From NCBI GenBank assembly GCA_019244185.1, contig JAFATB010000022.1:310001-374000 (forward strand): 64,000 nucleotides of DNA. The letters are read 5' to 3'. The stretch comes from Acidobacteriota bacterium (lineage in GTDB: Bacteria > Acidobacteriota > Thermoanaerobaculia > Gp7-AA8). The notes under the pieces are model-generated. The model was not told the DNA's origin, ran no database searches, and saw nothing but the letters and a program-made list of their open reading frames with translations. The position numbers were made by a program, and so were the translations under genes. This document shows, one piece after another, positions 1-64,000 of the stretch; position 1 is the stretch's first letter, and each line of letters starts with the position of its first letter.

Positions 1-783
1 GGCCGCGCGATCGCGGCGCTGATCAACGACCCGAACTACCTGCCGCCGGACCTCACGCCGGAAGGCGGGCGCGCGCAGTCGCCGTGGCTCTTCAGCTTCC
101 TCAAGGATCCGACGGTCACGAAGATCCGTCCGTGGCTGCACGTGCGCATGCCGACGTTCCAGTTCACGGATTCGGAAGCGGCCACGCTCGTCGGCGGCTT
201 TGCGGCGGACGGCAGCCAGACGCAGTTCGACACGATGCGCTATCAGACCGTGCCGCAGCAGAACGCCGCGATCGGACGCGAAGTCTTCGCGATGCTGCGC
301 TGCTCGCAGTGCCACAGCGTAACGCCGGTCGATCCCGCGAATCCGCCGCTGCCGAACGCCGCGGACTCGCAGTCGCTCGCGCCGAACCTGACGCTGGCGA
401 AACTGCGCCTGCGCCACGACTGGATCGCGGACTGGATCCGCCGTCCGGACGAGATGATCCCCGGCACGCGCATGCCGACGAACTTCCCGCGCGACGCGCA
501 GACGGGCGGCTTCCAGTCGCCGCTCGCGCTGGCCATCGACACGCCGCAATTCGCCGCGCACAAGGCCGCGCTCCTGCCGTACTTCCAGGACGAGCAGGCG
601 CTGCGCAAGACCATGGCCGACGCCGTCGCGCTGACCAACTATCTGCGCGACTACATCTGGAGCATTGGAATCGATCAGATGCGCGCCCCCGGCAGCGGGC
701 CGGGTGCGCCGCTCGCGCCGGCGAATCCGCAGACGCCGTCCACGCCGTCCGCGCCCGCCGCCACCACCATCGCAAGGAGATGA
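1..783 (+). CDS. Multihaem cytochrome c, 3' part
   Basis: The frame is open from base 1, so the gene starts before the window; 260 residues are visible. They show a Met-ligand segment (RMPTF, Met50), a haem-attachment motif CSQCH (residues 101-105) and a second Met segment (GTRMPTNF, about Met158). The order Met, CXXCH, Met implies at least two class I haem domains, with the first CXXCH outside the window. A Pro/Ala-rich tail ends the protein. It sits 4 bases before a cupredoxin lipoprotein and directly upstream of the oxidase genes, so it probably hands electrons to the oxidase or belongs to an upstream quinol:electron-acceptor complex. The haem assignment is seen; the partner is inferred. 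Confidence 0.85.
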   Translation, partial: GRAIAALINDPNYLPPDLTPEGGRAQSPWLFSFLKDPTVTKIRPWLHVRMPTFQFTDSEAATLVGGFAADGSQTQFDTMRYQTVPQQNAAIGREVFAMLRCSQCHSVTPVDPANPPLPNAADSQSLAPNLTLAKLRLRHDWIADWIRRPDEMIPGTRMPTNFPRDAQTGGFQSPLALAIDTPQFAAHKAALLPYFQDEQALRKTMADAVALTNYLRDYIWSIGIDQMRAPGSGPGAPLAPANPQTPSTPSAPAATTIARR

Positions 784-787
784 ACGG

Positions 788-1615
788 ATGTCCCTGAAGA
801 AGTACGTTACTTTACTTTCTGCGCTGTCTCTCACGCTCGCCGTCGCCTGCGGCGGCGGCAAGGAAGTCGTCGACGAAAAGGAGCTCGGCACCGACGATCA
901 GGCCGCGCAGACCGCGGCAGCCGACAACACCGGCGGCACCGCCGCGGCCGCGACCGCGGCTGCTGCGCCGGTATCCGCCGACGCCGCGACGATCGGCGGC
1001 GTCGTGAAGTTCGAAGGCGCCGCGCCGAAGATGGCCGCGATCCAGATGGGCGCCGATCCCTACTGCGCGTCGCAGCACACGTCGGCGGTCAACGACGAAG
1101 AGGTGATGGTCGGCCCGGGCGGCGAGCTCGCGAACGTCATCGTCTACGTCAAGAACGCGCCGACGGGCGTGGCCGTGCCGTCGACGCCGGTCGTCCTCGA
1201 TCAGAAGGGCTGCCAGTATCACCCGCACGTCTCCGCGATCATGGCCGGCCAGCCGCTCGAGATCCGCAACGACGACGCCACGCTGCACAACGTCCACGCG
1301 ATGCCGGAGACGAACTCGCCCTTCAACGAAGGACAGCCGGTGCAGGGCATGACCTCGACCAAGAAATTCGACAAGGTCGAGATGAAGCCGTTCCGCATCA
1401 AGTGCGACGTGCACGGCTGGATGAAGTCGTGGATGGTCGTGCTTCCGCATCCGTTCCATTCGGTCTCGCAGCCGAACGGCACGTTCTCGATCGCCAACCT
1501 CCCGCCGGGCAACTACACGCTCGTCGCGTGGCACGAGAAGTACGGCCAGCAGGAGCAGCAGGTCACGGTCGGTCCGAAAGAGACGAAGCAGATCACCTTC
1601 ACGTTCAAGGGATAG
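788..1615 (+). CDS. Cupredoxin-like lipoprotein
   Basis: This 275-residue protein starts at ATG 788, seven bases after a clear AAGGAGA ribosome site that overlaps the end of the previous gene. A lipobox (LAVAC, Cys21) shows it is a lipoprotein, followed by an Ala/Thr/Asp-rich linker to about residue 65. The second half looks like a plastocyanin/carboxypeptidase-regulatory fold, with possible copper ligands His167 or His170, and Cys206, His209, Met212 in KCDVHGWM. It lies between the cytochrome c and oxidase subunit I genes, so a periplasmic electron carrier or copper protein for the oxidase is likely. Copper binding is inferred from residue spacing. Confidence 0.8.
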   Translation: MSLKKYVTLLSALSLTLAVACGGGKEVVDEKELGTDDQAAQTAAADNTGGTAAAATAAAAPVSADAATIGGVVKFEGAAPKMAAIQMGADPYCASQHTSAVNDEEVMVGPGGELANVIVYVKNAPTGVAVPSTPVVLDQKGCQYHPHVSAIMAGQPLEIRNDDATLHNVHAMPETNSPFNEGQPVQGMTSTKKFDKVEMKPFRIKCDVHGWMKSWMVVLPHPFHSVSQPNGTFSIANLPPGNYTLVAWHEKYGQQEQQVTVGPKETKQITFTFKG

Positions 1616-1630
1616 TCAGAAAGGGCCGCA

Positions 1631-3535
1631 ATGCCGCCGAAACGACAGATCCGGGTTGGCAACCAATGGATGTATGCGCGTGATGCGCGCCGCGCGCTCG
1701 AGGAGGCCATCCGCGTCTCCGAGTCCGAGGCCAAGGCGCACGAGCATCACGTCCCGTTCATCCGGAAGTACGTCTTCTCGACCGATCACAAGTGGATCGG
1801 CATTCAGTACGCCATCACGGCGCTGACGTTCCTCCTGCTCGGCTTCTCGCTGATGCTGCTGATGCGCTGGCAGCTCGCGTTTCCCGGCAAGCCGTTCCCC
1901 GCTCTGATCGCGAAGTTCCTCGGCTCCTCGAACGCGCCCGGCGGCGTCATGCTCCCCGAGTTCTACAACCAGCTCGGCGCGATGCACGGCACGATCATGG
2001 TCTTCCTCGCCATCGTGCCGCTGGCCGTCGGCGCGTTCGGCAACTACGTGGTGCCGCTGCAGATCGGCGCGCCCGACATGGCCTTCCCGAAGCTCAACAT
2101 GATGAGCTACTGGCTCTATCTGCCGGGCGGCCTGCTGATGATGTCGGGCTTCTTCATCCCCGGCGGCGCGGCGAACTCCGGCTGGACGTCGTATCCACCG
2201 CTCTCGATCATCGCCACGAACGGGCAGACGATCTGGATCCTCGGCATGGTGCTGTTGATCACGTCGTCGCTCCTCGGCTCGATCAACTTCATCGTCACGA
2301 TCTTCCAGCTGCGCGCGAAGGGACTCACCTTCATGCGCCTGCCGTTCTTCGTCTGGGCGCAGCTGATCACCTCGTTCCTGCTGCTGCTCGCGTTCCCGCC
2401 GCTGGAAGCCGCGGCGATCCTGCAGCTGATGGACCGCGTCGCCGGCACGAGCTTCTTCCTCCCGTCGGGACTGGTGATCAGCGGCACGCCGCTGCACAAC
2501 GCCGGCGGCGGCAATCCGCTGCTGTGGCAGCACCTCTTCTGGTTCCTCGCGCATCCCGAGGTGTACGTGCTCATTCTTCCGGGCATGGGCATCATCTCGG
2601 AGGTCATCGCCAACAACACGCGCAAGCCGCTGTGGGGCTACAAGTCGCTCGTCGGCGCGGGCGTGTTCCTCGGCTTCATGTCGTTCGTGGTGTGGGCGCA
2701 CCACATGTTCCTCACCGGCATGGGGACGGCCATCAGCGCCTTCTTCCAGACGACCACGATGATCATCTCGATCCCGTCGGTCATCATCCTGACGGCGCTC
2801 ATCATCTCGTTATGGGGCGCATCGATCCGCTTCACCGTGCCGATGCTCTTCGCGCTCGCGTTCCTGCCGATGTTCGGCATCGGCGGCCTCACGGGACTGC
2901 CGCTCGGACTGGCGGCCTCGGACATCCACTTACACGACACCTACTACGTTATCGGCCACTTCCACTACGTCGTCGCGCCGGGGACCATCTTCGCGATGTT
3001 CGCCGGCATCTACTACTGGTTCCCGAAGGCGACCGGCCGGCAGATGAACGAGTTCTGGGGGAAGGTGCACTTCTGGCTCTCACTGGTCTGCATCAACTGC
3101 ATCTTCATGCCGATGTTCTATCAGGGACTGGCGGGCGTCTCGCGTCGTCTGTATGACGGCGGCGCGCAGTACATGCACGCGAAGCCGGTCATCCACACGA
3201 ACGTCTTCATCTCCAGCGCGGCGTGGCTGCTGCTCGTCGCGCAGTTCCCATTCATCATCAACTTCTTCTACAGCATCTTCAAAGGACGCCGCGTCGAGGC
3301 GAACCACTGGCACGCCACGACGCTGGAGTGGTCGGCCGCGAGCGCGCCGCCGCTCGCGCACGGCAACTTCGCGGTGCTGCCGGTCGTCTATCGCGGACCG
3401 TACGAGTACAGCGTTCCCGACCACGAGGGCGACGACTATCTGCCGCAGAACGTGCCGGAAGACCAGCCGGGCGCGCCAGTGCCGGCCGGCGGCGGTGCGC
3501 TGCACGGCACCGCCGTCGCGCAGAAGGAGAGCTGA
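1631..3535 (+). CDS. ctaD: Cytochrome c oxidase subunit I
   Basis: A 634-residue haem-copper oxidase catalytic subunit that reduces O2 and pumps protons in the inner membrane. Visible hallmarks are the low-spin haem His in GAMHGTIM, the Cu-B motif HPEVY with its Tyr and channel Glu (A-type oxidase), the HH pair in WAHHMF, and the two distal His in GHFHYVVAPG. The D-channel entrance is visible as GAPDMAFPKLN. About 12 membrane spans are expected. A polar N-terminal extension of some 40 residues precedes the conserved start. ATG 1631 follows AGAAAGG by six bases. It stands before subunit III rather than after subunit II, which is not the common order. Confidence 0.97.
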   Translation: MPPKRQIRVGNQWMYARDARRALEEAIRVSESEAKAHEHHVPFIRKYVFSTDHKWIGIQYAITALTFLLLGFSLMLLMRWQLAFPGKPFPALIAKFLGSSNAPGGVMLPEFYNQLGAMHGTIMVFLAIVPLAVGAFGNYVVPLQIGAPDMAFPKLNMMSYWLYLPGGLLMMSGFFIPGGAANSGWTSYPPLSIIATNGQTIWILGMVLLITSSLLGSINFIVTIFQLRAKGLTFMRLPFFVWAQLITSFLLLLAFPPLEAAAILQLMDRVAGTSFFLPSGLVISGTPLHNAGGGNPLLWQHLFWFLAHPEVYVLILPGMGIISEVIANNTRKPLWGYKSLVGAGVFLGFMSFVVWAHHMFLTGMGTAISAFFQTTTMIISIPSVIILTALIISLWGASIRFTVPMLFALAFLPMFGIGGLTGLPLGLAASDIHLHDTYYVIGHFHYVVAPGTIFAMFAGIYYWFPKATGRQMNEFWGKVHFWLSLVCINCIFMPMFYQGLAGVSRRLYDGGAQYMHAKPVIHTNVFISSAAWLLLVAQFPFIINFFYSIFKGRRVEANHWHATTLEWSAASAPPLAHGNFAVLPVVYRGPYEYSVPDHEGDDYLPQNVPEDQPGAPVPAGGGALHGTAVAQKES

Positions 3536-3538
3536 CGA

Positions 3539-4201
3539 ATGACCACGACCACGCTCACGCATCCCGTGCCCGTCGATGACGGTCACGGCCACGGCGGCGG
3601 CCATCACGAGATCGAGATCCCATACACGCTGCACCCGCGTCCCGACACCGGGATGTACAACGGCAAGCTCGGGATCTGGCTCTTCCTCGCGTCGGAAGTC
3701 ATGCTCTTCGGCGCGCTCTTCTCGACGCTGATTCTCCTGCGCACCAGCGCGCCGTCGTGGCCGCACGGCTGGCAGGAGCTGAACATCCCGCTGGCGACGC
3801 TCAACACGTTCATCCTCATCGGCTCGTCGGTGACGGTCGTCCTCGCGTGGGCGAACCTCCGGCTCGGCGATCTGCGGAAGGGAAAGATCTTCCTCAGCAT
3901 CACGCTGCTCTGCGGCCTCGGCTTCATGGTCATCAAGAGCATCGAGTACGCGACGAAGTTCCGGCATCACCACTTCCCGTCGACGAACAACTTCTTCGCC
4001 ACCTACTTCGTCATGACCGGCCTGCACGGACTGCACGTCCTCGGCGGCATGATCGTCTTCGGGTATCTCATCGGTCCCGGCGCGAAGCTGTGGGAGACGA
4101 ACCGCGACCAGTACACGAACCGCGTCGAGGTGACGGGCCTCTACTGGCACTTCGTCGACCTCGTCTGGATCTTCCTCTTCCCGATTCTGTATCTCTTGTA
4201 G
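3539..4201 (+). CDS. ctaE: Cytochrome c oxidase subunit III
   Basis: A 220-residue membrane subunit that supports proton uptake and stability of the oxidase core. It opens with a His-rich cytoplasmic segment (about residues 6-25), then about five membrane helices. Family signatures include GIWLFLASEVMLF near residue 45, the FHHxHFPS-like RHHHFPSTNNFFATYF region and TGLHGLHVLGG, and YWHFVDLVWIFLF at the end. The start at 3539 lies eight bases after AGAAGGAGA, three bases after the stop of subunit I, so translation is probably coupled. Confidence 0.96.
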   Translation: MTTTTLTHPVPVDDGHGHGGGHHEIEIPYTLHPRPDTGMYNGKLGIWLFLASEVMLFGALFSTLILLRTSAPSWPHGWQELNIPLATLNTFILIGSSVTVVLAWANLRLGDLRKGKIFLSITLLCGLGFMVIKSIEYATKFRHHHFPSTNNFFATYFVMTGLHGLHVLGGMIVFGYLIGPGAKLWETNRDQYTNRVEVTGLYWHFVDLVWIFLFPILYLL

Positions 4202-4216
4202 GAGAGCGAGCGGCGC

Positions 4217-4645
4217 ATGAACGAACACGCGGTGGAACACGCCATCGAAGAGGCGCACGAGCACTTCGGTCACGACAACAGCCCCGAGGCGATTCGGAAG
4301 GAGATCCGGAGATACCTGATCGTCTTCGCGGCGCTCGGCGCACTGACCATCGTCACGGTCGCCATCAGCCTGCTGCATCTGCCGACGCATCTGGCGATCC
4401 TGCTCGCGCTCACGGTGGCGGTGGTGAAGGGCTCGCTCGTCGCGGCGTTCTTCATGCATCTCATCTCCGAACGCAAGCTCATTTACGCGGTGTTGCTGCT
4501 GACGGTCTTCTTCTTCGGCATGCTGCTGTGGGGACCGTGGCACCAGCGATACAACGCGCAGAAAGTCTGGAAGGGCTACGACCTCAACGCCAGCCAGCCG
4601 GCGCCGGCCGCCCCGATCGAAAACAGCGGTCATTCAGGACACTGA
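4217..4645 (+). CDS. Cytochrome c oxidase subunit IV family
   Basis: A 142-residue protein with three predicted membrane spans (about residues 36-55, 60-80 and 92-110) and the loop FFMHLISERKLIYAV typical of bacterial subunit IV (COX4_pro) proteins. The N-terminus is rich in His and Glu and the C-terminus is a polar Ala/Pro-rich tail. It follows subunit III by 15 bases. Its role is as an accessory subunit that stabilises the oxidase; it carries no cofactor. The assignment rests on the fold pattern and the gene position. Confidence 0.9.
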   Translation: MNEHAVEHAIEEAHEHFGHDNSPEAIRKEIRRYLIVFAALGALTIVTVAISLLHLPTHLAILLALTVAVVKGSLVAAFFMHLISERKLIYAVLLLTVFFFGMLLWGPWHQRYNAQKVWKGYDLNASQPAPAAPIENSGHSGH

Positions 4646-4654
4646 ACTTCTTCC

Positions 4655-4855
4655 ATGTCGCTCCGCGCCTTCCACATCGTCTTCATCGTCGTCTCGGTGA
4701 TGCTGTCTTTGTACGTCGGCGTGTGGGGCGTGAGGCAGTACCGCATCGAGGGGACGACGGGCGCGCTCGCGTTCGGCGTGATCTTTCTCCTCGCGGCGGT
4801 GGCGCTGGTGATCTACGGCATGAACGTCGTGCGGAAATTCAGGGAGCTCCCATGA
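4655..4855 (+). CDS. Small two-span membrane protein in cox operon
   Basis: A 66-residue protein with two hydrophobic segments (about residues 6-24 and 36-57) joined by a short polar loop (RQYRIEGTTG). No family is recognised with certainty. Its stop overlaps the next start (ATGA), and it lies between subunits IV and II, so it may be an oxidase accessory subunit or assembly factor. No clear Shine-Dalgarno sequence precedes ATG 4655. The operon position makes it very likely a real gene. Confidence 0.75.
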   Translation: MSLRAFHIVFIVVSVMLSLYVGVWGVRQYRIEGTTGALAFGVIFLLAAVALVIYGMNVVRKFRELP

Positions 4856-5112
4856 GAGTCGCAGCGGGCATTCTCCTCGTGCTCCTCATGCTTTTCGTGG
4901 CCCAGGCCGCGAGCGCGTGCCCCGCGTGCTACGGCGCGCCGGGTGATCCGATGGTCAAGGGCGTGAACAACGGCATCTGGGTGTTGCTCGGCCTCGTCGG
5001 ATTCGTGCAGGTCGGGTTCGTCGCTTTGTTCTGGAGCTTCTGGCGCCGCGCGCGCGCGAACAAGCGCTTCCGCGAGCAGTTTCACATCGTCGAAAGGACA
5101 CCGCAGCTATGA
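4852..5112 (+). CDS. Small CPAC membrane protein in cox operon
   Basis: An 86-residue protein. A signal-like hydrophobic N-terminus ends at ASA, immediately followed by CPACYG, then one membrane span (about residues 41-61) and a basic cytoplasmic tail rich in Arg. The exposed Cys pair could bind copper or undergo thiol exchange near the Cu-A site, but that is inference. Start and stop both form 4-bp ATGA overlaps with the neighbours, and GGGAG lies five bases before the start. No named family is recognised. Confidence 0.75.
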   Translation: MRVAAGILLVLLMLFVAQAASACPACYGAPGDPMVKGVNNGIWVLLGLVGFVQVGFVALFWSFWRRARANKRFREQFHIVERTPQL

Positions 5113-5888
5113 GAGATTTCGTCGGCGACTTTCTTCGCGAGGCGATGCCGCCGGACTATTCGCTGCACGGCCCCGAGCTCGACCGGCTCAGCATCTACGT
5201 GCACTGGCTGATGCTGATCCTCTTCGTCGGCTGGGGCATCCTCTTCGTCTACATGCTCGTGCGCTTCCGCGCGTCGAAGCATCCGAAAGCCGTCTACCAC
5301 GGCACGAAGTCGCACATCTCGAAGTACGCGGAGATCGGCGTCTTCGTCATCGAGTGCCTGCTGCTCTTCGGCATCTCCATTCCGGCGTGGTCGCGCTGGA
5401 CGACGCGTCCCGACAATGACAAGAACGCGCTGGAAATTCGGGTGGTGGGGGAGCAGTTTGCGTGGAACATCCACTATCCCGGAGCCGATCACATCTTCGG
5501 GAAGACCAACGTCAAGTACGTCACCAGCAACAACCCGCTCGGCCTCGATCCGACCGATCCCAACGCCAAGGACGACATCGCCACGATCAACCAGCTTCAC
5601 CTCGAGCTGAACCGCGCGGTGCTCATCCGCCTCACCTCTAAGGACGTCATCCACGACTTCTTCCTGCCCTACATGCGCGTGAAACAGGACGCCATCCCGG
5701 GGATGGAGATTCCGGTACACTTCACGCCCACCCACACCAGTGGGACGGAGACCTGGGACATCGCCTGCGCGCAGCTTTGCGGTCTCGGCCACTTCCGCAT
5801 GCGCGGCCAGTACCACGTGGAGACGAAGCAGGAGTTCGACAAGTGGATGGCCACGCAGACGCCGGCGGTCGCGAGCATCTCCGAATGA
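5109..5888 (+). CDS. ctaC: Cytochrome c oxidase subunit II
   Basis: A 259-residue subunit that receives electrons at the binuclear Cu-A centre. Two N-terminal membrane spans (about residues 24-52 and 75-97) are followed by the periplasmic cupredoxin domain. Cu-A ligands are visible: His in DVIHDFF, and Cys-x3-Cys-x3-His-x2-Met in CAQLCGLGHFRM. There is no fused cytochrome c domain, so this is an aa3 rather than caa3 form, and the separate cytochrome c and cupredoxin at the operon start could supply electrons. AAAGGA precedes ATG 5109. Confidence 0.96.
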   Translation: MRDFVGDFLREAMPPDYSLHGPELDRLSIYVHWLMLILFVGWGILFVYMLVRFRASKHPKAVYHGTKSHISKYAEIGVFVIECLLLFGISIPAWSRWTTRPDNDKNALEIRVVGEQFAWNIHYPGADHIFGKTNVKYVTSNNPLGLDPTDPNAKDDIATINQLHLELNRAVLIRLTSKDVIHDFFLPYMRVKQDAIPGMEIPVHFTPTHTSGTETWDIACAQLCGLGHFRMRGQYHVETKQEFDKWMATQTPAVASISE

Positions 5889-5895
5889 AGATCTG

Positions 5896-6885
5896 ATGAA
5901 GGTAGCCACCGAACCCAGCGAATTGCGCATTCTCCACGCCCAGGAGGCGACGCCGCTCTGGCTGCGCCGCTTCACCAAGCTCGTCGCCGGATCGACGCTC
6001 TTCCTGATCTTCGCCGGCGCGATGGTGACGTCCACCGGCTCCGGCCTCGCCGTGCCCGACTGGCCGCTCTCCTACGGCCGCCTCATGCCGCCGATGGTGG
6101 GCGGCATCTTCTACGAGCACGGCCACCGCATGATCGCGGCGACGGTCGGCTTCCTCGTCGTCATCCAGGCGCTCTGGCTGCAGCGCCGCGAGCCGAAGCG
6201 TTTCGTGCGCATCCTCGGCTGGTGCTCGCTCGGCGCCGTCTGCGCGCAGGGCGCGCTCGGCGGCATCACCGTCCTGCTGCTGCTCCCGAAATCGGTCTCG
6301 GTCTCGCACGCGGGCCTCGCCGAGATCTTCTTCTGTCTCAACGTCTCCATCGCCTTCTTCACGTCGAACTGGTATCGCTCGCTGCAGGAGTTCGAGAAGG
6401 GCGACGCGCCGGTGGCGATGGCCACGACGCTGACCGTGCTCGTCTATCTGCAGATCCTCGCCGGCGCAGTGATGCGCCACCTCGGCGCGGGCCTCGCGAT
6501 CCCTGATTTCCCGCGCTCGTTCGGGCGCTGGATTCCGGCGTTCACGTCGAAGGAGATCGTCGCCGCGTTCGTGCATCGCGCGGGCGCCGGCATCGTCGCG
6601 CTGGCCGTGATCGCGATGGCGATCCGCCTCCTGCGCTACGACCGCAATCATCCGCTCCGCTTTCTCGGCTCGTTGCTGCTCGTCGTGGTCGCCGCGCAGA
6701 TCTCGCTCGGCGGCTATGTGATCTGGTCGGGCAAGCAGCCGCACATCACCAGCCTGCACGTCGCGCTCGGCGCGTCGACGCTCGCGCTTTCGCTCGTGCT
6801 CACGCTCTCCGCGCGCACGCTGGCGTGGAAAAAAGCGCGCGCGCAGCGAGCCGGTGCGTTCCTCGCTAGCGAGGTGGCGGTATGA
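5896..6885 (+). CDS. ctaA: Haem A synthase (CtaA/Cox15)
   Basis: A 329-residue integral membrane mono-oxygenase that converts haem O to haem A. About eight spans form two similar halves. Conserved His and motif regions are visible: GSGLAVPDWPLSYG, YEHGHRMIAATVG, SVSHAGLAEI, then in the second half GAGLAIPDFPRSFG, FVHRAGAGIVAL and SLHVALGAS. The start ATG 5896 was chosen because conservation begins soon after it and it lies seven bases after the subunit II stop. The next gene, haem O synthase, overlaps it by 4 bp, matching consecutive pathway steps. Confidence 0.95.
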   Translation: MKVATEPSELRILHAQEATPLWLRRFTKLVAGSTLFLIFAGAMVTSTGSGLAVPDWPLSYGRLMPPMVGGIFYEHGHRMIAATVGFLVVIQALWLQRREPKRFVRILGWCSLGAVCAQGALGGITVLLLLPKSVSVSHAGLAEIFFCLNVSIAFFTSNWYRSLQEFEKGDAPVAMATTLTVLVYLQILAGAVMRHLGAGLAIPDFPRSFGRWIPAFTSKEIVAAFVHRAGAGIVALAVIAMAIRLLRYDRNHPLRFLGSLLLVVVAAQISLGGYVIWSGKQPHITSLHVALGASTLALSLVLTLSARTLAWKKARAQRAGAFLASEVAV

Positions 6886-7772
6886 GCGTCGTCATCGAAA
6901 CCGCGCGTCCGTCGTTCGCGTCGGTGACGCGCGACTACCTCGAGCTCTCGAAGTCGCGCATCGTATTGATGGTGCTGATCACCACCGCCGCCGGCTACTT
7001 CTTCGCCGCGCCGCACGTCGATCCTCTGCTCTTCCTGCACGCGCTCATCGGCACCGCGCTCGTCGCCGCCGGCACGAACGCGCTGAATCAGTTCGTCGAG
7101 CGCGAGCACGACGCGAAGATGCTCCGCACGCGCACGCGGCCCCTTCCTGCGGGCCGCATCACGCCGCGCGCGGCACTCGTCTTCTCCGCCGCCATCGCCG
7201 TCGCCGGCACGCTCTACCTCGGCGTGGCAGTCAACTGGTTGACTGCTTTGCTCGGCGTGGTCACGCTGGCCAGCTACATCTTCGTCTACACGCCGCTCAA
7301 GCGCGTGTCGACGATCTGCACGCTCGTCGGCGCGATTCCGGGTGCGATTCCGCCGCTCATGGGCTGGACCGCCGCGACGAATCAGCTCGCCGTCGGCGGC
7401 TGGATCCTCTTCGGCATCCTCTTCCTCTGGCAGCTCCCGCACTTCATGGCCATCAGCTGGATGTACCGCGACGACTACGCGCGCGGCGGCTTCGCCATGC
7501 TGTCGGTGCGCGACGGCGACGGCACCGCCGTGGCCGGCCAGGCCATCTACTACTCGCTCGGCCTTCTCGGCGTGTCCGTGCTCCCGACGCTCTACGGCCT
7601 CGCCGGCCCGTTCTATCTCGCCGGCGCGGTCGCCGCCGGCAGCGCGCTGCTCGTCGCCGCGATCCGCTTCTTCTTTCACCGCGGCGCGCGCAACGCGCGC
7701 AAGCTGTTCATGCTCTCGAACCTCTATCTTCTGACCGTGATGGTCCTCCTCGTCCTCGATGCGCGCCGCTAA
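6882..7772 (+). CDS. ctaB: Protohaem IX farnesyltransferase (haem O synthase)
   Basis: A 296-residue UbiA-superfamily prenyltransferase that attaches farnesyl to haem B to give haem O. The first acidic motif reads NALNQFVEREHDAKM followed by RTRTRPLPAG, and the second reads YRDDYARGGFAML. Seven to nine membrane helices are expected. GAGGTGG precedes ATG 6882, and the start overlaps the haem A synthase stop. Its 3' end overlaps the Sco gene by 14 bases. Confidence 0.96.
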   Translation: MSVVIETARPSFASVTRDYLELSKSRIVLMVLITTAAGYFFAAPHVDPLLFLHALIGTALVAAGTNALNQFVEREHDAKMLRTRTRPLPAGRITPRAALVFSAAIAVAGTLYLGVAVNWLTALLGVVTLASYIFVYTPLKRVSTICTLVGAIPGAIPPLMGWTAATNQLAVGGWILFGILFLWQLPHFMAISWMYRDDYARGGFAMLSVRDGDGTAVAGQAIYYSLGLLGVSVLPTLYGLAGPFYLAGAVAAGSALLVAAIRFFFHRGARNARKLFMLSNLYLLTVMVLLVLDARR

Positions 7773-8319
7773 GTTCGCGTTGTTCGTTCTGCTCGCCGTC
7801 TCCTGCGCGCGCCGCTCCGATCTGCCGCGCCTCTTTCCCGTGCCGGACGCGAAGTTCGTCGACGACACCGGCAAGCCGCTCGCCCTCGCGTCGCTCAAGG
7901 GCAACGTCGTCGTCTACGACTTCATCTTCACGAGCTGCACGGGCGTCTGCCCGATCATGTCGAACAACATGAAGCAGGTCGTGGCGAAGGTCGCGAAAGA
8001 CGCGCCAGTGCGCTTCGTCTCGATCAGCGTCGATCCGCAGCGCGACACGCCGAAGCTGCTCTCCGACTACGCGCTGCGCTTCCGCAACGATGCGCGCTGG
8101 ACGTTCCTCACCGGCGACCGCACCGAGATCGTGCGCGCGGCGGTGCAGGGCTTCAAGCTCGCCGCGGGCGATCCGACGCCGGGCGGTGAGGCGCTGCTGC
8201 ACAGCTCGAAGTTCGCGGTCGCGGACAAAGAGGGGATGATCCGCGCGTACTTTGACGCCTCGAACGGCGAGGCGATCGATCAGGTCGCGAACGCCGTGGC
8301 CGAGCTCGCGGAAGAATGA
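7759..8319 (+). CDS. Sco1/SenC copper chaperone lipoprotein
   Basis: A 186-residue thioredoxin-fold protein that delivers copper to the Cu-A site of subunit II. It has a short lipobox-type signal (LLAVSC, Cys about 16), the copper-binding CTGVCP motif (about residues 60-65) and the distal His in LLHSSKFAV (about residue 148). ISVDPQRDTP is a typical Sco signature. The start lies inside the end of ctaB, indicating coupled translation. Lipoprotein anchoring would place it at the outer face of the inner membrane. Confidence 0.94.
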   Translation: MRAAKFALFVLLAVSCARRSDLPRLFPVPDAKFVDDTGKPLALASLKGNVVVYDFIFTSCTGVCPIMSNNMKQVVAKVAKDAPVRFVSISVDPQRDTPKLLSDYALRFRNDARWTFLTGDRTEIVRAAVQGFKLAAGDPTPGGEALLHSSKFAVADKEGMIRAYFDASNGEAIDQVANAVAELAEE

Positions 8320-8323
8320 CGCG

Positions 8324-8329
8324 TATCAT
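8324..8329 (+). promoter_or_regulatory. Possible -10 box for DUF420 gene
   Basis: TATCAT lies nine bases before the start at 8339 and no Shine-Dalgarno sequence is present between. No -35 match is visible. It may be an internal promoter of the operon giving a leaderless transcript. Confidence 0.35.
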
Positions 8330-8338
8330 GGCGCGCGC

Positions 8339-8770
8339 ATGGCGCCGTCGCAGTTCTTCCCCCCGCTCAATGCGTCGCTGAATGCGCTGAGCGGCGTCTT
8401 TCTCCTCATCGGCTACGTCCTCATCAAGCGCCGCAACATCGCCTGGCATCGCCGCTTCATGCTCGCCGCGTGCTGCACGTCGCTCGCGTTTCTCGCGTGC
8501 TACGTCACGTACCACACGCTGCGCGGCGGCGTGGTGACGCGCTTCGCCGGCACGGGTGCGATCCGCACGTTCTATCTGACGATGCTGACCACGCACACGA
8601 TCCTGGCGGTCGTCATCGTGCCGCTGGCGATCATCAGCGTCACGAACGGGCTGAAGATGCGCGTGGCGCGGCACCGTGCCGTGGCGCGCTGGACGTTCCC
8701 GCTGTGGATGTACGTCTCGGTGACGGGCGTGCTGGTCTACTTCTTCCTCTATCATTGGTACCCGTCATGA
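8339..8770 (+). CDS. DUF420 membrane protein
   Basis: A 143-residue protein with four predicted membrane spans, matching the DUF420 family often found beside Sco and haem-copper oxidase genes. Typical features are LNALSGVFLLIGY near the start, the IAWHRRFML turn, YHTLRGG, the LTTHTILA helix and the HRAVARWTFPLWMYV region with several conserved His. Its biochemical role is unknown; oxidase assembly is suggested by context. ATG 8339 is used because the upstream ATG at 8328 is out of frame. Confidence 0.88.
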   Translation: MAPSQFFPPLNASLNALSGVFLLIGYVLIKRRNIAWHRRFMLAACCTSLAFLACYVTYHTLRGGVVTRFAGTGAIRTFYLTMLTTHTILAVVIVPLAIISVTNGLKMRVARHRAVARWTFPLWMYVSVTGVLVYFFLYHWYPS

Positions 8771-9735
8771 AGCGAGCGTTCCTGCTGTCGCTGCTCGTGC
8801 TTTCCACCTCCGCGCTGCGTGCGGCGCCGCTGCAACACGCCAGCGCCTTCCAGCTGCACAACGGCTTCTGGGTGAACCTCAACGATGCGCTCTACAACGA
8901 GGCGCATGGTTCCGACTCCAGCGGCGAGCCGAAGATCGTGCCGCTCGAGCCGCGGCTCACGGGCGCCGAGCAGGTGGTGTGGCACGAGGCGGTCGACGCG
9001 TACCGCCGCACGATCGGGAAGATGGAGTTCGTCCGCGACGACGAGCTCAATCAGGTCCTCGACGAGCTCGCGAAGGTCGACGCCGGCGCGCCGCTCGCGT
9101 CGGCGAAGCTGCGGCCGCTCGTCATCGCCGCGTTGCGCGACGCCGCGCCGATCTATCGCAAACGCGAGTGGCCGGCCACGCGCCGCCTCAACGACGCGAT
9201 CATCGCCGCCGCGCGCAAGCGCATGCCCGCGTACGAGGCGAAACTGTTCCACCGCCTCGACGCGCTCTATCGCGAGCCGCTGCACCGCCCCGCGCGCATC
9301 GACGTCGTGAAGTACGCGATGTGGGCCGGCGCGTACACGCGCATCGAAGACGACGGCACGCCGGCGACGATCTTCGCCTCGAGCAATGAGGCGCAGCGCG
9401 GCATGCATCAGGTCGAGATCTTTTTCCACGAGGCGTCGCACTCGGTGATCTTTCCGCGCGGCGGCGTGGTGATGAACGCGATCAACGGGCAGTGCAAGAC
9501 CTCGCGCGACTTCTGGCACGTGCTGCTCTTCTACACCGTCGGCACGGCCACGACGGAACTGGCCGGATCGAACTACATGCCCACCGCCGACGGCTACGGC
9601 CTCTACAAGATCCCCGGCTGGGACCGCGCGCACGACGTGCTCGAACGCGAATGGCAGCCGTACATCGCCGGAAAGCGTTCGTTCGAGGACGCCGTCGCCG
9701 GAATCTGCCGCTCGTACGGAGGAAGCAAGCCTTGA
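8767..9735 (+). CDS. Secreted HExxH protein of unknown function
   Basis: A 322-residue protein with an N-terminal signal peptide (about 20 residues ending near RAA). About residue 223 carries HEASH in a hydrophobic helix (EIFFHEASHSVIF), the HExxH pattern of zinc metallopeptidases. Further conserved-looking segments are NDALYNEAHGSDS near residue 38 and YMPTADGYGLY near residue 265, which could supply a third ligand. No named family is recognised. It overlaps DUF420 by 4 bp and precedes pdxH, so it is expressed with the oxidase genes. Zinc binding and peptidase activity are inferred only from the motif. Confidence 0.75.
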   Translation: MKRAFLLSLLVLSTSALRAAPLQHASAFQLHNGFWVNLNDALYNEAHGSDSSGEPKIVPLEPRLTGAEQVVWHEAVDAYRRTIGKMEFVRDDELNQVLDELAKVDAGAPLASAKLRPLVIAALRDAAPIYRKREWPATRRLNDAIIAAARKRMPAYEAKLFHRLDALYREPLHRPARIDVVKYAMWAGAYTRIEDDGTPATIFASSNEAQRGMHQVEIFFHEASHSVIFPRGGVVMNAINGQCKTSRDFWHVLLFYTVGTATTELAGSNYMPTADGYGLYKIPGWDRAHDVLEREWQPYIAGKRSFEDAVAGICRSYGGSKP

Positions 9736-10346
9736 CCTCTCCCGCACCGATCCTCGAGAGCGATCTCGAACGGAGTCCGTTCGCGCAGTTCAGCCGCTGG
9801 TTCGACGAGGCGCGGCAGCGCCAGCCGCAGATGCCCGAGGCCATGACGCTGTCGACGTGCGGCAACGATGGCGCGGTGAGCTCGCGGGTGGTGCTGCTCA
9901 AAGGCTTCGATGCGCGCGGCTTCGTCTTCTTCACGAACTACAGCAGCCGCAAGGGCGCGCAGATCAGCGAGAACCCGCGCGTGTCGCTCTGCTTCTTCTG
10001 GCCCGTGCTCGAACGCCAGGTGCGCGTCGAGGGCGCGGCGGTGAAGACGACCGAGGAAGAATCGGACGCGTACTTTGCGACGCGGCCGCGCGGCAGTCAG
10101 CTCGGCGCGTGGGCGTCGATGCAGAGCTCCGTCATCCCCGGACGTGGCGATCTCGATCAGCGCTTCCGCGACATGGAGAGCGGCTATCGCGATCTCCCCG
10201 TGCCGCGTCCGCCGCACTGGGGCGGCTTCCGCGTGATCCCGGTGGCGATCGAGTTCTGGCAGGGGAGAGCCGACCGTCTGCACGACCGCTTCGTCTACCG
10301 GCTGCGCGAGCCGAAGGACTGGATCATCGAGAGGTTGTCGCCTTGA
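9732..10346 (+). CDS. pdxH: Pyridoxamine 5'-phosphate oxidase
   Basis: A 204-residue FMN enzyme that oxidises pyridoxamine or pyridoxine phosphate to pyridoxal 5'-phosphate in the cytoplasm. Signatures are NYSSRKGAQISENP, RQVRVEGA, RPRGSQLGAW, and RLHDRFVY near the C-terminus. The start is TTG at 9732: it lies six bases after a strong GGAGGAAG, overlaps the previous TGA, and the first in-frame ATG is too far into the conserved region. It shares the operon with oxidase genes, perhaps because it needs oxygen as electron acceptor. Confidence 0.94.
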   Translation: MTSPAPILESDLERSPFAQFSRWFDEARQRQPQMPEAMTLSTCGNDGAVSSRVVLLKGFDARGFVFFTNYSSRKGAQISENPRVSLCFFWPVLERQVRVEGAAVKTTEEESDAYFATRPRGSQLGAWASMQSSVIPGRGDLDQRFRDMESGYRDLPVPRPPHWGGFRVIPVAIEFWQGRADRLHDRFVYRLREPKDWIIERLSP

Positions 10347-10786
10347 CCGAGACATCTGAAACGGCCGCCGCGAAAAAGCGCGTGCTGTTTCTCTGCACCG
10401 GCAACGCCGCGCGTTCGCAGATGGCCGAGGGACTGGCACGGGCGTACCACGGCGACGTGCTCGACGTCGTCTCGGCCGGCTCGCATCCCGCGGGTTGGGT
10501 GCATCCGCTGGCCATTCGCGCGCTGGGCGAGCTCGGGATCGACATCAGCGGCGCGACGTCGAAATCCGCGGAGCCGTTTCTCAACGAGCCGTTCGACGTG
10601 GTGGTGACGGTGTGCGATTTGGCGGCGCAGGATTGCCCGAACTGGCCGGGCGCAAAACGCGTCGAGCACTGGCCGATCAAGGATCCGTCGTGGGGCATCG
10701 ACGATCCGAAGACGCGGATGGACCGCTTCATCGCGACGCGCGATGAGCTCGCGCGCCGCATCGAAGATCTGGTGCGGACGCTCTGA
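10343..10786 (+). CDS. arsC: Arsenate reductase, thioredoxin-coupled type
   Basis: A 147-residue protein of the low-molecular-weight phosphatase fold. The P-loop CTGNAAR (Cys-x5-Arg) lies near the N-terminus, and the redox relay pair is visible as CDLAAQDC, followed by HWPIKDPS with the catalytic Asp. Three Cys in this arrangement indicate reduction of arsenate through an intramolecular disulfide resolved by thioredoxin. The start is TTG 10343, eight bases after GAGAGG and overlapping the pdxH stop. No other ars genes are in the window. Confidence 0.92.
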   Translation: MTETSETAAAKKRVLFLCTGNAARSQMAEGLARAYHGDVLDVVSAGSHPAGWVHPLAIRALGELGIDISGATSKSAEPFLNEPFDVVVTVCDLAAQDCPNWPGAKRVEHWPIKDPSWGIDDPKTRMDRFIATRDELARRIEDLVRTL

Positions 10787-10795
10787 CGCGCCGCG

Positions 10796-10858
10796 CTATT
10801 TCTTGTCTTTCTTCGGCTTCTTCGTTTCTTTCTTGCGGGCGTTGTTGCCTTTGGCCAT
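10796..10858 (-). CDS. 20-residue Lys-rich micro-protein
   Basis: A tiny reading frame encodes 20 residues: nine Lys plus other polar residues, beginning MAKGNNARKK. It is preceded five bases upstream by a strong GGAGGAGG ribosome site (10864-10871) and a TACCAT -10 candidate (10877-10882). Short basic proteins with a similar MAKGNN-type start occur in other bacteria as hypothetical proteins, to my recollection. The gene converges on arsC with only nine bases between stops. Function is unknown; binding to RNA or DNA would suit its charge but is not shown. Confidence 0.6.
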   Translation of the reverse strand: MAKGNNARKKETKKPKKDKK

Positions 10859-10876
10859 GACGTCCTCCTCCACAAG

Positions 10877-10882
10877 ATGGTA
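10877..10882 (-). promoter_or_regulatory. -10 candidate for the micro-gene
   Basis: TACCAT on the minus strand sits just upstream of the ribosome site of the 20-residue gene. A -35 element 17 bases further would fall inside the left arm of the inverted repeat; no good match is visible there. Confidence 0.35.
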
Positions 10883-10890
10883 ACGCACTC

Positions 10891-11052
10891 GTGTCGCGTC
10901 GAGCGCGAAACGGTGGGCGCTTTGCGACGCCGGCGACGCGGAAGCAAGCCGGCGCGACGCAGGCGATGCTGGGACATCGTCGAGGAGCGACGGCGCCGCA
11001 GGCGGGTTGCCGCCGCCGCAAAGCGCCCACCGTTTCGGGCCCGACGCGACAC
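10891..11052. repeat. 162-bp element with 36-bp inverted ends
   Basis: Bases 10891-10926 and 11017-11052 are inverted copies, identical at 34 of 36 positions. The core of each arm reads CGAAACGGTGGGCGCTTTGC. The 90 bases between are GC-rich. The element fills the gap between the kinase gene, whose stop codon touches its right end, and the micro-gene promoter. No other copy was noticed in the window. It could be a miniature mobile element, a palindromic intergenic repeat or a large RNA hairpin ending the kinase transcript. The repeat itself is directly visible; its role is inferred. Confidence 0.85.
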
Positions 11053-11930
11053 TAGAGCGCGTGCGATGCATTCGGCACGAGCACGCGCAGCGACTGCGGT
11101 CGCACGCGGATGCGCAGTTCGGCGGGCAGCATCACCGGCTCGCCGTCGAGATGCGCCGCTCCCTCGCTCGCGCGGCGGATCGTGATCTCCGCGGCGCGCA
11201 CGTTCGTCACGCCGCGCGCGCGATGGAACGTGCCGCGGAAGAGTTGCGCGATCATCCAGGGCGCGCGCAGCAGCGACGGCGCGCGCACCACGACGACGTC
11301 CAGCAGGCCATCGCGCACGGACGCGAGCGGCGCCACGCGCGCGTTGTTGCCGTACTGTCCCGCATTCGCGATCGCGACGAGCAGCGCCTCGTCGCGCAGC
11401 GTTTCGCTGTTCCACGCGAGCTCGTAGGTCTCCGATTCAAACGAGCGAAACGCGCGCGCGCCTTCCTGCACGTACGTCCACAATCCGCGCACGTGACTCG
11501 CGGCGAAGCGATGCGCGACGAGCGCGTCGAAGCCGATGCCCATGATGCCGAGGAACGGCGTGCCGTTCACTTCGGCCGTGTCGATCGTGACGAGCGTGCC
11601 GGCGCTGCACGACGCGAGCGAGCGGCGCGGCTCGACCGGCAATCCGAGGTGGCGCGCGAAGCCGTTGCCGGAACCGATCGGCAGAATGCCGAGCGCGGGC
11701 TTGCGTCCGATGAGCCGCTTCGCGGTCTCGTGCACGGTGCCGTCGCCGCCGACGGCGTACACGACGTCGATGCCTTCCGCTTCGGCGCGGTCGACGATCG
11801 CATCGAGATCCGACTTCTCCCGCGACGGCACGACGTCGTGCGGCCAGACGCACGACGCGCGGATCAGCTCCGCGACGTCGAACTTGCGCCGCCGCCCGGA
11901 GCGTTCGTTGATGACGAAGAGTGCTCTCAC
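11052..11930 (-). CDS. Diacylglycerol/lipid kinase family protein
   Basis: A 292-residue protein of the DAGK/YegS/BmrU family that phosphorylates lipid substrates. The nucleotide motif GGDGTVHE lies near residue 67, followed by ILPIGSGNGFARHLGLP, and the second beta-sandwich domain contains LDGEPV near the C-terminus. The start is GTG 11930, overlapping the stop of the upstream gene by 4 bp (GTGA), because the conserved first strand (ALFVINERSG) begins right after it. Substrate could be diacylglycerol, undecaprenol or another lipid; the sequence does not decide. Confidence 0.9.
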   Translation of the reverse strand: MRALFVINERSGRRRKFDVAELIRASCVWPHDVVPSREKSDLDAIVDRAEAEGIDVVYAVGGDGTVHETAKRLIGRKPALGILPIGSGNGFARHLGLPVEPRRSLASCSAGTLVTIDTAEVNGTPFLGIMGIGFDALVAHRFAASHVRGLWTYVQEGARAFRSFESETYELAWNSETLRDEALLVAIANAGQYGNNARVAPLASVRDGLLDVVVVRAPSLLRAPWMIAQLFRGTFHRARGVTNVRAAEITIRRASEGAAHLDGEPVMLPAELRIRVRPQSLRVLVPNASHAL

Positions 11931-12577
11931 GCGCGCGCCTGGCGATGCTTGTCGATCCACCACGCCCACGGCACGAACAGCCACGCCGCGAGCGCGGCCG
12001 ACGCGACGGCCTGCCAGCTCGGCGGCGGCGGCGAGAGGACGTTCATCACGTAGATGATGCCGAGGAAGAGCACGAGCGCCCACAATGCGAGGCTGCCGAT
12101 CCGGTCGCGCGCGGTCGTCGCGCGGAGATAGAGCGCGAGTCCGCCGAGGAACAGCGCTGCTTCGACGACGACCGTCGCGGCGACGTGGTTCCAGAGTGCG
12201 AGCCCGACCTTCGGTCCGCCCGGCCAGAGCGCGAGATCGCGCGTATGCGTGACGAAGTCGAGCACCCAGTGGCTGAACACCGCCGCGCCGACGACCCATG
12301 CGTCGCGCCACGGCTTGCGGAACGCGCGATACAGCAGCGCGCCGAGGATCGACCAGCCGAGCGCACCGGCGGCGCTGTGCGTGATCGGGTAGTCGTAAAA
12401 GTCGAGCGGCGTGAACGCGGTGTTGTGCGGCGCAATGCGGAAGTGCTCGACGCCGGCGAGCGTCAGGATCGGCCACACGAGATCGAGCCCCATCGCCGCC
12501 GCGAAGAGCACGCCGAGCGACACGCGCGGCGCGACGCGTTTCGCGCCGAAGGCAGCGGCGTGATGGCCGATGAACAT
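11927..12577 (-). CDS. YdjM-like membrane metal-dependent hydrolase family
   Basis: A 216-residue protein with about six membrane helices. MFIGHHAAAFGAKR at the start and SHWVLDFVTHTRDL in the middle recall integral membrane metal-dependent hydrolase (YdjM/DUF457-type) proteins, with His and Asp placed near the membrane face. The ATG at 12577 is preferred because a TAAAAT -10 box ends five bases upstream; an in-frame GTG at 12601 is less likely. It leads the two-gene unit with the lipid kinase. Substrate unknown. Confidence 0.7.
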   Translation of the reverse strand: MFIGHHAAAFGAKRVAPRVSLGVLFAAAMGLDLVWPILTLAGVEHFRIAPHNTAFTPLDFYDYPITHSAAGALGWSILGALLYRAFRKPWRDAWVVGAAVFSHWVLDFVTHTRDLALWPGGPKVGLALWNHVAATVVVEAALFLGGLALYLRATTARDRIGSLALWALVLFLGIIYVMNVLSPPPPSWQAVASAALAAWLFVPWAWWIDKHRQARA

Positions 12578-12582
12578 GCGCC

Positions 12583-12588
12583 ATTTTA
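12583..12588 (-). promoter_or_regulatory. TAAAAT -10 box, leaderless type
   Basis: TAAAAT on the minus strand ends five bases before ATG 12577. Transcription would begin at or next to the start codon. There is no Shine-Dalgarno sequence. Confidence 0.5.
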
Positions 12589-12608
12589 GGCGCGCCGACA
12601 CGGGCGCG

Positions 12609-14096
12609 TCAGAACTGCGCGAAGCGCATGGCGCTCAGCAGCCAGACGCCGATGCCGGCGAGCGGCAGCCAGCGCGGCACGAGCCGCGCACGTGCGACGA
12701 GCCAGAGACAGCCGGTGAGCAGCGCGAGGACGAACAGTTGCGCGAAGATGATGTTGCCGAGCTGCTCGCGATGGAAACGGGCGGCGCCGAGGTCGCGCCA
12801 GACGAGGTAGGGATCGTCCTTCTGCAGCGTGCGCATCGAGCTCGTATCGAGGCGCAGCTGTTCGACGCGGATCGCCTCCTGCGGCGTCATGCGGATGGCT
12901 TGGCCCGTGTGCAGGTACGCGAGCACCGGCTGGCGGAGCAGCGTGTCGGCGAAGGCGAGGAAGCCGCAGATTGCGGCGACGGCGATGAACGCCGCGCGCC
13001 AGCGCCGATCGTCCCACAGGCGATGCGCGACGTAGCCGTAGGCGACGAGTGCCGCAAGCGCGACCGGCACCGCGCGGCGTGGATTGAGCTCCCAGTCCCA
13101 GCCATCGGCGAGACATTGTTCGAGGAAGTAGAAACACGGCACCAGCGCGACGAGGAGCCATGGCGTTCCGATGCGCGGCCGCAGGCGAAGCAGCAGAACG
13201 ATCGCGACGAGCAGCACCGGCCACGGCACCATCGCCAGGATCTGATGCACGCCGGCGTGCAGCCCGATGTGCGTGGCGACGAACGGCTGCAGCGCGTGCT
13301 CGATGGGATGTTTCACGAACTGGTACCACGCGGAGAGCACCGGACGGATGAAGCGCTGCCGCAGCTCCGTCGACATCGTGTCGTGACTCGCTTTGCGCAG
13401 CCACGCCGACCACACCAGCGTCGGCACGAGCGCGGCGATCGCGTAGAACGCGTAGTCGCGTTTGCGCGCGAAGCGCCGCACGGCGAGCACGTACGTCACG
13501 AGCGCGCCGAGCCAGACATACGGATCGTAGTTGAGGGTGAAGATCGCGGTGGCCAGGCCGAGGATCCACGGGTTGCGCGCGTCGTCGTCCTCCAATGCGA
13601 GCACGGCCAGGAACGTCAACCAGTTGACCATCGTGCCGAGGACGTACTGCATCGGCTGGCCGATGTACTCGACGTAGATCGGCAGCGTGAACGCGATCAT
13701 CAGCGTCAGCAGCGTCGCCGGACGTCGCACGCCGACGCGTTCGCCGAAGTTGACGCCCGCGTACGCGAAGAGCATCGCGAAGAGAAAGCCGGCGATGAAG
13801 CTGCCGATGAGATACGAGTGCGTGAACGCGCTCGCGAGCGACGACACGAACGAATGCAGCGGCAAACGCATGTTCTGCGCTTCCGTCCACGCCACCGGCG
13901 AGCCCTCGTAGAAGAAGAGCGTGATGCTCTTCACCATCTGCGCGTCGCCGTTCACCACCGCGCCGTTGATGCGCGACGACCAGCCGTCGAACATCGCCCA
14001 GCCGTACGAGTATGGCGAGCGGTCGGTGAGGTGCGTGAGCCCAATCGCGAGCAGCCACGCCCACAGCGCGGCCACCATTGCCCACTTCCGCCTCAC
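12609..14096 (-). CDS. Polytopic membrane protein, possible GT-C fold
   Basis: A 495-residue protein with about ten to twelve hydrophobic helices and short loops. A large hydrophilic loop after the first span (about residues 25-80) includes paired acidic and aromatic residues, and a polar stretch of about 60 residues follows near residue 380 before the last spans. This layout resembles membrane glycosyltransferases of the GT-C type, but no signature is certain. It starts with GTG 14096, overlapping the MarC stop by 4 bp. Confidence 0.7.
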   Translation of the reverse strand: MRRKWAMVAALWAWLLAIGLTHLTDRSPYSYGWAMFDGWSSRINGAVVNGDAQMVKSITLFFYEGSPVAWTEAQNMRLPLHSFVSSLASAFTHSYLIGSFIAGFLFAMLFAYAGVNFGERVGVRRPATLLTLMIAFTLPIYVEYIGQPMQYVLGTMVNWLTFLAVLALEDDDARNPWILGLATAIFTLNYDPYVWLGALVTYVLAVRRFARKRDYAFYAIAALVPTLVWSAWLRKASHDTMSTELRQRFIRPVLSAWYQFVKHPIEHALQPFVATHIGLHAGVHQILAMVPWPVLLVAIVLLLRLRPRIGTPWLLVALVPCFYFLEQCLADGWDWELNPRRAVPVALAALVAYGYVAHRLWDDRRWRAAFIAVAAICGFLAFADTLLRQPVLAYLHTGQAIRMTPQEAIRVEQLRLDTSSMRTLQKDDPYLVWRDLGAARFHREQLGNIIFAQLFVLALLTGCLWLVARARLVPRWLPLAGIGVWLLSAMRFAQF

Positions 14097-14764
14097 GACG
14101 CTCCTCGGATGATCTCCACCAGCACCGGCTTCAAGCCATTGATCATGAATTGCACGCCGATCGCGCCGAGGAGCAGGGCCATGACTTTCGTGAAGACGGC
14201 GCGGCCGCGGTCGCCGATGAAGCGCGAGAGCGGCAGCGCCGCGAGCAGCGTCACGTACGACACCGCGCCGACGCCGACGATGGCCAGGATCACCGCGGCC
14301 TTGTGCTCCATGCGCGGGTAGAGGTTCACGAGCAGCATCGTCGACGTGATCGCCCCGGGCCCGGACAGCATCGGCACTGCCAGCGGCACGACGGCGATCG
14401 ACGACGGATCGATCTCCGCCTTCTCGACGTCGTGGTCTTCCATCCGCTTCTCGCCGCCGATGTTGTACGCGCGCCGCTCGTCGTGCTCGACCAGCGTGCG
14501 CAGCGCGTTCGTGAAGAAGATGATGCCGCCCATGATCTGGAACGCGGGAACCGTGATGCCGAAGAACTGGAAGACCCAGTTGCCGGCGACGAGGAAGATC
14601 GTCAGCACGGCGATGCAGGCCATCGACGCGACCAGCGCGACGCGCGCGCGGCCGGCGCGCGAGACGCCATCCGTCAGCGCCACGAACGACGGAATCACCG
14701 CGAGCGGGTTGACCATCGTGATCAGCGTGATGAAGGACAGCAGGACGACTTTCGACAGCGGCAT
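14093..14764 (-). CDS. MarC family membrane protein
   Basis: A 223-residue protein with six expected membrane helices. The family pattern is visible as ITLITMVNPLAVIPSF at the start, FQIMGGIIFF in the middle and AVPMLSGPGAITSTM in the second half. MarC proteins were once linked to multiple antibiotic resistance; their transport substrate is unclear. An extended -10 candidate (TGCCATAAT) overlaps the stop of the upstream addA-like gene, so it may be transcribed on its own. Confidence 0.92.
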   Translation of the reverse strand: MPLSKVVLLSFITLITMVNPLAVIPSFVALTDGVSRAGRARVALVASMACIAVLTIFLVAGNWVFQFFGITVPAFQIMGGIIFFTNALRTLVEHDERRAYNIGGEKRMEDHDVEKAEIDPSSIAVVPLAVPMLSGPGAITSTMLLVNLYPRMEHKAAVILAIVGVGAVSYVTLLAALPLSRFIGDRGRAVFTKVMALLLGAIGVQFMINGLKPVLVEIIRGAS

Positions 14765-14775
14765 CGGCGCGCGGG

Positions 14776-14784
14776 ATTATGGCA
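14776..14784 (-). promoter_or_regulatory. Extended -10 candidate for marC-like gene
   Basis: TGCCATAAT on the minus strand combines a TGn extension with CATAAT and ends 11 bases before ATG 14764. It overlaps the last codons of the addA-like gene. Confidence 0.4.
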
Positions 14785-17700
14785 CTTCGACGACTTCGTC
14801 ACGGTCGACGTCGACGTACCAGAGCATGCCGCTGCACGCGCGTCCGGTGAGCTCGCGGATGGCGCGGCAGTAGCGCGCCACCTGCTCGCGGTCGCGCGCG
14901 ACGCGGGCGGGCTCGGCGACGCCGCTCTTGTAGTCGACGACGACGTCGTTGCCGTTTTCTCGAATGAGCCGATCGACGCGCCGCTCGACGACGGCACCGT
15001 GCTCGACGAAGCGCAGCGGCAGCTCGCGTCCGACGGTCTCCGCGCGTGCGATGCGCAGCCACGTCGACGAGCGCGCGAGCGTGGTCAGACGCCGGCGTAC
15101 GCGCGCGACCGCGTCGTCGTCCGCCGCCGCCTCGAACGCGAGTTGGCGCAGCAGCGCGTCAACGTCGGACGTGCCGCCCCACAGCTCGAGCACGCGATGG
15201 AGGAGGATGCCGGTGGCGCGGTTGCGCGAGCCGGCGCGGCGCGCGGCGATCTCGCCGGTGCCGAGGCGCGGCGTGTCGGAGGTGAGGACCGGAAGCGTGA
15301 GCGGGACGATGTCGGACGTCGCGAGCGCATGCTCGTGCTGCGCGTCGCGCAGGCGGCGGCGCGTGCGCGCATCCGTCGGCGCGACGGTCATCTTCTCGAA
15401 CGCGACGGGGCCGAACGGCGTCGCGCGCACTTCGCGGCCTTGGTCCGGCCACGACGCGGCGAGGCTCTGGCGATCGCCCTGCAGCGCTTCGAGCAGGCAC
15501 TGATGGAAGCCGACGGAGCGCTTCTCTTCGACGTTGACGACGAAGACCACGTCGGTCATCGCGCGCGTCACGGCGACGTAGAACAGCCGCCGCATCTCCG
15601 CCTTCTCGCGTTGCGTGGCGATCTTCTTCAGCTCCTCGCCGCCGGCGTAGAGGAAGTTCGCGGAGAGCGAGTCCGCGCGCCCGGTGAGCACGAGGCTGCG
15701 CGGCTCCTCGACGGTGAAGAGCTGCATGGCCTCGCTACTGCCGACGCCGAAGGCGAGGTCGGGGAGGATCACCGTCTCGAACTCGAGTCCCTTCGCCGCA
15801 TGCACGGACAAAATGCGCACGGCGTTCTGCGTTTCGTCGAGCAGGCTCGGCTCCGCTTCTTCCACCTCGCCGCGGCGCCGCGCGATCTCGTCGACGAACT
15901 GCCGCACGGAGCCGCCGTAGCGCTGATCGTAGTCGAACGCAATCGCGCGGACGTGTTCGAGGTGGCTGAGGTGCCGCTCGCCGTCCGCCGCCGCGTCGTA
16001 TACGCGCTCGATGTGCGTCGTGGCGAGCACGAGGTCGATGAGCTGCGAGACGGTGAGGTGGCGCGCGCGTTCGCGCAGCGATGCGAGCGTGCGTTCGAAC
16101 GCGCTCCACTCTTCGCCGCGCGCCACGATCTCGACGTCCGTCAGCGCAAAGTACGGCGTGCGCGCCGCCGAGATCTGCGCGCCGCGATCGAACGGATACG
16201 CGATTGCGCGCAGCACCGCGAGCAGATCGACCGGCGCGCGGCGGTCGAGGAACAGCCGCGTCGGCGGCAGCACGTAGTCGATGCCGTGGCGGTCGAAGAC
16301 GTCGAGGTATTCGTCGATGCGCGTCAATCGCCGGAACAGGATCGCGAAGCGCTGCAGATCGCGCTCGCCGCCGTCGCGATGCGCACGGATCCACTCCGCG
16401 ATCGCCTCCGCTTCCGCCGGTCCGCGGTCGTCTTTCTCTTCGGCCGCTGCGTGCAGCAGCGTGACACGCGCATCGAGCTCGCGCCGCGACGCGGGCCGCG
16501 CCGCATGCAGCGCCTTGTACGCCGGGCGGAAGACATTCGGATCGTGCGCCTCCTCGGGGAACAGGCACTCGAACATCGCATTGATCGCGTCGAGCAGCGG
16601 CGGATCGCTGCGGTACTGCTCTTCGAGCCGCCGCCGTTCCGCGCCGCCCGTGACGAGGTCTTCCGTCATGCGGTAGTACGTCTCCGGATCGGCGCGGCGG
16701 AAGCCGTAGATCGACTGCTTCGGATCGCCGACGACGACCGTGCGGCCCGCGACGAAGGCGCCGCTTCCGTCGCGCGCGAGCCGATCGATGATCTGCGCCT
16801 GCGTGCGGTCCGTGTCCTGAAATTCGTCGACGAAGATGAAATCGAACTGCGCGCGCGCCCGCGCCAGCACGTGCTCGTCGTGCAGCACGGCGAGCGTGCG
16901 CAGCAGCAGATCGTCGAAGTCGACGACGCCGAGCTGGCGCTTCTGCGCGTCGAGGTATGCGAGGAAGCGCCGCGTCAGCGCGAGCAGCGCCATCGCCGCG
17001 CGATGACTGGCGAGGCGATCGACGATCGAGTCGCCGCGGTCGCCCGAGCGCAGCACGCGCATCGGCTCCTTGAGCGCGCCGGCCTGCACGAGGTTGATGT
17101 CGCGCATGCGCGCCGCGATCGGCAGCAGGTACTCGATCCAGTCGCCGAGCGTCGCGCCGTCGAACGGCGTTTCGCGCAGATATGCGGCCACGTCGCGGGC
17201 GGCAGGGTCTTTCGGCTGCGCGTCCTCGCGGCGGATCCACAGCACCGCATCCTCGAGCTTCTCGCGCACGAGCTCGAAGCTGCCGAAGTCGTAGCCGTCC
17301 TCCAGCAGCAGATCGCGGCGATTGATCAGCGTGAGGATCACCTCGCGGATCTGAAACAGATACCCGAAGTGCGTGAAGAGCAGCTCCCACTCCGCGACGA
17401 CTTCCGGCGGCGGATCGACGCGCGTTTCCTCGTCGAGCCACGCGTCGTACAGCTGGCCGTAGAGGAGCGAGCGCTCGAAGCCTTCGATGATCTTGAACTG
17501 CGGATCGAGTCCCGCTTCGATCGGGAACGTGCGCAGCAGCGACTGGCAGAACGAATGGATCGTCTGCGAGCGCAGCGCGTCGAGGTTCGCGAGGTGGTGC
17601 GCGATCGCCGCGCGTGCGCCCTCGTCGGCGGTGACGAGCGGATGCGCGGAGCCGACCGGCCACGCGATCGTGTCCGCGTCCGCGAGCTCTTCGAGCGCGC

Positions 17701-17914
17701 CGCGGATGCGGTCGGCGATCTCGCCCGCGGCCTTCTCCGTGAACGTCATCAGCACGATGCGCTCGGGATCGAGCTGCGCGTCGGCGAGGAGGAGCTTGAG
17801 CACTTCCGCGACGATCGCCGTCGTTTTGCCCGTGCCGGCGCCCGCCTCGATGACGAGATTGCGCCGCGCGTTCGTCACCGGCGCGAAGAGAAACGACTGC
17901 TGCTGCGCGCTCAT
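14777..17914 (-). CDS. addA: AddA-type UvrD helicase-nuclease
   Basis: A 1045-residue superfamily 1 helicase with a C-terminal nuclease domain, for processing double-strand DNA ends for recombination. Walker A is GAGTGKT (residues 25-31); other helicase motifs are FIFVDEFQDTD, GDPKQSIYGFRRAD, EEQYRSD, ILSVHAAKGLEFETV and FYVAVTRAM. The nuclease part shows LLHRVLELW, RVDRLI and VVDYKSG, matching a PD-(D/E)XK site. It overlaps the addB-like gene by 4 bp at its start (ATG 17914). Nuclease domains in both subunits point to the AddAB rather than RecBCD type. Confidence 0.92.
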   Translation of the reverse strand: MSAQQQSFLFAPVTNARRNLVIEAGAGTGKTTAIVAEVLKLLLADAQLDPERIVLMTFTEKAAGEIADRIRGALEELADADTIAWPVGSAHPLVTADEGARAAIAHHLANLDALRSQTIHSFCQSLLRTFPIEAGLDPQFKIIEGFERSLLYGQLYDAWLDEETRVDPPPEVVAEWELLFTHFGYLFQIREVILTLINRRDLLLEDGYDFGSFELVREKLEDAVLWIRREDAQPKDPAARDVAAYLRETPFDGATLGDWIEYLLPIAARMRDINLVQAGALKEPMRVLRSGDRGDSIVDRLASHRAAMALLALTRRFLAYLDAQKRQLGVVDFDDLLLRTLAVLHDEHVLARARAQFDFIFVDEFQDTDRTQAQIIDRLARDGSGAFVAGRTVVVGDPKQSIYGFRRADPETYYRMTEDLVTGGAERRRLEEQYRSDPPLLDAINAMFECLFPEEAHDPNVFRPAYKALHAARPASRRELDARVTLLHAAAEEKDDRGPAEAEAIAEWIRAHRDGGERDLQRFAILFRRLTRIDEYLDVFDRHGIDYVLPPTRLFLDRRAPVDLLAVLRAIAYPFDRGAQISAARTPYFALTDVEIVARGEEWSAFERTLASLRERARHLTVSQLIDLVLATTHIERVYDAAADGERHLSHLEHVRAIAFDYDQRYGGSVRQFVDEIARRRGEVEEAEPSLLDETQNAVRILSVHAAKGLEFETVILPDLAFGVGSSEAMQLFTVEEPRSLVLTGRADSLSANFLYAGGEELKKIATQREKAEMRRLFYVAVTRAMTDVVFVVNVEEKRSVGFHQCLLEALQGDRQSLAASWPDQGREVRATPFGPVAFEKMTVAPTDARTRRRLRDAQHEHALATSDIVPLTLPVLTSDTPRLGTGEIAARRAGSRNRATGILLHRVLELWGGTSDVDALLRQLAFEAAADDDAVARVRRRLTTLARSSTWLRIARAETVGRELPLRFVEHGAVVERRVDRLIRENGNDVVVDYKSGVAEPARVARDREQVARYCRAIRELTGRACSGMLWYVDVDRDEVVEVP

Positions 17915-20676
17915 GACGGCTCCTGCGCGCCTCCGCCGAGGAGTGTCCGCGGATCGTGAAACGGCTGCAGCGCGCGGCGCTCGTCCGCGTCGTGTTTCGT
18001 GCGGCACGAATGGTTCACCGGGCAGTACTTGCACGAGTTGAACTGATCGTCTTTCTCGTTCGGAAAGGCGGGGAACGCGCCGGCCGCGATCGCGCGCGCG
18101 AAGATGGCCAGCGTCTCGAGAATGCCGTCGCGTTTCTCGTGCAGCGCGAAGCCGAACTTCCCTTTGCCGTTGCCGGCGATCGGGCGGATCGTGCCGCTGA
18201 CCTGTTTCGCGTCGGCGCCGAAGAACTCCGCGACGGCCATCGCGTACAGCGCGAGCTGCAGCCGCACGCCGCGATCGATCTTCGTGGCGAGGTTGTCGTG
18301 GCGCAGCGCCTTGCCGGACTTGTAGTCGACGATGCGAAAGCGGCCGTCGTCCGCGGCGTCGATGCGGTCGATGGTCCCTTCGACGCGCAGCGGCGCGCCT
18401 CCAGTCTCGACGACGAACGCCTCGGTGCGATCGGCGCGCTCGCGATGCTTGCCGCCGAACTTGTACTCGAACCAGCGCGGCACGAGCCCCTGCGCGTCGA
18501 GGTCGGCGAGGTCGTACGTGAGGAACTGCCGCAGGATGCGCTTCGTGGCGCGGCGCTCGATGTCGCGAATGGCACGGTTGAACGGCGGCGTGGTGCGGTC
18601 GATCTCGTCGAACTGCGCGTCTACGACGCCGTCGAGCCGCTCCACGAACGCGCGCGGCAACTGCGGCAGCGACGCGGCCGCGTCGGCGATCTCGGCGGGC
18701 GGCGTGGCGCGGTAGAAACGCTCCAGGATGCGGTGATCGACGATGCCTTTCTCGCGGTGATGGATCTGCAGCTCGCGCTCGGGATGATCGATGTCTTCGA
18801 CGCCGAGGATGTGCTTGAGGAGGAACTTGTGCGGACACTCGCCGAAGTCTTCGAGCTGCGTCGGCGAGAGCGCCGCGAGCGGCGGCGGCGGAGGGACGTA
18901 GCCGTCGAAGGACGAGCGCGTCCCGGCTTTCGCGAGCAGCTGCAGTTGGCGCTCCGACGCGCGTTCGGAATGCGCGACGCTCGTGCGCGGACGCGTCTCA
19001 TTCGCGATGCCGCGCAGATAGCGCGAAGGCCGCAGCACTTTGCCGAATCCGTCGCCGGCGGCGAAGCTGAAGTGGAGGTCGTTCGCGGCGTCGTGCACGA
19101 GGCCGAAGAGCAGCGCTTCCTCGTCGCGGCCGTCGCCGATGAGGCGCAGTCCGAGCGTGCGGCGATCGGCATCGGGCAGCAGCGGATCTTCGGTGCGGCG
19201 CTGCGGGAAAACGTCGTCCTGCATGCGCACGACGAACAGGTGTTCGAATGAGCGGCCGCGGAAGCGCATCACGTCGCCGGCCCAGATGCCGTTGCGCGTT
19301 GACGTCCTCAACGTCTCGTGCTCGATGGCGTCGATGGCCGCCGCCGCGTCGATACCGCGCGTCCAGATCGCGGCGCGGCGGAAGAGTGCGGCCACGTCGT
19401 CGAGCTTCTGCGCGGCGGCGAGGTCGGACTCGGTCTCGATGCGAAAGAGGCTACCGAGGCTCGCGAGGTCGAGCGACGCGGTGAGCGTCTCCAGCTCCGC
19501 GACGAGCGTGATGTAGTCGTCGAGCTCGCGCGTGCGCCGTGCGATCGCGCGCAACTCATCGCTCGTGCCGCCGGCGATGCGCGCCTTGCGCGTGGCGGCG
19601 TCGACCGCGTCGACGTCGAGCTGCGTTTCGATGTGCAATCCGTCGCGCACGAGCTCGAGCACGTCCGCGCGCGGAAAGCCGCGCTCGCGCAGCTTGAGCA
19701 GCGTCACCGCGCCACGGCCGAGGCGATGCGCGATGAGCGGCGTCTCCTCGGCGATCGTCGTCGTGAAGCCGTGATCTTTCGCAAGACGCTGGATGAGCCG
19801 CGCGTCGTACGGTTCGAGCGAGCGCGCCACGATGCCGATCGCGTGTGGCGGCGTGCCGTTCGCGAGCAGCTCCGCGATCTGCGCGCAGACGTCGCGCAGC
19901 TCGTCGTACGGCGTGTCGTACTTCGTCGCGCGCGTGTGCGGCTGCGGGCGCGGCGGCATCGTCTCGTGCACGTCGAAGGCGCGGAGAAACGGCTGCGCGA
20001 AGGCGGCGTCGGTCGGGATGTAGACGTCGACGTCGATGTGGCTGCCGGCGATGCCGCGGACGAGCGCGAGCTGCGCGCCGGTCATGTCATAGAAGCCGGC
20101 CACGAGCTGTCGCGGCACGCGCGCGCCGCTCGCGAGGAGGCGCGTGGCGCTCATGAGCAAATCGGCGGGATCGATGGCGCGCAGCTGCGAAATGAGGCGC
20201 TCGTACTCGGTCCACGCGCGGACGATTGCGTCGGTGCGTCGCGCGTTGCGCAGCGCGCGCGTCGACTTGATGCGCGACTGCAGTTCGGCGAGCGTCACGC
20301 CGCCGTCGCGCACGTCGCGATAGGAGCGCTCGAGCATCGTCGCGACGCCGCGGCTCTCCATCAGCGGATGATCGACGGCCCGCACGGCCATGCGCATGGC
20401 CAGGCGCCGCTCCGCGTCGCTGGCCACGCGTGGGAACTGACCGTTTGCGTTCAGGATGCGCGCCGCGAGCTCGTCGATGCGTTGCAGGCGCAGCGCGGCG
20501 ATCCCGTGCGGAAAGTGTTCGAGGAGCGCCTCGGCGATCGCCTCGGCCATTCCGCGCGACGGCACGAGCACGTCCGCGGGCCACGGCGCGAGCGGATCGC
20601 TGCCGCGTTCCGCGGCGAGGCGGGCGGCGATCTCGAGAGCGATGGTGCGATAAGGGGCGAGCCGGACGACGGGCAT
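17911..20676 (-). CDS. addB: AddB-type nuclease subunit
   Basis: A 921-residue partner of AddA. A helicase-like body without a recognisable Walker A precedes a C-terminal PD-(D/E)XK nuclease (GTIDRIDAADDG and IVDYKSGKAL). Four Cys fit the AddB iron-sulfur staple: one in FGECPHKF near residue 605, and three in CKYCPVNHSC near residue 890. The N-terminal segment PADVLVPSRGMAEAI sits where Walker A would be. Start ATG 20676 follows an extended -10 box with a very short leader. Both subunits together resect DNA ends. Confidence 0.88.
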   Translation of the reverse strand: MPVVRLAPYRTIALEIAARLAAERGSDPLAPWPADVLVPSRGMAEAIAEALLEHFPHGIAALRLQRIDELAARILNANGQFPRVASDAERRLAMRMAVRAVDHPLMESRGVATMLERSYRDVRDGGVTLAELQSRIKSTRALRNARRTDAIVRAWTEYERLISQLRAIDPADLLMSATRLLASGARVPRQLVAGFYDMTGAQLALVRGIAGSHIDVDVYIPTDAAFAQPFLRAFDVHETMPPRPQPHTRATKYDTPYDELRDVCAQIAELLANGTPPHAIGIVARSLEPYDARLIQRLAKDHGFTTTIAEETPLIAHRLGRGAVTLLKLRERGFPRADVLELVRDGLHIETQLDVDAVDAATRKARIAGGTSDELRAIARRTRELDDYITLVAELETLTASLDLASLGSLFRIETESDLAAAQKLDDVAALFRRAAIWTRGIDAAAAIDAIEHETLRTSTRNGIWAGDVMRFRGRSFEHLFVVRMQDDVFPQRRTEDPLLPDADRRTLGLRLIGDGRDEEALLFGLVHDAANDLHFSFAAGDGFGKVLRPSRYLRGIANETRPRTSVAHSERASERQLQLLAKAGTRSSFDGYVPPPPPLAALSPTQLEDFGECPHKFLLKHILGVEDIDHPERELQIHHREKGIVDHRILERFYRATPPAEIADAAASLPQLPRAFVERLDGVVDAQFDEIDRTTPPFNRAIRDIERRATKRILRQFLTYDLADLDAQGLVPRWFEYKFGGKHRERADRTEAFVVETGGAPLRVEGTIDRIDAADDGRFRIVDYKSGKALRHDNLATKIDRGVRLQLALYAMAVAEFFGADAKQVSGTIRPIAGNGKGKFGFALHEKRDGILETLAIFARAIAAGAFPAFPNEKDDQFNSCKYCPVNHSCRTKHDADERRALQPFHDPRTLLGGGAQEPS

Positions 20677-20688
20677 GAAGTTATTGCG

Positions 20689-20697
20689 ATTCTAGCA
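20689..20697 (-). promoter_or_regulatory. Extended -10 box for addBA
   Basis: TGCTAGAAT on the minus strand (TGn plus TAGAAT) ends 12 bases before ATG 20676. No -35 match and no Shine-Dalgarno sequence are seen, so the leader is short. Confidence 0.5.
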
Positions 20698-20758
20698 GTT
20701 GAGCCGTCCGCGCCGGGCGTGCACGGAATTGGCAATCGGGCTCCGAAGTGGTTCATCA

Positions 20759-20764
20759 GATAAT
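20759..20764 (+). promoter_or_regulatory. GATAAT -10 candidate for vanZ-like gene
   Basis: GATAAT ends eight bases before ATG 20773 in the divergent gap with addB. There is no Shine-Dalgarno sequence, which fits leaderless transcription. Confidence 0.4.
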
Positions 20765-20772
20765 GCCCGCCG

Positions 20773-21252
20773 ATGGGAAAACGCCGCGTGCACGTGATCG
20801 TCGTGCGCAAGCCGGTCACGTTCGCCTTCCTCGCCGCCACCACGCTGGCGATGGCGGCGCTGCTCTGGTTTCTCTCGGGGAAGGCCTACGCGGCGGACGA
20901 GCATCCGGTGCGCGAGCTGCTGGGTCGCGCGTTCGGCTCGCGGCGCGCGCCGCTCTCGCGCGACGCGCTGCTGGCCTTTCTCATGCCCGTCATCGCGAAC
21001 ATGCTGCTGTTCGTCCCGTGGGGCTTCTTCTCGTTCCTGGCACTCGACCGCACCTCGCGATCGCGCGCGCGGACGTACGCGATGACGCTCGTCGCCGCGC
21101 TCGTGCTCGCGGCGGCGATGAATCTCTGGCAACAGTTTCTGCCGACGCGCGTGATCTCGCCGTTCGACCTCTTCGCGAACGGCGCGGGCGCGCTCGGCGG
21201 CGCGGCGCTGGGGCACGCGCGCAAGGGGCTGCGCGTCACCTTCGACTTCTGA
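20773..21252 (+). CDS. VanZ-like membrane protein
   Basis: A 159-residue protein with four hydrophobic segments. NMLLFVPWGFFSF, NLWQQFLPTRVISPFDL and the Asn/Gly-rich ANGAGALGGAALG pattern match the VanZ-like family. The founding member lowers teicoplanin sensitivity, but most family members have no defined role. Antibiotic resistance should not be assumed. The protein leads a rightward group that includes the receiver-domain gene ten bases downstream. Confidence 0.82.
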   Translation: MGKRRVHVIVVRKPVTFAFLAATTLAMAALLWFLSGKAYAADEHPVRELLGRAFGSRRAPLSRDALLAFLMPVIANMLLFVPWGFFSFLALDRTSRSRARTYAMTLVAALVLAAAMNLWQQFLPTRVISPFDLFANGAGALGGAALGHARKGLRVTFDF

Positions 21253-21262
21253 GGGACCCTCG

Positions 21263-21634
21263 ATGATCCTGGTGGTGGAAGACGATCCGCAGGTCTCGCG
21301 TCTCATCTCGCTGGTCCTGCAGCGGAACGGATACGAGTCGCACGTCGTGGCCGACGGCCACAGCGCGCTGGCCGCCGCGCGCGAGTTGTGCCCGGTCATG
21401 ATCTTCGCCGACCTGACGATCAAGGGCATGGCCGGCGACGCGCTCTGCAGCACGCTCAAGTCGCTGCCGGAAACGAAAGAAATCCCATACGTGGTCGTCT
21501 CCGGCGACCGCGACATCGCTGAAAAGGCACGCATTTGCGGCGCCGACGACTACATGGGCAAACCTTTTGAATTCGAGGACCTGATTCGTCTCGTCAAAAA
21601 ATATGCAAGAGCTGAAAGCCGAAAAGCCGATTGA
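21263..21634 (+). CDS. Stand-alone response regulator receiver
   Basis: A 123-residue single-domain receiver. Acidic residues EDD lie at 6-8, the phospho-acceptor Asp in FADLTI near residue 50, the switch Ser in VVSGD near residue 78 and the invariant Lys in GKPF near residue 98. No output domain is present and no histidine kinase is nearby. The start is preceded by GAGGGACCCTC, which contains a short perfect inverted repeat over the ribosome site. Its last 32 bases overlap the next gene in another frame. Confidence 0.9.
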   Translation: MILVVEDDPQVSRLISLVLQRNGYESHVVADGHSALAAARELCPVMIFADLTIKGMAGDALCSTLKSLPETKEIPYVVVSGDRDIAEKARICGADDYMGKPFEFEDLIRLVKKYARAESRKAD

Positions 21635-22220
21635 GTCTCCCGCGGGCACCGATCCCGTGCTGCGACTCCTCGAGCGCCTCTCCGAAGAAGGATTCACCAC
21701 CGAGCAAGGGCCGGAGTGGTGGGACGAGTACGGCGAGGTGATCTATCGCCGCGACGAACATCTGCCTCTCACCAAAGGCGAGACCGTCTTCATCTTCACG
21801 CGCATCCCCGAGCTGAACGAGCGCATCCTCCGCCAGACCTCGGAGTCGGTCGTGCAGACGTACCGCGCGAAGTCGGCCACGCAGATGGCGCTGTCCGTGC
21901 TGCAGTCGACGACCGTCTATCACTGCCTCGTCTGCACGAACGACGAGCCGCACAACGAGCCGCTCAGCGAGTACATCACCCGCAGCGGCGGCGCGACGTT
22001 CATCCCGGTCGTGATCGTGCCCGGCATCAACGAGGTTGTTTATCCCAATCTCGAGGACAAGGTCGGCGTGGTCCGGCCGCGCGTCGAGTACCTCCAGTAC
22101 CTCCTCGGCGAACGGCGCGAGCCGGTGAACATGCACAAGACCACCGTGCAGGCGCTCTGGATCTCGCTCGCCATCGTGGCGCTGCTGCTGGTTGCGGTGA
22201 TCTTCTCGTTCGTGACGTAG
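21603..22220 (+). CDS. Tail-anchored protein of unknown function
   Basis: A 205-residue mostly hydrophilic protein with one membrane helix at the extreme C-terminus (about residues 183-203), giving a tail-anchored layout. The soluble part holds repeated acidic and aromatic residues, YHCLVCTND with two Cys near residue 103, and no domain I can name. It overlaps the receiver gene by 32 bases, so the two are translated together and may act together. The coding frame is supported by tight spacing and codon use like its neighbours. Confidence 0.75.
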   Translation: MQELKAEKPIESPAGTDPVLRLLERLSEEGFTTEQGPEWWDEYGEVIYRRDEHLPLTKGETVFIFTRIPELNERILRQTSESVVQTYRAKSATQMALSVLQSTTVYHCLVCTNDEPHNEPLSEYITRSGGATFIPVVIVPGINEVVYPNLEDKVGVVRPRVEYLQYLLGERREPVNMHKTTVQALWISLAIVALLLVAVIFSFVT

Positions 22221-22230
22221 CATCTCCGGC

Positions 22231-23496
22231 GTGAGCGTCACGAACCGCTCCGCCGGTTTGCTGCTGTTGGGATGCGGCGTCGCGCTCGCGCTGTTCGCGT
22301 CGTGGACGGTCGATCGTCGCACCGACGCCGAGCTCGCCGCCGATTACGGCGCGCGCGCCAGCCGGTCGCTCGTCGAGTACTGGCTCGCGCACGGCTATTT
22401 CGATTCCGGCGGATTGCTGATCTTCACGGCGCCGAATGAGCCGGCCGTCGTCTACCGGAATTCGACCGGCGGCGAGCTCGTGACCGCGTTCGTCGCCGAG
22501 AAACTGCACGGCGGCTTCAGCGCGCGCCTCCTCGCGTGGCACAACCTCATCGTGCTGATGCTCGCGTCGACGTGCGTGGCGCTGCTCGGCTTTCGTCTGT
22601 CGCGCATGCTCGACACGCCGCCGCTCCACGCGCTCGCCCTCGCGGCGGCGTCGCAGGCCGTCTTCTTCACGTTCCCTGACAATCTCGCCACGTACTGGCA
22701 CATGTCGTCCTGGGTGTTCTGGATCGCATTCGTCTGTATGTTCTTCGCACTCGACGATCGCTCGCCGCTCTTGCAGGCCGTCGCGCTGTTCGTCGCCGCG
22801 TACATGGAATTCGTGGCCGGCATCTTCTTCGCGCTCGCATACGTCGGCGTCACACTGCTGCTCGATGGCCCGCGTACGTTGCGCCGCACGGTGACGACCG
22901 TCGTCGCGCCGACGTGCCTCGCGCTCGCGGTGTTCGGCGCGCAACTGTTGTGGATCCGCGCGCATCACCCCGAACTGCCGCGCAAGGGGAGCGGCTTCGC
23001 ATACCGCAGCGGACTCGATGGCGGCTCGCGCGACGTCTATCGCGATCAACGCGACATCGCCTTCGGCCGCGACCACGTGCGCGACGGCTTCCGCCGCGCC
23101 GGCTTCACGAACGTCGCGCAGCTCTTTCGCTGGCCCTGGCTCTTCGCCGGCGGCGTGCTCGCGTTCGTCGCCACGCTCATCGCCGCCACCCGCGGCCGCA
23201 TCCCGCGCCGCGCGCTCATCGTCCTGCTGTCGCTCGTCGCCTGCTACGTCCTCTACGCCGCCGTCTTCAGCCAGGCCGTCGCCCTGCATCCGTACTTTTT
23301 CGACCTGCTCCTCTTCACACCGCTGATGCTCGCGCTGTTCGTCCTCGTGCCGTCGGCGCTCGAGACGATGACCACGCAGCGCGGCATCGTCGTCATCGCC
23401 GTACTGCTGCTCGCGGTCTGGATCTCGATGCTGCAGGTGCGGCGCTACGCGCTGCAATATCCGGCGGCGGCGCCGGCGGTCCGTGCGCCTTCCTGA
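22231..23496 (+). CDS. Polytopic membrane protein
   Basis: A 421-residue protein with about nine membrane helices and one periplasmic-type loop of about 70 residues after the first span (residues 30-100). A charged loop near residues 250-285 is rich in Arg and Asp. The layout recalls GT-C-like or O-antigen-polymerase-like membrane proteins, without a clear motif. The start is GTG 22231, ten bases after the previous stop. Function unknown. Confidence 0.7.
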   Translation: MSVTNRSAGLLLLGCGVALALFASWTVDRRTDAELAADYGARASRSLVEYWLAHGYFDSGGLLIFTAPNEPAVVYRNSTGGELVTAFVAEKLHGGFSARLLAWHNLIVLMLASTCVALLGFRLSRMLDTPPLHALALAAASQAVFFTFPDNLATYWHMSSWVFWIAFVCMFFALDDRSPLLQAVALFVAAYMEFVAGIFFALAYVGVTLLLDGPRTLRRTVTTVVAPTCLALAVFGAQLLWIRAHHPELPRKGSGFAYRSGLDGGSRDVYRDQRDIAFGRDHVRDGFRRAGFTNVAQLFRWPWLFAGGVLAFVATLIAATRGRIPRRALIVLLSLVACYVLYAAVFSQAVALHPYFFDLLLFTPLMLALFVLVPSALETMTTQRGIVVIAVLLLAVWISMLQVRRYALQYPAAAPAVRAPS

Positions 23497-23503
23497 CAAC
23501 GGG

Positions 23504-23509
23504 TACAAT
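23504..23509 (+). promoter_or_regulatory. TACAAT -10 candidate for AAA+ gene
   Basis: TACAAT ends ten bases before ATG 23520. No convincing -35 element lies 16-18 bases upstream and no Shine-Dalgarno sequence is seen. Confidence 0.4.
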
Positions 23510-23519
23510 CCGCCGCGCC

Positions 23520-24581
23520 ATGGCCTTTTCGCTTCGGCCGAAGGATGTTTTCGACGAGCTGCGCAAGACTGTCGTCGGACAGGATGACGCCATCCGCGAG
23601 ATTTCCGTCGCGCTGGTGAAGCATCTCGTCGGGCATCCGGCGCCGAACCTGCTCCTCGTCGGTAACTCGGGCTCGGGGAAGACGACGCTCATGCGCTCCG
23701 TCGAGCAGTTCCTCTCGCGGACGCCGGGGCTGCGCGAGTACGCGAACGTCGTGCGCCTCAACGCGAACGTGCTCGCCGAAGAACGCCAGGGCTACGGCAA
23801 AGTGGTCCTCGGGCGGCTCTACGCGAACGCGAAGAAGATGCTCGGCGCGAACGCGTCGCGCGACGACCTCGTGCGCGCCGTCGAGCGTGGCATCGTGTTC
23901 ATCGACGAAGTCGACAAGATCCGCGCGGACGTGCGCGGCGAGCCGAACGTGCGCGGCATCGTCGCGCAGGAAGCGCTGCTGACGCTGATGGAGAACGAGA
24001 ACGTCGACTTCGAGGCCGATGGCGACACCTTCCTCATCAACTCCGCGCACGTGCTCTTCGTCGCCGCTGGCGCGTTCGAAGAGCTGTACGAGTCCGTCCT
24101 CCGCCGCGCGACGCTCGGGCAGGATGTGACGCCGATGAAGCCGGTCGTCGTCGTCTCGGCGTCGGGCGAAGTGCGCGAGGAGTTGCCGTTCCATCTCGCC
24201 GACTACCTCAAGTACGACGACCTCTTTCGCTACGGCATGACCCCGCAGTTCGTTTCGCGCTTCGAGGCCATCGTCGTGCTCAACGATCTCGGCGAAGGCG
24301 ACCTCGCGCGCATCTTCGTCGAGCCCGAGGGCTCGATTTTTCGCACGTCGCGCGAATACTTCCGCCGCTTCGGCATCGACCTGCAGATCACGCGCAACGC
24401 GCTCATCGCCATCGCCTGGGATGCGTCGCGCCAGAAGCGCCTCGGCGCGCGCGCGTTGCGCGAGACGTTCCGCCGCGTCATCCGCGGACTCGAGTTCGAG
24501 CCGGCCGCCGCGGGCGTCCTCACCATCGACGAAGACATGGTCAAGCGCGCCATCGCCGCGCGCGAGTCCGGAACTCGCTAA
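23520..24581 (+). CDS. ClpX/HslU-like AAA+ ATPase without zinc domain
   Basis: A 353-residue ATPase. Walker A is GNSGSGKT near residue 45, Walker B is IVFIDEVDKI near residue 126, and the sensor and arginine-finger region (PQFVSRFEAIVVL) plus C-terminal small domain (KRLGARALRETFRRVI) match ClpX. It lacks the N-terminal Cys4 zinc domain of ClpX and I see no clear IGF loop for ClpP docking. The region equivalent to the pore loop reads GYGKVVLG. It may be an unfoldase that works without ClpP or with another partner. It precedes ftsY by eight bases. Confidence 0.82.
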   Translation: MAFSLRPKDVFDELRKTVVGQDDAIREISVALVKHLVGHPAPNLLLVGNSGSGKTTLMRSVEQFLSRTPGLREYANVVRLNANVLAEERQGYGKVVLGRLYANAKKMLGANASRDDLVRAVERGIVFIDEVDKIRADVRGEPNVRGIVAQEALLTLMENENVDFEADGDTFLINSAHVLFVAAGAFEELYESVLRRATLGQDVTPMKPVVVVSASGEVREELPFHLADYLKYDDLFRYGMTPQFVSRFEAIVVLNDLGEGDLARIFVEPEGSIFRTSREYFRRFGIDLQITRNALIAIAWDASRQKRLGARALRETFRRVIRGLEFEPAAAGVLTIDEDMVKRAIAARESGTR

Positions 24582-24589
24582 GACATCAC

Positions 24590-25519
24590 ATGGGTGAACC
24601 GAAAAAGGGCTTCTTCGACAAACTGAAACGTGGGCTCTTCATGACCCACACCGAGATCATCGAGAAGGTCAAGGACGCGATGACGCCCGACCTTCCGATC
24701 GATCAAGCCGCGCTCGACGGACTCGAGGAAGGTCTCCTCGGCGCCGACGTCGGCGCGGAACTCACGATGGCGCTCGTCGGCCGTCTCGAACAGCGCGTGC
24801 GCGACGAGAAGATCTCGAAGATGGATCGCCTCACGCAGGTCATCCGCGAGGAAACGCGCGCGCTCATCCCGCAGCGCAAGGCCGCGACGATCGAGATCGC
24901 GAAGGCGAAGCCGTTCGTCATCCTCGTCGTCGGCGTGAACGGCACCGGCAAGACCACCACCATCGCGAAGCTCGCGCAGCGCTGGAAGAACGAAGGCAAG
25001 AGCGTCGTCCTCGGCGCGGCCGACACGTTCCGCGCCGCCGCGATCGAGCAGCTCGGCATGTGGGCGGACCGCATCGGCGTGCCGCTCGTGAAGCACAAGG
25101 CCGGCTCCGATCCCGCGGCCGTCGCGCACGACACCGTTTCCGCAGCGAAGTCGCGCGGCGCCGACGTCGTGATCATCGATACCGCCGGCCGCCTGCACAA
25201 CAAGTCGCACCTCATGCAGGAGCTGTCGAAGATCCACCGCGTCATCGACAAGGAACTGCCCGGCGCGCCGCACGAGACGCTGCTCGTCATCGACGGCACG
25301 ACCGGCCAGAACGGCGTCAATCAGGCCGCGGCGTTTCTCGAGGCGGCGAAAGTCTCGGGCATGGTCGTGACGAAACTCGACGGCACGGCGAAAGGCGGCG
25401 TGATCCTCTCGATCATGCGGCAGTTCGACATCCCGGTGAAGTTCATCGGCGTCGGCGAAGGTGCCGACGATCTCATTCCGTTCGATCCGCAGGCCTACGT
25501 CGACACGCTCTTCGAATGA
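24590..25519 (+). CDS. ftsY: Signal recognition particle receptor FtsY
   Basis: A 309-residue SRP GTPase that docks ribosome-SRP complexes at the inner membrane. The NG domain is complete: GVNGTGKTTT (G1), DTFRAAAIEQL, DTAGRLHNKS (G3) and TKLDGTAKGG (G4), and it ends with FIGVGEGADDL. A short basic N-terminal segment (KKGFFDKLKRGLF) likely binds the membrane; the long acidic A domain of Escherichia coli FtsY is absent. The next start overlaps its stop. Confidence 0.97.
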   Translation: MGEPKKGFFDKLKRGLFMTHTEIIEKVKDAMTPDLPIDQAALDGLEEGLLGADVGAELTMALVGRLEQRVRDEKISKMDRLTQVIREETRALIPQRKAATIEIAKAKPFVILVVGVNGTGKTTTIAKLAQRWKNEGKSVVLGAADTFRAAAIEQLGMWADRIGVPLVKHKAGSDPAAVAHDTVSAAKSRGADVVIIDTAGRLHNKSHLMQELSKIHRVIDKELPGAPHETLLVIDGTTGQNGVNQAAAFLEAAKVSGMVVTKLDGTAKGGVILSIMRQFDIPVKFIGVGEGADDLIPFDPQAYVDTLFE

Positions 25520-26139
25520 TGCGCCGCGTTCTGCTCCTCGCGCTCGCACTCGCGCTGCCGCTGCAGGCGGCGGAGCTCGAAGTAGGCATCCGCCACGTCG
25601 TGATGCAGCCGATGGGGGATCAGTCGTTTCCCGGCGGCAAGCTCGATCTGCCGCTGGCGCGCGGCTTCGGCGCGAGCGCGGAAGTGTTCTGGACCGAGCG
25701 CGTGTCGACACAGCTCGCGGCGACGTTCGTCAATCCCGAGGCGATTCTTCGTCCCGCGACGCCGCCGCCGAACGACGTCGACCTCGGCACGCTCGGCATC
25801 GCGATGTACACGCTCAGCGCGCGCTATCACTTCCGGGCGGACGCGCGCTTCTCGCCGTTCGCCGGGGCGGGCGGCGCGCTCGTGACGCTCGGCGATCTCG
25901 ACGATCAATTCGGCGACGCGATCGAAGTGCGCTTCCCGCACGAGACCACGTTCCTCGCCGAAGCGGGCGTGCGCTATCGATTCCGGCCGAGCGTGCGCTT
26001 CGAGCTCGGCGCGTCGTACATGCCGCTCGAGGCGCGGGCGCGTGTCGAGCGCAACATGAACGTTCCACGCGTCGAGTTGCCGTCGCGCGTCGCCGTCGAT
26101 CCGCTGACGATCAGCGGCGCGGTGGCGTGGCGTTTCTGA
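25516..26139 (+). CDS. Outer-membrane beta-barrel protein
   Basis: A 207-residue protein with a signal peptide (cleavage near QAA, about residue 17). The mature part has alternating amphipathic strands and ends in Phe (VAWRF), as typical for outer-membrane barrels, with an OmpW-like or general beta-barrel layout of about eight strands. ATG 25516 and 25519 are both possible; the first overlaps the ftsY stop. Its 3' end overlaps the convergent PagL-like gene by 29 bases. Ligand or channel role unknown. Confidence 0.75.
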   Translation: MMRRVLLLALALALPLQAAELEVGIRHVVMQPMGDQSFPGGKLDLPLARGFGASAEVFWTERVSTQLAATFVNPEAILRPATPPPNDVDLGTLGIAMYTLSARYHFRADARFSPFAGAGGALVTLGDLDDQFGDAIEVRFPHETTFLAEAGVRYRFRPSVRFELGASYMPLEARARVERNMNVPRVELPSRVAVDPLTISGAVAWRF

Positions 26140-26671
26140 ACTGCGCGCCGAGGGTGAGCGCGAAGACGTTCAGGCCGGGGTTGCGCGGCGCGTAGCCGCC
26201 GTTCGAAATGTGCACGAAGCGATAGCCGAGCATCAGCGGCACGCGCGCGCCGCGCAGCAGCAGGATGCCCGCTCCGGCCTGCGAGACGAAGTTGAAACGC
26301 GACGTCGACGCCGGCACGCGCTTCTCCGCCCACATCGGCCCGGTCGAGCCTTCGAGGTAGAAGCGGCCGAACGCGCGGCGCGCGAGCAGCGAGCCGGAGA
26401 GTGCGCGCACGCGCTCGTTGCCGTCGCCGAACTCCGCGCCGAACCAGCTGCGCGGCTGCCAGAGATTCATCGTCGCGCCGACGAACGCGACTTCCGTGCG
26501 CGGGGAAAGCGCGCGTGCGAGCTCGACGTTGACTGCCTGCAGGTCCGCCTGCCCGTGCCACGTGGTCGTGCTCTTGCCGCCGGTCGCGTAGACGCTGATG
26601 CGGTCGATGTTCTGCGCGCGTGCCGCGGTGGCGAGCAATGCGAACGCGACGGCCAGGACGCTTCTGCGCAT
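26111..26671 (-). CDS. PagL-like lipid A 3-O-deacylase
   Basis: A 186-residue protein with a signal peptide (about 19 residues) and barrel-like strands. The segment FVHISNGGYAPRNPGLN near residue 155 matches the active-site region of acyloxyacyl hydrolase/PagL enzymes, with the catalytic His and Ser in HIS. PagL removes the 3-position acyl chain of lipid A in the outer membrane. This is one of the clearer signs of a lipopolysaccharide-bearing cell. The gene is convergent and overlaps its neighbour tail to tail. Confidence 0.78.
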   Translation of the reverse strand: MRRSVLAVAFALLATAARAQNIDRISVYATGGKSTTTWHGQADLQAVNVELARALSPRTEVAFVGATMNLWQPRSWFGAEFGDGNERVRALSGSLLARRAFGRFYLEGSTGPMWAEKRVPASTSRFNFVSQAGAGILLLRGARVPLMLGYRFVHISNGGYAPRNPGLNVFALTLGAQFRNATPPRR

Positions 26672-26697
26672 GAGAGCCCCCGAGAAATCCGAAAGAC

Positions 26698-28128
26698 CTA
26701 CGAATGCGCGCGGAGATCGGATTGCGCGATGGGCGCCACGAACTTCCGCCCCGCGTCGAGCAAATGCTTGAGATCGCGCGGACTGCCGGCCTCCGCGTAC
26801 AGCCGCCCCACCGGCTCGGTGCCCGACAGGCGGAATAGCAGCCACGTGTTCTCGCCGAAGATCAGCTTCACGCCGTCGGTCGTGTTCACGTCGCGTACCG
26901 TGAAGCCGTCGATCTGGCGCGGCGGGTCGTCGAGCTTCGCCGCGAGCGTTTCCTTCAGCTGCTGCGTCAGCTTGAGGTCGACGCGCTTGGAGAGGAACGT
27001 CCCGAACTCGGCGTACAGCTCCTCGATCAGCTGGCTGAGCTTCTTGCCCGTGCGCGCGACCATCTCCGCCACGAGGAGGCACGCGAGCACGCCGTCCTTT
27101 TCCGGCAGATGGCCGTACATCGACATGCCGGCCGACTCTTCGCCGCCGAGGGCGATCCGGTTCTCGAGGATCAGCTCGCCGATGAACTTGAAGCCGACCG
27201 GCGTCTCGTAGACCGGCACGTCGAGCTTGCGCGCGATCGCGTCGATGAGGTGCGTGGTCGCGACCGAGCGCGCCAGGCCGCCGGCGATCTTGCGCTCGCG
27301 CTTGAGGTAGAGCGACAGCAGCGCGAGGATCGTGTTCGCGGGGACGAAGCGGTGGCGATCGTCGATGATGCCGAAGCGGTCCGCGTCGCCGTCGGTGGCC
27401 AGGCCGAGGTCGAAGTTCTCGGCGGCGGCGACCTCGCGCAGTTCGATGAGGTTCTTCTCGTTGCACTCCGGGGAAAATCCACCGAAGTACGGATCGCGAT
27501 AGTTATGGATGATCTTGGCTTCGATCCCTGCGTCGAGCAGGAAGTAATCGAGGTAGTCGCGGGCGGTGCCGTACAGCGAGTCGATGGCGATGCGCAGGCC
27601 GCTGCCGCGGATGATGTCGACGTCGACCTTCTGCCGCAGTTCGTCGAGATAGCGGTTCTTCGGGTCGATGGCTTCGATCAGCTCGGTCTTCTCGTAGACG
27701 TCGAGGCGCTCGTTGTTCTGCTGCACCGCGTGGATCTCGCGCTCGATCTGTTTCGTGATCTCCGGCAGCGCAGGCGCGCCGTTCGAGGTCGAGAACTTGA
27801 GGCCGTTGTATTCGGGCGGGTTGTGCGAGGCGGTGAAGTTGATCGCGCCCATGGCGCGGCGGCGGATGATCTCGAACGAGACCACCGGCGTCGGCACGTC
27901 GCGCACGCAGAGGAAGGCCTTGATGCCGTTGAAGGCGAGGATCTTGGCGGCTTCGGACGCGAACTTTTCGGAGAGGAAGCGCGTGTCGTAGGCGACGATG
28001 ACGCCCGAGCCGCGCTGCGCCGATTTCTTGAGATAGTTCGCGACTCCCTGGCTGGCGATCCGGACGTTCTCGAACGTAAAGTCTTCGCCGATGACGCCTC
28101 GCCACCCGGAAGTCCCAAATCTGATCAT
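26698..28128 (-). CDS. Phosphohexomutase (PGM/PMM family)
   Basis: A 476-residue alpha-D-phosphohexomutase that interconverts hexose 1- and 6-phosphates. Motifs in order are GTSGWRG near the start, the phosphoserine loop TASHNPPEYNG (about residue 97), the metal loop DGDADR (about residue 240), the sugar loop EESAGM (about residue 325) and the phosphate-binding RLSGTEP near the end. GGAG lies upstream of ATG 28128. Substrate preference (glucose or mannose) cannot be fixed from sequence alone. Confidence 0.94.
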   Translation of the reverse strand: MIRFGTSGWRGVIGEDFTFENVRIASQGVANYLKKSAQRGSGVIVAYDTRFLSEKFASEAAKILAFNGIKAFLCVRDVPTPVVSFEIIRRRAMGAINFTASHNPPEYNGLKFSTSNGAPALPEITKQIEREIHAVQQNNERLDVYEKTELIEAIDPKNRYLDELRQKVDVDIIRGSGLRIAIDSLYGTARDYLDYFLLDAGIEAKIIHNYRDPYFGGFSPECNEKNLIELREVAAAENFDLGLATDGDADRFGIIDDRHRFVPANTILALLSLYLKRERKIAGGLARSVATTHLIDAIARKLDVPVYETPVGFKFIGELILENRIALGGEESAGMSMYGHLPEKDGVLACLLVAEMVARTGKKLSQLIEELYAEFGTFLSKRVDLKLTQQLKETLAAKLDDPPRQIDGFTVRDVNTTDGVKLIFGENTWLLFRLSGTEPVGRLYAEAGSPRDLKHLLDAGRKFVAPIAQSDLRAHS

Positions 28129-28207
28129 GAAAGACGTCGTCTCCTGCCCGAAGCGGGGCTGAACGTTAGCACAACCCCGGCTGCTGCGATGCAACGCCGA
28201 GGCCGCC

Positions 28208-28231
28208 CCGCCGCTCCGCGCGCCGCGGCGG
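28208..28231 (-). terminator. GC hairpin downstream of mscS-like gene
   Basis: A perfect 7-bp stem (CCGCCGC with GCGGCGG) and 10-base loop lie in the 171-base gap between the MscS gene and the phosphohexomutase. There is no T-run, so terminator function is only a guess. Confidence 0.25.
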
Positions 28232-28299
28232 CTGGGCGCGGGAGGACGGGCGAGTGTAACCGTTTCCGCGGCCGGCGTTTGGGCGAGGCGGATGATGCC

Positions 28300-29331
28300 T
28301 CACGTTCTGGCGGGCGCCGGAGAACGCGCGAGCGCGATGGACTCGGCAGCGAATGCGCCGACGAGATCGAGCAGCACCGCCTGCTGCACGTCGAGGAACA
28401 GTCCGTACGCCGGCGAGAGGACGAAGTAGGCGAGCTCGAACTCGAAGCCGCTGCCGTCGATGGCCACGAGATGCGCGCGCTCGAAGCGGGTCGACTTCTG
28501 CTTCTCCACGGCCGCGCGCAGCAGCAGCGGCACGCGTGCGAGCTTCGCCGTGTCCGTCGCCGGATCGACCGTGATGCGGAAGAGCGCGCGGCGCTCGGTC
28601 ATGCGCCGGAAGTTGCGGATGCGGCTGCGCAGCAGGTCGCCGTTCGCGAAGATCACTTCCTCGCCGGACGACGCGCGCAGCCGCGTGGTCTTGAGGCCGA
28701 TGTGCTCGACCGTGCCGCTTTGCGCGTCGACCGCGATCGAGTCGCCGAGGACGAACGGCTTGTCGATCACGATCGACAGCGACGCGAAGAGATCGGCGAG
28801 GATGTTCTGCGTCGCGAGCGCCACCGCCACGCCGCCGATGCCGAGTCCCGCGATCAGCGTCGTGACGTTGAAGCCGAGGTATTCGATGGCCACGAGCGCG
28901 GCGAGGATCCACACCGTCACGATCGCGGCGATGCGGAACACGTTCACCGTCATCGCCGCCGCCGGATCCTCGGCGCGCGTGCGGCGGTAGCGGCGCAGCC
29001 AGTAGTCGAGGAGTCCCGAGGTCCAGAGCGCCGTCTGCGCGATCAGCGCGAGCGTGGCCGTGAGCTTCAGCAGATGGCGCAGATCCGCGGGCAGCTGCAG
29101 CGCGCGTGCGCCGAGGAAGACCGCGGGAAGGAAGAGCAGGAAGAGCTTCGTGCGATGGGAGAGGTCGAGGAGGAAGTCGTCGACGTCGGTCGGCGTCGCG
29201 TGCGCGGTGCGCAGTTTCCTGCGCGCGATGAGCCGGGCCGCCGCGACGAGCAGCAGGACGCCCGCGGCGATCGCGGCGGCGATCAGCAACTCGGTGGGGG
29301 AGTTGCCCTCGAAGATGTCGCGGTAACGCAC
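28300..29331 (-). CDS. MscS family mechanosensitive channel
   Basis: A 343-residue protein with an N-terminal span, three further spans and the MscS pore and beta domain. The pore helix reads GLGIGGVAVALATQNILAD, followed by FVLGDSIAVD and IGLKTTRLR, all typical of MscS. It releases solutes on hypo-osmotic shock. It starts with GTG 29331, in a divergent gap of 86 bases with the EAL-domain gene. Confidence 0.93.
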   Translation of the reverse strand: MRYRDIFEGNSPTELLIAAAIAAGVLLLVAAARLIARRKLRTAHATPTDVDDFLLDLSHRTKLFLLFLPAVFLGARALQLPADLRHLLKLTATLALIAQTALWTSGLLDYWLRRYRRTRAEDPAAAMTVNVFRIAAIVTVWILAALVAIEYLGFNVTTLIAGLGIGGVAVALATQNILADLFASLSIVIDKPFVLGDSIAVDAQSGTVEHIGLKTTRLRASSGEEVIFANGDLLRSRIRNFRRMTERRALFRITVDPATDTAKLARVPLLLRAAVEKQKSTRFERAHLVAIDGSGFEFELAYFVLSPAYGLFLDVQQAVLLDLVGAFAAESIALARSPAPART

Positions 29332-29349
29332 TGCGCGGGCGATCCTATC

Positions 29350-29410
29350 GCGGGATGTTGATTGCGGGATGTGCCTTGCCTGGCTGGCGTGTTTTCCGCA
29401 ATTATCCCGC
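29350..29410. promoter_or_regulatory. Repeated GCGGGAT sites between divergent genes
   Basis: GCGGGATGT occurs at 29350-29358 and again at 29364-29372 in the same direction, 14 bases apart, and GCGGGAT recurs in inverted orientation at 29404-29410. Three copies within 61 bases of a divergent promoter region could be binding sites for a shared regulator. This is a pattern observation only. Confidence 0.35.
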
Positions 29411-29417
29411 TCACTGT

Positions 29418-31109
29418 ATGTCCCGCCCGGTAGTGCTGATCGCCGACGATGACCAGGAAGTCGCGATGTTGATGCGGACGTATCTCCGTCCGCTCGACTG
29501 CGACCTCATCACCGCGTCCGACGGCGAGGAGGCGCTCGCGCTCGCGCAGTCGCGCCTTCCCGACGCGGTGCTGCTCGACGTGGTGATGCCGAAGCGCAGC
29601 GGCTGGGAAGTCTGCCAGGCGCTGAAAGCGGTGCAGCGCACCTCGCACATCGGCGTGATCCTCGTCACCGGCCGCGGCGACGTGAAGGACCGCCTCACGG
29701 GCTTGCAGGTCGGCGCCGACGACTATCTCGTCAAGCCGTTCGATCGCAATGAAGTGGTGAAGCGCGTCGGCGCGGTGCTCGATCGCGCGCGCGGCCGCGG
29801 CGAGCTCGCGCAGGCCGGACGCTCCGCGCTCGAGGCGATGCTGCTCGATCGCGCCACCGCGCTGCCGAGCCTTCCGCTCGTCCTCGACCGCGTGAAAGAG
29901 ATGCTCATCGAGCACGGCGAGATCGGCATGGTCTACGTCGACATCGAACAGTTCGAGACCATCGAGGCGGAGTTCGGCTGGGCGCTCTTCGACGAGTTGC
30001 TCTGCAACGTCGGCTCGATCATCTCGGCCGAGGCGCGGCAGCGCTTCCGGAACGCGATTGTGACGTGCCACCGCACCGGCGGCTCGAGCTTCTACGTGTT
30101 CTACGAGACGCGCGGACAGGACCTCAGCGAAGAGAACGCATCGGAGCGCGTCGCGAACGAGCTGCGCGAGAAGCTGATCGCGGCGACGCGGCGGCGCTTC
30201 CCGAGCCTGCATTCCGAGCAGATGGGATTCTTCGTCGGCACCGCGCGCATCGATTACCGTCCGCAGATCCGCCTCGAACGGCAGGTGTACTCCGGCATGC
30301 GCGTCGCCGCCGACGCCGTGCGCGACGCGGAGCAGCAGCGCAAGAAACAGCTCACGCGCGAGCTGCGCGACATCATCCGCCGCAAGCGCGTGACGACGCT
30401 GTTCCAGCCGATCGTGCACGCGAAAGACGCGGCGGTGTTCGGCTACGAAATCCTCACGCGCGGGCCCGCCAACTCGTCGTTCCGCAATTCGGACATGCTG
30501 TTCACGTTCGCGCGCGAGGTGAAGCTGGCGTGGGCGCTCGAGGCCATCGCGCTCGAAGGCGCGCTCAAACGCCTGCGGCAGGTCGATCTGCTCGACCGCA
30601 AGTTCCTGCTGAATCTCGAAGCGGAGATGTTCGGCGAGTCGGAGTTCCGCATCCACGAGATGGTGTCGTTCTTCGCCGAGCATCGCGGACACTTCGTCTT
30701 CGAGCTCACCGAGCGTGCCGCGATCGAGGACTACGGGCAGTTCCGCGAGCTGCTGACCGAGTTCCGCGACAAGGGGATCGAGATCGCCATCGACGACGCG
30801 GGCTCCGGCTACGCGTCGCTCGAAGCGATCGCCGCGATCGCGCCCGATTACCTCAAGATCACGAAGAGTCTCGTGTCGACGCTCGCCGATGAGCCGATCA
30901 AGCAGGACCTCGTGAAGATGCTCGTGGAGCTCGGCGGGAAGATCAACGCGAAGACGCTGGCCGAGGGGATCGAGACGCAGGAGGAGTACGAGACCTGCCG
31001 CGACCTCGGCATCGATCTCATTCAGGGTTACTACTTCGCGCATCCGCAGGAAGACGTGCGCCTCGGCGACGCCGAAGTCGCGGAGTCGCTCGCCACGCGC
31101 GCGCTGTAG
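29418..31109 (+). CDS. Receiver, degenerate GGDEF and EAL protein
   Basis: A 563-residue regulator. Residues 1-125 are a receiver (DDD at 9-11, phospho-Asp in LLDVVMP, Lys in VKPF). A middle domain has GGDEF topology but reads GGSSF at the signature, so cyclase activity is unlikely. The C-terminal EAL domain (about 310-555) keeps EIL in place of EAL, NLEAE, ELTER, IDDAGSGY, the Lys in LKITKS and EGIE, so it may hydrolyse cyclic di-GMP. It likely links a phosphorelay to cyclic di-GMP levels. No kinase lies nearby. Confidence 0.88.
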   Translation: MSRPVVLIADDDQEVAMLMRTYLRPLDCDLITASDGEEALALAQSRLPDAVLLDVVMPKRSGWEVCQALKAVQRTSHIGVILVTGRGDVKDRLTGLQVGADDYLVKPFDRNEVVKRVGAVLDRARGRGELAQAGRSALEAMLLDRATALPSLPLVLDRVKEMLIEHGEIGMVYVDIEQFETIEAEFGWALFDELLCNVGSIISAEARQRFRNAIVTCHRTGGSSFYVFYETRGQDLSEENASERVANELREKLIAATRRRFPSLHSEQMGFFVGTARIDYRPQIRLERQVYSGMRVAADAVRDAEQQRKKQLTRELRDIIRRKRVTTLFQPIVHAKDAAVFGYEILTRGPANSSFRNSDMLFTFAREVKLAWALEAIALEGALKRLRQVDLLDRKFLLNLEAEMFGESEFRIHEMVSFFAEHRGHFVFELTERAAIEDYGQFRELLTEFRDKGIEIAIDDAGSGYASLEAIAAIAPDYLKITKSLVSTLADEPIKQDLVKMLVELGGKINAKTLAEGIETQEEYETCRDLGIDLIQGYYFAHPQEDVRLGDAEVAESLATRAL

Positions 31110-31124
31110 CGACGTTCCACCGCG

Positions 31125-31997
31125 ATGCAGGATCTGCGCATCGTCCTCCTCGGCACGTCGTCCGGCACGCCGACGCGCACGCGCAACGTCTCGTCGCTGG
31201 CGATGATCCTCGACGGACGCGTGCTGCTCTTCGATTGCGGCGAAGGCACGCAGCATCAGCTGCTCCGCGCGCCCGTGCGCACTGGCGCGATCGAGGCGAT
31301 CTTCGTCAGCCATCTCCACGGCGATCATGTCTACGGTCTGCCGGGTTTGCTCGCGACGCTGTCGATGAACGGCCGCACGCGACCTCTCGATCTCGTCGGA
31401 CCGGAGTCGTTGCGCGCGTACGTCGAGACGACGCTCGCCACGAGCTTTCATCATCCGTCGTTCGAGATCCGCATCACGACGCCGCCATATCGCGGCCACG
31501 GCTTCACCGTGACTGCCGCGCCTCTCGAGCATTCCGTCGAATGCCTCGGCTACTGCGTCATCGAAGACGACCGCCCCGGCCACTTCGACGTCGCCCGCGC
31601 GCGAGCGCTCGGCATCCCGCCCGGCCCGCTCTACGGCGAGCTCGCCAGAGCCGGCGACCCGCGCGTCTGCGGCCCGCCCCGACGCGGCCGCCGCATCGCG
31701 TTCGTCACCGACACCCGCCCGTGCGCGAGCGCTGTCGCGCTCGCGCACGAAGCCGACGCGCTCATTCACGAGTCGACGTACGGCGAAGAGCTCCGTACCG
31801 AAGCCGCCGAGCGCTTTCATTCGACCGCACGCGAAGCCGCGCGCGTCGCCTCCGACGCGCGCGTGCAGCGACTCATCCTCACGCACTTTTCCGCGCGCTA
31901 CGGCGACGTCGCGCCGCTCGTGGAGGAGGCGAGAGAGGTGTTCCCGAACACGATCGCCGCGGACGACCTGCTCGAAGTCCACGTCGCTGCGCGCTGA
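31125..31997 (+). CDS. rnz: Ribonuclease Z
   Basis: A 290-residue metallo-beta-lactamase-fold enzyme that cleaves the 3' trailer of tRNA precursors. Motifs are LFDCGEGTQHQL near the start, SHLHGDH (zinc ligands), AFVTDTRP, and the C-terminal ERFHSTAREAA and LTHFSARY. Length is near the short bacterial form. It follows the EAL gene by 15 bases and is directly upstream of a tRNA-Ala gene. Confidence 0.93.
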   Translation: MQDLRIVLLGTSSGTPTRTRNVSSLAMILDGRVLLFDCGEGTQHQLLRAPVRTGAIEAIFVSHLHGDHVYGLPGLLATLSMNGRTRPLDLVGPESLRAYVETTLATSFHHPSFEIRITTPPYRGHGFTVTAAPLEHSVECLGYCVIEDDRPGHFDVARARALGIPPGPLYGELARAGDPRVCGPPRRGRRIAFVTDTRPCASAVALAHEADALIHESTYGEELRTEAAERFHSTAREAARVASDARVQRLILTHFSARYGDVAPLVEEAREVFPNTIAADDLLEVHVAAR

Positions 31998-31998
31998 G

Positions 31999-32027
31999 TT
32001 GCGCCCCGCCCACCCGTCCCCTATAAT
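31999..32027 (+). promoter_or_regulatory. Promoter of tRNA-Ala
   Basis: TTGCGC (31999-32004) and a perfect TATAAT (32022-32027) are separated by 17 bases. Transcription would start near 32034, leaving a leader of about 60 bases before the tRNA. The -35 hexamer begins two bases after the rnz stop. Confidence 0.75.
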
Positions 32028-32043
32028 CCGCGCTCCCAACCGC

Positions 32044-32061
32044 GTGGAATGCTCATTCCAC
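32044..32061 (+). other. Perfect hairpin in tRNA leader
   Basis: GTGGAATG and CATTCCAC form a perfect 8-bp inverted repeat separated by CT, within the tRNA-Ala leader. It could be a processing signal, an attenuator or a protein-binding palindrome. No T-run follows, so a simple terminator is unlikely. Confidence 0.5.
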
Positions 32062-32096
32062 TCGGACCGTTAGCAGCGGTACTTCCCAACGAATGT

Positions 32097-32173
32097 GGGG
32101 CTGTAGCTCAGTTTGGGAGAGCGCCTGAATCGCACTCAGGAGGTCGTCGGTTCGATCCCGATCAGCTCCACCA
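32097..32173 (+). tRNA. tRNA-Ala (anticodon CGC)
   Basis: A complete 77-base tRNA. The acceptor GGGGCTG pairs with CAGCTCC, including the G3-U70 pair that identifies alanine. The D arm is GCTC/GAGC, the anticodon stem is CCTGA/TCAGG with anticodon CGC at 32131-32133, and the T arm is GTCGG TTCGATC CCGAT. The discriminator is A and the 3' CCA is encoded in the gene. It reads GCG codons, which are frequent in this GC-rich DNA. Confidence 0.97.
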
Positions 32174-32224
32174 CCTTCCCGCCTCAAACCTGCGCCGATG
32201 CGTGGTACCCACGCGTCGTGATCA

Positions 32225-32749
32225 TCACCGCCGGGCCGAATCCGTGATCTCTGGTCCGAGGAAGCCGACCGGGATGCCGTACTTGCGGCACGCCTCCGTC
32301 GCGTTCGAACTGAGCATCGCCAGCACCAGCAGGTTGATGCATGGCACGAGCATCGCCGCCGACCATAACGCCGGCGACGGCGAGCCGAGTGCGCGGGCGG
32401 TGTGGAACGCGTAGTAGGCGATGGCGATGACGGTCGCGCCGAGGCTCGGCACCACGAGGATTGCTGCGGGGCCGAGAATCCAGAAGACGAGCGAGACGCC
32501 GAGCTGTGCGCCGACGGAGAGCACCAGCTTCCGGTAGTTCGTCGCCAGGTCGACGATGGTCTGTGGTGGATTGCCGAACGAGCCGAGCTCCGGCAGCGCG
32601 CGGGCCGGGAGCCATTCGCAGTGATGCGGATGAAAGACGAGACTCTCCGGCAGGATGCGGCCTTCGCTCACCCACAGCCGCAGCGTTTGCAGATCGCGCG
32701 GGCGAAACTCCGCGCCTCCTTGCTGGATGATGAAATCGCCGTCGTGCAT
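32225..32749 (-). CDS. GYF_2-like domain membrane protein
   Basis: A 174-residue protein. The first 50 residues look like a GYF_2 (DUF4339) domain: short strands, LRLWVSEGRILPESLVFHP and a WLPAR end. Two or three membrane helices follow (about residues 82-110 and 128-146). The C-terminal segment is Cys/Lys-containing and soluble. GYF_2 domains often sit on bacterial membrane proteins of unknown role. It stands alone, convergent with the tRNA. Confidence 0.7.
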   Translation of the reverse strand: MHDGDFIIQQGGAEFRPRDLQTLRLWVSEGRILPESLVFHPHHCEWLPARALPELGSFGNPPQTIVDLATNYRKLVLSVGAQLGVSLVFWILGPAAILVVPSLGATVIAIAYYAFHTARALGSPSPALWSAAMLVPCINLLVLAMLSSNATEACRKYGIPVGFLGPEITDSARR

Positions 32750-32792
32750 GACGGGTCAGACACGATCCGGATCGATTCGTGGCGCCGCGAGC

Positions 32793-33479
32793 TCACCGCC
32801 GCACTTTGTAGCGCAGCCACACGATGTCGCCGGGGCGCTTTTCCATCGCGATGAGGCGCAGATGGCGCGGCGGGGTGCCGTCCTCGGCGTCGAACAGCGC
32901 GGGCGTGCCGATGCTGCCGTCGGCGACGGGGGCGACGAGCACGCTCAGTTCGTCGATGAGGTTCGCGGCGAGGAACGAGCCGTTGATCTTGCCGCCGCCT
33001 TCGAGGAGGAGCTTGCGGATCCGGAAGCGCGCACGCAGTTTCGCGAGGACGCTCGCGAGATCGATGCGCGACTTGCCGCCGAAGAGGTACGACACGCCTT
33101 TCGACTGGAGGAACGCGAGGTAATCGTCCGAGACCGCTTCGGTGAGGACGGTGATGACGTGCTCGCCGTCGATGTCGTTCGCGCGCCACGTCAGCTTGCC
33201 CGAGGGATCGATCGCGATCGCGTACGAGGTCGCGTCGTGCGGCGCGATGAAGTCTTCACGCGGAATGCGCTCGCGGTGTTTGCGCGATGGCACGCGCGCT
33301 TTGCCGGCATACGGCTCCATCGAGATACGGCCGATGATCCACGCGTCGGCGCCGAAGGTTGCGGCCGTACGTTCGTACTCGGGCGACGCGCGCGGGAGGT
33401 CCCAGTCGCGCGTCACGATGCGGCCGTCGACGGACGGCAGCATGTGGCAGATGACGTACGGCAGCGCGCGCTTCGGCAT
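32793..33479 (-). CDS. RibD C-terminal/DHFR-fold reductase
   Basis: A 228-residue NADPH-type reductase of the dihydrofolate reductase superfamily. The first strand leads to MLPSVDGRI, GADAWIIGRIS follows, and the LLLEGGGKINGSFL segment is typical of RibD-type reductase domains. No deaminase domain is attached, so it may be a stand-alone pyrimidine reductase or a flavin-related reductase. Start ATG 33479 lies six bases after an extended -10 box. Confidence 0.85.
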   Translation of the reverse strand: MPKRALPYVICHMLPSVDGRIVTRDWDLPRASPEYERTAATFGADAWIIGRISMEPYAGKARVPSRKHRERIPREDFIAPHDATSYAIAIDPSGKLTWRANDIDGEHVITVLTEAVSDDYLAFLQSKGVSYLFGGKSRIDLASVLAKLRARFRIRKLLLEGGGKINGSFLAANLIDELSVLVAPVADGSIGTPALFDAEDGTPPRHLRLIAMEKRPGDIVWLRYKVRR

Positions 33480-33485
33480 CGGCGG

Positions 33486-33494
33486 ACGATAGCA
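33486..33494 (-). promoter_or_regulatory. Extended -10 box for reductase gene
   Basis: TGCTATCGT on the minus strand ends six bases before ATG 33479, so transcription would begin almost at the start codon. There is no ribosome site. Confidence 0.5.
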
Positions 33495-33525
33495 CGCGGT
33501 CTCGCCAGCGTTCGCCGCGGCGAGC

Positions 33526-35853
33526 TCACTTGCGGAACGTGATCCGTGCGTAGAACGCGGCGCCGCTCGGACCGGCGCCGGTGTTCATGTCCGAGACGAT
33601 GAGCTCATTCACCGCGCCGGGCTTCAAGAGCGCGGTGGTCTCGCGTCCTGCCGCGAACGCGACGTCGCCGAACTCGCTCACGGCGGTGTGCGAGAAGATC
33701 GAGCCGGTGAGCGGGCGTCCGTTGAGGAAGACGCGGCCGATGTCGTCGACGTTGGCGCGTCCGCGAAGCTCCACGCGCGAGAACTGTTTCGGCGCCACGA
33801 AGGTCACTTTGAAGTATCCGCTGCGGCCATCGCCCGGAGGGAGGTTGACGACGCGCGTGCCCGCGGGCGCTCCGCTCGGAATCGGCGTGAAGGTGTAGAA
33901 CGGTCCGACGGCGACGCGCTCGAACGCGGTGAAACCCGCCGGCGGTTGGTCGAGCTTCGCCAGCGTGACGTTGTCGGGTGTGCCGCCGATGACCGCGGCG
34001 CAGGTGTTGGCGTCGCTCTTCAGCGTCACCGTGTAGCTGCCGCCGCGTAGCTCCGGCGCGGGTCCGCCGGCGACGGCGCACCGCGGCGCGAGGATCGCCA
34101 GACTGGCCGCGGGCGTGTTGCAACGTTTGTTGATGAGGTTCGCGGGCAGCCGCGTCGTACAGTCGGTGAACGCTTCGTCGATCTGCGCCTGCGTGAGACC
34201 TCTTGCCGACGCGAGGTTGGCGGACCGCAGCTGTGCTCCGAACAGTTCGGCGTCGGTGAGATCGGCGTCGGAGAAGAGCGTTCGTGCGAGCTGCGCGAAG
34301 CTCAGATCCGCGCGATTGAGCTTCGCACCGACGAGAATCGCTCCTTCCATGGAGGCGCTGCGCAGATCGGCGCCCTCCAGTCGTGCCTCGCCGAGGTACG
34401 AACCTTCGAGGTGCGCGGCCTTCATCAAGGCGTTCTGCAGTTGCGCGTTCGCGAGATACGCGGCCGGCAGGTTGCTGTTTTCGAGATCGGCCTGCTGCAT
34501 GTACGTGAACGACAAATCCGCGCCTCGCCAGTTCGAATCCGTGAGATCCGCGGCGACGAGAAACGCCCCTCGGGCGTTCGCATACTTCAGATCCTTCCCG
34601 CGCAGACTGGCGCCGACCACCGACCGTACGACGTCGTCGGACGGCGTATCGCGCAACGACGTCCGGTCGCCCGTCCGCGAGAGCAGCTTCGGCGAAGGAA
34701 GAAAGCTCCAGTTCGGCGGCCGCTCCGAAACGGCGGTGTCCTGCATGTCGGCGAACGCGCGCAGCTGCAGGCGCGACAGCAGCGCCGGCACGTGCGTTCG
34801 GAGCCACCGCCCCGCGACCGGCGCTAGCGGCGGCGCCGTGGCCTGGCTGTGATCTTCCGCATGCTGGTCGATCCCCGCGATCGCGCCGAACGACACGATG
34901 GCGGCGGCAACCGTCGTCGTCAGCGCGATCGCGGTGCTCTTCGCGAGAAAGCGTGGCTTCTTGAAACGGAGCGAGTCGAACGTCGACTGATGCGACCACG
35001 CGCCGATGAAGACGGCGAATCCGAGGAGACCGACATGAAGCAACGACCCGATCCAGTCGTGGCGCGGCAGGTAACGCAACCAGAAGAGGATCAGCGTCGC
35101 CGGTGCCAGTCCCCACGCGAGGATCCACGAGATGAACGTCTGCACGGAGCCGCCGACGGAATGATGCGCATCACCGGGGCGCCGCTGCAGCAACGACGTC
35201 AGCAGCCACGGATGCACTTTCTTTCGGAGGGAACGACCGTCGGGAAAGACCGCGGGGAGCGTGGCGATTTCCTCCCACAAATCCTGCAGTTGCAGATGCA
35301 GATAGAGGTACAACGCCGCGAGCACGAACGGCGCGACGATGTAGAAGAGGAAGAGTGGAATCGGCGTCTGGATCACCGGCAGCGGTGACGAAACGTAGTT
35401 CGTGAGCAAGCGCGCGTCGGTGGTCGTGGCGATGGTGACCCAGCAATAGAGCACGGCGAGGCTGAGAAACGTGAAGGTCGCCGACGCTTTTTTCGAGAGC
35501 CGGCTGGCCTGCCACAGACCATCGAAGCCCGCGACTTTCTTCGGCAACTGAGCGCCCGAGAGATTCGCGCCGGCGAGCTGATGGTCGCAGAGTCCCGTGA
35601 CGTCCGAGAGGTCGGCACCCTGAAGATCCGCTTCCTGCAGCGAGGCATCGGAAAGGCTCGCGCCGCGCAAGTCGGCGCGCCGCAGATTTGCGCGGCGCAG
35701 GTCGGCCATCGCGAGCGGCGCGTTGCGAAGATCCGCGCCGCCGAGATTCGCGCGCGAGCCCTGCCGCCCATCGGTCGCCAGCCACTCTGCATGCGCGCGC
35801 AGGACGGCGGTCAGGCCGTCTTCGTCGTTCGCCGCAGAGCCCGCGCTGAACAT
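33526..35853 (-). CDS. Pentapeptide-repeat membrane protein
   Basis: A 775-residue protein with a layered structure. Residues of about 33-105 are pentapeptide repeats (A[D/N]LxX units such as ADLRR ANLRR ADLRG). About five membrane helices lie between residues 128 and 335. A second, longer pentapeptide block covers about 415-560 and ends with ARGLTQAQIDEAF. The last 180 residues look beta-rich, possibly a carbohydrate-binding-like or jelly-roll domain. Two repeat blocks on either side of a membrane region suggest a scaffold spanning the membrane. Function unknown. Confidence 0.85.
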   Translation of the reverse strand: MFSAGSAANDEDGLTAVLRAHAEWLATDGRQGSRANLGGADLRNAPLAMADLRRANLRRADLRGASLSDASLQEADLQGADLSDVTGLCDHQLAGANLSGAQLPKKVAGFDGLWQASRLSKKASATFTFLSLAVLYCWVTIATTTDARLLTNYVSSPLPVIQTPIPLFLFYIVAPFVLAALYLYLHLQLQDLWEEIATLPAVFPDGRSLRKKVHPWLLTSLLQRRPGDAHHSVGGSVQTFISWILAWGLAPATLILFWLRYLPRHDWIGSLLHVGLLGFAVFIGAWSHQSTFDSLRFKKPRFLAKSTAIALTTTVAAAIVSFGAIAGIDQHAEDHSQATAPPLAPVAGRWLRTHVPALLSRLQLRAFADMQDTAVSERPPNWSFLPSPKLLSRTGDRTSLRDTPSDDVVRSVVGASLRGKDLKYANARGAFLVAADLTDSNWRGADLSFTYMQQADLENSNLPAAYLANAQLQNALMKAAHLEGSYLGEARLEGADLRSASMEGAILVGAKLNRADLSFAQLARTLFSDADLTDAELFGAQLRSANLASARGLTQAQIDEAFTDCTTRLPANLINKRCNTPAASLAILAPRCAVAGGPAPELRGGSYTVTLKSDANTCAAVIGGTPDNVTLAKLDQPPAGFTAFERVAVGPFYTFTPIPSGAPAGTRVVNLPPGDGRSGYFKVTFVAPKQFSRVELRGRANVDDIGRVFLNGRPLTGSIFSHTAVSEFGDVAFAAGRETTALLKPGAVNELIVSDMNTGAGPSGAAFYARITFRK

Positions 35854-35880
35854 GAACGCGTTGCGTCCCGATCGACCGCC

Positions 35881-37371
35881 TTACTTCGCCAGCTCGTACA
35901 GGTATTCGACGAACGAGAACACCGCGCCGTCGAGTCCCTGCACGTTCGGATTCGTCGAGTCGATCACGTAGTACTCGTCGGGCGCATGCGCGCCGCTGCC
36001 GTGGCCCAAACCGAAGTGGCCGGAGGCGAGACTCAGCGGCGGATTCGTGAAGACGTAGCCGGGATATGAGCCGGCGTTGCGCGGCCAGAGCACGGGGTCG
36101 ATGCCCGCGTGTTTCAGCACCGCGATCTGCGACTGGATGAGCTGCGCCGTCGACGAGGTGCTGGTCGGGTCGTAGCCGCCGGTCACGTTGATCTCGATGT
36201 CGCCGAAGCCGCGCTTCGCGAGATGCGCTTTCAGCGCGGCGACGGCCTCGTTCATCTTCATGTCGGGCACGAGGCGCATGTCGATCTTCGCGACCGCACG
36301 GTGCGGGAGGATGGTCTTGCCGCCCGGTCCCGTGTAGCCGCCGACGAGTCCTTCGATGTTCACCGTCGGCTGCGATTCGAGGCGCTCATTCGCCTGCTGC
36401 CACGGCAGGTCGTCGATCCAGTGCTGCGCGCCGAGCTGCTTCATCGACTGCGCTTCGCTGCGCCGCTTCGACGCCTCGGCGATCATCGACGTCTCGTCCG
36501 CACTGAGCGGCCGCGGCTTCGGATAGTTCTCGATGAGGATCGTGTTGCCGTCGTCGGAGACGAGCGTGTCGAGCGCTTTGATGAGATGCCACGCCGGGCT
36601 GTCGAGCATCGCCTTGAGCGACGAATGCACGTCCTTCGCGGGACCGCGGCCCCACTTCTCGCCGCTGGAGACGAGCTCGAGCTCGACGACGCCTTTCGCG
36701 CCGAGGCTCACGGTGACGACGCCGTCGAGATCCTGGGAGGCCGCGGGCATGAAGACGCCGATGCACTTGCGCAGCGCCGCTTCGACTTCGGGACGATGCA
36801 CGAGCTGGCCGATGTGCGGCGAGCCGATCTCCTCTTCGCCTTCCGCGACGAGCACGAGGTTCACCGGCAGCTTGCGGCCCGCGCCGCGGATCGCGTGCAG
36901 CGCGGCGAGGAACGCCGACTCCGGACCTTTCTGATTGACGGCGCCGCGTCCGACGATCACGCGGCCGAGGTTCGGGCGATCGACGAGACGCGCCTCGAGC
37001 GGAGGCGAGGTCCACTCGGAGGGATCGAACTGCTTCACGTCGTACATGAAGTAGAGGCCGACGGTCTTCGGCGCGCCGGCATCGAGCGTCGCGAAGACGC
37101 CCGGCTTACCGTCGGTGGTGAGCACGGCGGCCTGCTGGAAGCCCGCGTCGCGCGCGAGCTGGGCCATGAATTCGGCGCCCGCGGGATAGTTGCGGTTCTC
37201 GGCGGCGATGGACGGCAGCGCGATCCAGTCCTGCAGGCGTTTGACGGCTTCGTCGTGACGGCGCGCGATCTCGCGCTTGACGTCGGAGAAGTCGGCGCCG
37301 GCGGCGAGCGCCGCGTGCGCGCTGAAGAATGCGAAAGCGGAGAGGACGACCAGCGAAAGACGACGAACCAT
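35881..37371 (-). CDS. M20 family peptidase, divergent metal site
   Basis: A 496-residue secreted M20/M28-type protein with a signal peptide (about 23 residues). The fold is clear from GRGAVNQKGP, AEGEEEIGSP, a dimerisation-like middle domain and GSGAHAPDEYYVI at the end. The usual zinc ligand His in the first motif (YGHYD) is Met (YFMYDV) and the usual bridging Asp in GRGxxD is Asn. The changes match a known-looking subgroup rather than random decay, and the frame is intact. Peptidase activity is therefore uncertain. It has a TACGAT -10 candidate and GGAG ribosome site. Confidence 0.85.
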   Translation of the reverse strand: MVRRLSLVVLSAFAFFSAHAALAAGADFSDVKREIARRHDEAVKRLQDWIALPSIAAENRNYPAGAEFMAQLARDAGFQQAAVLTTDGKPGVFATLDAGAPKTVGLYFMYDVKQFDPSEWTSPPLEARLVDRPNLGRVIVGRGAVNQKGPESAFLAALHAIRGAGRKLPVNLVLVAEGEEEIGSPHIGQLVHRPEVEAALRKCIGVFMPAASQDLDGVVTVSLGAKGVVELELVSSGEKWGRGPAKDVHSSLKAMLDSPAWHLIKALDTLVSDDGNTILIENYPKPRPLSADETSMIAEASKRRSEAQSMKQLGAQHWIDDLPWQQANERLESQPTVNIEGLVGGYTGPGGKTILPHRAVAKIDMRLVPDMKMNEAVAALKAHLAKRGFGDIEINVTGGYDPTSTSSTAQLIQSQIAVLKHAGIDPVLWPRNAGSYPGYVFTNPPLSLASGHFGLGHGSGAHAPDEYYVIDSTNPNVQGLDGAVFSFVEYLYELAK

Positions 37372-37382
37372 GAAGTGCTCCG

Positions 37383-37388
37383 ATCGTA
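37383..37388 (-). promoter_or_regulatory. -10 candidate for M20 gene
   Basis: TACGAT on the minus strand ends 11 bases before ATG 37371, with GGAG between. It lies in a 95-base divergent gap. Confidence 0.35.
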
Positions 37389-37454
37389 TCGAGGTGGTTG
37401 CTTCGGCGGCGGGATGTTACCAAAGTGCGATTCAACGAATTGCGGCCCGCGTCG

Positions 37455-37460
37455 TAGGCT
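37455..37460 (+). promoter_or_regulatory. -10 candidate for Spy-like gene
   Basis: TAGGCT ends six bases before ATG 37467, with no ribosome site, which suits a leaderless transcript. Confidence 0.35.
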
Positions 37461-37466
37461 GAAGAC

Positions 37467-38039
37467 ATGAGGCGCTCGTTCGCGTTGCTCGCTCTCGTTC
37501 TCGTCGCCGTCTCGTGTGCGTCGTCGTCCGACGACGAGCCGCGTCCGATGCCGCGCCGCGGCGGCGGCATGGGGATGCGCGGCGGCGCGCGGTTCGGTGA
37601 TGGCAGCGTGCTGGAGATGCTGCCGCCGCGCGACTGGTGGCACGATCCGCAGCTTGCGGCGCCGGTGAACCTTACGTCCGAGCAGATGGCGTCGCTCGAT
37701 CGGCTGTCAGCAGCGCAGGGCGACGACGCGGCGAAACTCGAGCGCGACAGCATGGTCGCCGTGCGCGACCTGCGCACGCAGCTCGACGCGGAGCAGCCCG
37801 CGAGCGCAGACATCCTCGCCGCGGCGAAACGCGTGGAGGCGCTGCACGACGCGCTGTTCGACAAACAGGCGGAGCTCCTCGCGGCGGAGCGGACGCTGCT
37901 CTCGCAACAGCAGTGGGCGTCGCTGCAGCGCGCGCTGGCGGGGACGCGCGATGACTCGTTCGATCGCGGCGGACGGGGAGACCGCGGCGGCATGCGCGGG
38001 CGGGGAGGAAGGGGAGGGCGGGGAAGGTTTCCCGGTTGA
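37467..38039 (+). CDS. Spy/CpxP-like periplasmic lipoprotein
   Basis: A 190-residue protein with a lipobox (LVAVSC, Cys17), a Gly/Arg-rich segment, then an alpha-helical core with NLTSEQMASLDRL and ASLQRALAGTRDD, similar to the LTxxQ pattern of Spy and CpxP chaperone-like proteins. The tail is rich in Gly and Arg (about residues 168-190), unlike classical Spy. It may buffer metals or unfolded proteins in the periplasm; this is inference from the pattern. Confidence 0.7.
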   Translation: MRRSFALLALVLVAVSCASSSDDEPRPMPRRGGGMGMRGGARFGDGSVLEMLPPRDWWHDPQLAAPVNLTSEQMASLDRLSAAQGDDAAKLERDSMVAVRDLRTQLDAEQPASADILAAAKRVEALHDALFDKQAELLAAERTLLSQQQWASLQRALAGTRDDSFDRGGRGDRGGMRGRGGRGGRGRFPG

Positions 38040-38086
38040 TCTGACCCATCCTCGCGCGGATCGCTTCTTGCTCCCCGATCCGCGTG

Positions 38087-39358
38087 ATGGCGCAACTCCC
38101 CAGGACCACGCGCGTCGAGTCGCTCGCGTTCGTTCGCCGCGTGCTGCTGCCGCCGGTGGCGAAAGGCGTGATCATCCGCCGTCCGCACGCGGTGCGCGCC
38201 GCGCAGCGCCTCGATCTCGATCGCCGCGGCGTGCGTTACCTCGAGCGTCTGCGCGATCGCTACGGTCCGGGGCCGCTCCTCGTCGGCGGACGCTACGCGG
38301 TCATCCTCGATCCCGCCCACGTGCGGCGCGTGCTCGCGGAGACACCCGAGCCGTTCGGGACGGAGACGCCGGAGAAGCGCGCCGCGCTCGCGCACTTCGA
38401 GCCGCGTAACGTGCTCATCTCGCACGGCCCCGAGCGCGCCGAGCGGCGGCGCTTTCACGAGCAGGCGCTCGACACCGGCCATCACGAGCCGCGCCTCGCC
38501 GGCAGTCTCGCCGGACGCGTGCGCGAGGAGACGGCGCGGCTGCTCGCGCATGCACACGAGACGCGCGCGCTGACCTGGACAGAGTTCGCGCGCGCATGGT
38601 CGCGCATCGTGCGGCTCACGATCTTCGGCGAGGTCGCGCGCGACGACGAGCATCTCTCCGCGCTGACGACGCGCCTGCGCCACCACGCGAACTGGGCGTT
38701 TCTCCACCGCCAGCGCAAGGCACTGCGCGCCGAGTTCCTGCAGCACATCGACGCGCTCCTCGGTCGCGCCGAAGCGGGGAGTCTCGCCGCCGTCGTGGCC
38801 ACGATTCCGCGCAGCGAGGCCACCGCCGTGGCCGATCAGGTCGCGCAGTGGCTCTTCGCGTTCGACCCCGCGGGCATCACGACGTACCGCACGCTGGCGT
38901 TGTTGTCGTCTCATACGACGTATGCCCGTGCGGACGATCGCGACCTCCTGCGCGCGTGCATGCACGACGCGGTGCGGCTCTATCCGACGACGCCTCTCCT
39001 GTTGCGCGCGACCACGGCCGAGACGGCGTGGGAGCACGGCACGCTGCCGGCGAAGAAGACGCTCATCGTCTTCACGCCGTTCTTTCATCGCGACGCGGAA
39101 CGGCTGCCGTTCGCCGACCGCTTCGCGCCGGAGCTGTGGCAGAGCGGCGAGGCGGATCGCTGGACGCTCGTTCCGTTCAGCGGCGGCCCCGCCGTTTGTC
39201 CGGGCCGCGAGCTCGTGCTGTTCCTCGGCAGCGAGATGCTGTCGACGCTCCTCGCGGGCGCCTCGTTCCGCATCACTTCGTCGCAGACGCTCGATCCCGC
39301 GCGGCCGCTGCCGGCCACGCTCGATCACTTCCGCCTGCAGTTCGCCGTGGAGTCCTGA
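38087..39358 (+). CDS. Cytochrome P450
   Basis: A 423-residue soluble P450 mono-oxygenase. The haem-thiolate region is FSGGPAVCPGRE (Cys near residue 370), the I helix reads FDPAGITTYRT, and PFFHRDAERLPFADRFAPELW precedes the meander. The K-helix ExxR motif reads DAVR, with Asp in place of Glu. ATG 38087 is preferred over an in-frame GTG three bases earlier. No ferredoxin or reductase lies nearby, and the substrate is unknown. The stop overlaps the next start by one base. Confidence 0.9.
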   Translation: MAQLPRTTRVESLAFVRRVLLPPVAKGVIIRRPHAVRAAQRLDLDRRGVRYLERLRDRYGPGPLLVGGRYAVILDPAHVRRVLAETPEPFGTETPEKRAALAHFEPRNVLISHGPERAERRRFHEQALDTGHHEPRLAGSLAGRVREETARLLAHAHETRALTWTEFARAWSRIVRLTIFGEVARDDEHLSALTTRLRHHANWAFLHRQRKALRAEFLQHIDALLGRAEAGSLAAVVATIPRSEATAVADQVAQWLFAFDPAGITTYRTLALLSSHTTYARADDRDLLRACMHDAVRLYPTTPLLLRATTAETAWEHGTLPAKKTLIVFTPFFHRDAERLPFADRFAPELWQSGEADRWTLVPFSGGPAVCPGRELVLFLGSEMLSTLLAGASFRITSSQTLDPARPLPATLDHFRLQFAVES

Positions 39359-41232
39359 TGTCGCGTCGTGTCGTCGTGTTGTTGCTGTTGGCTCTGCTGT
39401 TCGCCGCCTCGCATCCCGCGTTCGCGCAGCGTCGCCCGCATACGCCGTCGAATCCGCCGTCGCATCCGCCCGCGCCCGTCGACGGCGCGCGCATCCTCGC
39501 GTTTCTCAACCGCACGATCGCGTGGGACGAGCGGCTCGACGCACAGGCGCAATGGGCCGATCAGCCGACCGATGTTTTGTACGTCAACGACAACCGCCAG
39601 CTCGGCCGGCAGATCGTCGTGCTCTCGTTCGACGCCGCGAAAGCGCAGGTGCAGCTGCTCGCGAGCACCGCGCCGGTCGCGCAGGCGCCGGCGCCGGGAA
39701 TGGACGACGCGCGGCGAAACGACTCGCAGCGGATGCAGCGCCTCACGCAGCGCGCCACGACTGCCGCCGACCTGCTGCGCCGCGAGCACACGCGCCTAGA
39801 CGCGTTGCAGCAGCAGCTCGCATCCGCGACGCCGGACGATCGCGCGCGGCTCGAAGCAGCGGTCGCGGAAGCGCAGAGCCGCGTCGCCATCGCGCAGGCG
39901 CGCAACGACGCGGTGAGCGGCATCGTTGGCTTCATGAACGATGCGGCCGGCGGCGCCGCGGGTGCGGACATCAACTCGCAGATCAGCGCGCTCGAACAGG
40001 CCGTCTCCGCGTCCGCAACGGCACATCAGGCGCCGCTGCAGCAGGACGCGCGGAAAGCGCAGCCATCGAGCGTCGTGGGACTCATCAGCGATCTCATCGC
40101 GCTCAATCAGAAGGCGAGCGCGCTGCAGGGGGCGGCGCGCGACGCGGACTTTCTCCAGCGCGACGCGCGCGATCTGACCGCGCCGCTGACGAACCTCCTC
40201 TCGCAGACGCGGCAGCGCGCCGATCTGCTGATGAACGCGCCCGACACCGCCGATCCCGCGGAGCTGCTGCGCCGCAAGTCAGCGCTCGACGCGCTCACCG
40301 CGCGCTTCCGCCAGCTCTCCGCCGCGCTCCTGCCGCTCACGAAGCGCCGCATTCTCCTCAACGCCTACAAAGCGAACCTCGGCCGCTGGCGCGCGTCCGT
40401 CGACGAGCAGCACCGCGGCGAGCTGCGACGACTCACGTTCCGCGCCGTCGCCCTCGGCATCATGCTGCTGCTCGTCTTCACGCTCGCGGTCGTCTGGCGG
40501 CGCATGACCTTCCGCTACGTGCAGGATGTGAAGCGCCGCCATCACGTGCTGCTCGTGCGGCGCATCGTGTTGCTGCTGCTCGTGGCGGCGATTCTCGCGG
40601 CGACGTTCGCGTCCGACTTCAGTTCGCTGACGACGTTCGTCGGCCTGCTCACCGCCGGTATCGCCATCGCGCTGCAGGACGTCATCCTCTCGATGGCAGG
40701 CTACTTCGTCATCATCGGCAAGTACGGCATCCGTCCCGGCGATCGCGTGCGCATCGCCAGCGTCAACGGCGACGTGCTCGACGTCGGCCTGGTGTGGATC
40801 TATCTGATCGAGCTGGAGACGCGCGGCAGCGATCAGCTGCCGACCGGCCGCATCGTCGAGTTCCCCAACTCGGTCGTCTTCGATCACAGCGCCGGCATCT
40901 TCAAGCAGCTGCCCGGCACGCGGTTCTTGTGGCACGAGGTCGCGCGCGTCGTGGCGGGCGAGAGCGACTTCGCGACGACGCAGGCGCGGATGCTCGCGGC
41001 GGTGGAGAGCGTGTTCGAGGAGTACCGCGACGCGATCGACCGCCAGCATCGCGAGATGGAGCGGCTGCTGAACACGAAGACGCCGCCGCCGCGTCCGCAC
41101 AGCCGCCTGCGCGTCGCGCCCGCGGGCGTCGAGATCCGCGTGCGCTATCCGGTCGAGATCGCGAACGCGGGAACCATCGACGACCGCATCGCCGCGGCGG
41201 TGATGACGGTCACGCAGCTGCCCGCGGCGTGA
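39358..41232 (+). CDS. MscS-like channel with periplasmic helical domain
   Basis: A 624-residue protein with a signal peptide (about 23 residues), a long Ala/Gln-rich coiled-coil domain (about 110-330) and three or four membrane helices. The MscS pore and beta domain follow (LTAGIAIALQDVILSMAGYF, IRPGDRVRI, IVEFPNSVVF). Domain order resembles the larger MscK/YbdG-type channels. The C-terminal part is a soluble alpha/beta domain. It overlaps the P450 stop by one base. Confidence 0.88.
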   Translation: MSRRVVVLLLLALLFAASHPAFAQRRPHTPSNPPSHPPAPVDGARILAFLNRTIAWDERLDAQAQWADQPTDVLYVNDNRQLGRQIVVLSFDAAKAQVQLLASTAPVAQAPAPGMDDARRNDSQRMQRLTQRATTAADLLRREHTRLDALQQQLASATPDDRARLEAAVAEAQSRVAIAQARNDAVSGIVGFMNDAAGGAAGADINSQISALEQAVSASATAHQAPLQQDARKAQPSSVVGLISDLIALNQKASALQGAARDADFLQRDARDLTAPLTNLLSQTRQRADLLMNAPDTADPAELLRRKSALDALTARFRQLSAALLPLTKRRILLNAYKANLGRWRASVDEQHRGELRRLTFRAVALGIMLLLVFTLAVVWRRMTFRYVQDVKRRHHVLLVRRIVLLLLVAAILAATFASDFSSLTTFVGLLTAGIAIALQDVILSMAGYFVIIGKYGIRPGDRVRIASVNGDVLDVGLVWIYLIELETRGSDQLPTGRIVEFPNSVVFDHSAGIFKQLPGTRFLWHEVARVVAGESDFATTQARMLAAVESVFEEYRDAIDRQHREMERLLNTKTPPPRPHSRLRVAPAGVEIRVRYPVEIANAGTIDDRIAAAVMTVTQLPAA

Positions 41233-41276
41233 CGCGCGACGCTCGCCGGAATCGCGAGCTCGTACGACGCCACCGC

Positions 41277-41282
41277 TATGAT
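41277..41282 (+). promoter_or_regulatory. TATGAT -10 candidate for esterase gene
   Basis: TATGAT ends 12 bases before ATG 41295. No clear -35 element or ribosome site was found. Confidence 0.35.
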
Positions 41283-41294
41283 GACTGCCGGGCC

Positions 41295-42020
41295 ATGACC
41301 GCTCCGGAAACAGGATTTCTCGATCGCGACGTCGTGGTGGGCGGCACGCGCTATCCGTACGTCGCATACGTGCCGCGCGGCTTCGATCGTCGCGCGGCGC
41401 TGCCGGTGATTCTCTTCCTGCACGGCTCGGGCGAGCGCGGCACGGACGGCGTACGCGCCACGCAAATCGGTGCGGGTGCGGCGATCCGCGCCAATCCCGA
41501 GCGCGTGCCGGCGATCGTCGTTTTTCCGCAGGCGCCGCCGGGCTCGCGGTGGCTCGACGAGCCCAACGATGCGGCGATGCTCGCGCTCGATCGCACGCTC
41601 GCCGAGTTCGGCGGCGATCCGCGGCGCGTCTATCTCACCGGACTGTCGATGGGCGGCTACGGCGCGCTTCACCTCGTGCTCGCGCATCCGGAGCGATTCG
41701 CCGCGCTCGCGGTCGTCTGCGGCGGCTTGCTGCCGCATCGCACGACGACAGCGGTGCGCCAGTCGCCGCTCACGGTGCACGCCGCCGATCCCTACGCGTT
41801 CACCGCGCACGCGCTGCGCGCGTTGCCGATCTGGCTCTTTCACGGCGAAAAGGACGCGGTGATCCCCGTCGACGAATCGCGCCGCCTGGCCGCGGCGCTG
41901 CGCGACGCCGGCGCGGACGTTCGCTACACCGAATACGCGCGCACCGGCCACAACTCGTGGGATGCGGCGTACGGCGACGAAGAGCTGTGGCGGTGGCTGT
42001 TCGCGCAGCGGCGGGCGTGA
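41295..42020 (+). CDS. Alpha/beta hydrolase (esterase/depolymerase type)
   Basis: A 241-residue cytoplasmic hydrolase. FLHGSGERG is the oxyanion loop, GLSMGGYG holds the nucleophile Ser near residue 120, the catalytic Asp lies in HGEKDAVIP and the His in TGHNSWD. The sequence resembles prolyl oligopeptidase-like and polyhydroxybutyrate-depolymerase-like esterases. No signal peptide is present. Substrate unknown. Confidence 0.85.
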   Translation: MTAPETGFLDRDVVVGGTRYPYVAYVPRGFDRRAALPVILFLHGSGERGTDGVRATQIGAGAAIRANPERVPAIVVFPQAPPGSRWLDEPNDAAMLALDRTLAEFGGDPRRVYLTGLSMGGYGALHLVLAHPERFAALAVVCGGLLPHRTTTAVRQSPLTVHAADPYAFTAHALRALPIWLFHGEKDAVIPVDESRRLAAALRDAGADVRYTEYARTGHNSWDAAYGDEELWRWLFAQRRA

Positions 42021-42055
42021 CGCGCGCTGGCATCGCGCGAGCAACGCGTTCGCGC

Positions 42056-43057
42056 ATGGCCACGAAGAAAACAGCCGCCACCGTCGCGCGTCAGCGAAAG
42101 GTGCAACGCGAAGTCGACGCGGCGGAGAAGAAGAAGTCGTCGTCGAAGAAGAAGAAGTCCGAGAAGCCGGTGCAGGCGGGCTCGCGGAAGCATCACGAGA
42201 ATCCGCTGCCGAAGCAGCATCAGGTGAAGCCGGGCATCGAAGCCGAACTCGATCCGGCGCCGCAGTTCCGCAATCCCGATTACCGCGGCAGCGGCAAGCT
42301 CGAGGACAAGGTCGCGCTGATCACCGGCGGCGACTCGGGGATCGGGCGCGCGGTCGCGGTGCTGTTCGCGCGCGAGGGCGCCGACGTCGCGATCGTTTAT
42401 CTCGATGTCGAGCAGCGGGACGCGGACGAAACGCGGCGCGTCATCGAAGAGGACGAAGGGCGCCGCTGTTTGCTGATCCCCGGCGACGTGAAGGACGCGG
42501 AGTTCTGCCGCGAGGCGGTCGCGCGAACGGTCGACGAACTGGGCGGCCTCGACATCCTCGTCAACAACGCGGCGTTTCAGGAGCACTCGGAGTCGCTCGA
42601 AGACATCACCGAGGAGCACTTCGATCTCACGTTCCGCACGAACATCTACGGCTACTTCCACATGGTCAAAGCCGCGCTCCCGCACCTCGGCGAAGGCAGC
42701 GCGATCATCAACACCGGCTCCGAGACCGGGATCTTCGGGCAGCCGATCCTGCTCGACTACTCGGCGACGAAGGGCGCGATTCACGCGTTCACGAAATCGC
42801 TGGCGACGAATCTCGCGCCGCGCGGCATCCGCGTGAACGCCGTCGCGCCGGGACCGGTGTGGACGCCGCTCAATCCGGCCGATCAGCCGGAGACGAACAT
42901 CGCCGACTTCGGCAAGGGCACGTCGATGCATCGTCCCGCGCAACCGGAGGAGATCGCGCCGGCGTACGTCTTTCTCGCGGCGCCGGTGTGCGCGAGCTAC
43001 ATCACGGGAATCGTGCTGCCGGTGATGGGCGGTGTGATCGGCGCGACGGAGGCGTGA
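42056..43057 (+). CDS. SDR oxidoreductase with Lys-rich N-terminus
   Basis: A 333-residue short-chain dehydrogenase. After an unusual basic segment with eleven Lys in a row-rich stretch (about residues 26-42), the Rossmann motif TGGDSGIGRAVA, NNAAFQEH, the catalytic Ser in NTGSETG and Tyr-x3-Lys in YSATKGAIH are visible. The layout matches YghA/YhdF-type general-stress dehydrogenases. The Lys-rich tail is absent from most of them. ATG 42056 is favoured; an in-frame GTG at 42017 overlapping the previous stop is possible. Confidence 0.9.
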   Translation: MATKKTAATVARQRKVQREVDAAEKKKSSSKKKKSEKPVQAGSRKHHENPLPKQHQVKPGIEAELDPAPQFRNPDYRGSGKLEDKVALITGGDSGIGRAVAVLFAREGADVAIVYLDVEQRDADETRRVIEEDEGRRCLLIPGDVKDAEFCREAVARTVDELGGLDILVNNAAFQEHSESLEDITEEHFDLTFRTNIYGYFHMVKAALPHLGEGSAIINTGSETGIFGQPILLDYSATKGAIHAFTKSLATNLAPRGIRVNAVAPGPVWTPLNPADQPETNIADFGKGTSMHRPAQPEEIAPAYVFLAAPVCASYITGIVLPVMGGVIGATEA

Positions 43058-43209
43058 GCGGCGTCGCGCAGGTTCCGTTCGGAATTCGGACGGATGCGCG
43101 AAATGCAAACGCGGCGGTGTTTCGCGGATGTGCAGGCAACGCGTGATGGCTGAGGCAGTTACGGCGATCCGGCCGTACGGCATGCCGTTCGCGATCTGGA
43201 CGCGGCATC

Positions 43210-44052
43210 ATGAACCTCGACAGCCGCAACTTCACGCTCATCCACGCCGACGAAGACTCGTCCTGGATCCCCGCAAGCTCTGAATCGTCCGCGTCCTCGA
43301 CTATCGTCGTCGCGAACTGGAACGCGTTCACCGAGGCGATGCTGGTGGGAGCGCAGACGGACCATCGCGTCATCGAGCGGGCGATCATCGACCGCACGAT
43401 CGACTGCGCGACGTTCCTCGAGTTTCTCGCCGCGCTGCCGGTCGGCTTCGGCGGCGACGTGCTGTACATCGAGAACGACGCGCGCGCGTACCTCAGCGCG
43501 GGTCTGCCGCGCGAAGGGCGGACGATGTACGTACTGACCGCCGACGACGTGCAGTTCTATCGCGAGGTGCACCGTCTCGATTTCGGACGGCGTCCCGAAG
43601 CGGTGGTCGCGCCGATGCCGCAGGTCGTGCCGCTCGCGCCGCCGAGCCGCGCCGTCGACTGCGCGTCGCGCATCGTGCTGATCGGCGACGACGACCGCCG
43701 CGCGCGGGCCGTGCTCGCGGAGCTGGCGATCGAGGAAGGCTGCGAGGTCGTGTACGCGTGCGACGGAACGGAGGCGATCCGCCTCGCCGCGCAGCTGCGC
43801 CCGGCGCTCGTGTTTCTCGACGGCCTGATGCCGGCGATGCACGGCTTCGAGGTGGCGCGCTTCATCCGCAACTTCGATCCCGCGTACAGCCCGACCATCG
43901 CCGTCGTGAGCGGCGTCTACAAGTCGCTGCGCTACCGCAACGAGGCGCTGCTCAAGTACGGCGTGGACATGTACTTCACGAAGCCGATCGATCCGGAAAT
44001 GATCCGCACGACGATCCGCGACGTGTTCGGGAGCGTGGCGCTGGCGTCGTAG
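43210..44052 (+). CDS. Receiver-domain protein with unknown N-terminal domain
   Basis: A 280-residue protein. The C-terminal half (about 155-280) is a receiver: IGDDDR, phospho-Asp in VFLDGLMP, Ser in VVSGV and Lys in FTKPID. The N-terminal 145 residues form no domain I recognise; they contain FTLIHADEDSSW and VLYIENDARAYLSAG, which could be a degenerate alpha/beta domain. A conserved output domain is absent. No kinase lies nearby. The 152-base gap before it shows only a 7-bp inverted repeat (43097-43103 with 43120-43126). Confidence 0.8.
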   Translation: MNLDSRNFTLIHADEDSSWIPASSESSASSTIVVANWNAFTEAMLVGAQTDHRVIERAIIDRTIDCATFLEFLAALPVGFGGDVLYIENDARAYLSAGLPREGRTMYVLTADDVQFYREVHRLDFGRRPEAVVAPMPQVVPLAPPSRAVDCASRIVLIGDDDRRARAVLAELAIEEGCEVVYACDGTEAIRLAAQLRPALVFLDGLMPAMHGFEVARFIRNFDPAYSPTIAVVSGVYKSLRYRNEALLKYGVDMYFTKPIDPEMIRTTIRDVFGSVALAS

Positions 44053-44081
44053 GCGGCACAGGGCGCTTCCTCGCGCGCGAG

Positions 44082-44087
44082 TACACT
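44082..44087 (+). promoter_or_regulatory. TACACT -10 candidate for osmC-like gene
   Basis: TACACT ends 21 bases before ATG 44109, and a GGAGG ribosome site (44097-44101) lies between. This is a normal leader in contrast to the short leaders seen elsewhere. Confidence 0.35.
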
Positions 44088-44108
44088 TGCGCGCGTGGAG
44101 GCGTCGAG

Positions 44109-44534
44109 ATGGCGGCACCGGTAGTCGTCCGTTCGCGCGGGACGTTTCGGAACGAGGTCGAGGCAGGCGCGCATCGGTTCGTGCTCGACGAGCCGGCCGG
44201 CGCGGGCGGGACGGACGAGGGACCGACGCCGTACGACATGCTGGCGTCGGCCCTCGGCGGGTGCACGTCGATGACGCTGGTCTTCTACGCGCGGCGCGAG
44301 AAGATGCCGCTCGAGGGCGTCGACGTCACGGTGACGCACGACCGACAATCCGCGAAGGACTGTATCGACTGCGCGACGCAGAACGGCTTCATTCATCGCT
44401 TCCACGTCGCGATCCGGCTGCATGGGCCGCTGACGGACGAGCAGCGCGAGCATCTCCTCGCCGTCGCGGCGCGTTGCCCGGTGCGGAAGACGCTCTCGTC
44501 CGAGATCCGCATCGACGAGGTGCTGGAGACGTGA
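44109..44534 (+). CDS. OsmC family peroxidase-like protein
   Basis: A 141-residue protein of the OsmC/Ohr superfamily, which reduces organic peroxides through two Cys. The first Cys is in LGGCTSMTL (near residue 56), the second in ARCPVRKTL (near residue 128). Sequence around both matches the YhfA/OsmC-like subgroup. GGAGG precedes the ATG by seven bases. The next gene overlaps it by 4 bp (GTGA). Confidence 0.9.
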   Translation: MAAPVVVRSRGTFRNEVEAGAHRFVLDEPAGAGGTDEGPTPYDMLASALGGCTSMTLVFYARREKMPLEGVDVTVTHDRQSAKDCIDCATQNGFIHRFHVAIRLHGPLTDEQREHLLAVAARCPVRKTLSSEIRIDEVLET

Positions 44535-45145
44535 GGCTCGAGCCCGCGGATGCGGCCGCGATCACCGAGGCGGTGCGGACGCTGGAAGGGGGATCGTGTG
44601 CGGAGGTCGTGGTGGAAGTGCGCGGGCGTTCGGGCGCGTACGCGCAGGCCAGCGCGCGTTTCGCGGCGCTCGCGGCGTTCGTCGCGCTGCTCGTGCTGCT
44701 CTTCTCGCCGTGGTCGTTCCGCGCGGGGTGGGTGGCGGTGGACGTGGCGGCGGTATACGCGCTCGCGTTCTACGCCGCGCGGCGCAGCGACTCGGTGCGG
44801 CAGCTGATGACGACCGCGCGCGAGCGGACGGATGCGGTGCGTCATTTTGCGGCCGCGGCGTTTTACGAGCGCGGCGTCGCGAACACGGACGCCGAGACCG
44901 GCGTGCTGTTGTATCTCTCGCTCCTGGAGCGGCGGATGGAACTGCTCGCCGACCGCGGCGTGCTCGCGGCGGTGCCGTCGCGCGAATGGAACCAGATCGT
45001 CGCGGACGTGCGCACGCGCGACGCGACTCCCGCCACGCTTCTCGACGCCCTAGCATCCCTCGGCCCCTTGCTCGCGCAGCGCATGCCGGCGCGCGCCGGA
45101 GACCGCGACGAGTTGTGCAACGAGCCGCGGTTCCTCGCCGAATGA
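44531..45145 (+). CDS. TPM-domain-like membrane protein
   Basis: A 204-residue protein with a GTG start in the stop of the OsmC gene. The N-terminal sequence ITEAVRTLEG and AEVVVEVR resembles a shortened TPM (DUF477) domain, followed by two membrane helices (about residues 42-58 and 64-80) and a soluble helical C-terminal part with ETGVLLYLSLLERRMEL, again TPM-like. The family is linked to membrane or photosystem assembly in other organisms; no role is known here. It is coupled to the zinc-ribbon gene that follows. Confidence 0.65.
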   Translation: MRLEPADAAAITEAVRTLEGGSCAEVVVEVRGRSGAYAQASARFAALAAFVALLVLLFSPWSFRAGWVAVDVAAVYALAFYAARRSDSVRQLMTTARERTDAVRHFAAAAFYERGVANTDAETGVLLYLSLLERRMELLADRGVLAAVPSREWNQIVADVRTRDATPATLLDALASLGPLLAQRMPARAGDRDELCNEPRFLAE

Positions 45146-46614
45146 TGCAGCGCCGCAAGGTTTCGTTCATCCGCGCGCTCGCGTTGTTCGCGCTGCTGCT
45201 GGTTTTCGCGGCGCCGCTCTTCGCCCGCGTCGGTGGCGGCAGCTCGTACTCCGGCGGTGGCTCGGACTCGGGCGGCGGCGGGGGAGGGGGCGGCGGCGAG
45301 ATCGCGTATCTCGTGATTCGCCTTCTGTTCTGGCTGACGATCCACCATCCCGTCATCGGCGTGCCGGTCGACATCGTGGTCATCGTGATCGTCATCCGCT
45401 GGGGGAAGAGCAAGTCGGGCAATCCGGTGCTGCGCGTCTCGACGGCGGCGATTCCGGTCGCGTCCGCGCCGCGGTCGCTCGATCTCGTGCGCCGCTTCGA
45501 TCCGAACTTCTCCGAGATCACGTTTCGCGACTTCTGCTACTCGCTGTACGGACGCGCGCATGTCGCGCGCGGCGCGGGAGACCTCGACCGCTACGCGCCG
45601 TATCTCAGCACGGCCGCACGGCAGGCATTGCGGATGCGCAATCCGGCCGGACTGCAGGAAGTGCGCGGCGTGATCGTCGGGGCGATGCAGATCGACTCGG
45701 TGACCGGCGGCGACACGACCAGCATCGTGCTCGCGTTCGAGAGCAACTACACCGAGGTCGCAGGCGGCGCGGAGTCGAGCTGGTACGTGCGCGAGGAGTG
45801 GACGCTGCAGCGGCTGCGCAACGTCGTCTCGCCGCCGCCGGAGCAGTCGAAGGCGGATCACTGCCCGCGCTGCGGCGCGCCGCTGCAGACGCGCACGGAC
45901 GGCTCATGCTCGTACTGCGGCATCAAGATCGAGAGCGGCGCCTTCCAGTGGTACGTGCAGGCCATCGCGCTGCGCTCGCCGGAAGCGCGCGGGCCACTGC
46001 TGACGTCGAACGTCCCCGAGCGCGGCACCGAGCTCCCGACGATCGTCCAGCCGCGGTTCAGCGAGCGACAAGCGGCGTTCGTCGCGCAGCATCCCGACTT
46101 CCGCTGGCCGGAGTTCGAGGCACGCGTGCGCGACATCGCCACGACATTGCAGGACGCGTGGAGCGCGCGCGACTGGGAACGCGTGCGGCCGCTCGAGACC
46201 GAGAGCCTCTTCCAGATGCACCGCTACTGGATCGATGCGTACCGGCGCCAGAAGCTGCGCAACGTCGTCGCCGATTTCACGATCACGAGCGTCGTTCCCG
46301 CGCGCATCGACAGCGACGCGTTCTACGAGGCGATCACGGTGCGGCTGTACGCGCAGGGACGCGACGCGACGTTCGACGAGAGCGGCCGCGTCGTGGCCGG
46401 CTCCGCGACCTCGACGCGCACGTGGAGCGAGTACTGGACGCTGATTCGCACGCGCGCGGCGGGGCCGGGCGGCACGATGACGTGCCCCAACTGCGGCGCG
46501 AAAGTCGACGTCGGCGCGACCGGCATCTGCGCGTACTGCGGCGGCAAGCTCAGCGTCGGCGCGTTCGACTGGATCCTCTCGCGGATCGAACAGGACGAGG
46601 AATACCGCGGCTGA
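45142..46614 (+). CDS. Tim44-like protein with two zinc ribbons
   Basis: A 490-residue protein. It has a signal/anchor, a Gly-rich stretch (about residues 34-53), one membrane helix, then two successive Tim44-like domains (about 115-235 and 315-445). Each is followed by a short zinc ribbon (CPRCG with CSYCG, and CPNCG with CAYCG). The repeated domain and ribbon order is unusual. Tim44-like proteins in bacteria are of unknown function. It starts at ATG 45142, overlapping the previous stop. Confidence 0.8.
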   Translation: MMQRRKVSFIRALALFALLLVFAAPLFARVGGGSSYSGGGSDSGGGGGGGGGEIAYLVIRLLFWLTIHHPVIGVPVDIVVIVIVIRWGKSKSGNPVLRVSTAAIPVASAPRSLDLVRRFDPNFSEITFRDFCYSLYGRAHVARGAGDLDRYAPYLSTAARQALRMRNPAGLQEVRGVIVGAMQIDSVTGGDTTSIVLAFESNYTEVAGGAESSWYVREEWTLQRLRNVVSPPPEQSKADHCPRCGAPLQTRTDGSCSYCGIKIESGAFQWYVQAIALRSPEARGPLLTSNVPERGTELPTIVQPRFSERQAAFVAQHPDFRWPEFEARVRDIATTLQDAWSARDWERVRPLETESLFQMHRYWIDAYRRQKLRNVVADFTITSVVPARIDSDAFYEAITVRLYAQGRDATFDESGRVVAGSATSTRTWSEYWTLIRTRAAGPGGTMTCPNCGAKVDVGATGICAYCGGKLSVGAFDWILSRIEQDEEYRG

Positions 46615-46703
46615 GGCCGCATCGCTGCGCGCGATTCGTCACCGGTTTCGGCGGTTTCGTCACGCGTTGGGGATCTGTGACAGCCGCGGCGCGCGCCGGT
46701 TCT

Positions 46704-46709
46704 TACGAT
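46704..46709 (+). promoter_or_regulatory. TACGAT -10 candidate for subtilase gene
   Basis: TACGAT lies 39 bases before ATG 46749, and GGAGG (46739-46743) precedes the start. This gene appears to have a conventional leader. Confidence 0.3.
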
Positions 46710-46748
46710 GACGGCACAGACCCAACCTGATTCGATTCGGAGGCCGAG

Positions 46749-49700
46749 ATGCGCCGTGGAGCCGTGACCGTTCTCGCGTTGCTGTTCGCCCTTCCCGCAG
46801 TCGCCCAAACCATCAGCGAGCCGCTCGACATCGCCAAAGACGACGCCGTGGCCATGCGCGCGCGCGGCCGCGTGATCGTGGAGTTCGACGGCGTCCCCGC
46901 CGCGGTGCGCATGCCGCACGCGGCGGAGACGAACCGCTCGCTCTTCTCGCGCTTTCACGAAGACCTCGCGCGGATCAACGGCGGACTCGCCGCCGCGTCG
47001 GCGGGCGCCGCGCCGCGCGCGGTGATTCGCCGCGAGTACTCGGTCGCGTTCCTCGGCGCCGCGGTCGAAGCCTCGCCCGCGACCGCGAGCGCCCTCGCCG
47101 CGCTGCCGTACGTCCGCCGCGTCTATCGCGACAACGTCGTGCGCGCGCTCGTCACCGGTCCGCAGACGCCGGTCGCGCTCGACGGCGCCGTCGTCAACGC
47201 GCGCACGCGCGTCAACGCCGCCAGCCTGCCGACGCTCGGCGACGGCGTGCGCGTGGCCATCATCGACACCGGCATCGACTACACGCATCCCGCGCTCGGC
47301 GGCCACTTCGGCCCCGGCTACAAAGTCGCGGGCGGACACGACTTCGTCAACGACGACGACGATCCGTTCGACGACAACGGCCACGGCACGCACGTGGCCG
47401 GCATCATCGCGGCCGATTCCGACACGCTCATCGGCGTCGCGCCGCACGCGACGCTCTACGCGTTCAAGGTGCTCAACAGCGGCGGCGGCGGCACGACCGA
47501 CGACATCATCGCCGGCATCGAGCGCGCCGCCGATCCGAACGGCGACGGCGATCCCTCCGATCACGTCGACGTCGCGAACATGTCCCTCGGCGGCTTCGGC
47601 AACGCGGACGATCCGCAGAGCCGCGCCGTCGACAACGCCGTGGCCGCGGGCGTCGTGATGTGCATCGCCGCCGGTAACGCCGGCGGCTTCGCGGTCGTGC
47701 TCAGCCCGGGCAACGCGCACGATGCGCTCACCGTCGCCGCGATTCAGGACGACGGCGTGATGACGACCTTCAGCTCGCGCGGCCCGAGTCCGGGGACGCT
47801 CGCGTTCAAGCCGGACGTCGCGGCGCCGGGCTTCCAGATCGTCTCGTCGTTCCCCGGCGCGCGGACCGCGTCGCTCAACGGCACGTCGATGGCGTCGCCG
47901 CACGTGGCCGGCGTCGCGGCGCTCGTCAAGGCGCTGCATCCCGACTGGGACGCGCTGCACATCAAGGCCGCGATCATCTCGTCCGCGACGCCGCTCAGCG
48001 GCGCGGCGCGCGAGCGCGGCGCGGGGCGCGTCGACGCCGACCGCGCCAGCCGCGCGACGGCGCTGCTCGACACTGCCGGTCTCTCATTCGGCCTCGACGC
48101 CGCGTCCGGCGGCAGCTTCAACGCGCATCGCTCGTTCAGCGTGAGCAATCCTTCCGCGACGCCGCTGCATCTCAGCGTCTCGAAAGGCACGACGCCGAGC
48201 GGCACCTCGATCAGCGTCACGCCCACGACCGCAACCGTCGCGCCCGGCGCGTCGCAGACGTTTGACGCCGAGCTGACCGTGCAGAACGGCAACGTCAACT
48301 TCACCGAAGCGAAGACGGTCGAAGGCGAGCTCTCGGTCAGCGGCGACGGCGCGTCGCTGAAAGTGCCGTGGCTCGTCGTACGCTCGGCGCGGCTCACGAT
48401 CACGTACGACACCTTCATGCTCCAGCCGCGCGCAACCGCGAGCGACGGGCTCGTGATGTATCTCGCGCCGTACAGCGACACGGCGGCGGAGTTCTATCCC
48501 GCGCCGAACAAGTCGTGGGAGTTCCTGTTCGGCGGATCGAATCCGAACCGCGACTACAGCGTCACCCGCTTCGTGCACCTGCCCAGCCGCGCCGTGTCGG
48601 GCGACATGACCGTCGCCTCGACGGCGGACGATGCGCCGTACGCCGTCACGCTCGGCGCGCGCGACGAGAACGGCGTGCTGTTCGGCGACCTGCCGCACCA
48701 GGGCGCGCCGAATCCGGCCGCCTATCACACGCTCATCACGAACTTCGACAACGGCTCGCCGTGGTACATCATCATGGGCTTCGCGTCGCGCTTCTATCTC
48801 TCCGCCATGCCGTACCGCGTCACGGCGTACGAGTACTACTCCGACGTCGTCAACCTGCGCTACTTCGCGGTTCTCAACGACACGATCGACGCCAGCGCGC
48901 TGAACGGGCCGGTCACGCTGAACAAGAGCCTCGCCGACTACGCGCACGCGCGCCTGCAGTGGCGGAACGGGATCGGCGCCGTCGATGCCTGCACGATGAT
49001 GATGATGAAGGCGGGCGGGCTGATGCAGCCGTGGATCACGAGCTGCACGCACCACGCGGGCGACAGCGCCGGCGCCGACTACTACGCCACGCGCGACTCC
49101 GCGTCGGCGAACCTCTCGTACGGCTTCACCGTGACCTCCGACGGCGTGGCCACGCCGCCCGTGCGCGCCATCGACGACGAGGTGGTGATGTCGAACGACG
49201 TCAACCCCGGCCCGCTCGCGTACACGTTCGTACGCGACCACGCCGTCACGCTCGGCGCCGGTCCGCTACACGCGACCGGCTTGCAGAAGGCGCTGCGCGG
49301 CGACGCCGGCGCCACGATCGGCGGCGCGCTCGGCGAAACGCGGCCGGGATTCTTCAACGGGATGCGCTGGGAGACCTACGACGAGAACGGCGCGCTCGCC
49401 GATCGCGGCATCTTCCCGAACGCCACGCCGGCGAGCATCGGGGCCAAAGGGCGCGCGCATCTGTTCCGCGACGGCTTCTCCGTCGACGGACATCCGGCGC
49501 TCTTCGAGGCCGACCTCGTGCGCTCCCCGTCCATCCTCGACGGCGTGCTGCCGAATGTCGGCTCGCTGCGCGTGCTGAATGCGGCGGGCGATCCCGTCGA
49601 GGCGCTCGCGAACGGCGAGGCCGCGGTGCTGCAGTTCAGCGCCGCCGACGGTCAGAACGCCCTCGGCGACGTCGGTCCCGTGCAGTCCGACGCGACGGCG

Positions 49701-49973
49701 GTCGCGTATCGCGTGCACGGCACGGGCGAGTGGCATGCGCTCGCCAACGTCGTGACGTCGACGGAAACCGGCAACCCCGCGACCTACGGCCACATGCCGC
49801 CGGGCGACGTGAACCGCGTCGACCTGCGCGACGCCACCGCGCACGCCGACTCGCTCATCGACCTGCGCATCACCGTCGCCGACCGCTCCGGCAACACGCT
49901 CACGCTGACGCAGTCGCCGGCGTTCGTCGTCGGAGACGTGCCGGTGCCGCCGAAACGGCGTTCCGCGCGCTGA
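46749..49973 (+). CDS. Secreted subtilisin-like serine protease (S8)
   Basis: A 1074-residue secreted protease. A signal peptide (about 19 residues) and an I9-like propeptide (about 40-130) precede the S8 domain. The catalytic triad is Asp173 (IIDTGIDY), His212 (GHGTHVAG) and Ser380 (GTSMASPH), with oxyanion Asn310. The C-terminal 650 residues contain beta-rich Fn3-like and unknown modules without a cell-wall anchor. It likely digests extracellular protein. GGAGG precedes ATG 46749. Confidence 0.94.
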   Translation: MRRGAVTVLALLFALPAVAQTISEPLDIAKDDAVAMRARGRVIVEFDGVPAAVRMPHAAETNRSLFSRFHEDLARINGGLAAASAGAAPRAVIRREYSVAFLGAAVEASPATASALAALPYVRRVYRDNVVRALVTGPQTPVALDGAVVNARTRVNAASLPTLGDGVRVAIIDTGIDYTHPALGGHFGPGYKVAGGHDFVNDDDDPFDDNGHGTHVAGIIAADSDTLIGVAPHATLYAFKVLNSGGGGTTDDIIAGIERAADPNGDGDPSDHVDVANMSLGGFGNADDPQSRAVDNAVAAGVVMCIAAGNAGGFAVVLSPGNAHDALTVAAIQDDGVMTTFSSRGPSPGTLAFKPDVAAPGFQIVSSFPGARTASLNGTSMASPHVAGVAALVKALHPDWDALHIKAAIISSATPLSGAARERGAGRVDADRASRATALLDTAGLSFGLDAASGGSFNAHRSFSVSNPSATPLHLSVSKGTTPSGTSISVTPTTATVAPGASQTFDAELTVQNGNVNFTEAKTVEGELSVSGDGASLKVPWLVVRSARLTITYDTFMLQPRATASDGLVMYLAPYSDTAAEFYPAPNKSWEFLFGGSNPNRDYSVTRFVHLPSRAVSGDMTVASTADDAPYAVTLGARDENGVLFGDLPHQGAPNPAAYHTLITNFDNGSPWYIIMGFASRFYLSAMPYRVTAYEYYSDVVNLRYFAVLNDTIDASALNGPVTLNKSLADYAHARLQWRNGIGAVDACTMMMMKAGGLMQPWITSCTHHAGDSAGADYYATRDSASANLSYGFTVTSDGVATPPVRAIDDEVVMSNDVNPGPLAYTFVRDHAVTLGAGPLHATGLQKALRGDAGATIGGALGETRPGFFNGMRWETYDENGALADRGIFPNATPASIGAKGRAHLFRDGFSVDGHPALFEADLVRSPSILDGVLPNVGSLRVLNAAGDPVEALANGEAAVLQFSAADGQNALGDVGPVQSDATAVAYRVHGTGEWHALANVVTSTETGNPATYGHMPPGDVNRVDLRDATAHADSLIDLRITVADRSGNTLTLTQSPAFVVGDVPVPPKRRSAR

Positions 49974-49985
49974 GGAGGAGAGAGA

Positions 49986-50057
49986 CTACTCGTCCGGGTT
50001 TTTGGTGACCGCGACGAAGATCAGGAGCAGGACCGCGACGATTCCGAAGCCTTCCAT
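49986..50057 (-). CDS. Possible 23-residue membrane micro-protein
   Basis: A short frame of 23 residues is mostly one hydrophobic helix (GIVAVLLLIFVAV) flanked by MEGF and KNPDE. A TATCTA -10 candidate (50065-50070) ends seven bases upstream, matching the short-leader pattern of its neighbours, but no ribosome site exists. The frame extends further without a better start. It is divergent from the PH-like gene. Whether it is translated is open. Confidence 0.35.
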   Translation of the reverse strand: MEGFGIVAVLLLIFVAVTKNPDE

Positions 50058-50064
50058 GTAACGA

Positions 50065-50070
50065 TAGATA
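50065..50070 (-). promoter_or_regulatory. -10 candidate for 23-residue gene
   Basis: TATCTA on the minus strand ends seven bases before ATG 50057, without a -35 match. Confidence 0.3.
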
Positions 50071-50102
50071 CGCGGCGCGAGAACTTTCGGTTTTCCGCCG
50101 CG

Positions 50103-50108
50103 TATTCT
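50103..50108 (+). promoter_or_regulatory. -10 candidate for PH-like gene
   Basis: TATTCT ends eight bases before ATG 50117, with no ribosome site. Confidence 0.35.
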
Positions 50109-50116
50109 TTTGCGTG

Positions 50117-50635
50117 ATGGACGGCCACGTTCGTTACTTCGAGCGACAGCAGTTCCGCCAGCGCTGGCTCTGGGCCGTGCTCCTCGGCACGATCCTGCCG
50201 GCGCTCGCACTGCTCGGCTACGGCGCGTGGCGGCAGCTCGTGCGGCGTCAGCCGTTCGGGAATCAGCCGATGAGCGACCGCGGCCTCGGCGTGTTCACGA
50301 TCTTCATGAGCCTCGTGCTCGCCGGCGTGCTGCTCCTGCTCTGGCGCATGCGGCTCGACATCCGCGTCACCGACGACACGCTCGTCCTCGACTTCATCCC
50401 CATGCGCCGCAAGCGCATTCCGCTGCGCGAGATCGTCGAGGCACGCGCGCGCACGTACGACCCGCTGCTCGAGTACGGCGGCTGGGGCATTCACTACGGC
50501 TTCATGAACGGCTGGGCGTACAACGTCTCCGGCCGCGAAGGCGTTCAGCTCGTGCTCGCCGACGGCCGCAAGCTGCTCGTCGGCTCGCAGCGCGCGGCCG
50601 AGCTCGAGCGCGCGCTCACTTCGCCTCGTCGATGA
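50117..50635 (+). CDS. Membrane protein with PH-like C-terminal domain
   Basis: A 172-residue protein with two membrane helices (about 17-40 and 60-77) and a C-terminal domain of beta strands plus a helix. It contains [10 protein letters not shown] and [15 protein letters not shown] and ends [14 protein letters not shown]. This matches a DUF6141-type bacterial PH-like fold. Start ATG 50117 is preferred over the GTG three bases earlier. It overlaps the convergent M19 gene by 20 bases. Function unknown. Confidence 0.75.
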
Positions 50636-51866
50636 GCACGTCGCTCGCCGGCCGCTCCTTCTGCAGCCGCGCCGCGACTGCTTCCGCCTGACGCAGCACG
50701 CGCAGCACGTTCAGCCCCGCGAGCTTCTTCAGCTGATCGTCGCTGTGACCGCGGCGGATCAGCTCCGCGAAGACCGCCGGATAATCGGCCACGCTCGACA
50801 ACCCTTCCGGCGTCGTGGTGATGCCGTCGAGGTCGGCGCCGATGCCGACGTGATCTTCGCCCGCGACGTCCATCACGTGCTCGATGTGATCGGCGACGTC
50901 TTTCAGCGTCGCATGCGGCCGCGGATGCGCGATGTCCCACGCCGCGAGCTCGTCCTTCACCTTCGCCGGCTGTCCCTGATCCATCTCCTTGAGCCGCGCC
51001 TCGGCGGCCGCGCGCTCGCCGTAATGCGCGCGCACGGTCTCGTTGACGAACGTCGGCACGAAGGTGCACATCACCACGCCGCCGTTCTCCTTCACGCGGC
51101 GCAGGATCTCGTCCGGCACGTTGCGCGGATGGTTCGTGAGCGCGCGCGCGGAGGAGTGCGAGAAGATCACCGGCGCGGCGGTGACGTCGAGCGCGTCGCT
51201 CATCGTCTTCGGCGAGACGTGCGAGAGATCGACGAGCATGCCCAGGCGATTCATCTCCATCACGACGTCCTTGCCGAACGGCGTCAGGCCGTCGTGCGCG
51301 GGATCGGCGGTGGCGGAGTCGGCCCAGTCGTCGTTCGACGAATGCGTCAGCGTCATGTAGCGCGCGCCGAGGGCGTAGAGCTCGCGCAGCGCGGCGAGCG
51401 AGTTGTTGATCGAGTGCCCGCCTTCGACGCCGATGAGCGACGCGACCTTGCCCGACTTGTGGATGCGCACGATGTCGTCGGCGGTGCGCGCGAGCTCGAG
51501 GACGTCGGGATACGTCGCGGCGAGGCGATGCACGACGTCGATCTGCTCGATCGTCGCCTGCAGCGCGTCCGCGCCTTTCAGCTCGACCGGGACGTACACG
51601 GACCAGAACTGTCCGCCGAGGTGGCCGGCGCGGAGGCGGGCGATGTCGGTGTGCAGCGGCTTGTCGAGATGCGACTGGTCCTGGCGGAGGTCGAGCTGCG
51701 CGAGATGGTTCTTGACGCGCTCGCGGTACTGCCACGGCAGATCGTTGTGGCCGTCGATGAGCGGGACGTCGCGGAGGATTTTCTCGACGCGCGCGTTGAT
51801 GGCGGCATCAGGCGTCTGCGCGAAGAGCGTCGTGGCGGTGAGCAGCAGTGCGGCGAGCAGCTTCAT
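50616..51866 (-). CDS. M19 membrane dipeptidase
   Basis: A 416-residue secreted zinc dipeptidase (renal dipeptidase family). A signal peptide (about 16 residues) precedes the binuclear site: HND in LIDGHNDLP (His40, Asp42), Glu in GVEGGHS, His in DLSHVSP and His in FSHSSARAL. It hydrolyses dipeptides, and some relatives act on beta-lactam-like substrates. ATG 51866 is six bases after a TACAAT box. The gene is divergent from a methyltransferase with only 36 bases between the starts. Confidence 0.93.
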
Positions 51867-51872
51867 GCGCGC

Positions 51873-51878
51873 ATTGTA
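51873..51878 (-). promoter_or_regulatory. TACAAT box for M19 gene
   Basis: TACAAT on the minus strand ends six bases before ATG 51866, so the transcript should be leaderless. It lies back to back with the methyltransferase box. Confidence 0.45.
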
Positions 51879-51886
51879 GTTTCGAC

Positions 51887-51892
51887 TACCAT
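51887..51892 (+). promoter_or_regulatory. TACCAT box for methyltransferase gene
   Basis: TACCAT ends ten bases before ATG 51903. The two divergent boxes are eight bases apart, so the two promoters overlap. Confidence 0.4.
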
Positions 51893-51902
51893 ACGCGCGC
51901 CG

Positions 51903-53222
51903 ATGGCCCTGGCGTTTCTCCCCGACGAGTCGCATCCGATGGTCGACGCGCTGTTGCGCACGCGCGTGCCGCGCTGGCGCGAGCTGAACCGCGCCATCGA
52001 CGAGCGCGACGACATGCTCGACTTCGCGCTGACGCTGCTCGACCACGACCGCGACGCCGCGCTGACGAACTACTTCCAGAACGGCCTCGAACAGTACGAG
52101 CTCGTGAAGCACATCGCCGCGTGGCGCGCGTCGCGGCCGGCGCGCATGCTCGACTTCGCGAGCGGCTACGGGAGGCTCACGCGCTTTCTCGTGCACGAGC
52201 ACCTCGCGGATTCCGTGACCGTCTCGGACATCCTCGAGGGCGGGATGGAGTTTCAGGCGGGGCAGTTCGGCGTGCGAACGATTCTCTCGACGCAGAACCC
52301 CGAGGAGTTCGCGGCGCCGGAGACGTACGACGTCATCTTCGTCGCGTCGCTCTTCACGCATCTGCCGCCGGCGACGTTCACGCGCTGGCTGCGGCGGCTC
52401 GCGCAGTTCCTCACGAAAGACGGCCTGCTGCTCTTCAGCGTGCATGACGAATCGATCGCGCCGGAAGGAGTGGCGGACGGAATCGCGTTCGCGAGCTACA
52501 GCGAGAGCCGCGTGCTCGACGCGAACGACTACGGCTCGACGTGGGTCACGGAGTCGTTCGTGCGCGAGCAGGTGCGCGGCATCGGCGCGGAGTGGGCATG
52601 CGTGCGGTTGCCGCGCGCGCTGAGCGACTGGCAGGACGTCTACGTCGTCTCGCCATCGGCGATCGAGCATCCGCAGCCGCGCCGCGTGCCGAAAGGATTC
52701 ATCGAGCGCGCGGAAGTGGAGAAGGACGGGATTCACTTCGACGGCTGGGCAACGGCGGGGGATGAGGCGCCGGAGCGCGTCGACGTGTGCGTCGACGACG
52801 AGGTCGTCGCGAGCGTCCGGACGTTTCACGCGCGCGCGGACGTCGCGCAGTGGCTCGGCAACGAGACCGCGTCGCATTCGGGCTGGTCGTGCGTCGTGCC
52901 GCATACCGCGGTGCGCTCGTTCCGCTTCCAGACCGCGACGGTGTCGGCGTACTCGCGCGCCGGCGTCGAACGCATCCTCTTTCACGGCACGCTCGACGCG
53001 GCGACCGCGTTCGTCGCGAAGGAACGGGCTCGCGCGCGCGACCAGCAGATCCTCGCGTGCGTGGCCGAGCTCGCGGAGCTGCGCGAGCGGCTCGCGGTGA
53101 CGGCGCACGAACGCGACACGCTTGCCGTCCGCATCGACGCCATGCGCCAGAGCCGCTTCTGGAAAGCGCGCGAGCGGTGGTTCGCGCTCAAGCGCGCGGC
53201 GCGCCTCACCGACGAGGAGTGA
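51903..53222 (+). CDS. SAM-dependent methyltransferase with extra domain
   Basis: A 439-residue protein. The N-terminal half is a class I methyltransferase: motif [12 protein letters not shown] near residue 81, an acidic SDILEGG strand end, and [13 protein letters not shown] in motif IV. Residues from about 265 onward form a beta-rich module, followed by a coiled-coil-like C-terminal part (about 370-439). Such C-terminal regions occur on methyltransferases linked to surface glycan genes. A family 2 glycosyltransferase lies nearby. Confidence 0.85.
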
Positions 53223-53248
53223 GGCGCAACATTCGCGGCGTGCGGCCG

Positions 53249-53254
53249 TAGACT
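53249..53254 (+). promoter_or_regulatory. -10 candidate for DUF805 gene
   Basis: TAGACT ends 16 bases before ATG 53271, with GGAG (53262-53265) before the start. Confidence 0.3.
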
Positions 53255-53270
53255 CGTGTACGGAGCGGCC

Positions 53271-53621
53271 ATGACCTTTCAGGATGCGATTCGAGTCTGC
53301 CTCACCAAGTACGCGGACTTTTCCGGCACGGCGTCGCGCGCGGAGTACTGGTGGTTCGTGCTGTTCCTGCTCCTCGCGGGATGCGCGGCCTCGGTGCTCG
53401 GCCCGAGCTACTGCTCGATCTTCCTGATCGGGATGCTGCTGCCGCTGCTCGCCGCCGGCACGCGCCGTCTGCGCGAGACGGGGCGCAGCGGCTGGTGGCA
53501 GCTGATGGGACTCGTGCCGTTCGCGGGGCTGATCATCCTCGCGGTGCTGCTGGCGGAGGCGCCGCGGCCTTTCCCCGCGCTCGAGCAGGCGACGCCGGAT
53601 CAGCCGGCGGCGAGCGTCTGA
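53271..53621 (+). CDS. DUF805 membrane protein
   Basis: A 116-residue protein with the DUF805 pattern: [31 protein letters not shown] and three or four membrane helices. The role of the family is unknown. Its end overlaps the convergent glycosyltransferase gene by 22 bases. Confidence 0.88.
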
Positions 53622-54436
53622 CGTTCGCGCGGGCGGCCGTGCGGCAACGCGTCGCGCATCCGCGCCATCGCGTGGACGTAGTCGTCGTACGTCGTGATCT
53701 CGTTCGCGAGCACGACGCGGCGCGCGATCGCGACCGCGCGGGCATTGTCCTTCGACACGCGGCTTTCCAGCCGGTCGAACAGCGCCACCAGACGCGCTTT
53801 CATCGCGCGGATGTGCAGCAGCTGCGCGGAAAGCCCGCGATCGTGGAGGCGCCATTCCGCCACGACGTCGCTGACGCTCCACACGCGCGGATGCCGATCG
53901 GCGATGCGCAGCCAGGCCGACCAGTCGTCGAAGTGGCTCGCCTCCGCGTCGAAGCCGCCGATCGCGCGCAACAGTTCCGTGCGCGCGAGCACCGCGTTCA
54001 CGTGCGGGTTGCACGTCAGCACATCGCTGAAGCTGACCGGCCCGTCTGATACGATGTGCGTCGGTACGGCATCCAATGTCGCCGGCGCTCTGCCCACGAC
54101 GCGTCGCGTCATGCCGAAACAAAGAGCGGCGCCGGAACGGCGCGCCGCGCGGAGCAGGGTCGCGATCCGATGCGGCAACGCGACGTCGTCGTCATCGAGG
54201 AAGATGATGAACGTGCCGCGGGCCGCCGCGAGTCCGGCATTGCGCGCGTATGCGACGCCGCGCGATTCGCCTCGCACGATGCGGAGATCGGCTCCGGCTC
54301 CCGCGAAATCGCCGCCGTCGTCGACGATCACGATTTCGAGATCGCGATGCGTCTCCGCGCGCAGCGACGCCACGGCCTCGTGCACGTGGAGCGGACGCAC
54401 GTGGGTCGTGATGACGGCTGTGACTTCGGGAGGCAA
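53600..54436 (-). CDS. Family 2 glycosyltransferase
   Basis: A 278-residue inverting glycosyltransferase with a GT-A fold. The nucleotide-sugar pocket is VIVDDGG near residue 37, [11 protein letters not shown] follows, and the metal motif is DDDD near residue 80. Residues [18 protein letters not shown] include a catalytic-base region. The start is TTG 54436; no in-frame ATG lies upstream, and an extended -10 (TGCTATCGT, 54448-54456) fits. It probably builds surface glycan. Donor and acceptor are unknown. Confidence 0.9.
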
Positions 54437-54447
54437 GCGGCGCGGTC

Positions 54448-54456
54448 ACGATAGCA
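54448..54456 (-). promoter_or_regulatory. Extended -10 box for glycosyltransferase gene
   Basis: TGCTATCGT on the minus strand ends 11 bases before the TTG start at 54436. It faces the TAGAAT box of the divergent lipoprotein gene. Confidence 0.4.
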
Positions 54457-54464
54457 GATCGCAC

Positions 54465-54470
54465 TAGAAT
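54465..54470 (+). promoter_or_regulatory. TAGAAT box, leaderless type
   Basis: TAGAAT ends six bases before ATG 54477, placing the expected start of transcription at the start codon. Confidence 0.45.
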
Positions 54471-54476
54471 GCCCGC

Positions 54477-54914
54477 ATGCGCCCGCACTTCGTGCTGCTC
54501 CCGCTGCTGCTCTCGCTCTTCGCGTGCAAGTCGGCGCCGGTCGCGACGAACGCCAGTCGTCCCGAGATCGTGATGCAGGCGCAGAACACGCTCTTCTTCG
54601 GCAGCGGGAACACGGCGGCGCTCAGCGTCGCGGTCGGCTTCACGAACCGCGCGAAGGACGCGATCAAGGTCAACGCGGTCCGCCTCGATCCGGGCCTCAT
54701 GACCGAATACAGCGTCTATCCGCTCGAGCGCTTCGTGAACGTCACGCTGCAGCCGGGCGAATCGCAGGCGGTCGTGCTGAACATGACCGCGTACACGAAC
54801 CAGCGCCGGCTGATGCACGACGAGCCGCTCTCGCTGCGCGCCACCGTCGACTACACGCAGGGCGGGAAGCGCTACCGCGAGCGCTACTACGACGTGAATG
54901 TGAGCTCGCGGTGA
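54477..54914 (+). CDS. Small lipoprotein of unknown function
   Basis: A 145-residue protein with lipobox LSLFAC (Cys17). The mature part is beta-rich with LFFGSGNTAALSVAVGF and RERYYDVNVSS at the end, suggesting an immunoglobulin-like sandwich. No family is recognised. It stands before the efflux adaptor gene by 58 bases and could be cotranscribed with it. Its position at the outer membrane or periplasmic face would suit a role with that transporter, but this is inference. Confidence 0.7.
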   Translation: MRPHFVLLPLLLSLFACKSAPVATNASRPEIVMQAQNTLFFGSGNTAALSVAVGFTNRAKDAIKVNAVRLDPGLMTEYSVYPLERFVNVTLQPGESQAVVLNMTAYTNQRRLMHDEPLSLRATVDYTQGGKRYRERYYDVNVSSR

Positions 54915-54972
54915 CGCGATCCGCGACCCGAACCGCGAACCTGCCGCCGCATCCTCCGTATCAACGTCCGAC

Positions 54973-56205
54973 ATGAAGCGCCGCACGAAGATCCTCATCA
55001 CCGTCGCCGTCGTCATCCTTCTCGGCGGCATCACCGCCGCCTCACTGCTCAGCCGCGGCAAGGAAGGCACGCCCGTGGCCTTCGGCAAGACCGCGACGAT
55101 GGACCTCGTCAGCAAGGTCACGGCGAACGGCCGCATCGACGCGAAGCGCAAGGTCGATCTCTCCGCGAACGTGATGGGGCAGATCGTCAACCTCGCCGTG
55201 CGCGAGGGCGACGTCGTGAAGAAGGACGACTTCCTCCTGCAGATCGACCAGAAGCAGCTCGCCGCGTCGGCCGAAGGCGCGGCCGCGTCGATGCGCGCCC
55301 TCTTCTCCGACCGCGACGCCGCGCGCACGACGCTCGACATCACCCAGCGCGACTACGACCGCGCGCGGCGCAACTACGACGAGAAGATCATCCCGCTGGC
55401 CGACCTCGAGCGCGCGCGCAGCTCCGTCGACACCGCCCGCGCCAACGTCACCGCCATCGAGCAGCGCATCCAGCAGTCGCGCGCGAACCTCACCGCCGCG
55501 CGCGACACGCTCTCGAAGACCACCATGCGCGCGCCGATGGCCGGCATCATCACCGCCCTGCCGGTCGAGGAAGGGGAGGTGGCCGTCATCGGCACGATGA
55601 ACAACGCCGGCACGAAGCTCCTCACCATCGCCGACATGAGCGTCGTCGAGGCGGTCATGGAAGTCGACGAGACCGACATCCCGTCCGTGCGCGTCGGTCA
55701 GCGCGCCACCGTGACGATCGATGCATATCCAAACAAAACGTGGTCCGGCATCGTCACCGAAGTCGGCTCCAGCCCGATCACGCGCACGGGACTCTCGACG
55801 AGCAGCGAGGCCGTCAACTTCGAGGTGAAGATCCAGCTCGAACATCCGCCCGCCGACGTGCGCCCCGGCTTTTCCGCGAGCGCCGACATCATCACCGGCA
55901 CGCGCGCGAAGACGCTGGCCATCCCGATCCAGGCGCTGGTCGTGCGCGAGAAGCCGGGCAGCACGCCCGGCAAGTCGCAGGACGAAGAAGGCGTCTTCGT
56001 CGTGAAAGACGGCAAGGCGCAGTTCGTCCCCGTGACCACCGGCCTCGCCGGCGAGTCCGACATCGAGATCACCAGCGGCCTGAAGGCGGGCACGACGATC
56101 ATCACCGGCCCGTTCCGCGCGCTGCGCGAGCTCAAAGACGGCGAGAAGGTGCGCGAGCAGAAGGAAGAGAAGACGACGGGCGACAAGAGCGCGGAGAAGA
56201 AATAG
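54973..56205 (+). CDS. MacA/HlyD-type periplasmic adaptor
   Basis: A 410-residue membrane-fusion protein. One N-terminal membrane helix (about residues 7-26) is followed by a biotinyl-lipoyl-like domain, a helical hairpin (about 90-180, Ala/Arg/Asp-rich) with IAQSRANL-like heptads, then a beta-barrel and membrane-proximal domain. MAGIITALPVEEGEVA and RPGFSASADI are typical. It should connect the two permeases encoded next to an outer-membrane channel. The charged C-terminal tail is Lys/Glu-rich. Confidence 0.92.
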   Translation: MKRRTKILITVAVVILLGGITAASLLSRGKEGTPVAFGKTATMDLVSKVTANGRIDAKRKVDLSANVMGQIVNLAVREGDVVKKDDFLLQIDQKQLAASAEGAAASMRALFSDRDAARTTLDITQRDYDRARRNYDEKIIPLADLERARSSVDTARANVTAIEQRIQQSRANLTAARDTLSKTTMRAPMAGIITALPVEEGEVAVIGTMNNAGTKLLTIADMSVVEAVMEVDETDIPSVRVGQRATVTIDAYPNKTWSGIVTEVGSSPITRTGLSTSSEAVNFEVKIQLEHPPADVRPGFSASADIITGTRAKTLAIPIQALVVREKPGSTPGKSQDEEGVFVVKDGKAQFVPVTTGLAGESDIEITSGLKAGTTIITGPFRALRELKDGEKVREQKEEKTTGDKSAEKK

Positions 56206-57416
56206 TGGAGACGCTCCGCATCGCCGCCACCGCCCTGCGCGCGCATACGCTGCGCAGCTTCCTCACGCTCCTCGGCGTGATCATCGGCGTGATGACGGTG
56301 GTCACCGTCGTGGCCATCATCTCGGGGCTCAACGACTACATCTCCGAGAAAGTCTTCCAGCTCAACCCCGACGTCTACGCCGTGACGCAGTACGGCATCA
56401 TCATGAGCCGCGAGCAGTGGCTCGAGGCGCTGAAGCGGAAGAAGATCACGGTCAGCGACTTCAACGCGGTGCGTGCGCGCTGCTCGCGCTGCGATGCGGT
56501 CGGCGCGTCGAACTCGACGCAGACGACGGTCAAGCGCGGCGCGCACCGGCTCGACGGCGTGCGCGTCAACGGCGCGACCGAGAACATGGCCGAGATTAAC
56601 AATCTCGACCTCGAGGCGGGCCGCTTCTACACGGCATCCGAGGAGCAGCGGTCGGCGCTGGTGACGGTCATTGGATCGGACGTGCGCGATGAGCTCTTCG
56701 GCAAGCTCGATCCGATCGGACGCACGATCTGGATCGCCAATCAGCCGATGCGCGTCATCGGCCTGCTCGCGAAGCAAGGCTCGGTGCTCGGACGCAGCCG
56801 CGACAACCAGCTGTACATCCCTTTGTCGTCGTGGCGGAAGCGCTTCGGCTCGCGCGACAGCATGGACCTCTTCGTGCGCGCGCGCGGCGGCATCGGCGGA
56901 CTCGAAGCCTCCATGGATGAAGTGCGGCTGATCATCCGCGGGCGGCGCAGAACCGCGTTCCGCGGCGACGATCCGTTCGCGGTCGTGACCGCGGAGGCGC
57001 TGCAGATGGTGTGGAAGAGCATCTCCGCGGGACTCTTCTCGCTGATGATCTTCATCTCCGGGATCTCGCTCGTCGTCGGCGGCATCGTGATCATGAACAT
57101 CATGCTGGTCTCCGTCGTCGAGCGGACGCGCGAGATCGGCGTGCGCCGCGCGATCGGCGCGACTCGCCGCAACATCCAACTGCAGTTTCTCAGCGAGGCC
57201 ATCCTCCTCTCCCTCGGCGGCGGCATTCTCGGCGTGCTCCTCGGCGTCGGGATCGCCAAGAGCATCTCCACGTTCGGCCCGCTGCCGACGCTCGTGCGCC
57301 CGATGCTGGTCGTGGCCGGCCTCGGCATCGCCGTCGTCACCGGCGCGCTCGCGGGCTTCGTCCCGGCGCTGCGCGCCGCAAAGCTGCCGCCGATCGAAGC
57401 GCTGAGGTTCGAATGA
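56205..57416 (+). CDS. MacB/FtsX-type ABC permease, first copy
   Basis: A 403-residue permease with one N-terminal membrane helix, a periplasmic MacB-PCD domain (about 45-270) and three C-terminal helices. The end of the coupling region ERTREIGVRRAIGA, before the last helices, is characteristic. There is no ATP-binding domain, unlike MacB itself. It starts with GTG 56205, sharing one base with the adaptor stop. It is followed by a second copy. Confidence 0.92.
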   Translation: METLRIAATALRAHTLRSFLTLLGVIIGVMTVVTVVAIISGLNDYISEKVFQLNPDVYAVTQYGIIMSREQWLEALKRKKITVSDFNAVRARCSRCDAVGASNSTQTTVKRGAHRLDGVRVNGATENMAEINNLDLEAGRFYTASEEQRSALVTVIGSDVRDELFGKLDPIGRTIWIANQPMRVIGLLAKQGSVLGRSRDNQLYIPLSSWRKRFGSRDSMDLFVRARGGIGGLEASMDEVRLIIRGRRRTAFRGDDPFAVVTAEALQMVWKSISAGLFSLMIFISGISLVVGGIVIMNIMLVSVVERTREIGVRRAIGATRRNIQLQFLSEAILLSLGGGILGVLLGVGIAKSISTFGPLPTLVRPMLVVAGLGIAVVTGALAGFVPALRAAKLPPIEALRFE

Positions 57417-58681
57417 TGCGACGTGAGGCACTGGCATCCACCGTCGAGAACGTGCGCTTCGCGCGCATCGCCCTCGCCGCGCACAAACTGCGCTCGTCGC
57501 TGACCGTGCTCGGCATCGTCATCGGCGTGACCACCGTCATCGCGATGGTGTCGATCATCGAAGGCTTCAACAACAACGTCGTGAAGAATTTCCAGTCGTT
57601 CGGCGCGACGCTCGTGCAGTTCCAGAAATACGACCCGCGCTTCGTCAACCCCTCGCGCGACGAGTCGCAGCGGCTGCGCAAGAACCTCACGTACGAAGAC
57701 GCGCTCGCGCTCAAGCGCCTCTGCCCGTCGATGCTCGCGGTCTCGGCCGAGCGCTACATCTGGTCCGGCGAGGAGACCTCGATCGACATCGGCTACGGCG
57801 GCGAGGTGGCCACGCCCGACGGCCTGATCGGGACGACGCAGGACTATCCGATCGCGAACAACCACTTCGTCGGCGAGGGGCGCTTTTTCGGCGAGGCGGA
57901 CGTGCGCCGCTCCGGCGCGGTGCTGGTGCTCGGACGCGGGCTCGCGGACACGCTCTTTCCGCGCACCGATCCCCTCGGCAAAGTGGTCAGCATCTACGGC
58001 CGCAAATACCTCGTCATCGGCGTGATGGAGAAGCAGGGCGCGACGATGTTCGAGTCCACCGACTCGCACGCGTACATCCCGCTGACGACGTTCGACAACC
58101 ACTTCCCGTGGGTGAAGCGCGACCGCGGCGTGAACATCGCCACCGTGCCGCGCAAGCCGGAGTGGGTCGACCGCGTCATCGACGAAGGCACCGCGGTGCT
58201 GCGCGCGCGCCGCCGCGTGCCGTTCAACAAGCCGAACGACTTCGGGATCATGACGCCCGACAAGCTGATCGGAAACTTCCGCGCGATCACCGGCGGCATC
58301 ACGCTGGCCATGATCTTCATCTCGTCGATCGCGCTGCTCGTCGGCGGCGTCGGCGTGATGAACATCATGCTGGTCTCGGTGACCGAGCGCACGCGCGAGA
58401 TCGGCCTGCGCAAAGCGATCGGCGCCGTGCGCCGCGACATCGTGCAGCAGTTTCTCACCGAGGCGATGACGCTGTCGGGCGTGGGCGGCGTGATCGGGAT
58501 CCTGCTCGGACTGGCCATCGCCGCGATCGTGCGCGCGATCAGTCCGTTGCCGACGACGACGCCGGTGTGGTCGATCGTGGTCGGCCTCGTGGTGTCGATC
58601 TCGATCGGGCTGTTCTTCGGGATTTATCCCGCGTACAAGGCCGCGCGGCTCGATCCGGTCGACGCGTTGCGCTACGAATAG
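57413..58681 (+). CDS. MacB/FtsX-type ABC permease, second copy
   Basis: A 422-residue permease similar in layout to the previous gene: N-terminal helix, MacB-PCD domain, and three C-terminal helices with ERTREIGLRKAIGA. ATG 57413 overlaps the previous stop. Two non-identical permeases suggest a heterodimer. The required ATPase is not encoded in this stretch and must be supplied from elsewhere, or be missing. Confidence 0.92.
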   Translation: MMRREALASTVENVRFARIALAAHKLRSSLTVLGIVIGVTTVIAMVSIIEGFNNNVVKNFQSFGATLVQFQKYDPRFVNPSRDESQRLRKNLTYEDALALKRLCPSMLAVSAERYIWSGEETSIDIGYGGEVATPDGLIGTTQDYPIANNHFVGEGRFFGEADVRRSGAVLVLGRGLADTLFPRTDPLGKVVSIYGRKYLVIGVMEKQGATMFESTDSHAYIPLTTFDNHFPWVKRDRGVNIATVPRKPEWVDRVIDEGTAVLRARRRVPFNKPNDFGIMTPDKLIGNFRAITGGITLAMIFISSIALLVGGVGVMNIMLVSVTERTREIGLRKAIGAVRRDIVQQFLTEAMTLSGVGGVIGILLGLAIAAIVRAISPLPTTTPVWSIVVGLVVSISIGLFFGIYPAYKAARLDPVDALRYE

Positions 58682-58694
58682 CCGGGCCCGGTCG

Positions 58695-58700
58695 TATAAT
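58695..58700 (+). promoter_or_regulatory. TATAAT box of the GNAT/aminotransferase unit
   Basis: A perfect TATAAT ends seven bases before ATG 58708. There is no ribosome site and no clear -35 at 17 bases, so transcription would begin at the start codon. Confidence 0.55.
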
Positions 58701-58707
58701 CTCCTTC

Positions 58708-60273
58708 ATGCCACAATTCCGGTTCAAGATCGCGAGCGATCCTCGCGAGCTGGAGCAGATTCATGCGCTGAATTACCGCACGTTCGTCGAGGAGATCCCG
58801 CAGCATTCGCCGAACTCCGACGGACGACTCGTCGATCGCTTCCACGACGAGAACGTGTACGCGATCTCGCTGAGCGGCGAGCGCGTCGTGGGCATGCTCG
58901 CCATCCGCGAGCAGCGCCCGTTCTCGCTCGATCAGAAGCTCGGCAACATCGATGACTTTCTGCCCGCCGTCCGCAAGCCGTGCGAGGTGCGGCTGCTCGC
59001 GGTGGAGAAGGAACATCGCACCGGGCCGGTGCTGCCGGGGCTTCTGTCGGTGCTCTGGGAGCACGCGCACGCGCGGCAGTTCGACTGCGCGGTGATCTCG
59101 GCGACGACGCGCCAGCTGAAGCTCTACGGCCACCTCGGGTTCGTCCCGTTCGGACAGCTCGTCGGCACGGAGGAGGCGGCGTTCCAGCCGATGTACATCA
59201 CGCGCGAGCGGTTCCTGGAGAACGCGCGTGCGCTGCAGCTCGCGCCGGCGGCGCGCGAGGCGACGGTCAACCTGTTGACCGGTCCGGTGGCGTTGCACGC
59301 GGACGTCGCCGCGGCGCTGCGCCGCGCGCCGGAAGGACATCGCTCGCAGGCGTTCCTCGCGGACATGGACGCGCTGCGCACCAGCCTCCGCGCGCTGACG
59401 CGCGCGCCGCACGTGGCCGTGCTCCTCGGTAGCGGCACGCTCGCGAACGACGTCGTCGCCGCGCAGCTCTCGCGGCTCGACACGCGCGGCCTCGTCGTCA
59501 GCAACGGCGAGTTCGGCGAGCGGCTCGCGGATCAGGCGCGCCGGGCGCGGCTCGACTGCGAGCACCTGCGCTTCGACTGGAGCGTGCCGCTCGATCTCGA
59601 CGCCATCGCGAAACGCGACTTCGACTGGCTGTGGATGACGGCCTGCGAGACGTCGACGGCGATGCTGAACGATGTCGCCGCGCTCGGCGCCCTGTGCCGC
59701 GCGCGCGGCGCGAAGCTCTGCCTCGACGCGGTCAGCGCGATCGGCGCGGTGCCGCTCGATCTCTCGCATGTCTATCTCGCCAGCGGCACGAGCGGCAAAG
59801 CGTTCGCGTCCGCGCCCGGACTCGCGCTCGTCTTCCACGACCACGACGTCGAGCCGGCGCAGGAGCTCCCGCGCTATCTCGACCTCGGGCTCTATGTCCG
59901 CGAAGACAGCGTGCCGTTCACGCATTCGTCGAATCTCGTGCGCGCGCTGCGCGTCGCCGTCGAGCGCGTCGACTGGCCGCGTCGTTACGCGGAGCTCGCG
60001 TCGATGGGCCGCTGGCTGCGCTCGCGGGTCGCGGCAAGCGGCTGGAGGGTTCTCGGTAAGGACGCCGCCGCCGCGCCGCACGTCGTCACGCTCGCGCTGC
60101 CGCCGGAGGTCGACGCCGCGCGGTTCGCGCGCGTGCTCGAGGCGCGCGGCTTTCTCATCGGCCACGCCAGCGGCTATCTCCGCGCGCGCAACTGGATCCA
60201 GCTCGCGTGGATGGGGGAGGTCACGCGCGACGACCTGCAACGCGCGCTGCGCGAGCTCCGGCGCGTGTCATGA
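58708..60273 (+). CDS. GNAT acyltransferase fused to class V aminotransferase
   Basis: A 521-residue fusion. Residues 1-175 resemble the GNAT/FeeM-like acyltransferase group (LEQIHALNYRTFVEEIP, ISLSGERVVGMLAIR, EVRLLAVEKEHR and YGHLGFVPFG). Residues of about 205-515 form a class V PLP aminotransferase: GSGTLANDVV for phosphate binding, the LDAVSAIGAVPLDL segment with the pyridine-N Asp, and the PLP Lys in SGTSGKAFASA. The fold resembles alanine-glyoxylate or aminoethylphosphonate transaminases. The two activities are likely successive steps on one product; the substrate is not known. It overlaps the desaturase gene. Confidence 0.82.
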   Translation: MPQFRFKIASDPRELEQIHALNYRTFVEEIPQHSPNSDGRLVDRFHDENVYAISLSGERVVGMLAIREQRPFSLDQKLGNIDDFLPAVRKPCEVRLLAVEKEHRTGPVLPGLLSVLWEHAHARQFDCAVISATTRQLKLYGHLGFVPFGQLVGTEEAAFQPMYITRERFLENARALQLAPAAREATVNLLTGPVALHADVAAALRRAPEGHRSQAFLADMDALRTSLRALTRAPHVAVLLGSGTLANDVVAAQLSRLDTRGLVVSNGEFGERLADQARRARLDCEHLRFDWSVPLDLDAIAKRDFDWLWMTACETSTAMLNDVAALGALCRARGAKLCLDAVSAIGAVPLDLSHVYLASGTSGKAFASAPGLALVFHDHDVEPAQELPRYLDLGLYVREDSVPFTHSSNLVRALRVAVERVDWPRRYAELASMGRWLRSRVAASGWRVLGKDAAAAPHVVTLALPPEVDAARFARVLEARGFLIGHASGYLRARNWIQLAWMGEVTRDDLQRALRELRRVS

Positions 60274-61091
60274 GCGCCGCGCTTCTGCGCAGTCGCCACG
60301 CGGCGTGGCTCACGCACGGCAGCGCCGCCGTGATGACCGTCGCGCTCTTCGCGCTGCTGCTGCGCGTGCCGTTCGCGTACGCGTTCGTGCCGGCGGTGCT
60401 CCTGACGCACCGCATCGGCGTGATGATGCACGAGTACATCCACGGCATCCCGTTCCGCCGCTACGCGAACTGCCTGCGCGTGCTGGCGTTCTTCGACGGC
60501 GTCATGCTGATGTTCGGCCTGCTCGAGCTCTTCCGCGCCACGCATCTCTCGCATCACCGCTGGCTCAACGGCGAAGGCGACTCGGCCTTCGACAACGCGC
60601 GCGTGAAGCGCCATCCGAACCGCGTGCTCGGCGCGCTGCTCGCGCTCGAGGTCACGCAGCATCTGAAGTTCTACTGGGAAGCGCTGCACGGCAAGCATCC
60701 CTTCGCGCGCCCGCGCCGCATCGCGTTCTGCTTCGCCTGGAGCTGCTGCTGCATCGCCGCGTGGTGTCTCATCGGACGCGCGGATATCGTCTGGAAGCTG
60801 CTGTTGCTGACCGCGTTCACGACCAGCGTGCCGGTCTCGCTGCGCGGTGCCGTCGAGCATCACGCCGAGCCGGGACACGACGGATTCGCGAACGAGTACC
60901 GCACGCTCATCCCGCTCTTCAACCTCAACCGCCACATCCACCATCACGAGCAGCCGGCGCTGCCGTGGTACCTGCTCGAGTTCCGCACGCCGGAGCCGCT
61001 GCATCCGAGGCACTACTACACGTATTGGTTCCGGACGTATGTGCGCAAGGAGCTCGTGCTGATGCAGCCGATGCAACGCGCGCGGAGGTAG
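60270..61091 (+). CDS. Fatty acid desaturase-like membrane protein
   Basis: A 273-residue membrane di-iron enzyme. Three His boxes are visible: HEYIHG near residue 48, HLSHHRW near residue 91 and HIHHHEQP near residue 226, plus HHAEPG. Four membrane helices place the boxes at the cytoplasmic face. Family members desaturate or hydroxylate acyl chains, carotenoids or ceramide-like lipids. The start overlaps the fusion gene stop by 4 bp. Confidence 0.85.
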   Translation: MSAALLRSRHAAWLTHGSAAVMTVALFALLLRVPFAYAFVPAVLLTHRIGVMMHEYIHGIPFRRYANCLRVLAFFDGVMLMFGLLELFRATHLSHHRWLNGEGDSAFDNARVKRHPNRVLGALLALEVTQHLKFYWEALHGKHPFARPRRIAFCFAWSCCCIAAWCLIGRADIVWKLLLLTAFTTSVPVSLRGAVEHHAEPGHDGFANEYRTLIPLFNLNRHIHHHEQPALPWYLLEFRTPEPLHPRHYYTYWFRTYVRKELVLMQPMQRARR

Positions 61092-61121
61092 GGAAACGGC
61101 GCGAATCCCACTCTCCTCAGC

Positions 61122-62342
61122 ATGGGACTCGCGCTCGCCGTCGACGCGCCGCCGCCATCCACCGTGCCGGTGGAGGTGGCGGGATACTTCATCGATACCA
61201 CCAGCGGCTCGCCGCTCCACCGCATCACGCACTTTCAGACGGGGCAGACGTTCGTGCTCGTCCGCGCGTACCTCATCGCCGTCGCTGTGACGTACGTGCC
61301 GCTCGCGCTCGCGGCGCTGCTCGGCCCCGCGCCGATCGGCGCGCCGAGTGCCAGCGTGCGCCTGCCGTTTCTCTACGACTGGAACATCATCTTCACGTTC
61401 CTCGTGTCGTTCCCGGCGGTGATCGTCTACACGATCTCCGATCACGCCGCGCTGTCGGCGGCGCTCTCGAGCATCCAGCAGGACGGCATCCTGATCGTGC
61501 CTGAGGCGGAGGCGCGGAAGCTCAGCCGCGTGTGGGGGCCGCGCTTCCGGCGCATCAACCAGCTCTCGCTCGTCGCCGGCGCGCTGGTCGGCCTCGCGCT
61601 GATCGTCGGCAACATCCACGCGTACAGCCAGCCCGGCGTCGGCTTCTGGGTCGACTTCAGCGACCGCCGCCCCGGCGCGCTGCTCGTCGGCTGCGCGTTC
61701 CTCTACTGCATCGTGACGGTCTACTTCTCGATGATCGTCTTCGTCTTCCGCAGCATCGCCATCGCGTTCTTCCTCAACGACGTCGTCGACGACGCGCAGC
61801 TGCGCATGGTGCCGTTCCATCCCGATCACTGCGGCGGCCTGCGCCCGGTCGGCCGCTTCGGACTGCGCAACCAGTACGTCCTCAGCATCCTCGGCTTCAA
61901 CGTGGTGCTGCTCCTCGGCGTGACGGTCAGCTACTTGACCATTCCGTCGTCGCTCTTCGCGCTCATCACCGGCGCCGCGCTGGCGTACCTGATCCTCGGC
62001 CCGCTCGTCTTCATGGGGCCGCTGCTGTCGTTCCGCACCGGCATGGTGCGCACGAAGGGCGAGCTGATGGGGGAGATCGCACAGCGCCTCCGCCGCGAGC
62101 TGCAGCGCCTGCGCAAGGAGCTGCCGTCCGGCGAGATCACGCGCGACGACGAGGAGCTCATCGACCGCCTGCGCAAGGTGGGCGGGGTGATCGACGAGCT
62201 GCCGGTCTGGCCGTTCGATGCGAACACGCTGCGCCGCTTTCTCACCGCGTACGTCACGCCGCTTCTCGGCGCGCTCGCCGTGCCGCTGCTCGACAAAGCT
62301 TGGGACGTCGTGCTGTCCGTCGTGAAGATCAGCGCCTCGTGA
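61122..62342 (+). CDS. Membrane protein of unknown function
   Basis: A 406-residue protein with about six helices: two near residues 46-66 and 88-108, two around 155-175 and 188-215, two around 250-300. A final amphipathic C-terminal segment (about 380-400) is also present. A charged helix (about 315-350, Arg/Glu/Leu) follows. PFHPDHCGGLRPVG in the central loop holds a His/Cys pair. No family is recognised. It lies 30 bases after the desaturase gene and likely belongs to its operon. It overlaps the convergent serine hydrolase by 14 bases. Confidence 0.65.
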   Translation: MGLALAVDAPPPSTVPVEVAGYFIDTTSGSPLHRITHFQTGQTFVLVRAYLIAVAVTYVPLALAALLGPAPIGAPSASVRLPFLYDWNIIFTFLVSFPAVIVYTISDHAALSAALSSIQQDGILIVPEAEARKLSRVWGPRFRRINQLSLVAGALVGLALIVGNIHAYSQPGVGFWVDFSDRRPGALLVGCAFLYCIVTVYFSMIVFVFRSIAIAFFLNDVVDDAQLRMVPFHPDHCGGLRPVGRFGLRNQYVLSILGFNVVLLLGVTVSYLTIPSSLFALITGAALAYLILGPLVFMGPLLSFRTGMVRTKGELMGEIAQRLRRELQRLRKELPSGEITRDDEELIDRLRKVGGVIDELPVWPFDANTLRRFLTAYVTPLLGALAVPLLDKAWDVVLSVVKISAS

Positions 62343-63999
62343 ACGCGACGCCTCCAACAGTGACGCTGTTGCCCGCGAACGTCAACGGCAGTGCGGCGTG
62401 CGCGCCGAAGTCGTAAGCCGTCAGCGTTCCGTCGGACGTGGCGGCGAAGACGCGCGCGAGCGGCGGCGCCTCGCCGGGCGAGCTGCCCACGAGACGTCCT
62501 TCGCCTTTGTCGCGCCAGAGAAACGACATGCCGTTCGCGCCGCGCTCCCACTGATAGGCGACGAACACGCGCGCGGCGCCGCGCCTCATCGGCAACGCGC
62601 CGCGGACGTCGAACGCGCGCAACGCGCCGTACTTGCCCGTCAGCGTCGTCCATTCGGTGATGTAGTCGGGAACGTATTCGGCGCCGTCGCCGTACAGGGC
62701 GGCGGTGTACGCGTCTTTCGCGTTGCCCGCGCGCAAACCCTCGAGCAGCGCGTTCGTCTTCGCGACCGCTTTCGCGAGCGACGCCGCGTCGGCACTCGCG
62801 TTCCACAACGCGATCGCCGCGTTCGGATCCAGCGCGTCAGCGACCAGCTGCCGTCCGACGCGATGGAACTGCAGCCGCGCGCCATTCGCCGCGGTGTAGA
62901 TGCCGTCGCGCGGAGCGGCGCCGGCATCGCGGACGTCCGGCAGCGGCTCGAGTTTCGCGGGTGCGCCCGCGAGCGCCGTGATCGCGTCCTGCACGCCCCA
63001 GCGCAGCCAGATGCCGTTGAGCTCCGTGCGGTTGCTCGTGAGGATGATCGCGATCTTTTCCTTCGGGTAGTAGCGCATCGTGCAGCTGAAGCCCGGCTCC
63101 GTGTCGCCGCCGTGCTCGAGCAGCGTGTCGCCGACGAACCACGCGTAGCCGTACGAGTCGTCACCCTTCGGCATCTTCACGTGGCGCGCGGTCATCTTGG
63201 CGAACTGCGCGGGCGGAATGACGCGCCCTTCGCGCAAGGCGCGCGCGAACGTCGCCAGATCTTCGGCGGTCGAGAAGACGCTGCCCGCGCCCCACGTGCG
63301 CGGGTTGTCCGGCCACGACGCGACGGAGCCCTGCGGTGCGAAGCCGCGATACGCGGTCGCCGCGTCGCGAAAGCGCGCGGAGTCGACGCCGTACACGCCG
63401 CTGTGCTTCATGCGCAGTGGATCGAAGATCGCTTTGTGCAGATATGCCGCGTACGACATGCCGGATGCGCGCTCGATGATCGCGGCGAGCAGGTTGTAGC
63501 CCGCGTTCGCGTAGCGCCACGTGCCGGGCGTCTTGCGCGGCTGCGCGAGGATCTTTGCGATGAGCGCGCGATGCTCGATCGGCGCGAAGTCGTCGACGAC
63601 GTCGCCCGGTGGCAAGCCGGACGTGTGCGTCAGCAGCTGATGGATGGTGATGTCGCGCCGGTCGTCGGGCACGTTGTCGATGTAGCGGTCGATCGTATCG
63701 GTGACGTGCAGCTTGCCGTCCGCCTCGAGGCGCAGGATCGCCGCGGCGGTGAACTGCTTCGATTCCGAGGCGATGTTGAAGATCGTGTTGCGCGTGACAC
63801 GTGCGGCGCGCGCGCGGTCGGCGAAGCCGTATGCGCCGTCGTGAATGACGACGCCATCGCGCTCGACGACGACCTGTCCGTCGAAGCCGAGCGCCTCGGC
63901 GCGCGCGAGGTAATCGGCGATGGCGCGATGCGAGGGAGCGGCGACGGCGATGACGGCGGTGAGGAGAGAGCAGAGCAGCACAACGATTCGACGAAACAT
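62329..63999 (-). CDS. Class C beta-lactamase-like serine hydrolase
   Basis: A 556-residue secreted penicillin-binding-protein-like esterase. A signal peptide (about 20 residues) is followed by SESK (Ser-x2-Lys active site near residue 78), YANAGYN (Tyr-x-Asn near residue 168) and HGG near residue 295. The C-terminal 230 residues are beta-rich and hold a second domain. Such proteins are often D-aminopeptidases or esterases, not antibiotic-degrading enzymes. The ATG at 63999 is one base from the window edge, so the gene is complete but its promoter is not visible. Confidence 0.85.
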   Translation of the reverse strand: MFRRIVVLLCSLLTAVIAVAAPSHRAIADYLARAEALGFDGQVVVERDGVVIHDGAYGFADRARAARVTRNTIFNIASESKQFTAAAILRLEADGKLHVTDTIDRYIDNVPDDRRDITIHQLLTHTSGLPPGDVVDDFAPIEHRALIAKILAQPRKTPGTWRYANAGYNLLAAIIERASGMSYAAYLHKAIFDPLRMKHSGVYGVDSARFRDAATAYRGFAPQGSVASWPDNPRTWGAGSVFSTAEDLATFARALREGRVIPPAQFAKMTARHVKMPKGDDSYGYAWFVGDTLLEHGGDTEPGFSCTMRYYPKEKIAIILTSNRTELNGIWLRWGVQDAITALAGAPAKLEPLPDVRDAGAAPRDGIYTAANGARLQFHRVGRQLVADALDPNAAIALWNASADAASLAKAVAKTNALLEGLRAGNAKDAYTAALYGDGAEYVPDYITEWTTLTGKYGALRAFDVRGALPMRRGAARVFVAYQWERGANGMSFLWRDKGEGRLVGSSPGEAPPLARVFAATSDGTLTAYDFGAHAALPLTFAGNSVTVGGVAFTRR

Positions 64000-64000
64000 T

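Follow-up and report, generated by a model that had tools for sequence, protein, structure and literature searches.

A GNAT-aminotransferase-fold fusion whose relatives lie beside a special PlsY hints at a possible pathway to an atypical membrane lipid with an amide linkage

A stretch of 64,000 nucleotides from an Acidobacteriota bacterium (the window) encodes a protein in which a GNAT acyltransferase domain is joined to a class V PLP domain, and in relatives from three phyla the gene for this fusion lies directly beside a special paralogue of the phospholipid acyltransferase PlsY. The arrangement in these relatives hints at a pathway to an atypical membrane lipid that contains an amide. From its sequence, the fusion is predicted, with an even chance of being right, to be an N-acyl-amine synthase that is complete in itself and belongs to the N-acyl serinol (phosphate) type, and its PlsY-linked versions may lead to a diacyl product.

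Results

The genes and domains considered here are as follows.

58708..60273, + strand: GNAT + class V PLP fusion, 521 aa, with its ATG at 58708
58708..59232, + strand: GNAT acyltransferase domain, about aa 1-175, from Pfam, conservation and a fold match
59266..60270, + strand: class V PLP (aminotransferase-fold) domain, about aa 187-521, from Pfam, NCBIfam and fold
60270..61091, + strand: fatty-acid-desaturase-family membrane enzyme, 273 aa, FA_desaturase (PF00487) with three His boxes
61122..62342, + strand: polytopic membrane protein (gene 3), 406 aa, with about seven hydrophobic segments

The preliminary description had reported these three genes as a module starting at 58695, which is 13 nt upstream of the fusion ATG. 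The fusion itself was confirmed: both of its domains scored above their Pfam cut-offs, and homologues aligned over the full length with 41-62% identity. AlphaFold2 gave two confident domains (mean pLDDT 89.3) and a low-confidence linker at residues 179-184; one row, from a plasmid record, was left out of the prediction input entirely. The layout was also confirmed, as the start of the desaturase lies inside the stop of the fusion (ATGA, a 4-nt overlap) and gene 3 begins 30 nt after the desaturase. Judged by homology, all three genes are genuine, since there are fusion homologues, pieces of the desaturase in another genome (G402) and a distant relative of gene 3.

The GNAT domain (aa 18-151) matched FeeM (PF21926) with 34.5 bits against a gathering cut-off of 27, and Acetyltransf_5 (PF13444) with 28 bits against 22.4. 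Among PDB profiles it matched the acyl-homoserine-lactone synthase BjaI (E 5e-4), and its fold matched BjaI (5w8a-g), MesI, LasI (1ro5) and FeeM (2g0b) with TM scores of about 0.7-0.76. Family profile, fold and conserved acidic and basic residues all place it in the FeeM/Acetyltransf_5 group. A degenerate active site had been named beforehand as an observation that would count against acylation, but the site proved to be intact: 29 residues were invariant among 22 diverse fusion members, including E93 and R95 as well as R104, R67 and D43. The domain thus has the family and fold of the N-acyl amino acid synthase FeeM and of the acyl-homoserine-lactone synthases BjaI and LasI, although it was only 14-26% identical to them in structural alignments. 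Unlike those enzymes, it is joined to a PLP domain, which presumably makes the acceptor.

The fusion is a real but scattered family. Carriers were found in Bacillota, in Gemmatimonadota, in the phylum of the window (Acidobacteriota) and in one betaproteobacterium, and a relative was present on one Cytobacillus plasmid; the viral contigs searched held no fusion relatives. A small number of genomes (G188, G594 and G694) had the two domains split between neighbouring genes, so that the separation which the preliminary description had set against its own reading was partly observed. Genes for LTA synthase, PPK2, P450, CPBP and beta-propeller proteins near the fusion were rejected as partners, as each was confined to one lineage.

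The second domain matched Aminotran_5 (PF00266) over aa 210-378 with 26.9 bits (Pfam cut-off 21.5), and NCBIfam models aligned over aa 191-518. The PLP lysine K364 and D340 were invariant in the fusions, and S343 and R212 were kept. However, the arginine with which class V enzymes contact the substrate carboxylate (PMC6797613) is missing. In the alignment its position is occupied by Q498 in 32/32 intact fusions, whereas arginine was found there in all 22 outgroup class V enzymes and in five solved relatives (2yri, 1iug, 1vjo, 2dr1 and PhnW 1m32). PhnW/AepZ and the other class V enzymes (1m32, 9kka, 1iug and 2yri) therefore have the fold, the PLP lysine, the aspartate and the order of motifs in common with the fusions, which differ from them in Gln498, in an SGK motif instead of the usual SQK type, and in a short deletion ahead of RYLDL. 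On this comparison the domain is best regarded as a member of the class V fold, for which ordinary transamination of alpha-amino acids is not claimed. Gln498 leaves the binding of an ordinary amino-acid donor unexplained, so even transamination is a step that we infer. The family defines a class V PLP subfamily that lacks the carboxylate-binding arginine, which offers a clear handle for finding the substrate.

The H/Y-R pair lies where the side chain of the substrate is accommodated, and phosphoserine aminotransferase has it in the same place (PMC6797613). A phosphate-bearing substrate in which CH2OH replaces the carboxylate would fit the loss of the arginine and the H/Y-R pair alike. The substrate would therefore lack an alpha-carboxylate and is most likely dihydroxyacetone (phosphate). 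The SHR motif was rejected as sole evidence of phosphate binding, since it is carried by related class V enzymes with no known phosphate substrates; the HR motif is likewise present in non-phosphate class V enzymes.

Alanine, serine and phosphonates had been put forward as substrates of this domain, and as ordinary two-way transamination partners they fit an invariant glutamine poorly. A phosphonate reading would make the fusion a phosphonolipid synthase, with the PLP domain as an aminoethylphosphonate transaminase and the GNAT domain as the source of N-acyl aminoethylphosphonate. The closest curated model was indeed 2-aminoethylphosphonate aminotransferase (TIGR03301), and PntC-AEPT fusions were among the structural neighbours of the PLP domain. 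However, the score was 139.7 bits against an equivalog cut-off of 360.8 (79.4 against 400.8 for TIGR02326), and the domain fell below every curated equivalog cut-off; PhnW keeps the arginine that the fusions have lost; and PEP mutase exceeded its curated cut-off in only 1/31 fusion genomes. We regard a phosphonolipid synthase as highly improbable.

When PLP enzymes lose a residue that is central to substrate binding, this can also signal a changed reaction, and PbfA provides a precedent for a lyase hidden within an aminotransferase family (PMC8154272). The PLP domain could then carry out an elimination, decarboxylation, aldol-type reaction or racemisation, either on an amine that the GNAT domain acylates afterwards or on the N-acylated product. 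Its overall likeness to true aminotransferases, as seen in the PhnW/AepZ score and in the 1iug, 2yri and 1m32 folds among its structural neighbours, argues against such a change, and no partner gene indicates another reaction; a non-transaminase is distinctly unlikely.

The partner that recurs is PlsY. A PlsY paralogue was found directly upstream of the fusion in 17 loci from three phyla, namely in Bacillota, in two genomes of the phylum of the window and in one Gemmatimonadota genome, with gaps of -4 to about +66 nt and with several distinct contexts downstream. In one Bacillota family, a second PlsY was present in 9/9 fusion-bearing genomes and in 2/8 genomes lacking the fusion. Against the serinol reading, only one PlsY, of canonical type and without a paralogue next to the fusion, occurs in the family of the window and in most carriers from Gemmatimonadota, and no PlsY paralogue turned up in the genome of the window.

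The adjacent paralogues belong to the PlsY family by their scores against PF02660 (114-151 bits) and by the phosphate-clamp residues, of which S35 was kept in 17/17, R45 in 16/17, K104 in 15/17, H177 in 17/17 and N180 in 12/17. Three Sporosarcina-type paralogues have Asp for Asn180 and two paralogues have Met for Lys104. They thus resemble the acyl-phosphate:glycerol-3-phosphate acyltransferase PlsY (5xj5, PMC5700162) in family and in most of the clamp. In contrast to canonical PlsY, Ser142 is replaced by Gly in 16/17 and Thr41 by Arg in 15/17. In canonical PlsY, S142 contacts the 2-OH of glycerol-3-phosphate, and PlsY homologues in general have Gly at 142 in 5.2% and Arg at 41 in 3.0% (PMC5700162). 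The paralogues also form a clade separate from housekeeping PlsY: most of those in Bacillota were 39-41% identical to the paralogue at locus L053, in the phylum of the window, whereas their identity to the canonical PlsY encoded in the same genome was only 26-34%. A mirror-tree comparison of the fusion with the PlsY paralogue gave r 0.97; it was rejected as proof of partnership, as the control with canonical PlsY was nearly equal (r 0.90) and species history partly explains the correlation.

That the linked O-acyltransferase is a PlsY with a mostly retained clamp suggests a phosphorylated acceptor. This bears on the possibility that N-acyl amino acids or other N-acyl amines are the products of the fusion, the PLP domain making or recycling an ordinary amine (alanine, serine or other), the GNAT domain acylating it in the manner of FeeM, and the PlsY paralogue adding an O-acyl group as in ornithine-type aminolipids. 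The FeeM family membership agrees with such a scheme, and the two-step logic of a GNAT enzyme plus an O-acyltransferase is established for aminolipids (PMC11631085). It is unlikely here, given the invariable loss of the carboxylate arginine and the phosphate clamp of the linked PlsY.

The desaturase and gene 3 did not recur in the same way. The desaturase scored 58.6 bits against PF00487 (Pfam cut-off 29.7) and has the His boxes HEYIH (54-58), HLSHH (92-96) and HIHHH (222-226), as expected of a membrane protein of this family. When 149 genomes from the class and 396 from the phylum were searched, one other genome, G402, of the same family, had it, as broken pieces of 64-80% identity, one of which adjoins the fusion of that genome. 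A relative from the same genus (G286) has the fusion and lacks both the desaturase and gene 3; apart from the pieces in G402, neither gene was seen at any other fusion locus read, and both were absent from the plasmids searched. Gene 3 matched no Pfam family; a motif, HPDHCGGL, is common to it and a protein in G485 that is distant (27% identity) and unlinked to the fusion. The desaturase was therefore rejected as a conserved core partner and is a lineage-specific neighbour, and gene 3 is probably a passenger.

These data bear on a dedicated pathway of fusion, desaturase and exporter, in which gene 3 would move a desaturated acylated amine. The 4-nt overlap and the 30-nt gap speak for it, as does the occurrence of the only other such desaturase of the class in a fusion-bearing genome, but the state of G286, the other fusion loci and the remote, unlinked relative of gene 3 make it very unlikely. 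The expectation that the desaturase always follows the fusion across genomes failed, and with it the conserved module; the broader suggestion that the product is an acylated amine or a modified lipid gained support from the recurrent PlsY.

Discussion

The sequences show the fusion, its conservation, the replacement of Arg by Gln and the linked PlsY with its altered residues. For an N-acyl serinol (phosphate) synthase, we infer the following substrates, products and order of steps. The PLP domain would convert a three-carbon ketone that lacks an alpha-carboxylate into serinol (phosphate) by amination; this ketone is most likely dihydroxyacetone phosphate, or else dihydroxyacetone. The GNAT domain would then N-acylate the serinol (phosphate) with a long acyl group, for which acyl-ACP is the probable donor. 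In genomes that couple a dedicated PlsY paralogue to the fusion, the paralogue would acylate the remaining hydroxyl from acyl-phosphate and give an amide analogue of phosphatidic acid, which could feed phospholipid or lipoteichoic-acid-like pathways. In the window genome, the coupled desaturase may alter the acyl chain of a mono- or diacyl product. Transamination of this kind has a precedent in Cj1437 of Campylobacter jejuni, which converts DHAP and Glu to (S)-serinol phosphate (PMC12096443); Cj1437 serves capsule synthesis, not lipid synthesis, and is likened to the fusion by reaction, not by sequence.

More tentatively, and with greater doubt than confidence, the PlsY paralogue and the fusion may form a horizontally spread two-gene cassette for a new membrane phospholipid backbone, a diacyl serinol phosphate with an sn-2 amide and an sn-1 ester, formed alongside ordinary phosphatidic acid, with both drawing on one pool of DHAP, and with the desaturase replacing PlsY in the lineage of the window. 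If the PlsY-linked version acts as proposed, a second glycerophospholipid-like backbone, one that contains an amide, would exist in bacteria, and standard lipidomics would probably assign it wrongly.

Commensal bacteria are known to contain N-acyl serinols, which are receptor-active lipids. PMC12594153 and PMC10666787, reporting on Cohen et al. (2017, Nature), describe them as products of commensal N-acyl synthases attributed to Gemella. Compared by description only, the Gemella enzyme belongs to the N-acyl synthase group and has the product class predicted for the fusion. It is reportedly a didomain protein, whose aminotransferase domain is said to supply serinol. We know of no description of PlsY-paralogue linkage, and hence of a diacyl phospholipid product, for N-acyl serinol synthases. 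With the present family, a probable N-acyl serinol synthase is placed among environmental bacteria from several phyla and is connected with a phospholipid acyltransferase, PlsY. By taxonomy, Gemella is in class Bacilli, order Caryophanales, as are the Bacillota carriers of the fusion.

Organization of the three genes and fold of the fusion

The preliminary description had reported three adjacent genes, the first translationally coupled to the second, and both the genes and the coupling (gene 2 starts at 60270, gene 1 ends at 60273) were confirmed.

58708-60273, + strand: fusion (gene 1), gene reading and Pfam
60270-61091, + strand: desaturase-like gene (gene 2), ATGA overlap with the fusion, Pfam FA_desaturase
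61122-62342, + strand: membrane protein (gene 3), 30-nt gap after gene 2, no family in the Pfam search

Pfam also supported the claimed joining of a FeeM-like GNAT domain to a class V PLP aminotransferase in a single gene, with FeeM and Acetyltransf_5 in the N-terminal half and Aminotran_5 in the C-terminal half. The AlphaFold2 model (mean pLDDT 89.3) showed two well-formed domains with a short linker of low confidence between them, and the PLP half matched the class V aminotransferases 1iug, 1vjo, 2yri and PhnW (1m32/9kka) in Foldseek. The GNAT half modelled alone (pLDDT 91.5) resembled acyl-homoserine-lactone synthases and FeeM (TM about 0.7-0.76), and its profile found BjaI in the PDB.

Upstream of the fusion, at a distance of 26 nt, are genes for two MacB-type permeases and an HlyD-type adaptor. 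This set (54973-58681, the MacB/FtsX-type permease genes overlapping) had no ABC ATPase gene adjoining it, is possibly on one transcript with the fusion genes, and was not kept upstream of fusions in relatives. A gene for a beta-lactamase-family (serine hydrolase) protein (62329-63999, - strand) converges on gene 3, and the 3' ends of the two overlap.

Distribution of the fusion and of its neighbours

Full-length fusion homologues were 41-62% identical to the window protein, including 60% in a same-genus relative (G286) and 62% in a same-family relative (G402). Strong matches were found in 9 of 396 sampled genomes of the phylum, the window's own included, in 12 of 249 Gemmatimonadota genomes and, within one Bacillota family, in 9 of 17; Sporosarcina, Cytobacillus, a record labelled Paenibacillus bovis and one betaproteobacterium, whose copy is possibly frameshifted, also carried it. 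Separate domain genes unlinked to a desaturase had been named beforehand as evidence against the proposal, and this holds in part: in three genomes (G188, G594, G694) the two domains were read as neighbouring separate frames. Fusion copies with internal stops or frame changes (L109, L112, L122) are either pseudogenes or sequencing errors.

The desaturase did not always accompany the fusion. In a search of the class (149 genomes) and the phylum (396), it was found only in the window's genome and in G402, and none was found in G286, where a cytochrome P450 gene lies 37 nt upstream of the fusion (L050:9603-10835). In G402, the stretch coding for the last 71 residues lay immediately after the fusion on the opposite strand (L075:9936-10148), and a second contig carried residues 4-200 with a change of frame (L130:382-971). 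These pieces were 64-80% identical to the window desaturase, and the gene is decayed, rearranged or misassembled; the piece behind the fusion suggests that desaturase and fusion were once adjacent in this family. Gene 3 had one relative, 27% identical and in unrelated gene context. The two proteins (61122-62342 and L129:1351-2583) belong to a membrane-protein family without a name or Pfam model and have a common motif, HPDHCGGL. The three genes do not form a conserved module in these genomes. The earlier reading of an acylated amine or lipid was right in kind, but wrong on which genes belong together.

A PlsY-type acyltransferase beside the fusion

A PlsY-type gene (PF02660; glycerol-3-phosphate acyltransferase acting with acyl-phosphate) was directly upstream of the fusion, or of the GNAT gene where the fusion is split, in all 14 Bacillota loci read, a number that includes a record labelled Arthrobacter with a Sporosarcina-like locus. 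The same arrangement was seen in G016 and G203 from the window's phylum and in G594 from Gemmatimonadota. That record, Arthrobacter beigongshangensis (L047 / L124), may be wrongly labelled or a contaminated assembly. In the mixed-presence Bacillota family, all nine fusion carriers had at least two PlsY genes, in comparison with two of eight non-carriers. The linked PlsYs formed one branch apart from housekeeping PlsYs (midpoint-rooted FastTree tree, topology alone). Most Bacillota paralogues were 39-41% identical to the L053 paralogue of the window's phylum (31-33% for two), whereas their identity to the PlsY from the same genome was 26-34%.

Residues were numbered on the Aquifex structure (PMC5700162), in which chain positions are one above those of the paper. 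The phosphate clamp and His177 were mostly kept in the linked PlsYs. However, Ser142, which touches the 2-OH of glycerol-3-phosphate (PMC5700162), was Gly in 16 of 17, and Thr41 was Arg in 15 of 17; canonical PlsYs had Ser (30/30) and Thr (29/30). The plain reading of these residues is that the acceptor would be a phosphorylated three-carbon molecule with a C2 group other than hydroxyl.

Substrate of the PLP domain

K364, D340, S343, R212, E314-T315-S316 and S362-G363 were invariant among fusions, from which a functional PLP enzyme is to be expected. Gln498 was present in 32 of 32 intact fusions and in most split or divergent members, whereas Arg occupied this position in 22 class V enzymes used as outgroups and in five solved structures. 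In Arabidopsis AGT1, the substrate is held through its carboxylate by this Arg and through its side chain by an adjoining Y/H-R pair, which corresponds to His41-Arg42 of phosphoserine aminotransferase (PMC6797613). PhnW, whose own substrate has no carboxylate, still has the Arg, presumably because its co-substrate is pyruvate. Loss of the Arg in the fusions therefore disfavours ordinary alanine- or serine-type transamination, and the alanine and serine substrates proposed earlier fit such a reaction poorly. Judged from the sequences, a substrate like dihydroxyacetone phosphate (DHAP), with its phosphate toward the HR pair and its CH2OH toward Gln498, fits best. The aminated product, serinol phosphate, could be used by a PlsY with a changed C2 pocket.

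Proposed pathway

Cj1437 sets a precedent for transamination of DHAP to serinol phosphate (PMC12096443). Domain families and residues point to a most likely pathway that would start with amination of DHAP (or dihydroxyacetone) to serinol (phosphate) by the PLP domain, followed by N-acylation from acyl-ACP by the GNAT domain. Where PlsY is linked, the linkage and residue changes suggest that acyl-phosphate would supply a second chain for the remaining OH, so that the product would be a diacyl lipid, an amide analogue of phosphatidic acid. The single PlsY gene of the window's genome is of canonical type and lies on a different contig (L147). In this genome the pathway may end in N-acyl serinol (phosphate) or in a lipid completed by the housekeeping PlsY, and the desaturase may act on the acyl chain.

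The Gemella N-acyl serinol synthase is reportedly likewise didomain, an N-acyl synthase/aminotransferase, and is a possible orthologue of the window fusion. Commensal N-acyl synthases attributed to Gemella are known to make N-acyl serinols (PMC12594153, PMC10666787), and host enzymes have been suggested, as speculation only, to acylate these to phospholipid-like species (PMC12594153). The PlsY linkage suggests that some bacteria might carry out this acylation themselves.

Genes downstream of the fusion varied by lineage (LTA synthase family, beta-propeller protein and others). A PPK2-type polyphosphate kinase gene was closely behind the fusion in three genomes that belong to a single family of the window's phylum (L054:6481-7965, L055, L056). 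On a Cytobacillus spongiae plasmid, the order was PlsY, fusion and LtaS-like, with the LTA-synthase/sulfatase-family gene overlapping the fusion (L060:9599-11449), which hints that the lipid is used in envelope polymer synthesis.
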